The notes under the pieces: model-generated
What the model saw: only the letters and a program-made list of their open reading frames with translations
Databases searched by the model: none
What the model was told of the DNA's origin: nothing
Position numbers and translations under genes: made by a program
Part shown: positions 1 through 46,835 of the stretch, in pieces
How positions within the stretch are numbered: the first letter of the stretch is position 1
How the letters are laid out: each line of letters opens with the position of its first letter
Origin: Fidelibacterota bacterium
GTDB lineage: Bacteria; Fidelibacterota; UBA8477; JABMPR01
NCBI GenBank assembly: GCA_024278595.1
Contig: JAJRSW010000093.1
Location: 1-46,835 of the forward strand
DNA length: 46,835 bases
Reading direction: 5' to 3'

Positions 1-90
1 CTCCAACTCCTATCCTATTACGTGGCTGTGGAACGCGGTTGTAATGTGGATCAGCCCAGAAACCTGGCAAAAAGCGTGACGGTGGAGTAA
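1..90 (+). CDS. glmS: glutamine-fructose-6-phosphate aminotransferase, C-terminal end (partial)
   Basis: The window opens inside a reading frame of 29 codons that stops at 88-90. Its end reads DQPRNLAKSVTVE, the highly conserved C-terminal tail of GlmS, which carries residues of the isomerase active site. GlmS makes glucosamine-6-phosphate from fructose-6-phosphate and glutamine, the first committed step toward UDP-GlcNAc for peptidoglycan and surface glycans. The rest of the gene lies upstream of the window. The next gene starts 4 bases after the stop, so the two are probably co-transcribed. The short length is the only reason for caution. Confidence 0.88.
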   Translation, partial: LQLLSYYVAVERGCNVDQPRNLAKSVTVE

Positions 91-93
91 TCG

Positions 94-1998
94 ATGCGGA
101 ATCACCTGTTAATTTTTCTTATCCCCCTGTTCCTGTTCAGCGCGCGTCCTGAATTCAAGGAGGGGGTGAGCCTTTATAATCAAGGTTCTTACTGGGAAGC
201 CCTGCGGATATTTGCCGAACTGGCTGATGAAGATGCAACTCTGAGCTCAAAACAGTCGGCCTCATCCTATATGCGAATCCGCTGCTACAATAAACTGGGT
301 TTTAGTCAGCGAGCCCTCATGCTGGCAGGCGAATTTCCAGTTACCTTTCCCACTAGTGACTATCTCGATGATATTCAATTTCTGCGGGGTGAGATCTACC
401 TGGACCTGGGTGATCCACGGGAAGCCGCCTGGTATTTTGCAAAGACGGCTGTTTCTTCGAACAATAAAAAAATTCGCAAGGCTGCTGCCGAATATGCAGC
501 ATCAATAGTTGGGACCGTCTGTGATACTGATGATCTGCAGACGCTGGCAGGCAGGTCCATTGACCGAACAGGACAGTTACTGGCCCTGCTGGTGGCTGAG
601 CGATTTTTTAAGGATGGCGAACAGGGAGAGTCATTGAATGTCCTGTTCAATCTGCGGCCATATATTAAAGAGGATGTGCTTCGTAAACGGGCGATGAAGC
701 TGTATGCTCAATTCACTGACAGTCGCCCGGACACGCTTCATATTGCCGTGGTCCTGCCTTTATCAGGAGCACTTACCGCTATTGGAACCCCGATCCTGGA
801 TGGGATCAGATATGCTGCCATGACCTATATGGATAGTTCTGGTCAAGCAGTCAATCTGCATATCTATGATAACGGTGGTGGCCTGACTGAAAGTATTAAA
901 ATTGCCAGGATTATTAGAGATGACCCCCGGATCATCGCCCAAATTGGCCCTTTGACCAACGAAAATATCAAAGGGACTGCAGCTGTGCTTGATGATCACC
1001 GGATTCCAATTATTGCTCCCACAGCCACAGAAAATCAGCTCACGGATCTATCAACTGCCATTTTTCAATTCCGAGCCACCCGGGAACGAAAAGCCACCGC
1101 CATGGCTGAATATGCTGTAAAGACCCTGGGTCTGAAAACTTTTGCCATCATCGCACCCTCAACGGAGTATGGCCAGCAATTTGCCGATAATTTTGCCACG
1201 CGTATTGATGAACTGGGCGGCTTGATCCAGTATCAGGGTTGGTACGTTGGAGATCCAACAGATCTTTCAAAAGTTCATTTTCGCCGGATCCGCGAGCAGG
1301 GGCTGGAAGAATTGTACCTCAAGATGCAACAGGACTCTCTCCGATTGGATTCGCTACTGACTGGTCTGATCACAGAAGGTGATTCCATTAACATCTATGA
1401 AAAACAACTCCAACCGATCCTCAAGAAATCCCGTCCCACACGTGGCGATTCACTTAAAGTTGAGTTGTCGCATATTGACGCCATATTCTTCCCAATTCAT
1501 AGCGGCAGTATTACCTATATCGCCGCCCAGATCGCCCATAATAATCTAATTACCCATGTGCTGGGTGATGAAAATTGGCTTGATCGTGAGACCTTGAAAA
1601 AAAATGCCAGTTATTTACCAAAGCTGACGCTGGTAGCTGGAGACCGACTAGGTTTCCAGGAGATCAGCAACTCTTTTACCGAGGAGTTTATCCGGATATT
1701 CAAACACCGGCCGGAACAGTATGACCTCACGGGTTTCGATGCCATGGGGATGGTGCTGGATGCCAGTCAATATGCTGGTAACTCCGGGAACGAACTTTGG
1801 AAGGCGTTGATAAATTCTCCCACTTATGAAGGATTGGTACATCAGGTACAGTGGGGTGGAAATACAAGAAGAGAAAATGATCTGGTGTTCCTCATGGATT
1901 ATGTGGACAAAGCCTTTGAGCTCGCAGGTTACTATGATAACCTGGGTTTCTTCTCCATGGACAGCCTGGCGCCGGAGTTACCATCAGAGATCGAGTAA
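94..1998 (+). CDS. secreted TPR-like / periplasmic-binding-fold protein (LpoA/LppC-like)
   Basis: The 634-residue product begins with a basic residue and a hydrophobic stretch (about residues 5-16) that looks like a signal peptide. I see no lipobox cysteine. Residues about 20-205 are helical and TPR-like. From about 215 the protein matches the type I periplasmic-binding fold of branched-chain amino-acid receptors (HIAVVLPLSGALTAIG, then IGPLTNEN and IIAPTATENQ). This order, helical repeats then Peripla_BP_6, resembles LpoA/LppC, the outer-membrane activator of penicillin-binding protein 1A. It sits between glmS and pgeF-uppP, and no ABC permease genes follow, which favours an envelope role over nutrient uptake. 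The PBP-activator role is inference; a soluble sensor or orphan receptor is possible. Confidence 0.72.
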   Translation: MRNHLLIFLIPLFLFSARPEFKEGVSLYNQGSYWEALRIFAELADEDATLSSKQSASSYMRIRCYNKLGFSQRALMLAGEFPVTFPTSDYLDDIQFLRGEIYLDLGDPREAAWYFAKTAVSSNNKKIRKAAAEYAASIVGTVCDTDDLQTLAGRSIDRTGQLLALLVAERFFKDGEQGESLNVLFNLRPYIKEDVLRKRAMKLYAQFTDSRPDTLHIAVVLPLSGALTAIGTPILDGIRYAAMTYMDSSGQAVNLHIYDNGGGLTESIKIARIIRDDPRIIAQIGPLTNENIKGTAAVLDDHRIPIIAPTATENQLTDLSTAIFQFRATRERKATAMAEYAVKTLGLKTFAIIAPSTEYGQQFADNFATRIDELGGLIQYQGWYVGDPTDLSKVHFRRIREQGLEELYLKMQQDSLRLDSLLTGLITEGDSINIYEKQLQPILKKSRPTRGDSLKVELSHIDAIFFPIHSGSITYIAAQIAHNNLITHVLGDENWLDRETLKKNASYLPKLTLVAGDRLGFQEISNSFTEEFIRIFKHRPEQYDLTGFDAMGMVLDASQYAGNSGNELWKALINSPTYEGLVHQVQWGGNTRRENDLVFLMDYVDKAFELAGYYDNLGFFSMDSLAPELPSEIE

Positions 1999-2000
1999 GA

Positions 2001-2738
2001 GTGCTTAAACCGCAATATCTGGCTTACCCGAAATCCATCGATCTTGGTTTTTCTACACGCGAAGGAGGGCAAAGTACAACTCCTTTTCACGGGCTCAACA
2101 TGTCTACGTCACGAGGGGATTTAATTGAACATGTGGCGGCAAATCGAAAACTGTTCATGGCACAGTTCAACGCCCACGAATCTCAGCTGGCTCAGCCCAT
2201 CCAGATCAGCCAGGATCAGGTTGAGATCGTAACCACGCCAGGTCTATACCCGGCCTGCGACGCCCTTATTACGGAGACTCCAGGCATTTACCTAAGTGTA
2301 CTGACTGCAGATTGTTCACCCATTCTGATCTGGTCTGAGGAATATCCGGTAGTGGCTGCGGTTCATTCCGGATGGCAGGGATCAGAATTGGATATTCTGG
2401 GAAAAACATTGGAACGCATGCTGGATTCTTACTCAATCACACCCGCAGCTATCAGTATGGTCATCGGACCGGGTCTGAGCCCTGAAAATTTTAAAGTGGG
2501 TCCCGAGTTCAGCGAGAAATTTCAAACGGAATATTTATTGAAAACTGCTGGGGGTGATCGGTTTTATTTTGACAATAATCGTTATCTGAAGGACACCGCC
2601 ATGCACCATGGTATACCCGCTGATCAAATCGAGATCCTGCCTTATTGCAGCTATCGTGATGATACGCTATTTTTTTCCCATCGCCGTGATCAGGGGATCA
2701 CTGGCCGGATGATGTCAGTGATTGGAATCCAGACATGA
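2001..2738 (+). CDS. pgeF: peptidoglycan editing factor PgeF (YfiH/laccase-domain family)
   Basis: The 245-residue protein has the usual length and blocks of the YfiH/DUF152 family: HGLNMS near residue 30, TADCSPILI near 94, AAVHSGWQG near 113, and IGPGLSPENFKV near 150. The conserved His and Cys residues in these blocks bind zinc. Family members remove wrongly incorporated residues, such as L-Ser in place of L-Ala, from cytoplasmic peptidoglycan precursors; older annotations call them polyphenol oxidases. The start is GTG, two bases after the previous stop. The 3' end overlaps uppP by four bases (ATGA), which supports a shared cell-wall operon. Confidence 0.9.
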   Translation: MLKPQYLAYPKSIDLGFSTREGGQSTTPFHGLNMSTSRGDLIEHVAANRKLFMAQFNAHESQLAQPIQISQDQVEIVTTPGLYPACDALITETPGIYLSVLTADCSPILIWSEEYPVVAAVHSGWQGSELDILGKTLERMLDSYSITPAAISMVIGPGLSPENFKVGPEFSEKFQTEYLLKTAGGDRFYFDNNRYLKDTAMHHGIPADQIEILPYCSYRDDTLFFSHRRDQGITGRMMSVIGIQT

Positions 2739-3550
2739 GTCCTTTTAGCGCTACTATTTTAGCCGTAATTCAGGGTCTGACCGAATTTTTACCAGTTTCC
2801 AGCTCAGGTCACCTCGTACTGGGAGAAGCCCTGCTGGGCTCACATGCTTTCGCAAATAGCATCGCATTTGAACTCATTGTGCATCTCGGCACATTTCTAG
2901 CTGTGCTGGTTATCTTCTGGCACGACATCATGAACCTTGCAGCAGTTTTTTTCCCGCGACTTCTCAGACCGCAGTATTGGCAGGTCGAGTATAACACCAA
3001 TGCTGACTTCAAGCTGACCGTGCTGATGATCGTTGGGATGCTTCCGGCCGGAATTGTTGGCTTATTGTTAAGGGATCAGATCAGTGATCTGTTCTCGGAT
3101 CCGGCCATGGTGAGTGTGGCCTTACTGTTTACCGGCGCCATGCTGCTGTCCACTAAATATTATTCAAAAAATGATAGACCCCTCGATCTAAAACGAGCCG
3201 GACTGATCGGTCTGGCCCAGGCTCTGGCCCTGGTCCCCGGTATCTCCCGGTCCGGATCGACCATTACCATGGCTCTGGCCCTGGGTATAAAACAGGAACA
3301 AGCGGCTCGATTTAGTTTTATCATGGTCTTACCTCTCATCGTAGCTGCCACCGTGCTTGAGTTTAAGGATTTACTGGAAGTTGGCATCTCTACCGATCAG
3401 ATTCTGATTCTGAGTATCGGCTTCGTCACATCCTTTATCGTGGGCTTGCTGAGTTTGAAATGGTTGCTTCAACTTCTGAGACAAGGGAAATTCCATTATT
3501 TTGCCTGGTATTGTTTTAGCATCGCATTATGGGGTCTCTTCTACTTCTGA
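2735..3550 (+). CDS. uppP: undecaprenyl-diphosphate phosphatase
   Basis: The product is a 271-residue hydrophobic protein of the BacA/UppP family. It carries both signature motifs: QGLTEFLPVSSSGHL at residues 13-27, and PGISRSGSTI in the second half. It dephosphorylates undecaprenyl diphosphate in the cytoplasmic membrane and so regenerates the lipid carrier for peptidoglycan and for exported glycans such as the one encoded at 9.2-20.9 kb. Length and the multi-helix pattern are typical. The start overlaps the pgeF stop (ATGA). No odd features. Confidence 0.96.
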   Translation: MSPFSATILAVIQGLTEFLPVSSSGHLVLGEALLGSHAFANSIAFELIVHLGTFLAVLVIFWHDIMNLAAVFFPRLLRPQYWQVEYNTNADFKLTVLMIVGMLPAGIVGLLLRDQISDLFSDPAMVSVALLFTGAMLLSTKYYSKNDRPLDLKRAGLIGLAQALALVPGISRSGSTITMALALGIKQEQAARFSFIMVLPLIVAATVLEFKDLLEVGISTDQILILSIGFVTSFIVGLLSLKWLLQLLRQGKFHYFAWYCFSIALWGLFYF

Positions 3551-3551
3551 T

Positions 3552-4562
3552 ATGGCCGCCTATACCCAACAATCCACGGGATACACCCAAATAATTACGG
3601 ACCTGCATCAGGGTAAATTGGCGACCTTCTATTTTGCTAAGGGCTCTGATTTTTACCTGTATCGTCAATTTGTCACTGAACTCAGATCTGCTTTCCGAAG
3701 CCGTTTTGGCGATAATGCAGAATATGTTCAGCGCTGGGGAGTGGATCTGAAAGCTGCCGCTGATGTAAGCTCATTAATTGGGGGCGGGAGCCTTTTCTCC
3801 TCTGCCAGCCTCGTCGTCCTCCATGAAATTCAAGATGCCGGGGTGACGGTAAAAACCAATTTAGCAAAGTTGTTGGAAAAATTAGCTCCAGATACGATTG
3901 TCCTGGCCCACTACTCTGTCAGTGATTACCGGAAGGCAAAATGGTTGACAGCTGTTCAGGATATGGCCCAGGTTGTAGCTCTACATAGCCCCGAAACGAG
4001 AGCCCTGCCTGGTTTTGTGACCAATATGGCCAGCCAATATGGACTGGATCTTGATGAATCAGCTATTTATCGACTCATCGAACTGAGCCGGGGCGAATTG
4101 GCTATCATCGACAATGAATTAGAAAAATTGGCCTTGTTTCTCAACGATCCGGCCCAAACCATCGGACGTGAGTTGGTCAACCAGGTGGCTGGAGCAGTTG
4201 AAAATGCCCAGGTGGGTCAATTCGTGGAAGCCCTTTCGAATCGGGATCGTGAAACAGCCATTCATACCCTGGTTGAGATCCATCATCAAGGTAAGGAAGG
4301 CTTGCCATATCTGGTTGCTGTGCTGTACAATCGCCTGATCCAGCTCATGGCTTTGCGTGAGACACCAGATGCCCGGAAAGCCATTGGCCAGGGGATAACC
4401 TCGTACTATTTTCTTAAAGATCTGCAGTCAGTTTCTGGCAAGTATTCAATGGCTGAGTTACAAAAAGCCACCCGCGAGCTGGCAATTCTAGACCTGCAGT
4501 TTAGATTGGGGTCACTGGATATGTTGGCAGCCTTTTCGAGCTGGGTCTCAAAAGTGGTATAG
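3552..4562 (+). CDS. holA: DNA polymerase III subunit delta
   Basis: The 336-residue product matches HolA in length and layout. An N-terminal AAA+-like part contains FAKGSDFYLYRQFVTELR (the usual GxDxFL region), followed by SLFSSASLVVLHEIQDA and a helical part with the LSRGELAIIDNELEKLALF segment. HolA opens the sliding clamp as part of the clamp-loader complex. I chose the ATG at 3552 rather than an in-frame start at 3501, because the latter would run 50 bases into uppP and adds nonconserved residues. There is no clear ribosome-binding site, so translation may be coupled to uppP, whose stop is one base upstream. Confidence 0.88.
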   Translation: MAAYTQQSTGYTQIITDLHQGKLATFYFAKGSDFYLYRQFVTELRSAFRSRFGDNAEYVQRWGVDLKAAADVSSLIGGGSLFSSASLVVLHEIQDAGVTVKTNLAKLLEKLAPDTIVLAHYSVSDYRKAKWLTAVQDMAQVVALHSPETRALPGFVTNMASQYGLDLDESAIYRLIELSRGELAIIDNELEKLALFLNDPAQTIGRELVNQVAGAVENAQVGQFVEALSNRDRETAIHTLVEIHHQGKEGLPYLVAVLYNRLIQLMALRETPDARKAIGQGITSYYFLKDLQSVSGKYSMAELQKATRELAILDLQFRLGSLDMLAAFSSWVSKVV

Positions 4563-4564
4563 GG

Positions 4565-5134
4565 ATGACTGATAAAAAAACAGATGAACAGTTAATCGCC
4601 GAATTTCAGGGAGGCCAGGAACAGGCTTTTGTGAAATTGGTGGATCGTTATAAAGATCGTTTGATCAATTTTGTTTACCGCTTTCTGAATGATATGACCG
4701 ATGCCGAGGACCTGGTACAGGAAACCTTTCTGAAGGTTTACAAGAATAAACATGCTTATCGCGAGATCGCAAAGTTCTCTACCTGGATATATACGATCGC
4801 AGGAAATCTGGCCCGCTCTGAATTGCGAAAGCGTAAACGGCGCAAGACCTTCACCATGTCACAGTTGTCTTTTGATGACAATGAATTTACACCGGTCGAT
4901 CCGGGCAAAGATACGGAAGGTATTGTTTTTAATACTTATGCCGGTGAGGAGATTATGAAGGCCATTAAAGAGCTGGCTGAGCCTTTTAAAACCATCATTA
5001 TTTTGCGAGATATCCAGGAACTTTCCTACGAAGACATTAGTACAATACTCGACATTCCAATGGGAACTGTCAAATCGCGTGTCAATAGAGCACGTTTGAA
5101 ATTACAGGAAACTTTAAGTTACCTCAGGGAGTAG
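4565..5134 (+). CDS. ECF-type RNA polymerase sigma factor (RpoE-like)
   Basis: The 189-residue protein has the two-domain plan of extracytoplasmic-function sigma-70 factors. Region 2 (about residues 22-90) includes DRYKDRLINFVYRF, DAEDLVQETFLKVY and FSTWIYTIAGNLA for -10 binding and melting. Region 4 (about 125-185) includes LSYEDISTILDIPMGTVKSR, a helix-turn-helix for -35 binding. A linker rich in charged residues joins them. It starts 2 bases after holA. The next gene encodes a matching zinc-type anti-sigma factor, so this is probably an envelope-stress or signal-responsive sigma. Target promoters cannot be read from the window. Confidence 0.93.
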   Translation: MTDKKTDEQLIAEFQGGQEQAFVKLVDRYKDRLINFVYRFLNDMTDAEDLVQETFLKVYKNKHAYREIAKFSTWIYTIAGNLARSELRKRKRRKTFTMSQLSFDDNEFTPVDPGKDTEGIVFNTYAGEEIMKAIKELAEPFKTIIILRDIQELSYEDISTILDIPMGTVKSRVNRARLKLQETLSYLRE

Positions 5135-5186
5135 CCATAGCCAAAATCGCTATCGCAGCAGCAACACACATCAAGGAAGTTTAAAC

Positions 5187-5717
5187 ATGCAGAATAACGA
5201 ATGTATCTATATTTCTGAACAATTTACGAAATACCAGGACAACTCGCTTAGCTCAGAAATACGAGCCCGGATCGATGCCCACCTCACTGTTTGTTCTCCA
5301 TGTCACCAACTTTACCAGGATTTAAATAAAATGCTGGATCAACTCCACAAACTACCCCCCGTATCAAGCAACCAAGACTTTACCTCAAACCTCCTCCATC
5401 ACATCAAAGCAATAAACCAGGAACCTTTCTGGTACAAAATTTATGCTTCCTCTTATACCAGGATCGCTGGATCGGCCATTGCCGCCGGGCTGATTGTTGC
5501 CCTTGGTATGAATATCTGGATTGATCCCATCTCTCCGCGCTCTCCTCAGGGCCAGCGCAATTTTAGCGGGGAACAAAAAGCTCAGACCCACCCCACTGAA
5601 GCCATAACCAGTCAGTTGGACAGTCTGCAGGGCAGCGGTGCCGATACACTGGAACTGAATAACTCTACCATTAACTCAAAAGGCAGTTCATTACAGCTTG
5701 TCAGTGGTACCAAATAA
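5187..5717 (+). CDS. zinc-finger anti-sigma factor, membrane anchored
   Basis: The 176-residue protein has an H32-x3-C36-x2-C39 motif plus Cys6, the ligand pattern of the ZAS (zinc-containing anti-sigma) domain. A single hydrophobic segment (about residues 91-108, IAGSAIAAGLIVALGM) would anchor it in the membrane with a polar C-terminal tail outside. Such proteins hold the partner ECF sigma factor inactive until a signal or proteolysis releases it. It lies 52 bases after the sigma gene, behind AAGGAAG at 5174-5180. The roughly 65-residue extracytoplasmic tail is Ser/Thr/Gln rich and has no domain I recognise. Confidence 0.82.
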   Translation: MQNNECIYISEQFTKYQDNSLSSEIRARIDAHLTVCSPCHQLYQDLNKMLDQLHKLPPVSSNQDFTSNLLHHIKAINQEPFWYKIYASSYTRIAGSAIAAGLIVALGMNIWIDPISPRSPQGQRNFSGEQKAQTHPTEAITSQLDSLQGSGADTLELNNSTINSKGSSLQLVSGTK

Positions 5718-5766
5718 AGTGCATTTCTCCCCAAATAGCCTAAAAATCACCCCGTTATTAATCCTG

Positions 5767-5784
5767 GGAGTATCAGGAGTATCA
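5767..5784 (+). repeat. 9-bp tandem direct repeat
   Basis: Two adjacent copies of GGAGTATCA lie in the 203-base gap between the anti-sigma gene and the GGDEF gene. Nothing else in the gap is convincing: I found no strong promoter or terminator hairpin. The repeat could be a regulator site or chance. Confidence 0.4.
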
Positions 5785-5920
5785 ATTGATTTTGGTCCTC
5801 CTCATCCTTAACTTTAAGTCTATAGCTTAAATCGGCTGAAATGGCGTGTCGTTAAGAATATTCGGGCAGTCATCTCACTGAGTTGAATGCTGGTAAAAGT
5901 GAATAAGGGTGGGTTGGATT

Positions 5921-7435
5921 ATGGCACTAACTGATATCGATCTTGCAAATCTGGAAACAAAACCATTTTTTAAAAGCCAGGTAAATAATCTCATGGAGAT
6001 CCTGGTTTTCTCCTATCCCGATATCAATGTGTATTTTTATGTTCTCGATCCCCATGCAGGTTTTGTCCTTCAAGATCTCCCTACGAACCAAGATCATGTC
6101 TTCGATTCCATCAGGGCTGAAGTTCCGGCCATCGAAGCACTCCATACCCGGGAAACATTCACAAGCGAATTTATTTTAAACCAGGCAAATGCCGCCATTT
6201 TCTCTCGTGATCCCAGTGAACTTTCTGAATATTCCCTGATCTCACCCATGGGTGGTCAGGATGGCTTAGCTGGGTTTCTGCTTACCATCATTCCTATAAG
6301 TCTCGAACGTGAGGACCTGAACCTGAGTCTTTTCGATAAGATTGCCGAAAGTGTTGGCCTGAATTCGATCACATCCAAACTGCTGGAAAAATTTAAGGAA
6401 AGAAGTGACCATCTCTCAGTGATGCTCGAAGTGAATACGCATTTAAATATTGCTGCAACAAAAACTGATTTCTTGTATGAGATCTCTCGATTTGGCAAAT
6501 ACTTCCTGCATTTTGACCGGGCAGTATTGATCCTGCACCCCGAGGATACACCTGAATATTTCATTGTTGATTCCATAGAAGGCGATGAAACTGGTTTGCA
6601 GCAGGGGATGAGTTACCCCCTGTTCAATTCTCTGGTGAGCAGATCCATTTTGACAGGTCAACACTTTGTCTATAAAAAAAGTCATAAAGCTCAGGTGGAA
6701 GGGATCTATCGAACGGGGGACTATCAAGGCTATCTATATGATCAGGTCCTGGTCTTTCCCTTGGCTAAGGTCAAGAATGCACCCGGTGTGCTGGTCCTCG
6801 AATCACTCACAGAATACCCGGTTAAACAGAGTGAGATCGGTATTTTTGAAATGATCAGTCAAAGCCTGGGTGCGGCCCTCACCAGGTTCAGCTTATATGA
6901 ACGCTTGAATAATTATGCCACCATTGATACACTGACCCACTTGTATAACCTACGCGCCCTGAAACAGCGCTTCGAGGAAGAATTGGCCAGAGCGGGTCGG
7001 TACCAGAATTCATTGGTCGTGCTATTTCTTGATTTGGATAAATTCAAATTAGTGAACGACACTTACGGCCACCTTATGGGCGATTTCGTGTTGCGTGAGA
7101 CCTCCCAGATCATTCGCGAATCCATTCGTACCAGTGATATTCCCGGACGATACGGGGGCGAAGAATTTGTTATTATCATGGTGAATACTGATGCTGCAGC
7201 CTGTCTGGCCAGTGCCCGGCGTCTTTGCACCGCAGTGAACGAGCACACTTATGAGATGAATGAGATCAAGGTCCAAAATAAGGTTAGTATCGGTTTGTCA
7301 GAATTCCCCCGAGATGGTGAGACCATGCCGGATTTGATCCAATCCGCAGATGCTGCCATGTATACGGCTAAACGACGAGGTGGCAATCAAGTCGTAAAAT
7401 ATGAAAAAGGAATGGTGCCCAAATCCAGAGTTTAA
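5921..7435 (+). CDS. GAF-GGDEF diguanylate cyclase
   Basis: The 504-residue protein ends in a GGDEF domain (about residues 340-500) with LDLDKFKLVNDTYGH for substrate and metal binding and an active-site GGEEF at 412-416. An RTSD sequence ending five residues before it matches the RxxD inhibitory site, so product feedback by c-di-GMP is likely. Residues about 175-330 look like a GAF sensor domain; residues 1-150 are a further region I cannot name. There are no membrane segments, so it should be cytoplasmic. I chose ATG 5921, with AAGGGTGGG at 5905-5913 as ribosome-binding site, over a GTG at 5909. It stands alone, with gaps on both sides and no effector gene beside it. Confidence 0.93.
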   Translation: MALTDIDLANLETKPFFKSQVNNLMEILVFSYPDINVYFYVLDPHAGFVLQDLPTNQDHVFDSIRAEVPAIEALHTRETFTSEFILNQANAAIFSRDPSELSEYSLISPMGGQDGLAGFLLTIIPISLEREDLNLSLFDKIAESVGLNSITSKLLEKFKERSDHLSVMLEVNTHLNIAATKTDFLYEISRFGKYFLHFDRAVLILHPEDTPEYFIVDSIEGDETGLQQGMSYPLFNSLVSRSILTGQHFVYKKSHKAQVEGIYRTGDYQGYLYDQVLVFPLAKVKNAPGVLVLESLTEYPVKQSEIGIFEMISQSLGAALTRFSLYERLNNYATIDTLTHLYNLRALKQRFEEELARAGRYQNSLVVLFLDLDKFKLVNDTYGHLMGDFVLRETSQIIRESIRTSDIPGRYGGEEFVIIMVNTDAAACLASARRLCTAVNEHTYEMNEIKVQNKVSIGLSEFPRDGETMPDLIQSADAAMYTAKRRGGNQVVKYEKGMVPKSRV

Positions 7436-7542
7436 CACGCATGATACATCACCAGGCCAATGCCGGTCCCTTGATCCAGGAACAACCTGCTGCCAGTCCA
7501 GATAAGTTGAGCAGGCCTTTTTATCCAGCGGGAATTTTGCTT

Positions 7543-7563
7543 TACAGTTCTCGCCGAACTGTA
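7543..7563 (+). other. inverted repeat upstream of TPR gene
   Basis: TACAGTTC and GAACTGTA form a perfect 8-bp inverted repeat around a 5-base loop (TCGCC). It lies in the 210-base gap between the GGDEF gene and the TPR gene. No T-run follows directly, so it is not a standard terminator. Its symmetry would suit a dimeric repressor operator or a leader hairpin. The function is unknown. Confidence 0.45.
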
Positions 7564-7645
7564 CTATCTTTCAAACTGAAATACCATGGAAAATCCCTTC
7601 CAGAACTTATGGATCATCTTGCGGAGGTTGACGTCCACTAGTCAT

Positions 7646-9202
7646 ATGTGTTACAGACAGATCAGATTGATATTTCCGATTATGGCCGTGATTGTTGGCC
7701 TTGGCTCATTGGATGCCCAGGAGACACTTCGCACTTATGACACCCGCGCCATAGATGCATTTATGGATGGCATGGACCTCGAATCAAGTGGGGAAATAGA
7801 ACAGGCTATCATTGCCTATCAAAGAGCCGTTTCATTTGATCCTGGTGCCGCTGATATTCACTTTTCATTAGCCAGGTTGTATTTTCGGCAGGATCAAAAA
7901 GCACTTGCCAAAGCAGCTCTACTTGAAGTTATCAAGCTGCAACCCCACAACTTGAAATCGCTCGAATTACTGGGTGAGATCGCTCAGTCAGAAGGAGAAC
8001 ACAGCCTGGCCTTAAGCTATTTCGATCGGGTTCTGGATGTGGATTATAATAATGACTATGCCGTGCTCCAATCTGCTCAGATTTTTCATGCGCTTGGTGA
8101 TACCATTCGCGAAGCTGAATTTCTGATCCGGCTCTGGGAATTGGATACAGATCGTGTGTCTGCATTACAACGGGCAGAAAACATCTATCTCAATGCCAAC
8201 GATTATCCGCGAATTACCGCACTCTACGATATGCTCATCAAACGCATGCCTACCAAGACTGACCTGGTCGGGCGGCAGATCAGACTATTTCTGGGAATGA
8301 ATCGGTTTTTCGATGCAGAAGCCTTGATGGATTCCCTGATTGAAGTAGCCCCCTATTCCATAGATCTACAGAGTATGAAAACTGATCTGGTGAAAGTAAT
8401 GCACGGTGAAATGGCGGCTGTGGATTATCTCACAGGTGTTCTGGAGAATGATCAAGATTCATGGGAGCTTAAACTGAAACTGAGCCAACTGCTCATTGAT
8501 GCCGGTGAATCAAGTACTGCCCGCAGCATGTTAAAAGAGATCCTGGAAACCCGACCTGAACTATCCAATGCAGTCTCCATGTTGGTTTGGACCTATTTGG
8601 ATGTGGATGATGTGGAAACCGCACGCGACGTACTGGAAAGCTATCTCCCAGCCTTTCCCGATGATTTCTTCCTCCATCGACTGCTGGGCAGTATCTTACA
8701 GAGTATTTCCATCGAGCACGGGGACTCACTTCACTATCAGCAAGCATTGAATGCCATGGAAGCGGCTTTGGATCTCCGTCCTGATGACCAGCAGACCTTG
8801 CACATGATAGCAGGAACACTGGATCTCTTTGGGAAGCGGGAGGAGGTGTTAGAGACCTATCTACACCTGATCGCTCTCGATCCTCAAGATGATCTGGCGC
8901 TGAATAATTATGCTTATTTGCTCACAGAGGGTGAAGTGAGCGAAGATACCCTTCGGCATGCTGCTGAATTTGTGGAACGAGCCTTGATCATAAATCCAGA
9001 TAGCGGTCCTTATCTGGATACCGCGGGGTGGATCTATTTTAAACTGGGTCACGTTCAGCTGGCACGAGAATTTATTGACCGATCCTTAAGTATCAATCCT
9101 GACAATCCTGAGGTTTTAATGCACATGGGGGATGTTTTGGAGTATCTTGGAAAGTCGAATGAAGCCTATATTTACTATATGCGAGCCGGAAAATTACGCT
9201 AA
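7646..9202 (+). CDS. secreted tetratricopeptide-repeat protein
   Basis: The 518-residue protein starts with a probable signal peptide (about residues 1-25, ending SLDAQ) and then contains many TPR units across most of its length, for example the DIHFSLARLYFRQDQKALAK, YAVLQSAQIFHALGDTI and ALNNYAYLLTEG segments. TPR arrays mediate protein contacts, so it is probably a periplasmic or outer-membrane assembly scaffold. An ATG at 7586 would add 20 residues in front of the signal peptide, so I prefer 7646. A GGAGG at 7623-7627 is rather far from this start, which leaves it uncertain. It ends 37 bases before the glycan cluster and may belong to it. No specific partner can be named. Confidence 0.85.
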   Translation: MCYRQIRLIFPIMAVIVGLGSLDAQETLRTYDTRAIDAFMDGMDLESSGEIEQAIIAYQRAVSFDPGAADIHFSLARLYFRQDQKALAKAALLEVIKLQPHNLKSLELLGEIAQSEGEHSLALSYFDRVLDVDYNNDYAVLQSAQIFHALGDTIREAEFLIRLWELDTDRVSALQRAENIYLNANDYPRITALYDMLIKRMPTKTDLVGRQIRLFLGMNRFFDAEALMDSLIEVAPYSIDLQSMKTDLVKVMHGEMAAVDYLTGVLENDQDSWELKLKLSQLLIDAGESSTARSMLKEILETRPELSNAVSMLVWTYLDVDDVETARDVLESYLPAFPDDFFLHRLLGSILQSISIEHGDSLHYQQALNAMEAALDLRPDDQQTLHMIAGTLDLFGKREEVLETYLHLIALDPQDDLALNNYAYLLTEGEVSEDTLRHAAEFVERALIINPDSGPYLDTAGWIYFKLGHVQLAREFIDRSLSINPDNPEVLMHMGDVLEYLGKSNEAYIYYMRAGKLR

Positions 9203-9239
9203 GACACATGAAGAGTTTATATAATATGAGGATGATCCA

Positions 9240-10178
9240 TTGAGCCTGATAAGTGTTGTGGTTCCGCTTTTAAATGAAGCAGAATCTTTAGTAGAACTGC
9301 TATCCCAGATCGATCACTCCCTGGCAGCTTCGCCCCATCAATTTGAGCTCATCTTTATTGATGATGGCTCAACCGATAGATCTCTTGAATTGATTCGAGA
9401 AATGGCCGCGACTGACAACCGGGTAAGGGTGATCAGTTTTCAAAGGAACCATGGTAAAGCGGCCGCCTTGGATGCTGGATTTAAGGCCAGCAAGGGCGAT
9501 TATGTGATTACCATGGATGCTGACCTTCAGGATGATCCCGAAGAAATTCTTCCGCTTATTGCTGTCCTTGAAACAGGCTGGGACATGGTTAGTGGCTGGA
9601 AACAGGTGCGCCATGACCCCATCGGCAAAAGGTGGCCATCAAAATTGTACAACTTTACCGTTGCCAGGCTTTCCGGGATCCCCATCCATGATTTTAATTG
9701 TGGATTGAAAGCCTACACCCGCAAAGTGGTGAAGAATGTGGATCTTTATGGTGAGATGCATCGCTACATTCCGGTTTTGGCAAAGCAGAAAGGCTTTAGC
9801 TGTACTGAAAAAGTGGTCCAGCATCGCGCCCGGAAGTATGGTGCATCAAAATATGGGATCGGCCGGCTATTCACCGGTTATTTGGATCTGTTCACGGTCA
9901 TGTTCCTGGGCAAGTACATGCGTAAGCCTATGCACTTCTTTGGTCTGGCTGGTATGCTGTTGTTTCTCCTGGGTTTTGGAATTCTCGGGTTTTTAACCGT
10001 TCAATGGCTTCAACAATACTTTTTTGGTACGGGTCAATGGATCAACAATCGACCCATGTTTTTCATCGGCATTCTGTTGACCATTATTGGCGGCCAATTT
10101 GTATCCATGGGGCTTTTGGGCGAATTGATCACCAGCTCCCTCCATAAGGAGAATCCCGTCATCCGTGATGACGACTGA
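9240..10178 (+). CDS. family 2 polyprenyl-phosphate glycosyltransferase (GtrB/DPM-like)
   Basis: The 312-residue protein has a GT-A domain with FIDDGSTDRS, DADLQDDPEE (metal and nucleotide-sugar binding), NCGLKAYTRKV and RARKYGASKYG. This pattern is typical of enzymes that move a sugar from a nucleotide to undecaprenyl or dolichyl phosphate. Two C-terminal membrane segments (about 235-257 and 275-297) anchor it. The start is TTG with GAGGA at 9228-9232. A TATAAT at 9220-9225 lies just upstream but lacks a matching -35 and would leave almost no leader. It is the first gene of the glycan cluster and probably primes or decorates the lipid-linked glycan. Confidence 0.9.
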   Translation: MSLISVVVPLLNEAESLVELLSQIDHSLAASPHQFELIFIDDGSTDRSLELIREMAATDNRVRVISFQRNHGKAAALDAGFKASKGDYVITMDADLQDDPEEILPLIAVLETGWDMVSGWKQVRHDPIGKRWPSKLYNFTVARLSGIPIHDFNCGLKAYTRKVVKNVDLYGEMHRYIPVLAKQKGFSCTEKVVQHRARKYGASKYGIGRLFTGYLDLFTVMFLGKYMRKPMHFFGLAGMLLFLLGFGILGFLTVQWLQQYFFGTGQWINNRPMFFIGILLTIIGGQFVSMGLLGELITSSLHKENPVIRDDD

Positions 10179-10190
10179 TCCGGTTTTAGT

Positions 10191-11315
10191 GTGCGACTCT
10201 CTTTGATCAGTGTTGGGCCACCGTATCGCGGTGGCATTTCAGATTTAAGCGCTTTGATCTACGAAGAGTTAAGCCGGGATCACAGCGTTCAGTTTATTAA
10301 TTATTCCCGTCAATACCCGCAACTACTCTTTCCCGGAAAAACTGAATATAAGGTGGGGCAACTTGCCTCTGAATTTCCATCGGAAAGAATTCTGGATTCC
10401 ATCAACCCCTTGACCTGGTTTAAAGTCGTGCAACGGGTCAAGGCCTTTGAATCGGATTGGGTCCTGTTCAGATATTGGAACCCCTTTTTTGCACCATTGA
10501 TCAATGTTATTAGCCGACAGTTATCGCGCGCAGGGGTGCGGGTTGCTGTATTGGTTGATAATCTCATACCTCATGAGGAATCCAGGCTTGATTCCTGGAT
10601 GGCTCACAGGGTCCTCGCTCACGCAGATCAGGTATTTACCATGTCAAAAGCCGTTAGTGAAGATGTTCTGGCACAGGCACCGCAAGCCGCGGTTGCCACC
10701 TTGTTTCATCCCCTTTACGAGATCTATCATTCCAGTTACACTCAGCAAACAGCCCGGGAGAAATTGGGCTTATCGGATCAGCCGGTTATCCTGTTCTTTG
10801 GCCTGATCAGACCCTACAAAGGCTTGGATATCCTGATCAACGCTTTGGGACTCATCCAAGCTGACCTGGACAACTTCAAGGCGTATATTTTGGGTGAGGC
10901 TTATGAGGATGAGCAAAAATACCTGGATCTGATCAGCAGCACTGGAATAGCCTCCCAGGTAGTTTACCGCAACGAGTTTATCCCGGATGATGAGCTACCC
11001 CTGTATTTTGCTGCCTGCGATGTTCTTGTATTACCATATCGAACCGCTACTCAAAGCGGTATCATTGGAATCGCCTTCCAGATGGATCGACCCGTCATCG
11101 CTACCCGGGTCGGGGGTCTGGGTGAGTACATCGAAGAGGGTAAAACCGGTTATCTGGTGGCCCCTGAGGATCCCCGGGCACTGGGTGATGCTGTTTTGAA
11201 GTTTTTTAGGGGCAATGATCGGACGGCCATGTCTGATCAGGTCAGATCGTCCAAAGCCCAATTCTCGATTGGAAAATTTTGCTCACAAATGCTGAAAGTC
11301 CTCCGGGATGAGTAA
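10191..11315 (+). CDS. family 4 glycosyltransferase
   Basis: The 374-residue protein has the GT-B layout. The N-terminal half begins with a glycine-rich SVGPPYRGGISD loop; the C-terminal half has FGLIRPYKGLDILINA and the donor-binding RPVIATRVGGLGEYIEEG segment, which includes the usual GT4 Glu pair. It should transfer a sugar from a nucleotide donor to a growing glycan on the cytoplasmic side of the membrane. The start is GTG, 12 bases after the previous stop. The 3' end overlaps the next glycosyltransferase by 8 bases, so they are translated together. Donor and acceptor cannot be assigned. Confidence 0.9.
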   Translation: MRLSLISVGPPYRGGISDLSALIYEELSRDHSVQFINYSRQYPQLLFPGKTEYKVGQLASEFPSERILDSINPLTWFKVVQRVKAFESDWVLFRYWNPFFAPLINVISRQLSRAGVRVAVLVDNLIPHEESRLDSWMAHRVLAHADQVFTMSKAVSEDVLAQAPQAAVATLFHPLYEIYHSSYTQQTAREKLGLSDQPVILFFGLIRPYKGLDILINALGLIQADLDNFKAYILGEAYEDEQKYLDLISSTGIASQVVYRNEFIPDDELPLYFAACDVLVLPYRTATQSGIIGIAFQMDRPVIATRVGGLGEYIEEGKTGYLVAPEDPRALGDAVLKFFRGNDRTAMSDQVRSSKAQFSIGKFCSQMLKVLRDE

Positions 11316-12150
11316 ACCAGGTGTCTGTATATTGGTGCTCAATTGGAATGGGGCTGAGGACACTCTGGAGTGTCTCAACTCGCTCCAAAGTTTGAGCTAT
11401 GAGAATGCCCGGGTACTGGTGATCGATAATGGATCTGATGATGATTCAGTTTCAATGATCCAACAGGCCTATCCTGACGTACAATTGTTGGAACTGGAAC
11501 AGAATTTACTGTATGGCGGCGGAAATAATGCCGGATTGGCATGGGCTCACACCCATAAATATGAATATGTGGTATTTCTTAATAACGATACCACTGTGGA
11601 ACCTGATTTTGTGGAACCGCTGGTGGCTGCTTTTAGTGAGCAGGAGCATGTGGGCATGGTCGCTCCCTTAATGTGTTATGCGGCAGAACCTGATCAGGTA
11701 TGGTACGGTGGGGGTGTGGTGAATCTATGGACTGGAACAGTGGCCCATAAGCATATTCGAGATTTAGTTACCACAGTTGGCTCACAAGCCGTACGCACAG
11801 ATTATATCACAGGCTGCTGTTTGATGATGCCTACTAAACTGGTAAACGAGTTGGCGGGCTTTGATCCAGTTTTTGATATGTATGGTGAAGATGTGGATCT
11901 TTCGTTACGCTGTCGTAAAGCCGGGTATCATCTGATGTTTGTACCTGAGAGTAAAATTTACCACAAAGTATCAGCATCTATGGGGGGTGAATTTGGCCTC
12001 AAAAAGATTAAGCGAAAAGCACAGGGACTTTTTAAAATATACCAACGCTATGTACGTTGGTATCAGTGGCCGGGTATACTGGTGAGCCAGAGTGTGTTGG
12101 CAATGGTCAATCTGATTAAAATCCTAAAATATCGGGTAATATCTTTATGA
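11308..12150 (+). CDS. family 2 glycosyltransferase (rhamnosyltransferase type)
   Basis: The 280-residue protein opens with VLNWNGAEDTLECLNSL, followed by NNDTTVEPDFV (the metal-binding DxD-like site) and MYGEDVDLSLRCRKAGY, the ED motif with catalytic base. This combination is common in GT2 enzymes of the WbbL/rhamnosyltransferase group. It is probably cytosolic and membrane-associated, with a hydrophobic C-terminal helix. It overlaps both neighbours, 8 bases upstream and 4 bases (ATGA) downstream, so it is an operon member. The rhamnose assignment is by similarity of motifs only; no dTDP-rhamnose synthesis genes are in the window. Confidence 0.88.
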   Translation: MSKPGVCILVLNWNGAEDTLECLNSLQSLSYENARVLVIDNGSDDDSVSMIQQAYPDVQLLELEQNLLYGGGNNAGLAWAHTHKYEYVVFLNNDTTVEPDFVEPLVAAFSEQEHVGMVAPLMCYAAEPDQVWYGGGVVNLWTGTVAHKHIRDLVTTVGSQAVRTDYITGCCLMMPTKLVNELAGFDPVFDMYGEDVDLSLRCRKAGYHLMFVPESKIYHKVSASMGGEFGLKKIKRKAQGLFKIYQRYVRWYQWPGILVSQSVLAMVNLIKILKYRVISL

Positions 12151-13502
12151 ATATCCTATTTACTACCTCAGCTGAACCTGAACTGAGCCCTTTTTTTACC
12201 AGTGAAAAACGACCGCCCCTGGGCATGGGATGCCTCATGTCCATCGTTCGGGATGCTGGGCATGAAATATTTTTCATCGATAACTATCTGGAACCATCCA
12301 ACTTTATCGAAGAGGACTACCTGCAGAGTAATGCTATAGATATTGTGGCGATTTATGCGAATACCATCTGTTATCGTGATACATTGAGAATGTTCAATGA
12401 AATCAATACCCTCCGCACCAAGGGTTCCTGGCAGGGTAAGATCATTGTCGGAGGTCCCCATACTTCAGTCGCCCTTGATACCATTCCTGACTTCGTGGAT
12501 CACATTGTTCAGGGAGAAGGAGAACTGGCAATTCTTGAAATAGTTGGAGGACAAACAAATGAACGAGTTATCAATAGTGAGAGTACCTATGAATTAGACT
12601 CGCTGCCTTTTCAACCATGGGACATTTTCAACAAGCTGCCCTATGATTTTTCATGTAACTGGATGGATGTGGAACCAGTTTTTACGATGAATACCAGTCG
12701 CGGATGTCCATTCAAGTGCACATTTTGCTCAGTAAATAGTGTCTGGGGAAAAAGCTACCGGTATTACAACACAGAGCGAATTATTTCTGAAATTCAATTT
12801 TTGATCGATAATTATGATGCGAAGGGGATCTATTTTAGAGAAGATCATTTTACGCTCAATGTGAAGAGAACCAAAGAATTCTGCCATCAAATGATTGAAC
12901 AAAAGATCCCTGTAAGTTGGGCTTGCGAAACGAGGGTTGATCGGATCTCGGAAGATCTGGTTCAATTAATGAGTGAAGCCAGATGCAAAGCAGTTTATTT
13001 AGGAGTGGAAAGTGGGAGTCAGAGAATTCTGGACAAATTAAAAAAGGGTATAACCGTCGAGCAAATTGAAAATGCGGTGAATTTGTTTCACAAATATAAG
13101 ATTAGAGTCTACTGTAGCCTTATCACGGGTATCCCGGGTGAGACCTTTGAAGATTATAGGTTAACCAGAGATCTAATGTCCAAACTTAAGCCATACTCCC
13201 ATTCATACGGCGTTTTTGTGGGGATCCCCGATAGTCCACTTTATGAGGAAGTATTAACAGATAAATCCTATGAATATGAGGATGAAATTGGACTGTTATA
13301 CATGCCAGGATATGATATCAAAGCCCGCTACTTTTACAACTCCAGTAGCCAGGAACTAGTGAATTATAAATTTAAACAGAGGACAGCATTTGATAGGGAT
13401 CTGATGAAAGACTTCCCGATCCATTACTTAAAGGGATTTTTTCCAAGGGTAGCTAGCAAGATGGGAAGAATGTTTACGAATCTGTTTACCTTTAATTATT
13501 AA
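12147..13502 (+). CDS. B12-binding-domain radical SAM protein
   Basis: The 451-residue protein has an N-terminal cobalamin-binding-like fold (about residues 20-140, with GMGCLMSIVRDAGHEIFFID and VGGPHTSVALDT). A radical SAM domain follows, with its 4Fe-4S cysteines at C187, C191 and C194 (CPFKCTFC). The classical B12 DxHxxG motif is not intact, as is common in this subgroup. Such enzymes perform radical methylations and other difficult modifications of sugars, lipids or natural products. Its place inside the glycan operon (ATGA overlap upstream) suggests it alters a sugar or the lipid anchor. This gene looks more AT-rich than its neighbours, which may mean the cluster was acquired. The substrate is unknown. 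Confidence 0.88.
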   Translation: MNILFTTSAEPELSPFFTSEKRPPLGMGCLMSIVRDAGHEIFFIDNYLEPSNFIEEDYLQSNAIDIVAIYANTICYRDTLRMFNEINTLRTKGSWQGKIIVGGPHTSVALDTIPDFVDHIVQGEGELAILEIVGGQTNERVINSESTYELDSLPFQPWDIFNKLPYDFSCNWMDVEPVFTMNTSRGCPFKCTFCSVNSVWGKSYRYYNTERIISEIQFLIDNYDAKGIYFREDHFTLNVKRTKEFCHQMIEQKIPVSWACETRVDRISEDLVQLMSEARCKAVYLGVESGSQRILDKLKKGITVEQIENAVNLFHKYKIRVYCSLITGIPGETFEDYRLTRDLMSKLKPYSHSYGVFVGIPDSPLYEEVLTDKSYEYEDEIGLLYMPGYDIKARYFYNSSSQELVNYKFKQRTAFDRDLMKDFPIHYLKGFFPRVASKMGRMFTNLFTFNY

Positions 13503-13515
13503 TACCAAGTGGTAT
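13502..13515 (+). other. short hairpin after radical SAM gene
   Basis: ATACCA and TGGTAT form a perfect 6-bp inverted repeat around a 2-base loop directly at the radical SAM stop codon. No T-run follows, so it is not a standard terminator. It lies in a 75-base gap that also contains the AGGAG ribosome-binding site of the methyltransferase (13568-13572). The role is unclear. Confidence 0.3.
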
Positions 13516-13577
13516 AAAACAAAGTGATGAATACTACAGGCTGATACGTAGCGAAAATATCTATTATTAGGAGCTAT

Positions 13578-14270
13578 ATGCGCAAGAAAAATAAGCTATG
13601 GAAACGAATTCCAGTGCTGGCCAGGCTCGGGGAAAATGTTGGTCTACTCCTGGTCATCCTGAAATATAAAATTGGTGCTGATGTATTGCACATGAATGAA
13701 AGAGCAGATCCTGATGCTGAGGAATGGCATGACAATCCATGGCAACAGGTATTCAATAGGCGGCGTGACTTTGCCGTGCAACATTCCAAAGATAAAAAGG
13801 TACTGGATCTTTGTTGTGGTACCGGTTGGACCTCCCATGCCATGGCTAAGGTCGCCACCCATGTCACTGCAGTTGATTACTCAGATCAAGCTCTCTCCAT
13901 TGCTCGTGAAAGATATGGTCTGGACAACATTGATTTTATTCAAATGGATGCGACAGACCTTTCAATGGAGAGCGACTCTTTTGATACGGTGGTAAGTATG
14001 GAAGCCATTGAACATTTTACCAAAGAGAATGGTGACAAATTGATCCGGGAGGTGCATCGGGTCTTGAAAGATGGCGGTGTATTTGTGGGCAGTACTCCAG
14101 CTGTTGAGAACAGAAACCCATTAAAAATTTATTCATTACAACTCCAGGATCCCTATCATCTGTTTTTGTATTCCAAGGCTATCCTGGAAGCAGCATTAGG
14201 GGAGGTCTTCCGCGAAGTTGAAGTGATTCCTCAAGAAAATGACTGGTTATTATTTGCATGCAAAAAATGA
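13578..14270 (+). CDS. class I SAM-dependent methyltransferase
   Basis: The 230-residue protein carries the class I methyltransferase motifs: motif I VLDLCCGTGWTSHAM (about residues 75-89), the acidic end of strand 2 (AVDYSDQALS), an IQMDATDL segment, and MEAIEHFTKENGDKLIREVH typical of the Methyltransf_11 group. It should methylate a small molecule, sugar or lipid using S-adenosylmethionine in the cytosol. The ribosome-binding site is TAGGAG at 13567-13572. The stop overlaps the next gene (ATGA), which ties it to the toroid protein. A hydrophobic N-terminal patch may mark loose membrane contact. Glycan methylation is the likely role by context. Confidence 0.87.
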   Translation: MRKKNKLWKRIPVLARLGENVGLLLVILKYKIGADVLHMNERADPDAEEWHDNPWQQVFNRRRDFAVQHSKDKKVLDLCCGTGWTSHAMAKVATHVTAVDYSDQALSIARERYGLDNIDFIQMDATDLSMESDSFDTVVSMEAIEHFTKENGDKLIREVHRVLKDGGVFVGSTPAVENRNPLKIYSLQLQDPYHLFLYSKAILEAALGEVFREVEVIPQENDWLLFACKK

Positions 14271-15451
14271 ACAAACAACAGATCATAGATTATATTCTAT
14301 CGATCAAGGCTGAGGGACATGGCTTTTACCTGCAAAAAGATTACCGACAACGCACACTGATGAGCTCATCTTTTGCAATCATGACCATGGAATTGATCGG
14401 TGAGTTATCCAAATTAGATCAGATCCGGGAGTCAGACTATTTTCTGGACGCTCAACAAGCTGATTCAGGTCTGTTTATCGATCCAGCGTGGGAAAGATCG
14501 ATCTCAGACATCCACGATCCTGAACAAAATTATTTACATTATCAGACGACCGCATTTGCCCTTTCTACTTTGAATGCTATGGGCCTGGAACCACAACACA
14601 AGCTTAGATTTCTCGAACCCTTCAGAGGTGCATCATATTTGGCTGCCTGGTTAGCATCGTTGGAATGGGCAAATCCCTGGCATATCAGTAATAAGATCAT
14701 GTTTATTCTACAGTTCTTATCCTATGAAGATATAATGCACAGTAATCAAACAAGCCGGGAGGCAGTGCTATTTATTCTAAAGACACTTCAGAAATACCAG
14801 GATTCACAAACTGGGCTTTGGGGAACAAATAGAGGTGCATCAACCTTCAATGGAATGGCTGGCACCTTTCACTTTTTGAGCTTTTACCAATACTATGGAG
14901 TCGCTATAGACCATACCAGCAAAATGCATAATGCTACCCTTAGTCTTCAGGCTGGAGATGGTCTATTCCATCCCTTTGGGGGTGGTGGTGGGTGTGAAGA
15001 TCTGGATGCGCTCTATATTCTAAACACAATCGAACCAGCTAAGCACACCAGTGAGAACTTCAAGAAGCAAATGGCAAAGTCATATCAGGGCCTTCTCAAT
15101 GCCCGGAATACTGATGGTGGATTTTGCTGGTCCAAGCGTCCCCTCTGGGATCTGTCAGTGAGTGTTCCTTTTTTGAATCCATTTTCAGCGATATTTCACA
15201 TCGATATGGCCAAGTGGATCATCAAGCGTAAGTTTCTCTCACTCCTGGTTCCTTCCCTGAGAGACCCCATCTCCTACCGATACAGCAATTGGGATCAGAT
15301 GAAATACGACGTCGATGCTAGTGACACATGGTCAACCTGGGTTCGGCTCCTATCGCTAGCTTCTATCGAAAGATCCTTCCCAGAATTTAAGGAGCATGAT
15401 ATCCAGTTTCATCACCGCTCTCTTCCAGCACTGGGATGGTTATTACCTTGA
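14267..15451 (+). CDS. prenyltransferase/squalene-oxidase-repeat-like (alpha/alpha toroid) protein
   Basis: The 394-residue protein contains repeated helical units with QxxDGxF-like turns: LDAQQADSGLFID, QDSQTGLWG, LQAGDGLFHPFGGG and LNARNTDGGFCW. These resemble the repeats of the alpha/alpha toroid fold in squalene cyclases, protein prenyltransferases and related proteins. A cluster GGGGGCEDLDALY near residue 245 contains adjacent acidic residues. I do not see the DXDDTA motif of true squalene-hopene cyclases, so cyclisation is not supported. I chose the ATG at 14267 because it overlaps the previous stop as ATGA, as elsewhere in this cluster. It could bind a polyprenyl carrier or modify glycan lipid; the function is unknown. 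Confidence 0.7.
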   Translation: MNKQQIIDYILSIKAEGHGFYLQKDYRQRTLMSSSFAIMTMELIGELSKLDQIRESDYFLDAQQADSGLFIDPAWERSISDIHDPEQNYLHYQTTAFALSTLNAMGLEPQHKLRFLEPFRGASYLAAWLASLEWANPWHISNKIMFILQFLSYEDIMHSNQTSREAVLFILKTLQKYQDSQTGLWGTNRGASTFNGMAGTFHFLSFYQYYGVAIDHTSKMHNATLSLQAGDGLFHPFGGGGGCEDLDALYILNTIEPAKHTSENFKKQMAKSYQGLLNARNTDGGFCWSKRPLWDLSVSVPFLNPFSAIFHIDMAKWIIKRKFLSLLVPSLRDPISYRYSNWDQMKYDVDASDTWSTWVRLLSLASIERSFPEFKEHDIQFHHRSLPALGWLLP

Positions 15452-16434
15452 CCCATATACCAGAAATATCTGTTGTGATGGGGGTCAACCGGGATGAAGG
15501 ATCTCTTGGGAAAACCATCGATAGTATTCTGGAACAAAGCTTTACTGATTTTGAATTTATTATCTTAAACGATGGTAGCGATGTTGGCGTAACAACCATC
15601 GTTGAGCAATACACCGACCCCAGGATCATTCACGTCCCTCTGGAAAAAGTGGGACTCACAAAAGCCCTGAATATTGGTGTTGAACAAGCCCGTGGTAAGT
15701 ATATCGCTCGCCAGGATGCTGGAGATATCTCTTATCCGCAGCGTTTAGAAGTACAGCTGGAATATTTTAAACGACACGAATCACTTGGCATACTGGGATC
15801 CGGAGTAGCAGAAACAACTGTTGATGGTGACCACCTGGGCAATATTCAATTCTTTGAAGAGTCTTCGGCGATAAAGCAGCATCTACCTTTTCAGAATACC
15901 TTCTGCCATGGTGCAATGATGTTCTCCCGGGAGTTGGTTATTGCTGCAGGCCTTTATCGTGAATCATTTATAAAAGCCCAGGATTACGACTTGTGGTTGC
16001 GGATGGCTGAGAACCACGAACTACATAATTTACCAGCAATTCTGTATAACCGGGTTATCGATAAAGATTCAATCTCCATCAGATCAAAAGCCACTCAGGC
16101 CGAATACGCCCGTTTGGCACGTGAATCGGCAGTTGCTAGATCTCAGGGGAGGGTAGAACCCACCATGGAAACAGACACCGCTCATGCGGATGATGAGATC
16201 GTGGTCAATAAGAACCGTCAGGATGGAGATTACTATCTACATTGTGGACGATTACTACTCACCAATCGTAAACAGCAAGCAGCCCGGCGTCTTTTTCTGC
16301 GCTCGTTGCGGGCCTGGCCCTTCAACAAATACAGCTATTTATTTCTGTGGGCTACTTTTGTCCCCACCACAATCATTGATGGGGTCGAACGACATTGGAA
16401 GCATTTTCAGAAAAAAAAAGGAATTCAAGTCTGA
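15436..16434 (+). CDS. family 2 glycosyltransferase
   Basis: The 332-residue protein has a GT-A domain at about residues 8-230: ISVVMGVNRDEGSLGKTID, FIILNDGSD, the ARQDAGDISYPQR metal-binding region and AQDYDLWLRMAE near the catalytic base. The C-terminal 100 residues are helical and basic and may be a membrane-association or TPR-like tail. It is expected to add one sugar to the glycan. The ATG start overlaps the previous gene by 16 bases. A TTG at 15448, forming a TTGA overlap, is an equally plausible start because this genome uses TTG elsewhere. Confidence 0.88.
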   Translation: MVITLTHIPEISVVMGVNRDEGSLGKTIDSILEQSFTDFEFIILNDGSDVGVTTIVEQYTDPRIIHVPLEKVGLTKALNIGVEQARGKYIARQDAGDISYPQRLEVQLEYFKRHESLGILGSGVAETTVDGDHLGNIQFFEESSAIKQHLPFQNTFCHGAMMFSRELVIAAGLYRESFIKAQDYDLWLRMAENHELHNLPAILYNRVIDKDSISIRSKATQAEYARLARESAVARSQGRVEPTMETDTAHADDEIVVNKNRQDGDYYLHCGRLLLTNRKQQAARRLFLRSLRAWPFNKYSYLFLWATFVPTTIIDGVERHWKHFQKKKGIQV

Positions 16435-17324
16435 TGTTGCCGGCTGATTCCAGCTATACAGTGATTATCCCCACTTACAATAGGGGTGAGATCGCTCTGG
16501 ATACCATCAGGACGCTTGAACAACAGACCTTTCCAGAATTTCGGGTCATCATAATTGACCAATCTGAAACTCCCTTCACAGACCTGGTGAATTACCACTC
16601 TCAGCGATTTGACTACAGTTACCATCATATTGACCAGCCGGGGTTACCCAACGCCCGAAATGTTGGCGTGGAAAAAGTCCGGACCGATCAGGTCATTTTC
16701 CTTGATGATGACTGTATCCCTGAAGCAGATCTTATTCAACAATTTGATCAGGCATTTAAGGACAGTCCTAATGACGTTGCTCTTATTGGAGGTCGGGTGA
16801 TCGAAAAGGGGTCAATGATCTTTCGGGAAGGCTCTGGTCTTACGGGAGGTTTTGTGACCCGCTATGGGAAGACCCTTAAGAACTTTGATACGGATACACC
16901 TGGTGCTTGCGAATGGGCGGCAGGTGGAAATTTCGCCGTTCGAACTGCCGTATATCGTGAGGTCGGTGGCTTTGACGTCAACTTTATTGGCACCGCTGTT
17001 ATGGAAGATAGTGATTTTGGCTATTCTGTGGGACGCATGGGGTATCAGGTGATCTATTCACCAGGTCCCGTAATGCAGCATTTGCGAATACCTACCGGGG
17101 GTTTAAGGCAGACCAACCCAGCCCGGGCTATGCTCTACCGATCCCATAACAGCGTCTATTTTTTCAGGAAGTATGGGCTGAAACGCTATCTCCCCCTTGT
17201 TAAAGCATACCTTTTGACAGTTGCTATTAAGGATTGGCTCTCCGGTAAACATGGATTATCGGCTGTATACTACGGGGGTATTGGGTTTATCAAGGGGCTA
17301 AGGACACCCCTCAGGTCTTTATGA
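16434..17324 (+). CDS. family 2 glycosyltransferase
   Basis: The 296-residue protein has VIIPTYNRGEIALDT, FLDDDCIPEADL (acidic metal site) and MEDSDFGYSVGRMGYQ (catalytic ED region), all standard for GT2. I placed the start at ATG 16434, which overlaps the previous stop (TGATG) and has AAGGA at 16418-16422. A TTG at 16395 would add 13 nonconserved residues. The 3' end overlaps the flippase gene by 4 bases. It is the fifth glycosyltransferase of the cluster, so the repeat unit or oligosaccharide may contain at least five sugars. Sugar specificity is not readable. Confidence 0.89.
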   Translation: MLPADSSYTVIIPTYNRGEIALDTIRTLEQQTFPEFRVIIIDQSETPFTDLVNYHSQRFDYSYHHIDQPGLPNARNVGVEKVRTDQVIFLDDDCIPEADLIQQFDQAFKDSPNDVALIGGRVIEKGSMIFREGSGLTGGFVTRYGKTLKNFDTDTPGACEWAAGGNFAVRTAVYREVGGFDVNFIGTAVMEDSDFGYSVGRMGYQVIYSPGPVMQHLRIPTGGLRQTNPARAMLYRSHNSVYFFRKYGLKRYLPLVKAYLLTVAIKDWLSGKHGLSAVYYGGIGFIKGLRTPLRSL

Positions 17325-18820
17325 AACTTGCTGAGAAATTTGCCAAGGAGTCCACCATATCCCTGGTGGGTGTGACCTTTGGGAATATCAATCGTTATTT
17401 GTTTACAATAATCATTGCCCGTTGGGCCGGTGTTCAGATGTTAGGCATTTATTCACTGGCAAACTCCATTTTAATGATTGCTGAATCCATTGCAAAATTA
17501 GGATTGGAACGTGGGGTCCTCCGGCATGTGGGCATGTTGAATATAGAGGAGGAACCAGGCAAGATTCGGACACTGGTCGCTGCAGCAGTGAAGATGACAG
17601 GGCAGGCCAGTATGATCCTCAGCCTGGTGATAATATTACTTTCCGGGTGGTTCGTATCGAATGTATTGAATGCTGCTCCCCAACTCCGAACAGTGCTCAC
17701 TGTCTTCGCACTTGTGCTGCCACTGAATGCCATCACAAATGTGGGCGCCTTCGCTACTCAAGGCCTGAAACTACTCAAATACAAAGTCATCGTCACCCAG
17801 ATTGTTTACCCTTCCGTTTTGGTGATTGGCAGTGGATTACTCCTCCTGTATTGGTCCGATGTGAGAGTGATTATCATCCCTGTGGTCATTGCAGCAGTCA
17901 TTAGCCTGATCATTATCCTCATATTTCTTAAAAAGTTGCTTGGATTGAAATCCTGGCATGTGCTGACAGCCTCCTGGGATAAAGCGTTATTGGTATACTC
18001 CCTGCCTCTAATGTTTATTGGGATCCTGCAGACAGTCATGCACTGGATGGATATCCTTATGCTGGGACATTATACAAACGCCATACAAGTCGGGCTATAC
18101 CATCCAGCGGTTCGGACAGCTGGACTCATGCAGGCAGTTATTCTTTCATTAATGAGTATCTATACACCCCTGGCAGCTCAATTGTTTGGTCAAAAAGATG
18201 AGGTTGGACTGACCCGACTATTTAAGCAAACAACCAGGTGGCTCATCACTTTATCACTTCCCATCGCGTTGATTTTTCTAATATACCCCAGCAAAGTGAT
18301 GTTGATCTTTGGTGCCGAATACCTATCAAGTGCACCGGTATTGATGATCCTGGCTGCTGCCACCTTTATGCAAGTGGTAGGCAGCTCGGCCGCGCCCATA
18401 ATTGCAGTAACTGGGCACACTAAATTATCACTGGCAAATTCCATCATCGGGCTCATTCTGAACGTGATTCTCAATGTATTCCTGATTCCTGAGTTTGGAA
18501 TAATGGGTGCGGGAATAGCTACTTTTATCTCAATCAGTTTTATCAGTATTCTGAGGAATATTGAAGTTTTAAGTCTGTTTCAAATAACCATGTTCAGCCG
18601 CCCATTATTTAAACCGTTTCTCGCCGGACTCGGCCTGGCAATCTTCCTGGTTCTGATAAAACCATTGATAATGCCGTTTCACACCCTCATTACCGGGGCA
18701 ATCGTAGTCCTTACCGGCGTACCCGTTTATGGATTGTTACTTTACCTGCTTAAACTTGAGCCGGAGGATCGGGAATTTATCTCAGGAATAAAGATCCTGA
18801 AGAATATTATGAGCCGCTAA
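17321..18820 (+). CDS. Wzx-type polysaccharide flippase
   Basis: The 499-residue protein is strongly hydrophobic with about 12-14 membrane segments, the size and pattern of Wzx/RfbX-type lipid-linked-oligosaccharide flippases in the MOP superfamily. The N-terminus (STISLVGVTFGNINRYLFT, then IIARWAGVQMLGIYSLAN) is typical. Such proteins move undecaprenyl-diphosphate-linked glycans from the inner to the outer leaflet of the cytoplasmic membrane. The ATGA overlap with the preceding glycosyltransferase fits that role. No Wzy polymerase or Wzz chain-length regulator was recognised beside it, so the exported unit may be a single oligosaccharide or the polymerase may lie elsewhere. Confidence 0.9.
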   Translation: MKLAEKFAKESTISLVGVTFGNINRYLFTIIIARWAGVQMLGIYSLANSILMIAESIAKLGLERGVLRHVGMLNIEEEPGKIRTLVAAAVKMTGQASMILSLVIILLSGWFVSNVLNAAPQLRTVLTVFALVLPLNAITNVGAFATQGLKLLKYKVIVTQIVYPSVLVIGSGLLLLYWSDVRVIIIPVVIAAVISLIIILIFLKKLLGLKSWHVLTASWDKALLVYSLPLMFIGILQTVMHWMDILMLGHYTNAIQVGLYHPAVRTAGLMQAVILSLMSIYTPLAAQLFGQKDEVGLTRLFKQTTRWLITLSLPIALIFLIYPSKVMLIFGAEYLSSAPVLMILAAATFMQVVGSSAAPIIAVTGHTKLSLANSIIGLILNVILNVFLIPEFGIMGAGIATFISISFISILRNIEVLSLFQITMFSRPLFKPFLAGLGLAIFLVLIKPLIMPFHTLITGAIVVLTGVPVYGLLLYLLKLEPEDREFISGIKILKNIMSR

Positions 18821-18834
18821 TACAAGAGAAAACC

Positions 18835-19815
18835 ATGAACCGCCGACTATTCTTACATATTGGATATCCAAAAACCGGGACCACCACCCTGCAGCAGTAT
18901 CTTTTCCCTTATCATTCAGATCTAATCGATATTAGTAGTGCAGTTAAGTCGCTCAATTTCATAAAAGAACTTCACCATTGTCGCGAGCAGACCTTTCTCA
19001 GAAACCTGCTTATCAATAAACAACGGTTTACGGAACAGCTGGATATTCAGGCTGGCATCCATATTTTATCAGAAGAATCTCTCTTGAGCTACAGCATGTT
19101 TTTTCAGAATGATCCGAGTCCGCAAGTATATACCTCTGATCCCGCCAGCACAGCTAGAAAACTACAGTATTTATTCCTTAAAAGTGGGCTTTTCGATGAA
19201 GTAAAAATTGTTATAACCATCCGCCGCCAAGCTGACCTCCTAAAATCAATGTATGCTCAACTGTATAACAATACTTTCAAACACTATCCTCAAACAAAAA
19301 ACTTTTCAAAATATGTCAATTATGTCCTGGACAAAGATCCAGATGGTTTCATGTTGGATACCCTCTATTTTCAAGATATCACCGAGCTGTATATTGATCA
19401 ATTTGGTGAGGGGCATGTAAAAGTACTTGTTTTTGAACAGCTCAGGACCGATCCCAATCGGTTTATACAAACTCTGGCTGAATTTTTGGGAATCGATGTC
19501 ACTCAGGCCATCGATCTGCTAGAAAATAAAAAAACGAATGCCAAAAGTAGCTCTCAGGGATACCGATCAGATACCCGGAGTCTCATGGATCAGCTTACTA
19601 TCTATAAGCAGCGTTTTTTAGGTGATCGGTCCTGGAATATCTCAAATTGGTCAGTGATTGACCGCCTGCGCGCCGTAGAGGTCCCCGGAAAAATTCTCCA
19701 TGATATAAGCCTGAGTGCCAGAGATGAAAACAGGTTAGCTGACCTGTTCCAGAGCTCCAATCGTAGCCTCAGTGAAAAGCATCAACTTAATTTAAAAGAA
19801 TACGGATATTTTTAA
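18835..19815 (+). CDS. sulfotransferase-like protein
   Basis: The 326-residue protein begins with HIGYPKTGTTTLQQYLF (about residues 8-24), a clear match to the 5'-phosphosulfate-binding loop of PAPS-dependent sulfotransferases. IRRQADLLKSMYAQLY (about residues 130-145) fits the 3'-phosphate-binding Arg/Ser segment. It should move sulfate from PAPS to a sugar hydroxyl in the cytosol. Position within the glycan cluster suggests a sulfated surface glycan, as is common in marine bacteria. A start close to AACC without a strong ribosome-binding site leaves expression level open. PAPS synthesis genes are not in the window. Confidence 0.83.
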   Translation: MNRRLFLHIGYPKTGTTTLQQYLFPYHSDLIDISSAVKSLNFIKELHHCREQTFLRNLLINKQRFTEQLDIQAGIHILSEESLLSYSMFFQNDPSPQVYTSDPASTARKLQYLFLKSGLFDEVKIVITIRRQADLLKSMYAQLYNNTFKHYPQTKNFSKYVNYVLDKDPDGFMLDTLYFQDITELYIDQFGEGHVKVLVFEQLRTDPNRFIQTLAEFLGIDVTQAIDLLENKKTNAKSSSQGYRSDTRSLMDQLTIYKQRFLGDRSWNISNWSVIDRLRAVEVPGKILHDISLSARDENRLADLFQSSNRSLSEKHQLNLKEYGYF

Positions 19816-19853
19816 ATGATAACGCAATTTAATTCGACCAGTCAGGTTAATTA

Positions 19854-20903
19854 ATGAAAATTCTCACCGTCATTGGCGCTCGGCCCCAATTCGTAAAAGC
19901 ATCAGTGGTCTCACGGGCTGTCAGAGCGGCCGGTCATACCGAAATTCTGGTTAATACAGGTCAACACTATGATGACAATATGGCCCGGATATTTTTTGAG
20001 GAAATGAACATTCCCAAGCCTGACTATGATCTGGGCGTGGGGTCAGGGACGCATGCTGTGCAGACCGCGGCTGCCCTGGTGGGGATTGAAAAGATCATTC
20101 TGGCCGAAAAGCCGGACTATGTCCTGGTCTACGGAGATACCAATGCGACGCTGGCCGGTGCCCTGGCAGCCGCAAAACTACATATAAAAATTGTCCATAT
20201 TGAAGCCGGTTTGAGATCCTATAACCGGGATATGCCCGAAGAGATCAACCGGATTGTCACCGATGTCCTATCGGACCTCTTGTTTGTCCCAACTCAGGTC
20301 GCCGTGGAGAATCTAAAACGGGAGGGCCTTACCAGAGGTGTGCATGTTGTTGGCGATGTCATGGTTGACGCACTGCTGACCTACACCAAAGTAGCCGAAC
20401 AGCGATCGACGGTCCTGGCTGAACTTGGGATCAGATCAGGAGCATATTTGCTCATGACTATCCATCGCCCCAGTAATGCCGATCATGATGAACGATTACT
20501 GGCGATCATGGATCAAGTCTCTCAAACCAACCGGACAGTGGTCTTTCCCGTACACCCCCGGAGCAGACCAAGAATGGAAGCACTGAAAAATAGTATTTCA
20601 GGCCGGATCCAGCTCGTTGATCCAGTCGGCTATCTGGATATGATGATCCTGGAAAAACAGGCCTACATGGTCATCACGGACTCCGGCGGGGTTCAAAAGG
20701 AAGCCTATCTGCATAAGACGCCTTGTCTTACCGTGAGGAATGAAACCGAATGGGTAGAGACTGTGGAAGATGGCTGGAATTATTTAGTGGGAAATGATCT
20801 GGAACGGATACCACAACTGATTGAGAATTTTCCAAAGCCTGAAAAATGGGCGTATCATTACGGGGATGGACAGGCAGCTGCAAAAATTATTAATTATTTG
20901 TAA
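19854..20903 (+). CDS. wecB: UDP-N-acetylglucosamine 2-epimerase (non-hydrolysing)
   Basis: The 349-residue protein has the full signature set of WecB/MnaA: GARPQFVKA at residues 7-15, NTGQHYDDNM, HIEAGLRSYNRDMPEEINR near residue 117, and TDSGGVQKEAYLHKTPC near 277, followed by RNETEWVETVEDGWN. The enzyme converts UDP-GlcNAc to UDP-ManNAc in the cytosol and so supplies a sugar donor for the cluster. The usual next enzyme WecC (UDP-ManNAc dehydrogenase) is absent here, so ManNAc itself may be used or WecC lies elsewhere. It is the last recognisable gene of the glycan cluster. Confidence 0.95.
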   Translation: MKILTVIGARPQFVKASVVSRAVRAAGHTEILVNTGQHYDDNMARIFFEEMNIPKPDYDLGVGSGTHAVQTAAALVGIEKIILAEKPDYVLVYGDTNATLAGALAAAKLHIKIVHIEAGLRSYNRDMPEEINRIVTDVLSDLLFVPTQVAVENLKREGLTRGVHVVGDVMVDALLTYTKVAEQRSTVLAELGIRSGAYLLMTIHRPSNADHDERLLAIMDQVSQTNRTVVFPVHPRSRPRMEALKNSISGRIQLVDPVGYLDMMILEKQAYMVITDSGGVQKEAYLHKTPCLTVRNETEWVETVEDGWNYLVGNDLERIPQLIENFPKPEKWAYHYGDGQAAAKIINYL

Positions 20904-20945
20904 TGCCTGTGATGATTCTCATTATATTCATCAAATGTTAATGTA

Positions 20946-21113
20946 ATGAATGAAAAGAAGGGGGTTCCTTTGCGCAAGATTCATATTATTCTGTTGTTAG
21001 TTGTAGCCCTAAATACTGTCCATGCTCAAAATCAGGTCCTACTTCTTTTACTTAATACATGGAATACTCAACTCGTTTCTGATGGAGGAGCTAGATGTTT
21101 AACCGGATTATAA
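20946..21113 (+). CDS. possible small secreted-peptide ORF or gene remnant
   Basis: A 55-codon reading frame starts ATG with basic residues, followed by a hydrophobic run (HIILLLVVALNTVHAQ) that looks like a signal peptide with an AQ cleavage site, then only about 27 further residues. It overlaps the start of the YfhO-family gene by 19 bases in another frame. An in-frame TTG at 20970 directly before the basic residues could be the true start. It could encode a short exported peptide, or be the 5' remnant of a secreted-protein gene disrupted by rearrangement. The remainder of the 191-base gap holds no other feature I can support. Confidence 0.35.
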   Translation: MNEKKGVPLRKIHIILLLVVALNTVHAQNQVLLLLLNTWNTQLVSDGGARCLTGL

Positions 21114-23548
21114 ATCATGAATTAAGCCGGGTAGCGGGAATTTTTATAATTGTACTGTTGATCCTCTTTTCCTCAGTCTTTTTCAAGGGCTATAGCTTTG
21201 GCGGGGGCGACACTACCTCGGCCAAAGGAATGACCAACCAACTAAATATTCACTTGAAGGAAACGGGTGAATATCCGCTTTGGCAGCCCTACATCTTTTC
21301 TGGAATGCCAGCCTTCAGTAGTATGATGTATACGAAATGGGTCTATACACCCAGTCTGGTGCTGGATATTTTTCATAAAATGGGTATTCCCTCGCTCTGG
21401 ACCATGATCTTTCATTATCTGTTAGCGGCCCTGGGGGTCTATGTCCTGCTGCGCTATTTAAAACTGGAAATACTCCCGGCATTATTTGGTAGTCTGGCAT
21501 TTATGTTGGCGCCTTTCTTTGTGGTGATGATGTCGGCTGGTCACGGGTCCCAGATGATGACTGCAGCCTACCTGCCCTGGTTGATCTATGCAGTGAAACG
21601 TATTTTTGATGATCCTGACCTGAAAGGATTATTAATCCTGGCCATCATCGCTGGATTTCAATTTCAACGAGGACATGTTCAAGTGGCTTACTACGGCTGG
21701 ATGGCAGTGGGCTGGTACGTGGTCGTGGAGATGATCTTCAGGTTTAGAAATAGGGATTGGACGAAGTTCCCGCTGTCATTTGCCTATATGACCGGGGGAC
21801 TCCTGTTAGGAATCGGGCTGGCCGCAGTTCTATATATTCCATCATTGTCCTATGCTGCCTATTCTATTCGGGGAGGTGGTGCAGGAGGCGGGCTGGATTA
21901 TGGCTACGCAACCAGTTGGTCTTTCCCGCCCTATGAAGTACTGGCATTATTCTTCTCAGATTGGTTTGGATTTGGCGGTCAGACCTATTGGGGCGGTCGA
22001 CCCTTCACTGAGCATACGGATTATTTGGGTCTGACCCTGTTGATCCTCATGATCTCAGCCTTCTTTAACAAGGAACTGCTCAAAGAAAAAGTTTATCTCC
22101 TGAGTGTTATTCTACTGGCTCTATTGGTAAGCTTTGGTAGCTATTGGCCGTATTTGTATGATGTTCTATTCAAGGTGTTGCCCTTTTTCAATAAGTTTCG
22201 AGTACCCTCCATGATCCTGATCCTGGTGGAGCTTATGGTGGCCTTACTGGCTGCGCTGGGACTATATACTCTGCTGACCCTTTCCGATGAAAAAAAAGCT
22301 GGCCTGGAACGGAAGATCCTCATTGCAACGGCGATCCTGGGGGGCCTGGTCCTGCTGGTTCTGCTTTTTAAAGGCCTGGTTACTGGTGCTTTTGAAAATG
22401 CCCTGGCCGCCTCACCCAAGGCTCACCCTGCCTTGGTAAATGCCCGTGTGGATATGTTTTACCGCAGTTTGATCAAGAGTCTCTTCATCGGGACTCTGAG
22501 TCTGGGTTTGATCTGGGCTTATTTTACCAAGCGGATCAAAAGTTTGGTCTTGTCCCTGAGTATGCTGGGTTTACTCATTGTCGATCTGGGGCAGGTAGAT
22601 CTACGTTTTACGGATAAGGCAGTTCCAACAAGCCGGGTTAAGGCGGTGGATCGGGAAACCCCGTTGATCCGAAAATTAAAAGAACTGATTCGTCAAAACC
22701 CCGGCCGCATCTTTCCAGTCCATACCCTGTTCAGCTCAAATGCCTGGGCTTTACATGGCTTTGAGTCCATCGGTGGCTACAGCCCGGCTAAACTTAAGGT
22801 CTTGCAGGATTTTTTAAATACCACCAGGATCGAGCAGACTTTTTTACCCAAATATTACACTCAGACAGCTGAGGGGGCTGCCCCGAAGACAATTGATCAG
22901 GTTGACCCCGCACTCAGAAAACGCCATCTGGATGTTCTGAGGAACCTGAACGTAAAATATCTCGTTTCTCCTTATCCCCTGAACGACCCATTGTTCGTAC
23001 CCCTGGGTCAGGCAATGCATATTGTTCGAGGACAGGCGACTCAGGTGCTGATCTATGAATTTACTGATGATTATCCAAAAGCCTGGTTTGTCCCCGAGGT
23101 AAAGGCCTTTACGACTTCCGAGGCAATGAGCACCAATATGGATCGTATGGTTCAGACCCCCGGAGAGCTGGCAAATATCGTTGATCCAGAATCTAATCTT
23201 GAACAAACCACCTACAGCCCCGGGCAGGCAGAGGTGGTGGACCGGTCTTTACAATCAATGACCATTGAAACTGAGAACCAAGGTGCCGGATTCCTGGTTG
23301 TGAGCGAAGTCTATTACCCTGGTGGCTGGTCAGCTTATCTTGATGACACTACCCTCCTGGAAGTGTACCAGACCAATGAACTTATTCGAGGCTTACCAAT
23401 TCCCGCCGGGAAGCACACCGTTAAATTTGTGTTTGAGCCTGCCGCCGTCAAGCTTGGACTTAGATTGACAATTCTATCCATGTTGATCGTTATGGGGATT
23501 GCGGCATTCCTGATCTACCGCAGTAGAATGGCGGCCTCCCAGAGCTAA
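21095..23548 (+). CDS. YfhO-family membrane protein (GT-C-like)
   Basis: The 817-residue protein is a large integral membrane protein with about 12 helices in its first 500 residues and another near the C-terminus (about 785-805). The N-terminal loop GGDTTSAKG and the WQPYIFSGMPAF segment are typical of bacterial YfhO-family proteins, which resemble GT-C glycosyltransferases using lipid-phosphate sugar donors. Residues about 530-780 form an extracytoplasmic domain. A strong ribosome-binding site GGAGGAG lies at 21084-21090. A role in decorating an extracytoplasmic glycan, perhaps with donors from the GT2 at 9240, is plausible but not shown. It overlaps the following kinase gene by 1 base. Confidence 0.85.
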   Translation: MFNRIINHELSRVAGIFIIVLLILFSSVFFKGYSFGGGDTTSAKGMTNQLNIHLKETGEYPLWQPYIFSGMPAFSSMMYTKWVYTPSLVLDIFHKMGIPSLWTMIFHYLLAALGVYVLLRYLKLEILPALFGSLAFMLAPFFVVMMSAGHGSQMMTAAYLPWLIYAVKRIFDDPDLKGLLILAIIAGFQFQRGHVQVAYYGWMAVGWYVVVEMIFRFRNRDWTKFPLSFAYMTGGLLLGIGLAAVLYIPSLSYAAYSIRGGGAGGGLDYGYATSWSFPPYEVLALFFSDWFGFGGQTYWGGRPFTEHTDYLGLTLLILMISAFFNKELLKEKVYLLSVILLALLVSFGSYWPYLYDVLFKVLPFFNKFRVPSMILILVELMVALLAALGLYTLLTLSDEKKAGLERKILIATAILGGLVLLVLLFKGLVTGAFENALAASPKAHPALVNARVDMFYRSLIKSLFIGTLSLGLIWAYFTKRIKSLVLSLSMLGLLIVDLGQVDLRFTDKAVPTSRVKAVDRETPLIRKLKELIRQNPGRIFPVHTLFSSNAWALHGFESIGGYSPAKLKVLQDFLNTTRIEQTFLPKYYTQTAEGAAPKTIDQVDPALRKRHLDVLRNLNVKYLVSPYPLNDPLFVPLGQAMHIVRGQATQVLIYEFTDDYPKAWFVPEVKAFTTSEAMSTNMDRMVQTPGELANIVDPESNLEQTTYSPGQAEVVDRSLQSMTIETENQGAGFLVVSEVYYPGGWSAYLDDTTLLEVYQTNELIRGLPIPAGKHTVKFVFEPAAVKLGLRLTILSMLIVMGIAAFLIYRSRMAASQS

Positions 23549-25074
23549 TGCGCGAGATTCGATCCACCACCAATATCAAGCTGGGACTGTTTGTCCTGGC
23601 TATTCTGATTATCAGCATATCCCTGTTATACACCAATTGGCTGGTCAAGGAGTTGCGGGCTGACAATCTTCAGTTTCTGCGTTATAACTCCAATTTGCTG
23701 GCCAACGCCTTGTCCGCTGATCTTCAGAGCAAGGCCTATCAAGAGGAGCAGCGGCAATTCTTAAGCTATAACGCCAAATTATATGCAAGCGCTCTTACAG
23801 CTGACTCTCCCAGTATGGATTTCGCTTTTAATCAGATCATCAGGAATATCAGTTTTCCCATCATCATCACAGTGATTGAGCATGGGGAGCAGGTTATTTA
23901 TGCCTATCGAAATATCCAAATCCCTGACACTGTCTCCCGCTCAGGCTTATCATCCTATCTCCTGGGTGTTGCAGGTGAGATGGACGGACAAAATGAGTCC
24001 ATCCCCGTGAAATATTTGCAACGGGAGATCATGTTGATCCACTATGGGAAACCGGTGAGCAAGCAATTTGAAGAAATTATGGGGAATGTCATCCGAGCCA
24101 TCAATTTTCCCATGATCCTGACCAGCGGCAACGATCCCGCCAATTATGTAGTTCAGGATCACACGCTTACCCTGGATAAAAACCTGAGTTCGAATGCCCA
24201 ACACCAGCTGATCCAAAGTGCCTTGAGAAGAATGGACGCAAAGAATCCACCGGTCCCTGTAGACTTTGGCGAAGAGACCGTCATGCTGATACACTACGAA
24301 GACTCAGAGCTAATTCAGGCGTTGAGGTGGTTTCCATTTATTGAATTTGGGATTATTGGCGGATTCATCCTGTTGGGTTTTGCTGGCTTTCAGTTCATTC
24401 GAAAGGCTGAACGCAGGGGTATTTGGGTGGGATTATCCAAAGAAACTGCCCATCAATTAGGGACGCCGCTTTCTTCACTCATGGGCTGGATAGAGTTGTT
24501 AAAAGAAGATGAACAGTCCGGGCAGACCACGCGGATAATAAAAGAAATGGATCGAGATCTGCAGCGGTTGAATCAAGTTGCCGAAAGATTCTCAAAGATC
24601 GGGGCTGGTGTAAAACTGGAAAAGCTTTCAGCCAGAGACCTGATCCAACCCGTGCTTGGCTATGTGCAGCAACGAATCCCGCAATGGGGCAAATCCATCA
24701 AGGTTGAGTTTGAGTGTGCTGAGGATTTCCCGGTGCTGGCACACGCTGAGTTATTTGGCTGGGCCATCGAGAATCTGCTTAAGAATTCCGTTGATGCCAT
24801 CAAGCAAGACCGGGGCTTGATCAAGGTCAAAGTTAATCGAAGTGGATCATGGACCATCATTCAGGTCATTGATAATGGAGAAGGTATCTCCCTCCGGGAC
24901 CATAAAAACATATTCAGACCGGGTTGGAGCTCAAAAAAAAGGGGCTGGGGACTAGGTTTGAGCCTGGTTGAACGGATCATTCGGGAATACCATCAGGGCG
25001 ATATCAGTTTGGAGTCAGCTCCAGGTGAGGGAACGACATTCAAGCTGCGGCTGAAGACCGCGTCAAGTAGCTGA
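23548..25074 (+). CDS. membrane sensor histidine kinase with duplicated sensor region
   Basis: The 508-residue protein has a membrane helix at about 10-30, an extracytoplasmic region, a second helix at about 264-284 and a cytoplasmic kinase core. The H-box is SKETAHQLGTPLSS with phosphoacceptor His302; the N-box is ENLLKNSVDAI; later boxes are DNGEGIS and RGWGLGLSLVERI. No HAMP domain is evident. The extracytoplasmic region shows internal duplication: residues 43-57 resemble 71-85, and 94-168 resemble 174-251 (FPIIIT versus FPMILT, REIMLIHYG versus ETVMLIHYE). No response regulator gene is adjacent. The 1-base overlap with the YfhO-family gene suggests it senses an envelope-related state. Confidence 0.88.
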   Translation: MREIRSTTNIKLGLFVLAILIISISLLYTNWLVKELRADNLQFLRYNSNLLANALSADLQSKAYQEEQRQFLSYNAKLYASALTADSPSMDFAFNQIIRNISFPIIITVIEHGEQVIYAYRNIQIPDTVSRSGLSSYLLGVAGEMDGQNESIPVKYLQREIMLIHYGKPVSKQFEEIMGNVIRAINFPMILTSGNDPANYVVQDHTLTLDKNLSSNAQHQLIQSALRRMDAKNPPVPVDFGEETVMLIHYEDSELIQALRWFPFIEFGIIGGFILLGFAGFQFIRKAERRGIWVGLSKETAHQLGTPLSSLMGWIELLKEDEQSGQTTRIIKEMDRDLQRLNQVAERFSKIGAGVKLEKLSARDLIQPVLGYVQQRIPQWGKSIKVEFECAEDFPVLAHAELFGWAIENLLKNSVDAIKQDRGLIKVKVNRSGSWTIIQVIDNGEGISLRDHKNIFRPGWSSKKRGWGLGLSLVERIIREYHQGDISLESAPGEGTTFKLRLKTASSS

Positions 25075-25105
25075 AAATTCACGATTTTCCCAGGGGAAAT
25101 TGTAT

Positions 25106-25134
25106 TTGACATGCCACGGGGTGCCGGTTAGATT
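25106..25134 (+). promoter_or_regulatory. sigma-70-type promoter for the rplM operon
   Basis: TTGACA at 25106-25111 is a perfect -35 consensus. A 17-base spacer leads to TAGATT at 25129-25134, which matches the -10 consensus at four of six positions. It lies in the 115-base gap after the histidine kinase gene and before rplM, where a strong housekeeping promoter is expected. The same -10 form with a similar following sequence occurs upstream of yajC. Confidence 0.7.
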
Positions 25135-25145
25135 ACGTCGCTTTT

Positions 25146-25166
25146 TCCGGACCGTAGGTGGCCGGA
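25146..25166 (+). promoter_or_regulatory. leader hairpin upstream of rplM
   Basis: TCCGG and CCGGA pair as an outer stem, ACC and GGT extend it inside, with a GTA loop and a 2-base bulge on the 3' side. It lies in the predicted mRNA leader between the promoter and the ribosome-binding site (AAGGA at 25179-25183). Ribosomal protein leaders often carry autoregulatory structures, and L13 leaders are known in other phyla. I cannot match this one to a named family. Confidence 0.4.
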
Positions 25167-25189
25167 TCTAAGAATGAGAAGGAAAAGAA

Positions 25190-25621
25190 TTGAAAACGTA
25201 TAATGTTAAAGCAGGTGAGATCGAGCGGGACTGGTGGATTGTAGATGCCACAGATAAAACTCTGGGACGGCTATCCACAAAAATTGCTCAGATCCTCAGG
25301 GGAAAACATAAACCAACATTTGTGCCCCATCTTGATAATGGTGATTTTGTTATTATTACCAACGCCAAAAAGATTCGGGTGACGGGTAATAAGGAAGAGC
25401 AGAAAACGTATTTTCGCCACAGTGGGTATCCCGGTGGTGCACGCTTTACATCGCTGAAGCAATTACGTGAAAAACATCCTGAGCGGATCATTGAACATGC
25501 CGTAAAGGGCATGTTGCCGCATAATCGACTGGGACGCGCACAGATCAAGAAAATGAAGGTTTATGCCGGTGACGCACATCCTCATGCAGCCCAACAACCC
25601 AAACCGCTTGAGATAGGTTAA
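25190..25621 (+). CDS. rplM: 50S ribosomal protein L13
   Basis: The 143-residue protein matches L13 in length and sequence: [19 protein letters not shown] at the N-terminus, [32 protein letters not shown] and [10 protein letters not shown] in the middle, and HPHAAQQP at the C-terminus. It is an early-assembling 23S rRNA-binding protein. The start codon is TTG, chosen because it follows AAGGA by 6 bases and restores the conserved N-terminus. It leads the translation operon and is followed after 5 bases by rpsI, the order found in most bacteria. Transcription should start from the promoter at 25106-25134. Confidence 0.97.
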
Positions 25622-25626
25622 TACCC

Positions 25627-26022
25627 ATGAGTACTACAACGAGATTTTATGCTACTGGAAAACGCAAGACATCAATTGCTCGTGTTTATATGCAACCCGG
25701 TAAAGGAATTATTAAAGTCAATGACCGTGAATTGGATGATTATTTTGGCCGGAAAACGCTGCGGATGATCGTTCACGAACCACTCGAGTTGACTGAGAAC
25801 AAGGGTCGTTATGATATCACTGTTAATGTGAATGGTGGCGGCCTTTCCGGACAGGCTTATGCCATACGTCATGGGATCTCTCGTGCTTTGCAGGGCGAGG
25901 ACAGCGAATTACGTCCCGCACTCAAAAAAGCTGGGTTACTAACCCGTGATGCTCGGAAGAAAGAGCGTAAAAAATACGGTTTGGCCGGTGCTCGTAAAGC
26001 TTACCAGTTCTCGAAACGTTAA
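25627..26022 (+). CDS. rpsI: 30S ribosomal protein S9
   Basis: The 131-residue protein has all S9 hallmarks: [13 protein letters not shown] at the N-terminus, the [11 protein letters not shown] segment, [15 protein letters not shown], and the C-terminal tail ending FSKR, whose last basic residue reaches the P-site tRNA anticodon loop in known ribosomes. Length is normal. It follows rplM by 5 bases and precedes rpsB by 20. Nothing unusual is visible. Confidence 0.97.
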
Positions 26023-26042
26023 TAGATTTTTCAGGAGTTTTA

Positions 26043-26759
26043 ATGCGTAATATTACATTAGAAGATCTACTTGCTTCCGGTGCCCACTTTGGTCATATGA
26101 CCAGCAACTGGAATCCAAATATGGAAGAGTACATATTCACCAAGAAAAATGGTGTCCATATCATTGATCTGTATAAAACCATTGATCAGCTTAACAAAGC
26201 CATTGAAGTGGTTAGTTCCACTGTTAAAAAAGGTGGTTCCATTCTCTTTGTAGCCACCAAAAAATCAGCCAAGACTGTGGTGGAAGAAGAAGCTGATCGT
26301 TGCGGAATGTTCCATGTAACAGAACGCTGGTTAGGTGGGACACTCACCAATTTCATGACCATTAAAAAGTCAATCAAAAGATTGCATCTGCTTGAGAAAG
26401 ATGAGACCAGTGGCGTTGCAGAGAGCCTCACAAAAAAAGAATTGCTCATGCGAGCCCGTGAGCGAAATCGTCTGCAGACCCAGCACCGGGGCATCAAAGA
26501 TATGCGTCGCTTACCCGATGTAGTTGTTATTGTCGATGCTCGTAAAGAGACAATCGCCATTGCCGAAGCTCTGCGGCTCGAGATTCCCATCGTTGCCATT
26601 GTTGATACTAACACCGATCCACGCAATGTTGATATTCCAATTCCTGCCAATGATGACTCTATCCAGGCTATTCGCCTGTTAGTTGGAACCCTGGCCGATG
26701 CGATCATGGAAGCCAAGGGTATCTCTAAAGCAATCGAGACTGAAGAAGTCACTGCTTAA
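26043..26759 (+). CDS. rpsB: 30S ribosomal protein S2
   Basis: The 238-residue protein matches S2: LLASGAHFGHMTSNWNPNM near the N-terminus, IHIIDLYKT-type region, ILFVATKKSAK, RWLGGTLTNF and the LPDVVVIVD and PIVAIVDTNTDP segments. S2 binds late to the 30S subunit near the platform and is needed for S1 association. The short basic C-terminus is in the normal range. AGGAG at 26034-26038 lies very close to the ATG. It is followed after 33 bases by tsf, the standard bacterial pairing. Confidence 0.97.
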   Translation: MRNITLEDLLASGAHFGHMTSNWNPNMEEYIFTKKNGVHIIDLYKTIDQLNKAIEVVSSTVKKGGSILFVATKKSAKTVVEEEADRCGMFHVTERWLGGTLTNFMTIKKSIKRLHLLEKDETSGVAESLTKKELLMRARERNRLQTQHRGIKDMRRLPDVVVIVDARKETIAIAEALRLEIPIVAIVDTNTDPRNVDIPIPANDDSIQAIRLLVGTLADAIMEAKGISKAIETEEVTA

Positions 26760-26792
26760 GTATTTAATATTTAAACCTGGAGAAGATTTAGA

Positions 26793-27404
26793 ATGGCCAT
26801 TACAGCTGCTGCGGTAAAAGAGCTGCGTGATAAAACAGGCGTTGGCATGATGGAGTGCAAAGCCGCACTTACTGAGACCAATGGCAATATTGAAGAAGCA
26901 ATCGATGTGCTTCGCAAAAAAGGGAGCGCTAAAGCTGCCAAAAAAGTGGGCCGTGCCACCAAAGAAGGGCTGGTCTTCAGCTATATTCATGCCGGTGGAA
27001 AATTAGGTGCACTGGTTGAGATTGCCTGTGAGACTGATTTTGTAGCAAATACAGATCAATTTCAGACTTTGGGACACAATATTGCCATGCATGTGGCAGC
27101 TGCTGTACCAGAAGTCGTGAAAAGAGAGCAGGTCTCAACTGTGGCCCTGGATAAAGAATCAGAGATCTTTAAGGCTCAGGCTTTGAATGAAGGTAAACCA
27201 GAGCACATCGTTGAAAAAATTATTACTGGTCGCCTGGAAAAATACTATAAGGAAGTGGTGTTGATGGAACAACCTTTTGTTAAGGATCCTGAAAAGACGA
27301 TCACCGATCTGATGAATGAAGCTATCTCTGGACTTGGTGAAAATATGTCCATTACTCGCTTCCAGCGCTTTGCCATCGGGGAGTCCACTTCCAGCGCAGA
27401 ATAA
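26793..27404 (+). CDS. tsf: elongation factor Ts
   Basis: The 203-residue protein has the EF-Ts N-terminal UBA-like domain (VKELRDKTGVGMMECKAAL, residues 8-26) and the core TDFVANTDQF motif (about residues 80-89) that contacts EF-Tu and expels GDP. It belongs to the short EF-Ts class with a single core subdomain (about 200 residues), shorter than the roughly 280-residue E. coli protein. GGAGAAG at 26778-26784 is the ribosome-binding site. It sits between rpsB and pyrH as in many bacteria. Confidence 0.96.
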   Translation: MAITAAAVKELRDKTGVGMMECKAALTETNGNIEEAIDVLRKKGSAKAAKKVGRATKEGLVFSYIHAGGKLGALVEIACETDFVANTDQFQTLGHNIAMHVAAAVPEVVKREQVSTVALDKESEIFKAQALNEGKPEHIVEKIITGRLEKYYKEVVLMEQPFVKDPEKTITDLMNEAISGLGENMSITRFQRFAIGESTSSAE

Positions 27405-27429
27405 CCTTTTTAAATCACAGGCGGTAAAA

Positions 27430-28158
27430 ATGTTAGCCGGACCGATCTATAAGCGTATACTCCTTAAACTAAGTGGCGAATCGCTTGCAGGTGGTTCGGC
27501 TCTTTCTATTAGTACCGAAGTGCTGGACCAGATGACTTCCGACCTGGAGAGCATCGTAAACCTGGGGGTCGAGATCGGCATTGTCATAGGTGGTGGCAAT
27601 ATCTTCCGCGGCCTATCTGAAAAAGCTAAAGAGATGAACCGGGTGGCTGCAGACCATATGGGAATGTTGGCCACTGTGATAAATGCTGTCGCCTTGGGAG
27701 ATGCTGTTAAACGACGGGGGATGCCCAGTAGTGTCCTCACCGCTATCGAGATGCACCAGGTGGCTGAGCCTTTTACCCAGCGGAGAGCCCTGGAGGATCT
27801 AGCAGCAGGCAAGGTGGTGATCTTTGCCGCCGGAACCGGAAACCCCTTTTTTACTACTGATACCGCTGCTGCCTTGCGAGGGGTGGAGATCGAAGCTGAT
27901 GTATTGCTGAAAGGGACCCGGGTTGATGGCATCTATTCGGCTGATCCGGAAAAAGATTCCAATGCCGTATTCCTGCCCCGGCTAGACTATGCTGAAGTTC
28001 TAAGTAAAAATTTACGGGTTATGGACCAGACAGCTTTCGCTCTTTGCCGTGAAAATGAACTTGCAGTTCATGTGTTTAATATGGAAATTCCAGGAAATCT
28101 GTTAAAAGTGATGCAAGGCGCTGCCATTGGATCTGTAGTCGGAGGAAAACATGATTAA
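27430..28158 (+). CDS. pyrH: UMP kinase
   Basis: The 242-residue protein matches bacterial PyrH, a hexameric amino-acid-kinase-fold enzyme that phosphorylates UMP to UDP with ATP. Visible blocks are RILLKLSGESLAGG near the N-terminus (phosphate binding), GIVIGGGNIFRG, DHMGMLATVINA, FAAGTGNPFFTTDTAAALR and LLKGTRVDGIYSADP. I chose ATG 27430 because it gives the canonical N-terminus; an earlier in-frame ATG at 27316 lies inside tsf and would add 38 unrelated residues. It overlaps frr by 8 bases. Confidence 0.96.
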   Translation: MLAGPIYKRILLKLSGESLAGGSALSISTEVLDQMTSDLESIVNLGVEIGIVIGGGNIFRGLSEKAKEMNRVAADHMGMLATVINAVALGDAVKRRGMPSSVLTAIEMHQVAEPFTQRRALEDLAAGKVVIFAAGTGNPFFTTDTAAALRGVEIEADVLLKGTRVDGIYSADPEKDSNAVFLPRLDYAEVLSKNLRVMDQTAFALCRENELAVHVFNMEIPGNLLKVMQGAAIGSVVGGKHD

Positions 28159-28708
28159 CGACCTGTTTAAAGATGTAGATCATCGCATGAAAATGTCTGT
28201 GGAACATGCCAGACATGAATTTACCGGTTTACGCAGTAGCCGCGCTTCAGTTACCCTGGTTGAGCATATCAAGGTTTCCTACTACGGTAATCCAACCCCG
28301 CTGAATCAAGTGGCCAATATCAACGTGCCTGAACCACGATTGATCGTGATCCAACCCTGGGAAAAAAGTCTGACGGCCGAGATTGAGAAAGCCATTAGGG
28401 CGGCTGATCTGGGGCTTAATCCGGCAAACGACGGTGTCGTGATCCGAGTACCCATCCCGGCCTTGACTGATGAGCGTCGAACTGAATTGATCCGGCACTT
28501 GAATAAGTTGGCTGAAGATGGCCGGATCGGGATCCGGAATGTTCGTCGAGATGCCAATGAGCAGCTGAAAAAAGCCGAAAAAGACCATGAGATCTCAGAG
28601 GATAACTCGAAGCGGGCCACCAGTAATGTGCAGGAAATGACCGATAAGTATATCAAAGAAATAGATGATGCAGTCACGGCCAAAGAAGAGGATATCATGG
28701 CCGTCTAA
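28151..28708 (+). CDS. frr: ribosome recycling factor
   Basis: The 185-residue protein has the normal RRF length and blocks: GLRSSRASVTLVEHIKVSYY, TPLNQVANI, PRLIVIQPWEK, LGLNPANDGVVIRVPIP and LTDERRTELIRHLNKLAEDG, followed by the NVRRDANEQLKKAEKD helix. RRF works with EF-G to split the post-termination ribosome. The ATG has GGAGGA at 28141-28146 and overlaps the pyrH stop by 8 bases. It is the last gene of the translation operon and is followed 22 bases later by a strong terminator. Confidence 0.97.
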   Translation: MINDLFKDVDHRMKMSVEHARHEFTGLRSSRASVTLVEHIKVSYYGNPTPLNQVANINVPEPRLIVIQPWEKSLTAEIEKAIRAADLGLNPANDGVVIRVPIPALTDERRTELIRHLNKLAEDGRIGIRNVRRDANEQLKKAEKDHEISEDNSKRATSNVQEMTDKYIKEIDDAVTAKEEDIMAV

Positions 28709-28730
28709 GTTCCGACTAAAATAATTGATA

Positions 28731-28763
28731 AAAAAAAGCTCCGAGTTACTCGGAGCTTTTTTT
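28731..28763. terminator. bidirectional intrinsic terminator between frr and peroxiredoxin
   Basis: A perfect 15-bp inverted repeat surrounds a TTA loop: seven A, then GCTCCGAG, loop, CTCGGAGC, then seven T. Read on either strand this gives a GC-rich hairpin with a U-tract, so it can end both frr transcription (+) and the convergent peroxiredoxin transcript (-). It is the best intrinsic terminator in the window. Confidence 0.95.
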
Positions 28764-28784
28764 GTCTTGGAGGAGACGATTATT

Positions 28785-29429
28785 TTAGAGCTGGTCTGCG
28801 TTTTTCTCCAGATAGGAGGCAACTCCAGCAAAATTCTCCTGCATGGTGTCATCGCCTTCCTGCCAACCAGCGGGACACACTTCGCCGTGTTCCTGGTTGA
28901 AAGACAGGGCATCAACCATGCGCAGCATTTCATCAATATTGCGACCCAGGGGTAGATCATTGATCACAGCGTGACGAACCACACCTTCTTCATCGATGAG
29001 GAAGGAAGCCCGCAAGGCCACATCGCCGCCAATGGTTGTTTCTTCCTCACCTTCATCAGTTAGTACTGTGGCAGGTGTAGCCCCCTTCAGAATATCATAT
29101 GCACGTGCGATATTCTTGTCGATATCAGCCAGGATGGGATATTTAATATCACCAATACCGCCCTTATCGATGTCAGTATTCTTCCAACCGTAATGACTCC
29201 ACTTGGAATCAACTGAACAACCGATGACCTGGACATTCCGTTTCTCAAATTCAGCTAAACGGTGATTGAATGCCAGGATCTCAGTGGGACAGACAAAAGT
29301 GAAATCCAGAGGGTAAAAGAAGAGCACGACCTTCTTACCTTTATAATCAGAAAGACTGATCTCTTTGAAAGTGTTATCGCCCATAATGGCAGTTGCCGTA
29401 AATTGTGGTGCAGGTTTAGTAACTAGCAT
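28785..29429 (-). CDS. 2-Cys peroxiredoxin (AhpC/TSA family)
   Basis: The 214-residue product has the peroxidatic cysteine C47 in FTFVCPTEI and the resolving cysteine C185 in GEVCPAGW, which defines a typical 2-Cys (Prx1/AhpC class) peroxiredoxin. It reduces hydrogen peroxide and organic or nitrogen peroxides in the cytosol, using thioredoxin or AhpF as donor; neither partner is in the window. It is the only gene clearly on the minus strand. GGGAG lies 10 bases before its ATG, a possible promoter sits at 29505-29532, and its transcript should end at the shared terminator. Confidence 0.96.
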
Positions 29430-29504
29430 GGCTTAATTCTCCCGATTTAAGTTTAGTTTTGGGTTAGCGACCCATTAAATAATAAGTAGTAATCATTCCT
29501 ATTT

Positions 29505-29532
29505 AATATAGACTTCACCTATGGCACCGCAA
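29505..29532 (-). promoter_or_regulatory. possible promoter for the peroxiredoxin gene
   Basis: On the minus strand, TTGCGG (29527-29532) and TATATT (29505-29510) are separated by 16 bases. The -10 matches consensus at five of six positions and the -35 at three. It lies about 75 bases upstream of the start codon. I see no convincing OxyR or PerR box in the leader. Confidence 0.4.
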
Positions 29533-29633
29533 GCGCTAAATAAAAATATTTGGTTTGGATTTCAGGGGGTGTCAGACGTAAACTTGCGTTCATTAAAATA
29601 AACCGGTTATGCCATGACCGAAGGGAATCTAAA

Positions 29634-30053
29634 ATGAATCGGCTTTTAACCCTGCTAGTTACAATATTAATTCCAGCACTCACATTGGGTCAAATTCAGG
29701 ATATCCATATATCAGGAACGGTCAAAAAATATTTTGACCGGAACCGCTCTGGGCCAACCCTGATCTCTGCCGAGATTATTGATGATTTTATCTATGGGCG
29801 AACCTTAAAGGTCAAGATCCGGGGGCACCGTAATAGTGAGAATCCAGACCTTGGTTTTACCTTCGGGGCTGCCGCAGCTGTCGCCAATCATGCCGCCACT
29901 CCCTTCGAGATGATCTGGGTGGAGATGGATGTGCGTTACAAAAAATTAGAGACAACCATTGCTATTGCACCGGCCCAATGCAGCGTTGAAGCAATTGTCA
30001 CAAAAACGCGTACATTTGATTCCTGGTGGGAAAGCTGCCTGGAATTTCTCTAA
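29634..30053 (+). CDS. small secreted protein of unknown function
   Basis: The 139-residue protein starts with a clear signal peptide (residues 1-20, MNRLLTLLVTILIPALTLGQ). The mature part of about 119 residues has a basic N-terminal half (VKKYFDRNRSG), an alanine-rich stretch (GAAAAVANHAA) and two cysteines in the C-terminal third, which could form a disulfide in the periplasm. I do not recognise the family. I chose ATG 29634, preceded by AAGGGA at 29621-29626, over an in-frame start at 29550 that would place 28 residues before the signal peptide. It lies alone between the peroxiredoxin promoter region and yajC. Confidence 0.7.
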   Translation: MNRLLTLLVTILIPALTLGQIQDIHISGTVKKYFDRNRSGPTLISAEIIDDFIYGRTLKVKIRGHRNSENPDLGFTFGAAAAVANHAATPFEMIWVEMDVRYKKLETTIAIAPAQCSVEAIVTKTRTFDSWWESCLEFL

Positions 30054-30059
30054 TCGAAC

Positions 30060-30081
30060 AGGAAAGCCCCGCTCCTTTTTT
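30060..30081 (+). terminator. weak intrinsic terminator after the small secreted gene
   Basis: AGG-AGC and GCT-CCT can pair around a CCC loop with an AA bulge, and six T follow directly. It begins 7 bases after the stop codon of the secreted-protein gene. The stem is short, so efficiency is uncertain. Confidence 0.45.
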
Positions 30082-30213
30082 AAACATTCAGATACTGAAC
30101 CACCGTCAGGTCGGACCGCGATCTGCTGCAAATAGATTCCAAATATTGCCCCAATATCAGGCTGAAAACCAGTCGTAAATCCAGCTCATCCGGTCAATAT
30201 TGCAGGATGCTGG

Positions 30214-30242
30214 TTGGAATGGTCTCAGGAGCCGTTTAGATT
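30214..30242 (+). promoter_or_regulatory. promoter for the yajC-def operon
   Basis: TTGGAA at 30214-30219 and TAGATT at 30237-30242 are separated by 17 bases. The -10 and its surroundings (GCCG, then TTAGATTA, a GC-rich stretch, TTTTT) closely match the rplM promoter at 25106-25134. The rest of the 228-base gap before yajC holds the weak terminator at 30060 and no other clear feature. Confidence 0.6.
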
Positions 30243-30281
30243 AGCGCGGTTTTTAATAAAAAAGGAGTTTTAAACTAAATT

Positions 30282-30593
30282 ATGTTCGCAAACATTTTAC
30301 TAATGTCAGTCCCCGCCGGCGGCGAAGCAGGCAACCCAATCATGAGTTTTCTGCCCATCATATTGATGTTTGGCGTCTTCTATTTTCTACTGATCAGACC
30401 CCAGAGCAAGCGTCAGAAGGAATCTGAGAAAATGAGAACCGCATTAAAAAAAGGCGACCATGTGATCACTTCAGGTGGTATTCATGGCACTATTGAAGGT
30501 ATCAAAGACAATGATATCTTACTGATCAAGACCGCTACTGATACAAAGCTGCACGTAGGGCGATCAGCCGTAACAACGGTAAAATCAAAATAG
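30282..30593 (+). CDS. yajC: preprotein translocase accessory subunit YajC
   Basis: The 103-residue protein has a single N-terminal membrane helix (about residues 19-38, FLPIILMFGVFYFLLI) followed by RPQSKRQKE, the YajC signature, and a small cytoplasmic domain with GDHVITSGGIHGTIEGI. YajC associates with SecDF-YidC at the translocon. Length is typical. AGGAG at 30263-30267 is 14 bases from the ATG, longer than usual. secD and secF, often next to yajC, are not here; def follows after 3 bases instead. Confidence 0.94.
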   Translation: MFANILLMSVPAGGEAGNPIMSFLPIILMFGVFYFLLIRPQSKRQKESEKMRTALKKGDHVITSGGIHGTIEGIKDNDILLIKTATDTKLHVGRSAVTTVKSK

Positions 30594-30596
30594 TAC

Positions 30597-31136
30597 ATGC
30601 TCTACGAGATTCAAACCTATGGGAAGCAGGTATTGCGCCGTAAGACTGAAGAGATCCCGGTGATCGATCAGACCATTCGTACTCTTGTTTCCAATATGTT
30701 TGAGACCATGTACGCCGCAGAGGGGATCGGCTTGGCAGCCCCCCAGGTCGATCATTCACTACGCTTGTTTGTCATCGATCTTTCTCCCCTTGACGAGTCT
30801 GAGACAAAACGGGTTTATATCAATCCCAAGATCACGTCCTTTGGAGCTGAGCAGGATGAATATGAAGAGGGTTGTCTGAGTGTTCCTACTATACGTGAGA
30901 TCGTCACTCGGCCCACCAGGATCAAAATCAGTTATCAGGATCTTGAAGGTCAATCCTATGATGAGGAAGTGTACGATTTTCTAGCCCGTGTGATCCAACA
31001 TGAGTATGATCACCTGGAAAAGACCCTTTTTGTGGATCACTTGAGTTCTTTGAAACGTTCACTGTTAAAAAAGACCCTGAAAAAGATCGCAAGTGGCGAG
31101 ATTCAAGTCGAAGCTTCTGAGAATTTTGAACTTTGA
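30597..31136 (+). CDS. def: peptide deformylase
   Basis: The 179-residue protein has the three deformylase motifs in order: GIGLAAPQV (about residues 44-52), EEGCLSVP (metal-binding Cys) and QHEYDHL (HExxH-type, two metal-binding His plus catalytic Glu). It removes the formyl group from nascent N-terminal methionine. The length is normal. It starts 3 bases after yajC, and fmt, which makes the formyl-Met-tRNA that creates its substrates, follows after a 216-base gap that contains a hairpin at 31253-31288. Confidence 0.97.
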   Translation: MLYEIQTYGKQVLRRKTEEIPVIDQTIRTLVSNMFETMYAAEGIGLAAPQVDHSLRLFVIDLSPLDESETKRVYINPKITSFGAEQDEYEEGCLSVPTIREIVTRPTRIKISYQDLEGQSYDEEVYDFLARVIQHEYDHLEKTLFVDHLSSLKRSLLKKTLKKIASGEIQVEASENFEL

Positions 31137-31252
31137 TAAAAACATCAGTACATCTAATTGCCACCAGGGCTGGAAGAGTCAGTCAATCACCAAATATTTG
31201 TGTGCTTCTTTGCTTGCCAGGCATAACGGATACTTCGTCCTGGGACATGTAA

Positions 31253-31288
31253 GAACCGTGGTTGGTCGACCAGGTGACCAAGCGGTTC
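31253..31288 (+). other. two-part hairpin in the def-fmt gap
   Basis: GAACCG (31253-31258) pairs with CGGTTC (31283-31288), and TTGGTC (31262-31267) pairs with GACCAA (31276-31281), with a 3:1 internal loop and an 8-base terminal loop. The inner part also contains the palindrome TGGTCGACCA. No T-run follows, so it is not a classic terminator, and it does not fold as a tRNA. Nothing else in this 216-base gap is clear. Confidence 0.5.
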
Positions 31289-31352
31289 AGTCTATTAGGG
31301 TGCCGATAACAAGATGAACACTTACATCTCGCCAGGTTCATGGTAACATATT

Positions 31353-32291
31353 ATGAAAATTGATGTACCACTTAAGATCATATTTATGGGCACCCCTGAT
31401 TTTGCGGTTCCGGCTCTGGAAAAGCTGCAGGCCAGTCACCACCAGGTCCTGGCAGTGGTTACACCTCCAGACAAACAACAGGGAAGAGGGCGGCGCATCC
31501 GTCCATCTGCAGTTAAACAGACTGCTGAAACCCTGGGTTTACCGATCCTGCAACCTGAGAACCTCAAGGATCCCGAGTTTGCTAATAAGCTCACACAATT
31601 TGCCCCTGATCTAATTGTCGTTGTCGCCTTTAAGATTCTCCCAGAGTCCATATTTTCGATACCCCGTTTGGGATCTTTTAATCTGCATGCTTCATTGTTA
31701 CCTCGCTATCGAGGCGCTGCACCCATCCATTGGGCACTTCTGAATGGGGATCAGGAAACGGGAGTAACCACCTTTTTTCTAAAACGAAAAGTCGATACCG
31801 GTAATATCATCCTTCAGCGCAGTCTGCCAATTCTGGCGGATGATAATCTGCATCGTCTCTATGCAAAATTAGGTGCCATCGGGGCAGATCTGGTCCTGGA
31901 AACAGTCGATCATATTGCATCTGGATCTGTTAATACCAGTATCCAGGAGAATTCGGAGGCTACACCTGCTCCTAAAGTGACCTCGGCCACGCAAACTCTC
32001 AACTTTGACCAAAGTGCCACACACTGTCATAATCGTGTACGGGCTTTCGCCCCATCACCCGGTGCTTTTTCTTATCGAAATGGTGCCCGCTTAAAAATTC
32101 TTAATACCGCTGTTAGTGATTCTTCCGGTGAACCGGGACAGGTGATCGAAATTTCAGCCGACTCATTTACAATTGCCTGTGGGCGAGGTTCTCTGGTCAT
32201 TTATGCAGTCCAACCTGAAAGTAAAAAACCTATGGATGTGTCAGCGTACTTGCGTGGCAATCCCATGGTGGTAGGGGAGCAACTTGGCTAA
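31353..32291 (+). CDS. fmt: methionyl-tRNA formyltransferase
   Basis: The 312-residue protein has the formyltransferase N-terminal domain with IIFMGTPDFAVPALEKL and FNLHASLLPRYRGAAPIHWA (the 10-formyl-THF and catalytic region), then TGVTTFFL. A C-terminal OB-like domain (about residues 205-310) binds initiator tRNA. It formylates Met-tRNAfMet for translation initiation. The start at 31353 adds 11 residues before the usual MGTPDF core; an ATG at 31386 is possible but less likely by length. The stop overlaps rsmB by 8 bases. Confidence 0.96.
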   Translation: MKIDVPLKIIFMGTPDFAVPALEKLQASHHQVLAVVTPPDKQQGRGRRIRPSAVKQTAETLGLPILQPENLKDPEFANKLTQFAPDLIVVVAFKILPESIFSIPRLGSFNLHASLLPRYRGAAPIHWALLNGDQETGVTTFFLKRKVDTGNIILQRSLPILADDNLHRLYAKLGAIGADLVLETVDHIASGSVNTSIQENSEATPAPKVTSATQTLNFDQSATHCHNRVRAFAPSPGAFSYRNGARLKILNTAVSDSSGEPGQVIEISADSFTIACGRGSLVIYAVQPESKKPMDVSAYLRGNPMVVGEQLG

Positions 32292-33612
32292 TACGCCTCG
32301 GGAACTGGTCTATCGAACACTTCTTGCAGCGGAGAGAGATAGCTCTCGTGCCATTGATGACCTATTGAGCGATGCCTTGCAGCACAGCGCACTGGGTCCC
32401 CGTAATAAAGCCTGGAGCATGGAAATAGTTTATGGTGTAACCCGAATGCGACTTCAACTGGATGCCTGGATCCAGACAGCGTATAAGGGTCGCTATAAAA
32501 AAGCCCAACATTCCATCAAGACCCTGCTGCGGATAGGTGTATTTCAACTGAAATACATGCAGACCGCTGATCACGCAGCCCTGAATGAAACCGTCAATTT
32601 GTGTAAACGCGTCCAGCAATCACAGGCTCGTGGTCTGGTGAATGCTATATTACGGAAGATTCAGACGCTTGAACTGGATCAGATACTCCTAATGGTAAGT
32701 AATCCTATCCAACGGCTGGCCATCAAAACTTCCCACCCGGAATGGATGCTGACCAAATGGTTGACCCGGTATGGGAGTGAGCAGGTGAGCGCTTTATGTG
32801 ATTATAACAATAAAGCTCCCCGCACTTGGCTTCGCAGAAACGCATTGAGGGTGGCCGCAACGGAATTTGAGGCGTACTTGACCAGGGAAGCGGTCTCTTT
32901 TAAACGTTCTGGTATCCTGGAAAATTTCTACGAGGTTGAAACCAGCGGCTCGCTCTTAAAAACCCACGAATTTCACGATGGCTGGTTCTCCTTTCAGGAT
33001 ATCGCTGCCGGAATCGTAGCCCATATCATGGATCCCCAACCAGGTCAGGTCATCGTTGATGCCTGTGCGGCACCGGGCGGTAAGATGGCTTATCTATCTG
33101 AGCTCAGCAAAGGAGAGGCCCAAATAACTGCTTGTGATGCCAGCCAGAAAAGGTTAGTCAAAGTTGATCAGAATATCCAACGTCTCGGGCTGAAACATAT
33201 TACGGTCCGCCAACTGGATGCAGCCACGGAAGCTTTGCCGGAGGCACATGGAATTCTATTGGATGTCCCTTGCTCAGGAACCGGCGTTCTGGGACGTCGA
33301 CCCGATGCCCGGTGGAAACGACAGGCAACCGACAGCTTGTCGCTGGTCAACATCCAGTCCAATATTTTGAAAAATAGCTGGAAATATCTAAAACCTGGTG
33401 GCCTGCTGGTATATGCAACCTGCACGCTGGAGCCGGAAGAGAACTGGGATTTGATAGATTCGGTTCTGGAACTTCTGGATGGCGCTGAGCTGGAATCCAT
33501 AGCAGATGAAAAACTCCAACCCTATATTGACGGGAGAGGGGCTCTGTCTACCTTACCCTGGAGCCATGAAATGGATGGGATGTTTGCCGTGAAAATTAGA
33601 AAAGCACTATGA
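32284..33612 (+). CDS. rsmB: 16S rRNA (cytosine-967-C5)-methyltransferase
   Basis: The 442-residue protein has an N-terminal NusB-like RNA-binding domain (about residues 5-135) and a C-terminal SAM-dependent m5C methyltransferase domain with DACAAPGGKMAYLSEL, motif IV DVPCSGTGVLGRRPD (Cys330, needed for product release) and motif VI YATCTLEPEEN (catalytic Cys380). The start is TTG with GGGGAG at 32274-32279 and overlaps fmt by 8 bases. The def-fmt-rsmB grouping is common across bacteria. It overlaps the PASTA gene by 4 bases. Confidence 0.94.
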   Translation: MANTPRELVYRTLLAAERDSSRAIDDLLSDALQHSALGPRNKAWSMEIVYGVTRMRLQLDAWIQTAYKGRYKKAQHSIKTLLRIGVFQLKYMQTADHAALNETVNLCKRVQQSQARGLVNAILRKIQTLELDQILLMVSNPIQRLAIKTSHPEWMLTKWLTRYGSEQVSALCDYNNKAPRTWLRRNALRVAATEFEAYLTREAVSFKRSGILENFYEVETSGSLLKTHEFHDGWFSFQDIAAGIVAHIMDPQPGQVIVDACAAPGGKMAYLSELSKGEAQITACDASQKRLVKVDQNIQRLGLKHITVRQLDAATEALPEAHGILLDVPCSGTGVLGRRPDARWKRQATDSLSLVNIQSNILKNSWKYLKPGGLLVYATCTLEPEENWDLIDSVLELLDGAELESIADEKLQPYIDGRGALSTLPWSHEMDGMFAVKIRKAL

Positions 33613-34337
33613 AATTGTTGCGAGATTATATATTGATTTTTGCCGCTATCGGCATTGTGGGAGCTTTGCTGATAAATAATATCATTCTACCACTATACGT
33701 AAATTGGAATGATGAGATCCGGGTACCCAGCCTGACCCATACTGACCTGGCTAAAGGAGGTCAAATATTGAGTGAACGCAAGCTGGAATGGGCTATCAAA
33801 GATACCATTTATCGACGCGACATACCCGGCGGTTTTATTATGGATCAGTATCCTGAAGCCGGGCAGATGGTGAAAGAAAATCGCAAGATTCAATTAACCA
33901 TCAGTTTACCACCGGAAAAACTCGAGATGCCCGATCTGATCGCTATCACTGAAAGACAGGCCAGCATCGCACTGGACCGACTGGGGCTGGTTTTGATGGA
34001 GGTCCTGACAGATTCATCAGATATGTATGAACGGACGGTGGTGATCGATCAGTCCCTTGCAGCAGGACTACCTGTTGCTCCAGGAGACTCGATCTCTTTG
34101 ACTGTTAGTCTGGGGAAACGAAATTTAAAAAAGACCATGCCGAACCTGCTTAACAAAGGGCTGGATGAAGCCGTCAAGGTGCTGGAATTCAACGGGTTCA
34201 CTATAGGTGCGATCCAATACACCCAGAATTCTGACCTGTTGCCCAAAACCGTAGTAAGCCAGTCGGTTGCTCCTGGCAAGATCTTTCCCCAGGAGCGGGT
34301 GATCAATGTGGATCTTATGATCACGGACGATTTCTGA
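33609..34337 (+). CDS. membrane-anchored PASTA-domain protein without kinase domain
   Basis: The 242-residue protein has one N-terminal membrane helix (about residues 9-30) followed by about three PASTA repeats (near 36-105, 106-172 and 173-240), recognisable by segments such as VPSLTHTDLAKGGQILSER, MPDLIAITERQASIALDRLG and MPNLLNKGLDEAVKVLEFNG. PASTA domains bind peptidoglycan fragments or cell-wall precursors. In Gram-positive bacteria they sit on Ser/Thr kinases or PBPs; here no kinase or transpeptidase domain is attached. It lies between rsmB and rpe with overlaps on both sides, so it is expressed with housekeeping genes. A wall-sensing or scaffold role is likely. Confidence 0.88.
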   Translation: MKLLRDYILIFAAIGIVGALLINNIILPLYVNWNDEIRVPSLTHTDLAKGGQILSERKLEWAIKDTIYRRDIPGGFIMDQYPEAGQMVKENRKIQLTISLPPEKLEMPDLIAITERQASIALDRLGLVLMEVLTDSSDMYERTVVIDQSLAAGLPVAPGDSISLTVSLGKRNLKKTMPNLLNKGLDEAVKVLEFNGFTIGAIQYTQNSDLLPKTVVSQSVAPGKIFPQERVINVDLMITDDF

Positions 34338-35008
34338 TGACGGTGATAAAGCAACTGGAAATAGCCCCATCAGTATTGTCAGCTGACTTCTCGCAGTTGG
34401 GTGAACAGATCGCTTCAGTTGCCCGGGCAGGTGGCCAGGTGTTGCATCTGGATATCATGGATGGCCACTATGTCCCTAATTTGACCTTTGGTCCCATGGT
34501 GGTGAAAGCCCTCCGGAAAATGACCGGTATGGAGCTGGAAGCTCATCTCATGATATCAGATCCAGATACTTACCTGGATGAATTCATAGCCGCCGGAGCA
34601 AATGTTGTTCTGGTTCATCCAAGCACCTGCTCTGCAGTCCTGGAGACCCTGGCCAGAATCAAATCGCTTGGCGCAAAAGCTGGTCTGGTGGTGAATCCCG
34701 ACGAAAAATTATCCATGGTCCGGCCCTATCTTAAGCAAATGGATCAACTGCTCATTATGTCAGTATTTCCAGGATTTGGTGGCCAAGCTTTCATACCCGG
34801 CGTGCTGGATGAGCTCCCGGAACTCCTGGATCAATTTGCGGAAAACAAAGTTCTCATTGAGATCGATGGCGGGATCAATCACGAGACCATCCCCACGATC
34901 CGTGGATTGGGTATTGATCGTTTTGTAGCCGGGTCTGCCGTTTTCAATCACACAGCGGACCCTGGTGAAAATTATCAGAATCTCCTAACCCGACTTATTC
35001 AGGTTTAA
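34337..35008 (+). CDS. rpe: ribulose-phosphate 3-epimerase
   Basis: The 223-residue TIM-barrel protein carries IAPSVLSADFSQLGEQ, HLDIMDGHYVPNLTFGP (metal-binding His and catalytic Asp), MSVFPGFGGQAFIP (phosphate loop) and EIDGGINHET (second catalytic Asp). It interconverts ribulose-5-phosphate and xylulose-5-phosphate in the pentose phosphate pathway. Length is standard. The ATG overlaps the PASTA gene stop by 1 base, and the next gene starts on the base after its stop. Confidence 0.97.
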   Translation: MTVIKQLEIAPSVLSADFSQLGEQIASVARAGGQVLHLDIMDGHYVPNLTFGPMVVKALRKMTGMELEAHLMISDPDTYLDEFIAAGANVVLVHPSTCSAVLETLARIKSLGAKAGLVVNPDEKLSMVRPYLKQMDQLLIMSVFPGFGGQAFIPGVLDELPELLDQFAENKVLIEIDGGINHETIPTIRGLGIDRFVAGSAVFNHTADPGENYQNLLTRLIQV

Positions 35009-35596
35009 ATGGTGCTCTCCACGATCCGTTCAAATGAATTGGTTCGAAAAGCCATTCATCTTAGCAGTGGCACAATTCCTGTGCTCTATTGGTATGGCTT
35101 TGAAAAAGAATTCATGCTAAAAGCGGTCATAATCCTGGCTTCAGGGTTTCTTGCGGCTGAGTATCTGCGCTTTCATGTCCCGGCTGTAAAACAACTTTTT
35201 GTCAAAGTATTCGGGTCTGCCTTGCGGGATCATGAATATCAGAAACTTACTGGAGCGACCTATGTTTTTACGGGATCACTGATCTGTATTTTCCTGTTTC
35301 CCAAGGAAATAGCAGTTCCATCCCTATTGATCCTTTCTTTTTCAGATACCTCCGCAGCCCTCATCGGCATTCCCTTTGGAAAGCATCCTTTCCTGGCTAA
35401 ATCACGTGAAGGCAGCACAGCCTTCTTCCTGGTAACACTCCTGATTCTTATGCTATTCGATCCTGAAAGCATTGCGGTGAATGTGGGAGTTGCGCTTGTA
35501 CTTGCCATCGTTGAGGCTCTACCACTGAAAGTCGATGATAATTTCCTCATCCCGATAGTTGCTGGTCTCCTATTGAGCTTAAGCCATATTTTGTGA
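35009..35596 (+). CDS. diacylglycerol/polyprenol (dolichol) kinase-like membrane protein
   Basis: The 195-residue protein has about six membrane segments and the pattern of the SEC59/dolichol-kinase and CTP-dependent lipid-kinase family: LVRKAIHLSSGTIP near the N-terminus, LTGATYVFTG, SFSDTSAALIGIPFGK and KSREGSTAFF (the CTP-binding EGS region). Family members phosphorylate polyprenols, phytol or diacylglycerol in the membrane, often with CTP. A role in recycling undecaprenol to the carrier phosphate would fit the glycan and wall genes nearby, but the substrate cannot be read. It is translationally coupled to rpe. Confidence 0.8.
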   Translation: MVLSTIRSNELVRKAIHLSSGTIPVLYWYGFEKEFMLKAVIILASGFLAAEYLRFHVPAVKQLFVKVFGSALRDHEYQKLTGATYVFTGSLICIFLFPKEIAVPSLLILSFSDTSAALIGIPFGKHPFLAKSREGSTAFFLVTLLILMLFDPESIAVNVGVALVLAIVEALPLKVDDNFLIPIVAGLLLSLSHIL

Positions 35597-35611
35597 CCAA
35601 GACCTTAGCAG

Positions 35612-37567
35612 ATGACCTTTCTTAGCCCCCTGTTTCTGTGGTTCTTACCCCTGATATCTCTACCAGTGATCATCCATCTGCTGGCCAAGCGACGGAGCAA
35701 ACTCATTGATTTTCCTTCGCTGAAGTTTCTGAAACTTCTGGAGCAGGATGCCCTGCGGAAATTCAACGTTAAACAGCTGATCCTATTGATAATACGAACC
35801 TTGATCATCCTCCTGGTGATTCTGTCCTTTGCCCGACCTAATTTCAATCGATCGGGGGGGGTCAGCATTAATACCCAGGCGGTTGACCTGGTTATTATGG
35901 CACTGGATAATACTGCCTCTAACCGAGCTGATTTTGAAGATCAGACTGGCCTCTGGTTAACCACGTTAGGGACAATGCTCAAGGAAAAGGGTTATGAAGT
36001 GAGCTTTCTGGGCATCACAGATTTTCAACTGTACGATAGCCCTGATCGTATTATTGCAGGATACGCTGATATTTATACCGGGAATATCACAACTCGTTTA
36101 GCAGCACAGATCGACCTGGACAAATATAGAGCTAAAACCATCATCTGGGTGGGAGATGGGCAGGATGTTCACGAGGCCATGGAGAATTTGACAGATTGGG
36201 ATAAATATTTACTCCTGGGTCCAGTTACCCGTGATATGGGTATCTCTCTGGTACAACTACCGAACCGGGGTTTGCGTATCGGTGAAGAATACCAACTCCA
36301 GGTGGGTGTTGAGCGCAGCTCAGAGGACCAGGAACTTGCCGGATTAGAGCTCATCATCAATGAGAATAGACAGAATCAAGCTGCCCTTGAAGCAGATGTC
36401 AATTTTATCGAGATGCTGGCCAGGGTTACGGATCCGGGTTATCAGGACGGAAGATTGAAATTGGGACCAGATCGGCATACTTATAACGACAGTCGATATT
36501 TCGTGATTCCAGCCGGTGGCAATATTCCGGTCCAGATTCTGCGTAAGCGGGTCTCACCAGACTTCTGGCAGATTGTCGAATCATCTGTATACACCACTGA
36601 AATGAATCTGGATGTCCGTTTACTGGAATTCGCTGAGATCGATAATTTAAATTTGAGTCAGGGTGGCACTATCATTGTGGAAGATGCCAGTCGACTCGCT
36701 GATTATAACTGGAACCGACTGATTGGATTTGTTTCATCAGGTGGTCAGCTCATCTTGTTCGGCGATGGGGGAGCCCGGATGAATGAATTGCTGGGGTTTC
36801 AGGGTTCTTTGGAAGCAAGCTCAAGCCGGGCCGCGCTAGGCTTATATCTCACCGATGAAGCCGACAAGAATTTACAGTTTGATCCAATGCGGCAGGTGAT
36901 CGCTCAGGACCGCCTGCACATTTACAAACGATTCAGGGCATCCAGTAATGAACTGGAACAGACCTGGATTCGCTATCTGGACGATCAACCATTTCTGGGC
37001 GCAAGTGCCCTTCAGGCAGGTCGGACGGTCTGGTTCAATACAGAATTTCACTCCGGAGCAAACAATTTACCGCTGCTGGGAATTTTCCCCACCTTGATCC
37101 TTCAACTTTGCCAGTCCCAGAAACTGGTGGACCAGACAGCTCACTATAATGCGCTTATCGGCGACACCTTACATTTTTTTCCAATAGCCCAGGCAGGTGA
37201 AAATATACCTTTCAGCATTCAGCGTCCGGATGGAACTGTGGATTACCAGGCACCGGATTCCAGTTATATCATTCATTATCCCACTATCAATCTGCCTGGT
37301 ATCTATCGACTAATGAAGGGGCGGCAGGTCCTGCAACCCATCGCTGTGAACATCTCAGCGCATGAGGCTCGGGCACATAGCAGGGTTTATGATTTTGATG
37401 ACTCCGCTATATTTGTAACGGGGGATCAGAGCGCTCTGGTTGAGGAGATCATGGGTCGGCAATCCGGGCTGGCACTATGGCCTCTGCTACTCATTGGCCT
37501 GTTACTATTGTGGGCTGCTGAAACATATCTATCTAGAATAAAAACAACATGGCGGCAAGATGTTTGA
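35612..37567 (+). CDS. BatA-domain (aerotolerance regulator N-terminal) membrane protein
   Basis: The 651-residue protein begins with the BatA N-terminal domain: FLSPLFLWFLPLISLPVIIH, then LAKRRSKLIDFPSLKFL and a second helix LLIIRTLIILLVILSFARP (about residues 55-75). A von Willebrand A-like part follows (LVIMALDNTASN), where the metal site DxSxS is read as DNTAS, a relaxed form. A long extracytoplasmic region and one C-terminal helix (about 625-642) complete it. Such proteins are common in Bacteroidetes and relatives. The usual batB-E partners and MoxR ATPase are absent here. It overlaps hflX by 8 bases. Confidence 0.85.
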   Translation: MTFLSPLFLWFLPLISLPVIIHLLAKRRSKLIDFPSLKFLKLLEQDALRKFNVKQLILLIIRTLIILLVILSFARPNFNRSGGVSINTQAVDLVIMALDNTASNRADFEDQTGLWLTTLGTMLKEKGYEVSFLGITDFQLYDSPDRIIAGYADIYTGNITTRLAAQIDLDKYRAKTIIWVGDGQDVHEAMENLTDWDKYLLLGPVTRDMGISLVQLPNRGLRIGEEYQLQVGVERSSEDQELAGLELIINENRQNQAALEADVNFIEMLARVTDPGYQDGRLKLGPDRHTYNDSRYFVIPAGGNIPVQILRKRVSPDFWQIVESSVYTTEMNLDVRLLEFAEIDNLNLSQGGTIIVEDASRLADYNWNRLIGFVSSGGQLILFGDGGARMNELLGFQGSLEASSSRAALGLYLTDEADKNLQFDPMRQVIAQDRLHIYKRFRASSNELEQTWIRYLDDQPFLGASALQAGRTVWFNTEFHSGANNLPLLGIFPTLILQLCQSQKLVDQTAHYNALIGDTLHFFPIAQAGENIPFSIQRPDGTVDYQAPDSSYIIHYPTINLPGIYRLMKGRQVLQPIAVNISAHEARAHSRVYDFDDSAIFVTGDQSALVEEIMGRQSGLALWPLLLIGLLLLWAAETYLSRIKTTWRQDV

Positions 37568-38834
37568 AACCAGTATTGAACAAGAAAAAGCCCTCCTTAT
37601 TGGAGTGGTCGGTAGTCAACAGACCGTGATTGAAGTTGAGGAGAACCTGGCTGAATTAGCCCTTTTGGCTGAAACAGCTGGAGCCAGGATCTGTGGTCAG
37701 ATTATTCAAAAACGCAATCAGATCCATGCGGCTCTCTATGTGGGCAAAGGAAAAGCAGCTGAGATCGTGGCCAAGGTGGAGCTCCTCAAAGTGGATCTGG
37801 TGATCTTTGATGATGAGTTGACCCCTGCCCAAACCAAGAATTTGCAAAAAATGATGGAGCAGGTTCGCATTATTGATCGTAGCAGCCTGATCCTGGACAT
37901 CTTTGTCCGCCATGCCAGCAGTAAGGAGTCGAAAACCCAGGTTGAATTGGCCCAACTCCAGTATTTACTTCCGCGCTTGACCCGCGCCTGGACCCACCTG
38001 GAGCGACAGCGTGGCGCCACTTCTACCCGTGGTGGGATGGGTGAAACTCAGATCGAAGTTGATCGGCGGTTGATCCGGAACCGCATATCCATGCTTAAGG
38101 TCGAATTGAACAAGATCGAGAAACAACGGGATACCCGTCGAAAAAGTCGGGGTGAGATGTTCAATGTGGCCCTGGTGGGTTATACAAATGCCGGTAAATC
38201 GTCTCTGATGAACCTGTTTTCGGACGCTGATGTACTGGTGGAGGATAAACTATTTGCGACGCTGGATACGACCATCAGAAAGATCGAAATTCAAGAACTT
38301 GAGATCCTGCTGAGTGATACGGTGGGGTTTATTCATAAACTGCCTCACCATCTGGTTGCTTCGTTTAAAAGTACCCTCCAAGAAGTCCGCCACGCTGATT
38401 TGATCCTGAAAGTCATCGATCTGAGCTCTCCGCAGTATGAAAGACATTTGGATACCGTGAATGAAGTGCTCATGGAATTGGGGGTCGCTGAAAGTCAAAT
38501 GCTCACCGTCTTCAATAAGATCGATCTAATCGAAGATCAGGATATTCTTTCCAGAGCTTTGAAGGATCATGAAGCTGCGGTACCGGTCTCTGCTTTAAGG
38601 CAGGTGAATATCACCCAATTGGAAGATGCCATTGTCAAGATTCGTAGAAGTGATTACGTCGTTGAAACTTTGAGGTTGGATCATTCACAACAGAAATTTC
38701 TGGCCTATCTGCATCGCAGTGCTGAGGTGCTTAATATCGATTATGAGGAAGATCATGTGTTGGTTGAGGTCCGGGTAAGGACTGGCGCACTGGATCAGAT
38801 CCGGAAGCAAAGTAACAGTTCCATTGAGGATTAA
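37560..38834 (+). CDS. hflX: ribosome-associated GTPase HflX
   Basis: The 424-residue protein has the HflX N-terminal domain (with HAALYVGKGKAAEI and VIFDDELTPAQTKNL), the glycine-rich linker RGATSTRGGMGETQIEVDRR, then the G domain: G1 GYTNAGKSSL, G2 region DTTIRKIE, G3 DTVGFIHKLPHHLVASF and G4 NKID. HflX splits stalled ribosomes under stress. Length is typical. It overlaps both neighbours (8 bases and 1 base). The association with a patatin lipase downstream is likely operonic convenience. Confidence 0.95.
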   Translation: MFETSIEQEKALLIGVVGSQQTVIEVEENLAELALLAETAGARICGQIIQKRNQIHAALYVGKGKAAEIVAKVELLKVDLVIFDDELTPAQTKNLQKMMEQVRIIDRSSLILDIFVRHASSKESKTQVELAQLQYLLPRLTRAWTHLERQRGATSTRGGMGETQIEVDRRLIRNRISMLKVELNKIEKQRDTRRKSRGEMFNVALVGYTNAGKSSLMNLFSDADVLVEDKLFATLDTTIRKIEIQELEILLSDTVGFIHKLPHHLVASFKSTLQEVRHADLILKVIDLSSPQYERHLDTVNEVLMELGVAESQMLTVFNKIDLIEDQDILSRALKDHEAAVPVSALRQVNITQLEDAIVKIRRSDYVVETLRLDHSQQKFLAYLHRSAEVLNIDYEEDHVLVEVRVRTGALDQIRKQSNSSIED

Positions 38835-39772
38835 TGACCCAGCCTAAAATAGGATTGGTACTTGGTAGCGGCTCGTCCCGGGGCTGGGCACATATTGGTG
38901 TGATCGAGGCACTGGAAAAACACGGTGTCGAGATCAGCATGATTGCCGGGGCCAGTGCCGGATCATTCATTGCAGCATCTTATGCTGGCGGGGGCTTGGC
39001 TGGTATCAAGAAATTCGCCATGGACATGGATTGGAAGCGGGTGCTTTCGTATCTGGATATTGCCTTTCCCCGGTCTGGCTTTATTGATGGACGTAAAGTC
39101 GCAGAATTGATCCAGAGCTATACCCATGTTAGTCAGTTTGAGGACTTGCATATTCCGGTTCACATGGTAGCCACTGATATGTATAGCGGGGAGCAGGTGA
39201 TCCTTTCACAGGGCAGTCTTACGGATGCTCTGCGGGCAAGTTTAGCTGTTCCGGGTCTGGTAACGCCCATTCTGATCGATGATCATTGGTTAGTAGACGG
39301 CGGCGTGGTAAATCCGTTGCCAGTGGATGTCTGTCAGGCCATGGGAGCTGATATTGTTGTTGCAGTAGATCTCAATTCAGAGCGTTCCGGTAGTCGCAAA
39401 AATGTCCGAAGCAGTTGGAACAAACACGCTGCTGGATTTGAGAAAAAACGTCTGGAAGTGATCTCATCCTGGGTTCAGCGTTATGGTCCGGCCGGCAAGA
39501 CTGTCAGCGCCAAGATCGATCAATGGTTTAGCCGGGAGGAGCCATCACCTCACATCTTCGAAGTTCTTGGTACGTCGATAAATATCATGCAGAAAAAGAT
39601 CGAACAGATGAATCTGGAAACCCATACACCCGATATTCTCATTCGACCGCGTCTGGGCGACTTGAAATTCTTTGATTTTGATATGGCAGAACGGGCTATC
39701 GGTGAGGGGTTTCGTCGAGGAGAAGAGGCTGTTCCTGCGATCCAGGCCCAAATATCAGTGCTCTCAAGCTGA
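38834..39772 (+). CDS. patatin-like phospholipase (RssA/NTE-type)
   Basis: The 312-residue protein has the patatin core: oxyanion loop GSGSSRG at 11-17, nucleophile Ser41 in GASAG at 39-43, and the catalytic Asp155 in DGG. All three sites are intact, so it should be an active serine lipase or lysophospholipase acting at a membrane from the cytosol. No signal peptide is seen. The C-terminal 100 residues are helical and may be regulatory. It overlaps hflX by 1 base. The 205-base gap after it contains TATACT at 39906-39911 as a possible -10 without a good -35. Confidence 0.92.
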   Translation: MTQPKIGLVLGSGSSRGWAHIGVIEALEKHGVEISMIAGASAGSFIAASYAGGGLAGIKKFAMDMDWKRVLSYLDIAFPRSGFIDGRKVAELIQSYTHVSQFEDLHIPVHMVATDMYSGEQVILSQGSLTDALRASLAVPGLVTPILIDDHWLVDGGVVNPLPVDVCQAMGADIVVAVDLNSERSGSRKNVRSSWNKHAAGFEKKRLEVISSWVQRYGPAGKTVSAKIDQWFSREEPSPHIFEVLGTSINIMQKKIEQMNLETHTPDILIRPRLGDLKFFDFDMAERAIGEGFRRGEEAVPAIQAQISVLSS

Positions 39773-39977
39773 TCATCAGCCCAATATGTTCTGGTAGCAG
39801 TGCAGACCCTCAAAAAGTCAGGTTTCGCGCATATTCCCATTCCTCCACAGTCCAACTCTAATAAGCATGTCCACGGACTCAAAATCCCCCTGGATATTCA
39901 AGAATTATACTTTGCAATCAGCTCACTCAGGCACTTTATTTGCACTTGTTGCAGGGGAGTGAACGTGTAAGGAATTG

Positions 39978-41891
39978 ATGTGTCCCATGACCAACGAAAG
40001 TAAGAAAACCACTGCACTTGAGTTGCTGAAAGAACAGTATCCTGAAAAATTTGTTGATGTCCGTCAAGCTCTTAAAAGCTTACATCGTGGTGATCGCATC
40101 TTTGTCCATACGGCCTGTGGAGAACCACAATTCCTGCTAAAATCCCTGGTTGAACACATTGAATCTGATCCCAGAGCGCTATTTGATGCAGAGGTTATCC
40201 AGGTCTGGTCTCTGGGACTGGCACCCTATGCCCAGGAAAAGTTCAAGCACAATTTTCGGCATAATTCTTTTTTTATCGGCAACAGTACCCGGCAAGCGGT
40301 CAATGCCGGTCTGGCCGATTACACACCCATATTTCTATCCGAGATTCCCCGCCTTTTCTCACGGGGACACGTTCCCGTGGATGTGGCCTTAATCCAGGCC
40401 TCCTGTCCGGATCCCCACGGCTACATGAGCTTAGGGGTGAGTGTTGATATTGTCAAAGCGGCTGCTGAAAAAGCGCAAACCATCATTGTGCAGATTAATC
40501 CCCGCATGCCCCGGGTTCATGGAGATGGATTTATACATATATCCGATGTCGATTTTGTCATTCACCATGAAGAACCTCTCCTGGAATACAAAGATGAATT
40601 GGATAATGATATTGCCGATCGCATCGGAAAATATGTTGCTACTCTCATCGAGGATGGCAATACGATCCAAGTGGGTTACGGCTGCCTGCCAAATGCTATC
40701 CTCGCTAATCTGACCCAGAAGAAACACTTGGGGGTTCATACAGAATTACTGGGTGATGGCCTGGTCAAGTTGATGCAAGCGGGTGTGATTGACAATTCCA
40801 GAAAGACCATCAATCGGGGAAAGACCATTGCAACTTTCAGTATGGGCTGTACGGCCACCTATGAATACTTGCATGATAATCCATTCATAGAATTTAAAAC
40901 CGTTGATTATACCAACGATCCGCGGGTCATTGCCCAGCATGACGATATGACGGCTATTAATTCCGCATTGGAGATCGACCTCACCGGTCAGGCCACTGCC
41001 GAGTCATTGGGAAAGGTGTTCTACAGTGGTATCGGGGGTCAGGCAGATTTTATGCGGGGGGCCATTCTGGCGCAGAAGGGCAAGACCATTCTGACCATTC
41101 CCTCCACAGCTGAGGATGGCGAGATCTCCCGGATCGTGCCCTTCCTCAAAGCAGGTGCCGGGGTAACCTTGAACCGTGGAGATGTCCACTATGTGGTCAC
41201 TGAGTATGGGATCGCGTATCTACATGGGAAGAACATCCGGGAGCGGGCCATGGAGCTTATTTCCATCGCCCATCCGAAATTTCGATCTCAGCTGATCCGC
41301 AAAGCTAAAAAACGCAATTTGATCTATCAGGACCAGGCGTTTATAGCTGGAAAAGCAGGGGAGTATCCGGAAGAAGTGGAGACCTACCGCACTACTTCCG
41401 GTGGGCAGGAGATATTCTTGCGGCCGGTTAAGATCAGTGATGAACCTTTGCTAAAAGAATTTTTCTATTCCTTATCAGATGCAAGTCTGCAACGCCGTTT
41501 TATCTCTGAACGAAAAGACATGCCCCATGAAAGGTTACAGGAATTCGTGGTGATTGATTACACTACTGAGGTGATCCTGTTGGCCTTCACCCATGAAGCT
41601 GAGCGGGAGCAATTGGTTGCCTTGGGGCAGTACGCCATTATTGGAGTAACCCATACTGCTGATGTGGCTTTTGTGGTCAGGGATGATCACCAGGAAATGG
41701 GGATCGGACGCGAGTTGTTGCGCTATCTGACCTTGTTGGCCAAGAAACAGGGATTGCTGGGTTTCACCGCTGACGTGATCATCAGCAATTCCAGGATGAT
41801 GCGCCTGTTCGAGAGTATGGGATTTGATGTGCAAAAACATATTTCAGATGGAATATATGAAATGAAAATGACTTTCCTGGAGAGTAAATGA
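39978..41891 (+). CDS. acetyl-CoA hydrolase/CoA-transferase fused to a GNAT acetyltransferase
   Basis: The 637-residue fusion has an N-terminal class I CoA-transferase of the acetyl-CoA hydrolase/4-hydroxybutyrate CoA-transferase family (about residues 15-440). Visible motifs are LGVHTELLGDGLVKLM, which holds the probable catalytic Glu, SGIGGQADFMRGA and VTEYGIAYLHGKNIRERAM. Residues about 475-636 are a GNAT domain with FLRPVKISDEP, SLQRRFISERK and the acetyl-CoA loop HQEMGIGREL, close to GNATs of Pat/YfiQ protein acetyltransferases. It may exchange CoA between acids and also acetylate proteins. ATG 39978 follows AAGGA by 4 bases; ATG 39987 is an alternative. Its stop overlaps the next gene (ATGA). 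Confidence 0.92.
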   Translation: MCPMTNESKKTTALELLKEQYPEKFVDVRQALKSLHRGDRIFVHTACGEPQFLLKSLVEHIESDPRALFDAEVIQVWSLGLAPYAQEKFKHNFRHNSFFIGNSTRQAVNAGLADYTPIFLSEIPRLFSRGHVPVDVALIQASCPDPHGYMSLGVSVDIVKAAAEKAQTIIVQINPRMPRVHGDGFIHISDVDFVIHHEEPLLEYKDELDNDIADRIGKYVATLIEDGNTIQVGYGCLPNAILANLTQKKHLGVHTELLGDGLVKLMQAGVIDNSRKTINRGKTIATFSMGCTATYEYLHDNPFIEFKTVDYTNDPRVIAQHDDMTAINSALEIDLTGQATAESLGKVFYSGIGGQADFMRGAILAQKGKTILTIPSTAEDGEISRIVPFLKAGAGVTLNRGDVHYVVTEYGIAYLHGKNIRERAMELISIAHPKFRSQLIRKAKKRNLIYQDQAFIAGKAGEYPEEVETYRTTSGGQEIFLRPVKISDEPLLKEFFYSLSDASLQRRFISERKDMPHERLQEFVVIDYTTEVILLAFTHEAEREQLVALGQYAIIGVTHTADVAFVVRDDHQEMGIGRELLRYLTLLAKKQGLLGFTADVIISNSRMMRLFESMGFDVQKHISDGIYEMKMTFLESK

Positions 41892-44023
41892 TAGCAAGTA
41901 AACCAGATATTAAACTCCTGTTCGAGCCCCGGTCTGTGGCGGTGATAGGTGTCAGTCAGGAGCCGGGGAAGATCGGTTACAAGATTCTGGAAAATATGAT
42001 CGAGGTGGGGTATCAGGGTCAGATCTATCCTATAAATCCTAGAGGAGGCCAAGCTCTCGGGCTGGATATTTTGAAGCGGATTGAGGATATTGAAGGTGAG
42101 GTCGATGTTGCTGTGATCGCCATTCCAGCCCGCTTTGTTTATGACGCCGTAGTGAGCTGTGCAAAAAAGCAGGTAAAATTCCTGACCATTATCTCTTCAG
42201 GATTTTCAGAGGTTGGCAATCTGGAAGAGGAACAACGCGTTTTGAAATTGGCTCGGGCTAACAATATGCGCATTCTTGGTCCAAATATTTTTGGTCACTA
42301 TTCCGCCAAGGTTGCTTTGAATGCAACTTTTGGTCCCCGGGATATCCGTCCCGGCAATGTGGCGATCATTACTCAAAGCGGTGCCCTGGGGATTGCCATG
42401 ATCGGCAAAACCGCCGTTCAGAATATTGGTCTTTCTTCCATAATCTCGGTGGGGAATAAAACTGATATCAATGAGTCTGATCTGCTTGAATACCTCATCG
42501 ATCAAGCTGAGACCAAGATCATCCTCATTTATGTGGAGGGGATCCAGGAGGGTGAGCGGTTGGTTGCCATGCTCAAACGGGCCACCAAGGTGAAACCGGT
42601 GATCGTGATCAAGTCTGGTCGCTCCAGGCGCGGTGCGGTGGCTGCTGCCAGTCATACTGGCTCTCTGGCAGGTTCGGATAAGGTTTTTGATGCCATTATG
42701 CGCCAATGCGGTGTTTTGCGGGCAGAGAGCATCCAGGAAGCCCTGGAATGGAGTAAATTCCTTTCCCATACTCCGCTCCCACAGGGACGGAATACCATTA
42801 TCATTACCAATGGCGGTGGCGTAGGTGTTATGGCCACAGATGCCTGTGAGAAATATGAAATTAAACTCTATGATGATCAGGAAAAACTGCGGGAAACTTT
42901 CGAAAGTGTGGCCCATGGTTTCGGGTCTACCAAGAACCCGGTCGACATTACCGGAGCAGCTACCAAAGCAGATTATGTAAAAGCACTTAAAGAAGCCCTG
43001 GTGGATGATGATATTCAATCGGTGATTGCGCTCTACTGTGAAACAGCCATGCTGGACTCGCAGGAATTGACTGAGATGATTGATGAAATGTACAGCCAAT
43101 ATCAGGCAATCGGAAAACCGATCACTTTTTCGGTCTTTGGTGGTGAAAAAACAGAAGCTGCCATTACAGTATTACACCAGAACAATGTGCCGGTCTATCG
43201 GGATGTTTATGATGCTGTTTCCTGCCTGGGAGCCCTGCATTTTATTCGTAAGATCCAGGTGCGGGAAGTCGCTCCTCATACTGAGGCGGACATCGATGTG
43301 GATGCTGTAAACCGGCTCATCGATAGTGCTTTGGCCGATGGGCGTAGATTTCTACTGGCTGAAGAGGGTCAGGGAATATTGGCGGCTGCTCAGCTACCAG
43401 GTCCTCAGGGAGGTGTGGTCCATTCAGTTCAGGCAGCCGTAAGCCTGGCTGATGAGATTGGATATCCAGTAGTGATGAAGGTTGTCTCACGAGATATCCT
43501 GCACAAGAGCGATGCCGGGGGCGTGTTACTGGATCTGGACAGCCCTGATGAAGTTGTTGATGGATATCAAACCATCATCTACTCCTGCAAGGCCAATGTA
43601 CCCAATGCCACCATCGATGGTATTGAAGTAGTGGAGCAGATCAAGGCGGGTACAGAAGTGATCCTGGGTGGTCGTCGAGATGCCAATTTTGGACCGACCC
43701 TTATGTTCGGCCTAGGTGGCATTTATGTTGAGGTGATGAAGGATGTGGCCTTTCGGGCCATTCCAATGAGCCAGAACGAACTGCGGACCATGATCAAGGA
43801 AATTCGATCTTATCCCTTATTATTGGGAGTGAGAGGAGAGGCCAGAAAGGACATAGAAAGTATTATCATTGCCCTGGAAAAAGTGTCCGCACTGATCAGC
43901 CTGGTTCCCAGAATAACGGATATTGAGATCAATCCAATGGTGGTTTACCAACAGGGGAGTGGCGCTCGTGCTGTTGATATACGAGTATTATTATCTGACG
44001 ATAAAGAGGATTCAAAATCATGA
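41888..44023 (+). CDS. ADP/NDP-forming acyl-CoA synthetase, fused alpha-beta (Acd type)
   Basis: The 711-residue protein has the order CoA-binding domain (about residues 10-105, SVAVIGVSQEPGKIGYKIL), succinyl-CoA-ligase-like domains with the phospho-His site ASHTGSLAG (His256), and a C-terminal ATP-grasp domain (about 475-705, with GYPVVMKVVSRDILHKSD and MFGLGGIYVEVMKD). It links acyl-CoA cleavage to ATP synthesis, or the reverse, through a phosphohistidine. Unlike the Pat/YfiQ acetyltransferases it has no C-terminal GNAT; that domain is on the upstream gene instead. ATGA overlaps join it to both neighbours, so the three genes form one operon. The acyl substrate is probably acetate. Confidence 0.93.
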   Translation: MIASKPDIKLLFEPRSVAVIGVSQEPGKIGYKILENMIEVGYQGQIYPINPRGGQALGLDILKRIEDIEGEVDVAVIAIPARFVYDAVVSCAKKQVKFLTIISSGFSEVGNLEEEQRVLKLARANNMRILGPNIFGHYSAKVALNATFGPRDIRPGNVAIITQSGALGIAMIGKTAVQNIGLSSIISVGNKTDINESDLLEYLIDQAETKIILIYVEGIQEGERLVAMLKRATKVKPVIVIKSGRSRRGAVAAASHTGSLAGSDKVFDAIMRQCGVLRAESIQEALEWSKFLSHTPLPQGRNTIIITNGGGVGVMATDACEKYEIKLYDDQEKLRETFESVAHGFGSTKNPVDITGAATKADYVKALKEALVDDDIQSVIALYCETAMLDSQELTEMIDEMYSQYQAIGKPITFSVFGGEKTEAAITVLHQNNVPVYRDVYDAVSCLGALHFIRKIQVREVAPHTEADIDVDAVNRLIDSALADGRRFLLAEEGQGILAAAQLPGPQGGVVHSVQAAVSLADEIGYPVVMKVVSRDILHKSDAGGVLLDLDSPDEVVDGYQTIIYSCKANVPNATIDGIEVVEQIKAGTEVILGGRRDANFGPTLMFGLGGIYVEVMKDVAFRAIPMSQNELRTMIKEIRSYPLLLGVRGEARKDIESIIIALEKVSALISLVPRITDIEINPMVVYQQGSGARAVDIRVLLSDDKEDSKS

Positions 44024-45057
44024 AAAATATAATTGTAACTTCCCTGCGAAAAGACGCTGGAAAAACCAGTGTGATCGTAGGTCTGGCCCGGAACTCCTCT
44101 CAGCAGATGGGTTACTTAAAACCTTTTGGAGATCGTCTGCTATACCGTAAAAAACGACTCTGGGATTTTGATGCAGCGGTCTGTACGGTCGCCATGGGTG
44201 CTGAGGAATCACCGGAAGCCATGAGTATCGGATTTGACCATTCTAAATTGCGATTCATGTATGATGCAGATACAACTGCTGAGAAAGTTCGTGAAATAGC
44301 CGCCTTGAATTCAAAAGGCAAAACGGTCATGCTGGTAGAAAGCGGAACCGAGCTTAATCGGGGACTTTCAGTCCACCTTGATGCGCTCTCACTCTGTAAA
44401 TATCTGGATGGTGAATTGTTAGTCGTTTTGAGTGGCACCAACGACCAGATCTGTGATGATGCCTATGCGCTTAAAAGATTACTAGACCAGAGTGATGTAA
44501 AATTAGCCGGGGTTGTGATCAATAAGGTTCGCGATATTGATGATTTTAAAACCGTCTATGGCGAACATTTTGAAGCCCTGGCGCTACCGCTCCTGGGCGT
44601 GGTCCCCTATCTGGAAGATCTTACCAGGCCGACCATGCAGTTTCTGGCCGATCTCTTTTTTGCCAAAGTATTAGCTGGGGATAAAGGCTTGTCAAATACG
44701 ATTAAAAATGTGGTCGTGGGAGCCATGTCTGCCGATGCAGTGCTGAGAGTACAACGCTTTAATAAGGAAGCAAAACTGGTTATAACCAGCGGAGATCGGA
44801 GCGATATGATCCTGGCAGCCCTGGAGACCAAAGCGGCTGGTATCATTCTTACCAATAATATTTTACCACCCCCCAATATTATTGCCAAGGCCTCTGCCAT
44901 GGGCATTCCCTTGCTTTTAGTGGCTCAGGATACCTTCCATGCCGCCCAGAAGGTGGATAACCTGGTCTCTCTTCTGTCTAAGGACGATCAGGAAAAGATG
45001 GGACAGCTACAGCAATTGGTTGGGGAGCATATCAATTACCTGGATGTGATCAAGTAG
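44020..45057 (+). CDS. BioD-like P-loop / DRTGG-domain protein (phosphotransacetylase N-terminal-like)
   Basis: The 345-residue protein has an N-terminal P-loop domain with TSLRKDAGKTSVIVGLA (residues 7-23, Walker A ending AGKTS), similar to BioD and to the N-terminal part of long phosphotransacetylases. Residues about 220-340 match a DRTGG domain (VVVGAMSADAVLRV, VITSGDRSDMILAAL, GIILTNNILPPPNII). The catalytic PTA domain is missing. In Pta proteins these domains are regulatory. In this operon it may control the acyl-CoA synthetase or CoA-transferase in response to a nucleotide or acetyl-CoA. It overlaps the synthetase gene by 4 bases. Confidence 0.85.
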   Translation: MKNIIVTSLRKDAGKTSVIVGLARNSSQQMGYLKPFGDRLLYRKKRLWDFDAAVCTVAMGAEESPEAMSIGFDHSKLRFMYDADTTAEKVREIAALNSKGKTVMLVESGTELNRGLSVHLDALSLCKYLDGELLVVLSGTNDQICDDAYALKRLLDQSDVKLAGVVINKVRDIDDFKTVYGEHFEALALPLLGVVPYLEDLTRPTMQFLADLFFAKVLAGDKGLSNTIKNVVVGAMSADAVLRVQRFNKEAKLVITSGDRSDMILAALETKAAGIILTNNILPPPNIIAKASAMGIPLLLVAQDTFHAAQKVDNLVSLLSKDDQEKMGQLQQLVGEHINYLDVIK

Positions 45058-45109
45058 CCAACGGTACGCCTGATAGGGCCGCACTATACCAGCTAAGGAT
45101 CATCAGCCC

Positions 45110-45133
45110 GATCCGCGTGGATTAATGCGGATC
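45110..45133 (+). other. inverted repeat after the DRTGG gene
   Basis: GATCCGC and GCGGATC form a perfect 7-bp inverted repeat around a 10-base loop, 53 bases after the DRTGG stop codon. No T-run follows, so it is at best a weak or factor-assisted terminator. It lies in the 422-base gap that also holds the promoter at 45186 and the riboswitch at 45256. Confidence 0.45.
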
Positions 45134-45185
45134 TGTGGTCCAAAAATGGATAGGTGACGTGTATGGTCAGGACGCTATTTGTTGG

Positions 45186-45214
45186 TTGCATTCATGCTTC
45201 ACAGACTGTATAAT
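45186..45214 (+). promoter_or_regulatory. promoter for the metB-like gene
   Basis: A perfect -10 TATAAT (45209-45214) is preceded at 17 bases by TTGCAT (45186-45191), which matches the -35 consensus at its first three bases. It lies about 40 bases before the SAM-I aptamer, the right place to transcribe the riboswitch leader. Confidence 0.7.
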
Positions 45215-45255
45215 TCAAACGTTTCAAACCGTTCTTTGGCAATACAGTTTCGGAT

Positions 45256-45356
45256 TTTATCCAGAAAGGTTGAGGGAACAGGCCCGTCGACACCTTAGCA
45301 ACCGGAGAAAACTCACGGTGCTACCTCCTGCCCGATCCAGCATCGGGAAAGATAAG
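45256..45356 (+). promoter_or_regulatory. SAM-I (S-box) riboswitch aptamer
   Basis: The sequence carries the S-box core in order: P1 5' strand TTTATC (45256-45261), the kink-turn region with GAGGGA (45272-45277), the pseudoknot loop GGCCC (45281-45285), TTAGCAACC (45295-45303), P3 formed by ACCG and CGGT, then GGTGCTA, P4 as a perfect CCCGAT/ATCGGG stem (45331-45347), the GAAA-containing joint, and P1 3' strand GATAAG (45351-45356). It binds S-adenosylmethionine and should switch off the downstream metB-like gene. No intrinsic terminator is visible in the 123 bases before the start codon; CGGGAA (45344-45349) could instead pair with TTCCCG (45395-45400). Translational control is therefore possible. 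Confidence 0.94.
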
Positions 45357-45479
45357 AACAGATTTTACTGTATCTGTCATGATCACTGAATTAATTCCCG
45401 TTCCAAAATAATTAAGCCCGCTGGGAGCAGCTTCATTCTGTCCTATATTGGCGATTCCCAAGCTTGAGAGGAGTGTACA

Positions 45480-46673
45480 ATGACCAAATCAAATTTTATT
45501 AAAGATGAATTCACCCAATATCCTGACCATTTCCAGGAAGAGACTGTCATCGTCCATGGCGGTATCACACCCGATCCGACCAACGGGGCCATCATGACGC
45601 CCATTCACCTCACATCCAATTATCATATGGAGCGCATTGGAGAAGACAAGGGCTACGATTATAGCCGTACTGGAAATCCAACCCGATCCGTGCTTCAAAA
45701 GCATCTGGCTCAATTGGAACATGGTAATTACTGTACAACCCTGGCCACTGGCATGGCTGCCGCCACTGCAGTAGCCCACCTGTTCAAACCGGGAGACCAT
45801 CTGATCGTTTCAGAAGATTGTTATGGCGGCGTCTTTCGGCTTTTTAAGGAAGTGATGCAGCCCCTGGGGATTGAAGTGTCATTCATCGACCTGAGAGACC
45901 TGGACACGGTCCGGGATACTATTTCAGACAATACCCGGCTTATCTGGGCTGAATCACCCACCAATCCGCTGTTGCGCCTGGTGGATATTGCTGCTCTGGC
46001 AGGAATAGCTGTAGAAAATGACATTCATGTACTGGTCGATAATACTTTTGCATCACCCATTCTCCAGAAACCGCTGGACCTTGGCGCTCACATCGTACTC
46101 CATTCCTTGACCAAGTACATCAACGGGCACAGTGATGTTCTGGGTGGTGCCCTGATCACCAGGGACGCAGATTTGGCTGAAAGAATTGACTACGTGACCA
46201 ATGCGCTTGGAATCGGTTCATCTCCCTTTGATTCCTGGCTGATCCTGCGCGGCTCAAAAACGCTCAAAGTACGCTATCTGGAACAACAAGCCTCGGCCAT
46301 TAAAGTGGCTGATTTTCTGGCCGGGCATGCCCGGGTTGAACGGGTGATCTATCCCGGTTTGGCTTCACATCCAGATCACAAATTGGCCAGGCTGCAACAA
46401 GCTGGCCCCGGGGCTATGATCGGCTTTGAGGTAAAGGGAGGCAAGGCCGGAGCGCTTGCCACCGTGGAAAATGTAAAGCTGATCACTTTGGCTGAGTCCC
46501 TGGGATGTGTGGCCACTTTGATCGAAGTACCAGCTTTTCAAAGTCATGCGTCCATGACCCCTGAAGCTAGGGCACAGGCCGGTATCAACGATGGGCTGGT
46601 ACGCTTGTCCATCGGGCTGGAAAATGCTGAAGATATCATCCAGGATCTGAGTCAGGCATTTAGTAGTATCTAG
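45480..46673 (+). CDS. metB: cystathionine gamma-synthase-like PLP enzyme
   Basis: The 397-residue protein belongs to the Cys/Met-metabolism PLP family: YDYSRTGNPTR near residue 60, LATGMAAATAV, ESPTNPLLRLVDI, the PLP-binding lysine in HSLTKYINGHSDVLGG, and the C-terminal GLVRLSIGLENAEDI. Members include cystathionine gamma-synthase, beta-lyase and methionine gamma-lyase. Control by a SAM-I riboswitch argues for methionine synthesis, so MetB is my best call. AGGAG at 45469-45473 is the ribosome-binding site. The stop codon TAG is the first three bases of the palindromic element at 46671-46835, so the last residues may differ from the ancestral protein. Confidence 0.88.
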   Translation: MTKSNFIKDEFTQYPDHFQEETVIVHGGITPDPTNGAIMTPIHLTSNYHMERIGEDKGYDYSRTGNPTRSVLQKHLAQLEHGNYCTTLATGMAAATAVAHLFKPGDHLIVSEDCYGGVFRLFKEVMQPLGIEVSFIDLRDLDTVRDTISDNTRLIWAESPTNPLLRLVDIAALAGIAVENDIHVLVDNTFASPILQKPLDLGAHIVLHSLTKYINGHSDVLGGALITRDADLAERIDYVTNALGIGSSPFDSWLILRGSKTLKVRYLEQQASAIKVADFLAGHARVERVIYPGLASHPDHKLARLQQAGPGAMIGFEVKGGKAGALATVENVKLITLAESLGCVATLIEVPAFQSHASMTPEARAQAGINDGLVRLSIGLENAEDIIQDLSQAFSSI

Positions 46674-46835
46674 TGTCGAGTCAACCTTGTACTGTCGCAA
46701 CCAAGTCTTGTCCTTTTTGCGCCTAACTGCGTTAAATAAATCAACCATAGCTATGGCTATACTCATATTTATTTGCCTTGTTATCCGCAAAAATTCCTGC
46801 GACTTATTACACACTACACGATTGACACGACACTA
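46671..46835. mobile_element. palindromic MITE-like element
   Basis: The ends TAGTGTCGAGTCAA (46671-46684) and TTGACACGACACTA (46822-46835) are inverted repeats with one mismatch in 14. Inside, TTTTTGCG (46714-46721) mirrors CGCAAAAA (46786-46793), AAATAAAT (46734-46741) mirrors ATTTATTT (46767-46774), and the centre is the palindrome CCATAGCTATGG (46745-46756). The whole 165 bases therefore form one imperfect palindrome with no credible gene. TA at both outer edges would fit a TA target duplication of the IS630/mariner type. It ends on the final base of the window, as if an assembly stopped at a repeat. Confidence 0.75.

Follow-up and report, generated by a model that had tools for sequence, protein, structure and literature searches.

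Within the window, the whole 46,835-nt stretch of Fidelibacterota DNA that we analysed, three overlapping genes on the + strand (39978-45057) encode what appears to be an energy-yielding acetate pathway with its own protein-modifying switch and an ATP-binding partner. The first gene (39978..41891) joins a CoA-transferase to a C-terminal GNAT domain of the Pat type, an assignment based on the ORF, Pfam, NCBIfam, PDB matches and fold; the second (41888..44023) encodes a single-chain ADP-forming acyl-CoA synthetase (ACD), recognised from its ORF, Pfam matches, PDB match and residues; and the third (44020..45057) encodes a free protein with a BioD-like P-loop ATPase and a DRTGG domain, identified by ORF, Pfam and residues. 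Our preferred reading, to which we give a probability of about one half, is that this cassette is a self-contained acyl-CoA/acetate node in which the CoA-transferase and the ACD conserve ATP, the GNAT acetylates a synthetase, likeliest AcsA, and the DRTGG protein serves the ACD as an ATP-binding allosteric partner. Domain content, residues and gene order are observed; the catalytic roles come from what is known of these families, and the regulatory roles are inferred.

The gene arrangement is the one described in an earlier reading of the sequence alone, and ORFs, junctions and Pfam matches all agree with it. Both junctions are ATGA overlaps on the + strand, between the CoAT-GNAT stop and the ACD start (41888..41891) and between the ACD stop and the start of the DRTGG gene (44020..44023), suggesting translational coupling. 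The first ORF runs from 39975 to 41891, and an AAGGA precedes the ATG at 39978, which supports the start chosen in the earlier reading; residue numbers for the CoAT-GNAT protein are nevertheless counted here from the TTG at 39975. Between 39600 and 45600 there are six promoter-like sites (shuffle mean 9.3) and five terminator-like sites (shuffle mean 4.8).

The catalytic parts of the first two proteins look intact. Residues ~1-450 of the fusion protein form a CoA-transferase domain of the 4-hydroxybutyrate/butyryl-CoA:acetate type (Pfam AcetylCoA_hydro, 19-200, and AcetylCoA_hyd_C, 291-444), with the fold of that family and a glutamate at the catalytic position. This residue, Glu257, is kept in 58 of 59 aligned rows and aligns with E238 of AbfT (3gk7), which we take to be the catalytic residue, and the moiety is apparently active. 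Its score against the butyryl-CoA:acetate CoA-transferase model TIGR03948 (298.8 bits) is below the curated cut-off of 674.8, and the orientation of the domains in the structure model is unsure (pTM 0.67). The second protein has the CoA-binding, ligase and ATP-grasp domains of an ADP-forming acyl-CoA synthetase (CoA_binding_2, Succ_CoA_lig, Ligase_CoA_2 and ATP-grasp_5) together with the two conserved histidines; H256, E217 and H539 are kept in all 30 aligned cassette ACDs. It falls below the cut-offs for named equivalogs, including that for the acetate--CoA ligase alpha model TIGR02717 (503.6 bits; curated cut-off 567.15). From these families and their intact catalytic residues we infer an ATP-yielding cycle: the CoA-transferase would pass CoA from an acyl-CoA to acetate, the ACD would convert acetyl-CoA, ADP and Pi to acetate, ATP and CoA, and the pair, using acetate as the shuttle, would draw ATP from several acyl-CoAs.

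The GNAT domain (residues ~470-638; Acetyltransf_1, 522-617, 5.8e-9) lies on the CoA-transferase, where Pat enzymes have a synthetase domain. The best-scoring PDB GNATs, by sequence and by fold, are Pat enzymes; the first GNAT among the best 50 Foldseek rows is the Streptomyces lividans Pat of 4u5y (rank 36, TM 0.92 by target), a structure that, by its title, shows Pat in complex with the C-terminal domain of Acs. The score against the NCBIfam model for mycobacterial Pat is 55.1 bits, below the cut-off of 460. The acetyl-CoA P-loop, QEMGIG in the window, is kept in homologues: position 573 is Q in 49 of 59 rows and H in the other 10, G576 is present in all 59 and G578 in 56. The position of the postulated general base, E809 in E. 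coli PatZ, holds Glu in 44 of 59 rows and Asp in 15, namely Asp563 in the window and its equivalent in 14 other rows; Asp here is the residue of the window's genus. When we searched 72,556 plasmid records with the whole CoAT-GNAT protein (tblastn), only one of 350 matches covered at least 80% of the query, and among the 40 matches listed the alignment stops at query residue 440-501; the GNAT alone matched 126 records, all below 60% identity.

Of 19 genomes of the genus, that of the window included, 17 have the three genes side by side on the same strand, which argues that the cassette is not a chance arrangement (a contig end removes the first 44 residues in G049; in the other two genomes, G061 and G094, the contig stops inside the module). 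A scan of GTDB gave a best 80 loci, 66 of them outside the genus, and 37 of these 66 have all three genes in the same order; the titles of their records name about eleven groups of bacteria and archaea. The cassette is thus kept together in marine bacteria and some archaea, and its reading as a conserved acetate/acyl-CoA unit is supported. Neither of the outcomes that the earlier reading named as counting against it, genes that seldom occur together or homologues whose GNAT has lost the acetyl-CoA-binding residues, was observed. Among the same 66 loci, the CoAT-GNAT gene has neither partner in 13, is not followed by an ACD in 19, and is accompanied by a DRTGG gene with no ACD between in six; the first and last of these counts show that the GNAT is independent of the ACD, and that the DRTGG protein is not tied to an ACD alone. 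Between the three members, protein distances are correlated (r 0.78-0.86). In a 57-row tree, 18 changes of phylum label are needed, where the minimum possible is 10. Support for its deepest branch is weak (32/83), and we go no further than to say that the tree suggests horizontal transfer.

Because it is fused to the transferase, the GNAT sits where acetyl-CoA is made or used. We propose that it would act as a Pat-type lysine acetyltransferase, most probably on the lysine in the active site of AMP-forming AcsA. Acetylation would stop AcsA from spending ATP on acetate as long as the ATP-yielding route is running, and a sirtuin would undo it. The window's genome has an AMP-forming AcsA with the sequence PKTRSGK, encoded elsewhere in the genome, and a Sir2 protein (sirtuin). 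We looked for both in 44 genomes that hold CoAT-GNAT loci, most of them MAGs and not all with the full cassette: 39 have an AcsA-like protein, 35 of them over the curated cut-off, while five are missing a strong AcsA, and a sirtuin is present in 33 and absent from 11. Counting against the proposal, both are common as well among relatives that lack the cassette: of 101 genomes of the phylum outside the genus, 51 have AcsA and 55 a sirtuin. A fused synthetase-GNAT protein of the Pat kind occurs in at least four of 45 genomes (G128, G137, a contig-cut copy in G134, and G159 in permuted order), so most of these genomes have, among the matches listed, no fused Pat-type GNAT other than the one on the CoA-transferase; for genomes other than the window's, the count covers fused proteins as distinct from stand-alone and cAMP-type Pat. 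There is no such fusion among the matches listed for the window's genome, and the long frames that we checked in G131, G132, G143, G144 and G154 contain no GNAT.

The earlier reading had proposed a target inside the operon, where the GNAT may acetylate its own CoA-transferase moiety or the ACD in a closed feedback loop. The fusion itself, the ACD adjoining in 37 of 66 loci and the coupling suggested by the gene overlaps are consistent with such a loop, but Pat-type GNATs act on Acs among other proteins, according to the available text of one review (PMC8556138), the partner of Pat in 4u5y is Acs, and 19 of the 66 loci have no ACD after the CoAT-GNAT gene. We consider a closed loop rather doubtful, and AcsA at least as likely a target as the operon's own enzymes. 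It is also unlikely that the GNAT acetylates a small molecule or an unrelated protein, with the CoA-transferase just feeding it acetyl-CoA: the GNAT superfamily is broad in function and the window's genus has Asp for Glu at the PatZ E809 position, but the best-scoring PDB GNATs, by sequence and by fold, are Pat enzymes.

The third protein consists of AAA_26 (2-205) and DRTGG (213-313), with no Pfam match to PTA_PTB, the catalytic domain of class II phosphotransacetylases. Its Walker-A GKT (residues 14-16) is kept in 46 of 46 rows, including the lysine, which is Leu in E. coli Pta. In a 148-genome sample from another phylum, an ACD adjoins the DRTGG gene at 26 of the 30 best loci, and within 200 bp at 24 of these; each of two related Theionarchaea has three DRTGG paralogues, one adjoining the cassette ACD, one another ACD and one AcsA. 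Free DRTGG proteins are therefore regular companions of ACDs. AF1211 and AF1212 of Archaeoglobus are presumably adjacent. Two long frames considered as ACD-DRTGG fusions (1064 aa in G403 and 725 aa in G392) were rejected, since the ACD sits in another frame.

These results divide the earlier description of the cassette as rearranged Pat and Pta parts. The GNAT is indeed of the Pat type, by sequence and fold. The ACD, by contrast, does not look like a freed Pat synthetase domain, since E. coli PatZ lacks the catalytic histidine at the place of His256, and the best PDB match of the ACD is named 4-hydroxybutyrate--CoA ligase, ADP-forming, with PatZ well behind. Nor does the DRTGG protein appear to be a displaced piece of Pta, given the free copies beside ACDs in other phyla, the intact Walker-A lysine, and a separate short Pta (329 aa, PTA_PTB domain only) adjoining acetate kinase in the window's genome. 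That short Pta might instead be regulated in trans by the DRTGG protein, or have it as a stand-in for the missing N-terminal part, since the long Pta enzymes include AAA and DRTGG domains and Desulfovibrio vulgaris is described, in the available text, as having a free AAA-DRTGG gene by pta and ack (PMC4481167). We think this very unlikely: free DRTGG genes lie beside ACDs, and also beside AcsA, and three genomes with a DRTGG gene (G096, G079 and G117) give only weak, partial matches to acetate kinase. Since the pairing of the genes recurs, we favour the view that the free BioD/DRTGG protein binds ATP and partners the ACD allosterically, which would make it the in trans counterpart of the cis domains of long Pta. 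Nucleotide sensing, as proposed from the sequence alone, is possible, given the intact P-loop and a reported importance of the DRTGG domain for ApnA binding in CBS-pyrophosphatases (PMC7226116, in part). Elsewhere, in the text available, the function of the domain is called unknown (PMC12724200), and a free AAA-DRTGG gene has a growth phenotype and no assigned function (PMC10102598). Operons often group pathway enzymes, and the cassette could be an ordinary metabolic operon with shared expression and no regulatory interaction among its proteins; this seems improbable to us, since DRTGG genes pair with differing acetyl-CoA-forming enzymes and the fusion of the GNAT goes beyond mere adjacency.

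More tentatively, free BioD-DRTGG ATPases may serve as ATP-binding allosteric subunits for acetyl-CoA/acetate enzymes in general (ACD, AcsA and CoA-transferase and, in fused form, Pta), and the cassette may be a mobile energy module that regulates itself and contains a protein acetyltransferase of a new class, in which the regulatory domain is a working CoA-transferase and CoA-transfer flux directly gates lysine acetylation; we regard this as possible, on balance somewhat improbable. If our preferred reading is true, the protein acetyltransferases of bacteria gain a new architecture, and the DRTGG/BioD domains, long a puzzle, acquire a role outside Pta that can be tested. The cassette would also tell us how acetate-linked ATP formation close to the energetic limit may be controlled in many uncultured anaerobes. 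We found no description of it in the open-access literature on CoA-transferase/GNAT fusions and on DRTGG with ADP-forming synthetases, mostly titles and abstract openings.

Among known systems, the type I/II acetyltransferases Pat/PatZ (YfiQ) have a GNAT of the same family by sequence and fold; plasmid relatives of the cassette GNAT include acetate--CoA ligase/GNAT fusions (four of the 10 matches listed are so annotated), and the window's genome likewise holds AcsA and a sirtuin. The cassette GNAT, however, carries an apparently active CoA-transferase in place of the synthetase domain, and the ACD is separate and keeps the histidine absent from PatZ. With AbfT (3gk7) the CoA-transferase has the fold and the aligned glutamate in common, and adds the C-terminal GNAT; with the ADP-forming synthetases 4xyl and 8wzu the ACD has the domain set and conserved residues in common and, unlike them, is accompanied by a DRTGG partner gene. 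In the ASCT/SCS cycle of trypanosomes and hydrogenosomes, a CoA-transferase and an ADP-forming synthetase likewise yield ATP; the cassette has another synthetase family plus the GNAT and DRTGG parts, making this an analogy only. None of the five bacterial GNAT types in the available text of PMC8556138 has a CoA-transferase domain. The acuABC operon of Bacillus subtilis, as described in the portion of PMC13039410 available, encodes the GNAT AcuA, which acetylates AcsA, and the nucleotide-binding regulator AcuB, which binds Ap4A, and so resembles the cassette in pairing a GNAT with a nucleotide-binding regulator; the regulator there, a CBS/ACT protein, has the deacetylase AcuC as its target, and the operon as described has no CoA-transferase, ACD or DRTGG gene (PMC13039410). 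Lastly, the DRTGG protein shares its AAA/BioD and DRTGG parts with the N-terminal region of class II Pta and with the free DVU3031 of D. vulgaris, but its neighbours in the cassette are an ACD and a CoAT-GNAT rather than Pta and Ack.

The cassette (window 39978-45057) consists of three plus-strand genes with ATGA overlaps at both junctions, and Pfam bore out every domain named in the sequence-only reading: a CoA-transferase fused to a GNAT domain (CoAT-GNAT), an ADP-forming acyl-CoA synthetase (ACD), and a free BioD/DRTGG protein. The last has a BioD-like N-terminal domain and an AF1212-like DRTGG domain. The sequence-only reading took the genes for rearranged parts of Pat and Pta enzymes in a self-regulated acetate node. 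The cassette is real, conserved, and more widespread than could be known from the window, but half of the interpretation has changed: we now read it as a CoA-transferase, apparently functional, that carries a Pat-type GNAT, together with an ACD and the DRTGG protein that usually accompanies such an enzyme. The nearest named relatives at the locus are titled Candidatus Neomarinimicrobiota. Upstream lie a patatin-like gene (210.9 of 272 bits with the RssA model) and a GTPase with the domain make-up of HflX; downstream is a PLP enzyme gene of the cystathionine gamma-synthase/lyase family (45480-46673), preceded by about 120 nt by a plus-strand SAM riboswitch (45254-45358; RF00162, 82 bits).

The closest solved structures to the CoA-transferase are 4-hydroxybutyrate CoA-transferases; its E257 aligns with position 238 of AbfT and is conserved in 58 of 59 rows. 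Residues H256, E217 and H539 of the ACD are conserved in 30/30. What the data show directly is the domains, the residues and the order of the genes; CoA transfer and ADP-forming synthesis are taken from established knowledge of these families, and we infer that the cassette would run in the ATP-forming direction. The best PDB sequence matches of the GNAT domain are Streptomyces lividans Pat (4nxy, 4u5y), Escherichia coli PatZ (9it0, 9isq) and Pat (4oll, 4ava). Among the best 50 Foldseek rows, the first GNAT is 4u5y (rank 36, TM 0.92 by target, 27% identity), followed among GNATs by PatZ and 4nxy. The AlphaFold model of CoAT-GNAT has good domains (pLDDT 84) in an uncertain arrangement (pTM 0.67); that of the DRTGG protein reaches pLDDT 86.5 and pTM 0.82. 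The window's genome (3.26 Mb, 94% complete) also has a second, plain CoA-transferase (G000:C84:18169-19453), which reads as two frames with a stop and is apparently broken or misassembled.

Our phylum sample comprised 120 genomes, 19 from the window's genus and 101 others. All 19 genus genomes have the DRTGG gene and 18 a complete ACD, with a partial one in the other; CoAT-GNAT, over at least 594 of its 638 residues, lies immediately 5' of ACD/DRTGG in 17, and contig ends cut the cassette in the remaining two (G061, G094). Among the 101 others, the full trio occurs only in G096. In G111, CoAT-GNAT is present and DRTGG gave no match. ACD and DRTGG occur in G079 and G117, where CoAT-GNAT gave no match; the ACD of G117 reads as two pieces. 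The sole match in G100 is a GNAT within a frame of 931 aa that may be a fused Pat. G003, G009, G020 and G057, which sample the sister genus and family, matched in the CoA-transferase part alone and gave no DRTGG match.

Scanning GTDB genomes with the GNAT alignment, we recovered 199 relatives. Our analysis, scored by script, covers the best 80, a choice that biases counts towards close relatives. ACD and DRTGG follow in all 14 genus-like loci (at least 85% identical), and the order CoAT-GNAT, ACD, DRTGG is found in 37 of the 66 others, including L092, where the ACD gene between the other two (8582-9757) has lost internal sequence and reads as a 392-aa frame, which looks like a stage in the loss of ACD. 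Besides these 37, the order recurs in L077, with the CoAT side cut, and in L074, with an 828-bp gap; in L130 and L140, ACD-DRTGG lies upstream of CoAT-GNAT. Five loci reach a contig end after the ACD start, and L101 stops 140 bp past the GNAT with the first 37 ACD residues still visible. Six have DRTGG without an intervening ACD (one, L104, with a 35%-identical ACD upstream), and 13 have neither. Complete cassettes occur in records, mostly MAGs whose titles are subject to possible binning errors, titled Neomarinimicrobiota, WOR-3, Theionarchaea, Thermoplasmata/Methanomassiliicoccales, Dehalococcoidia, Bipolaricaulota, Eisenbacteria, Zixibacteria, Aerophobetes and Spirochaetia, as well as deltaproteobacterial/Syntrophia and two merely proteobacterial bins. 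When ORFs of the 66 loci were clustered, the three cassette members occurred in 62, 47 and 44; the next commonest family in the 8-kb flanks occurred in 15, all deltaproteobacterial or Syntrophia bins, and all remaining families in at most 10 each. Protein distances between locus pairs correlate among the three members across 32 loci (r 0.784, 0.827 and 0.862; 0 of 2000 permutations reached the observed r), with one genus-like locus retained and L104 and L137 excluded. This is consistent with a cassette travelling as a unit, but also with plain shared descent. L137 carries two CoAT-GNAT genes (597-2579 and 6648-8591) about 4 kb apart, 34-37% and 59-64% identical to the window's protein.

The strongest new result is the pairing of DRTGG with ACD. 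In a 148-genome sample of the phylum of a Smithella genome, 67 genomes had a DRTGG match at 1e-15, and we inspected the best 30 loci (L190-L219) with 1.5-kb flanks. A same-strand ACD lies within the flanks in 26 (at most 200 bp away in 24, 1.1-1.2 kb in two); one of the other four has an opposite-strand ACD and three have none, one of these being cut short. Seven of the 30 encode close cassette-type proteins, and many weaker matches in this phylum fall in frames of about 700 aa, the size expected of long Pta. Such pairing in another phylum supports the view that ACDs are the enzymes which free DRTGG proteins serve, and the cassette's DRTGG protein is probably the partner of its ACD. We also searched 115 genomes of the phylum to which a Theionarchaea genome belongs; 85 matched, mostly weakly and partially. 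Two Theionarchaea genomes (G123, G151) each encode three full DRTGG proteins, whose genes adjoin the cassette ACD, a further ACD (43-44% to that of the window) and AcsA, the AMP-forming acetyl-CoA synthetase; the third lies about 105 bp 3' of AcsA on the same strand (L181 3051-6112, minus strand, domains confirmed by Pfam; L185 3272-6334, minus strand). A DRTGG gene also adjoins an ACD in G167, and the match in G165 is close to a contig end.

What the GNAT acetylates is suggested by gene content. The window's genome encodes a Sir2 protein and an AcsA containing PKTRSGK, as well as a short Pta and acetate kinase. AcsA exceeds the cut-off in 16/19 genus genomes and 51/101 others of the phylum, and a sirtuin is found in 18/19 and 55/101. 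Among 44 genomes contributing scan loci (44 of the 80 loci, some without a full cassette), 39 have AcsA-like enzymes at 1e-150, 35 over the cut-off, and 33 a sirtuin. Among the matches listed for a PatZ query, at least 4 of 45 genomes have a synthetase-GNAT fusion: G128, G137, G134 (contig-cut) and G159, the last permuted, with the ATP-grasp part, then the CoA-binding part, then GNAT (L221 1356-3893, minus strand). The window's own genome has no second GNAT matching the cassette GNAT at E 0.001. The AcsA/sirtuin co-occurrence, which is no proof, the few fused Pats among these matches and this lack of a second GNAT make AcsA the leading candidate target. The case for strong GNAT activity in the window's genus is weakened by an Asp at the position of PatZ-E809; according to a review (PMC8556138), mutating this Glu lowers activity without abolishing it. 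In Syntrophus aciditrophicus, the chief acetate-forming enzyme is reported to be the AMP-forming Acs1, and the nine ADP-forming synthetase genes are scarcely expressed (PMC4992975). The sign of regulation may thus differ between lineages: in Syntrophus-like hosts, the effect of the GNAT could instead be to restrain an Acs that yields ATP.

The cassette proteins can be compared with their better-known relatives. A DRTGG-region change in Salmonella Pta is reported to raise the response to pyruvate (PMC12724200), and in CBS-pyrophosphatases the DRTGG domain is reported to be important for the binding of ApnA (PMC7226116); both are consistent with an allosteric role for the DRTGG protein, without proving it here. 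The Walker-A GKT of the free DRTGG protein is conserved in 46/46, whereas E. coli Pta has GLT. E. coli PatZ lacks a His at the H256 position of the ACD, unlike the cassette enzyme, and retains the one at 539, in agreement with the statement, in the review PMC8556138, that Pat synthetase domains are inactive because they lack a catalytic His.
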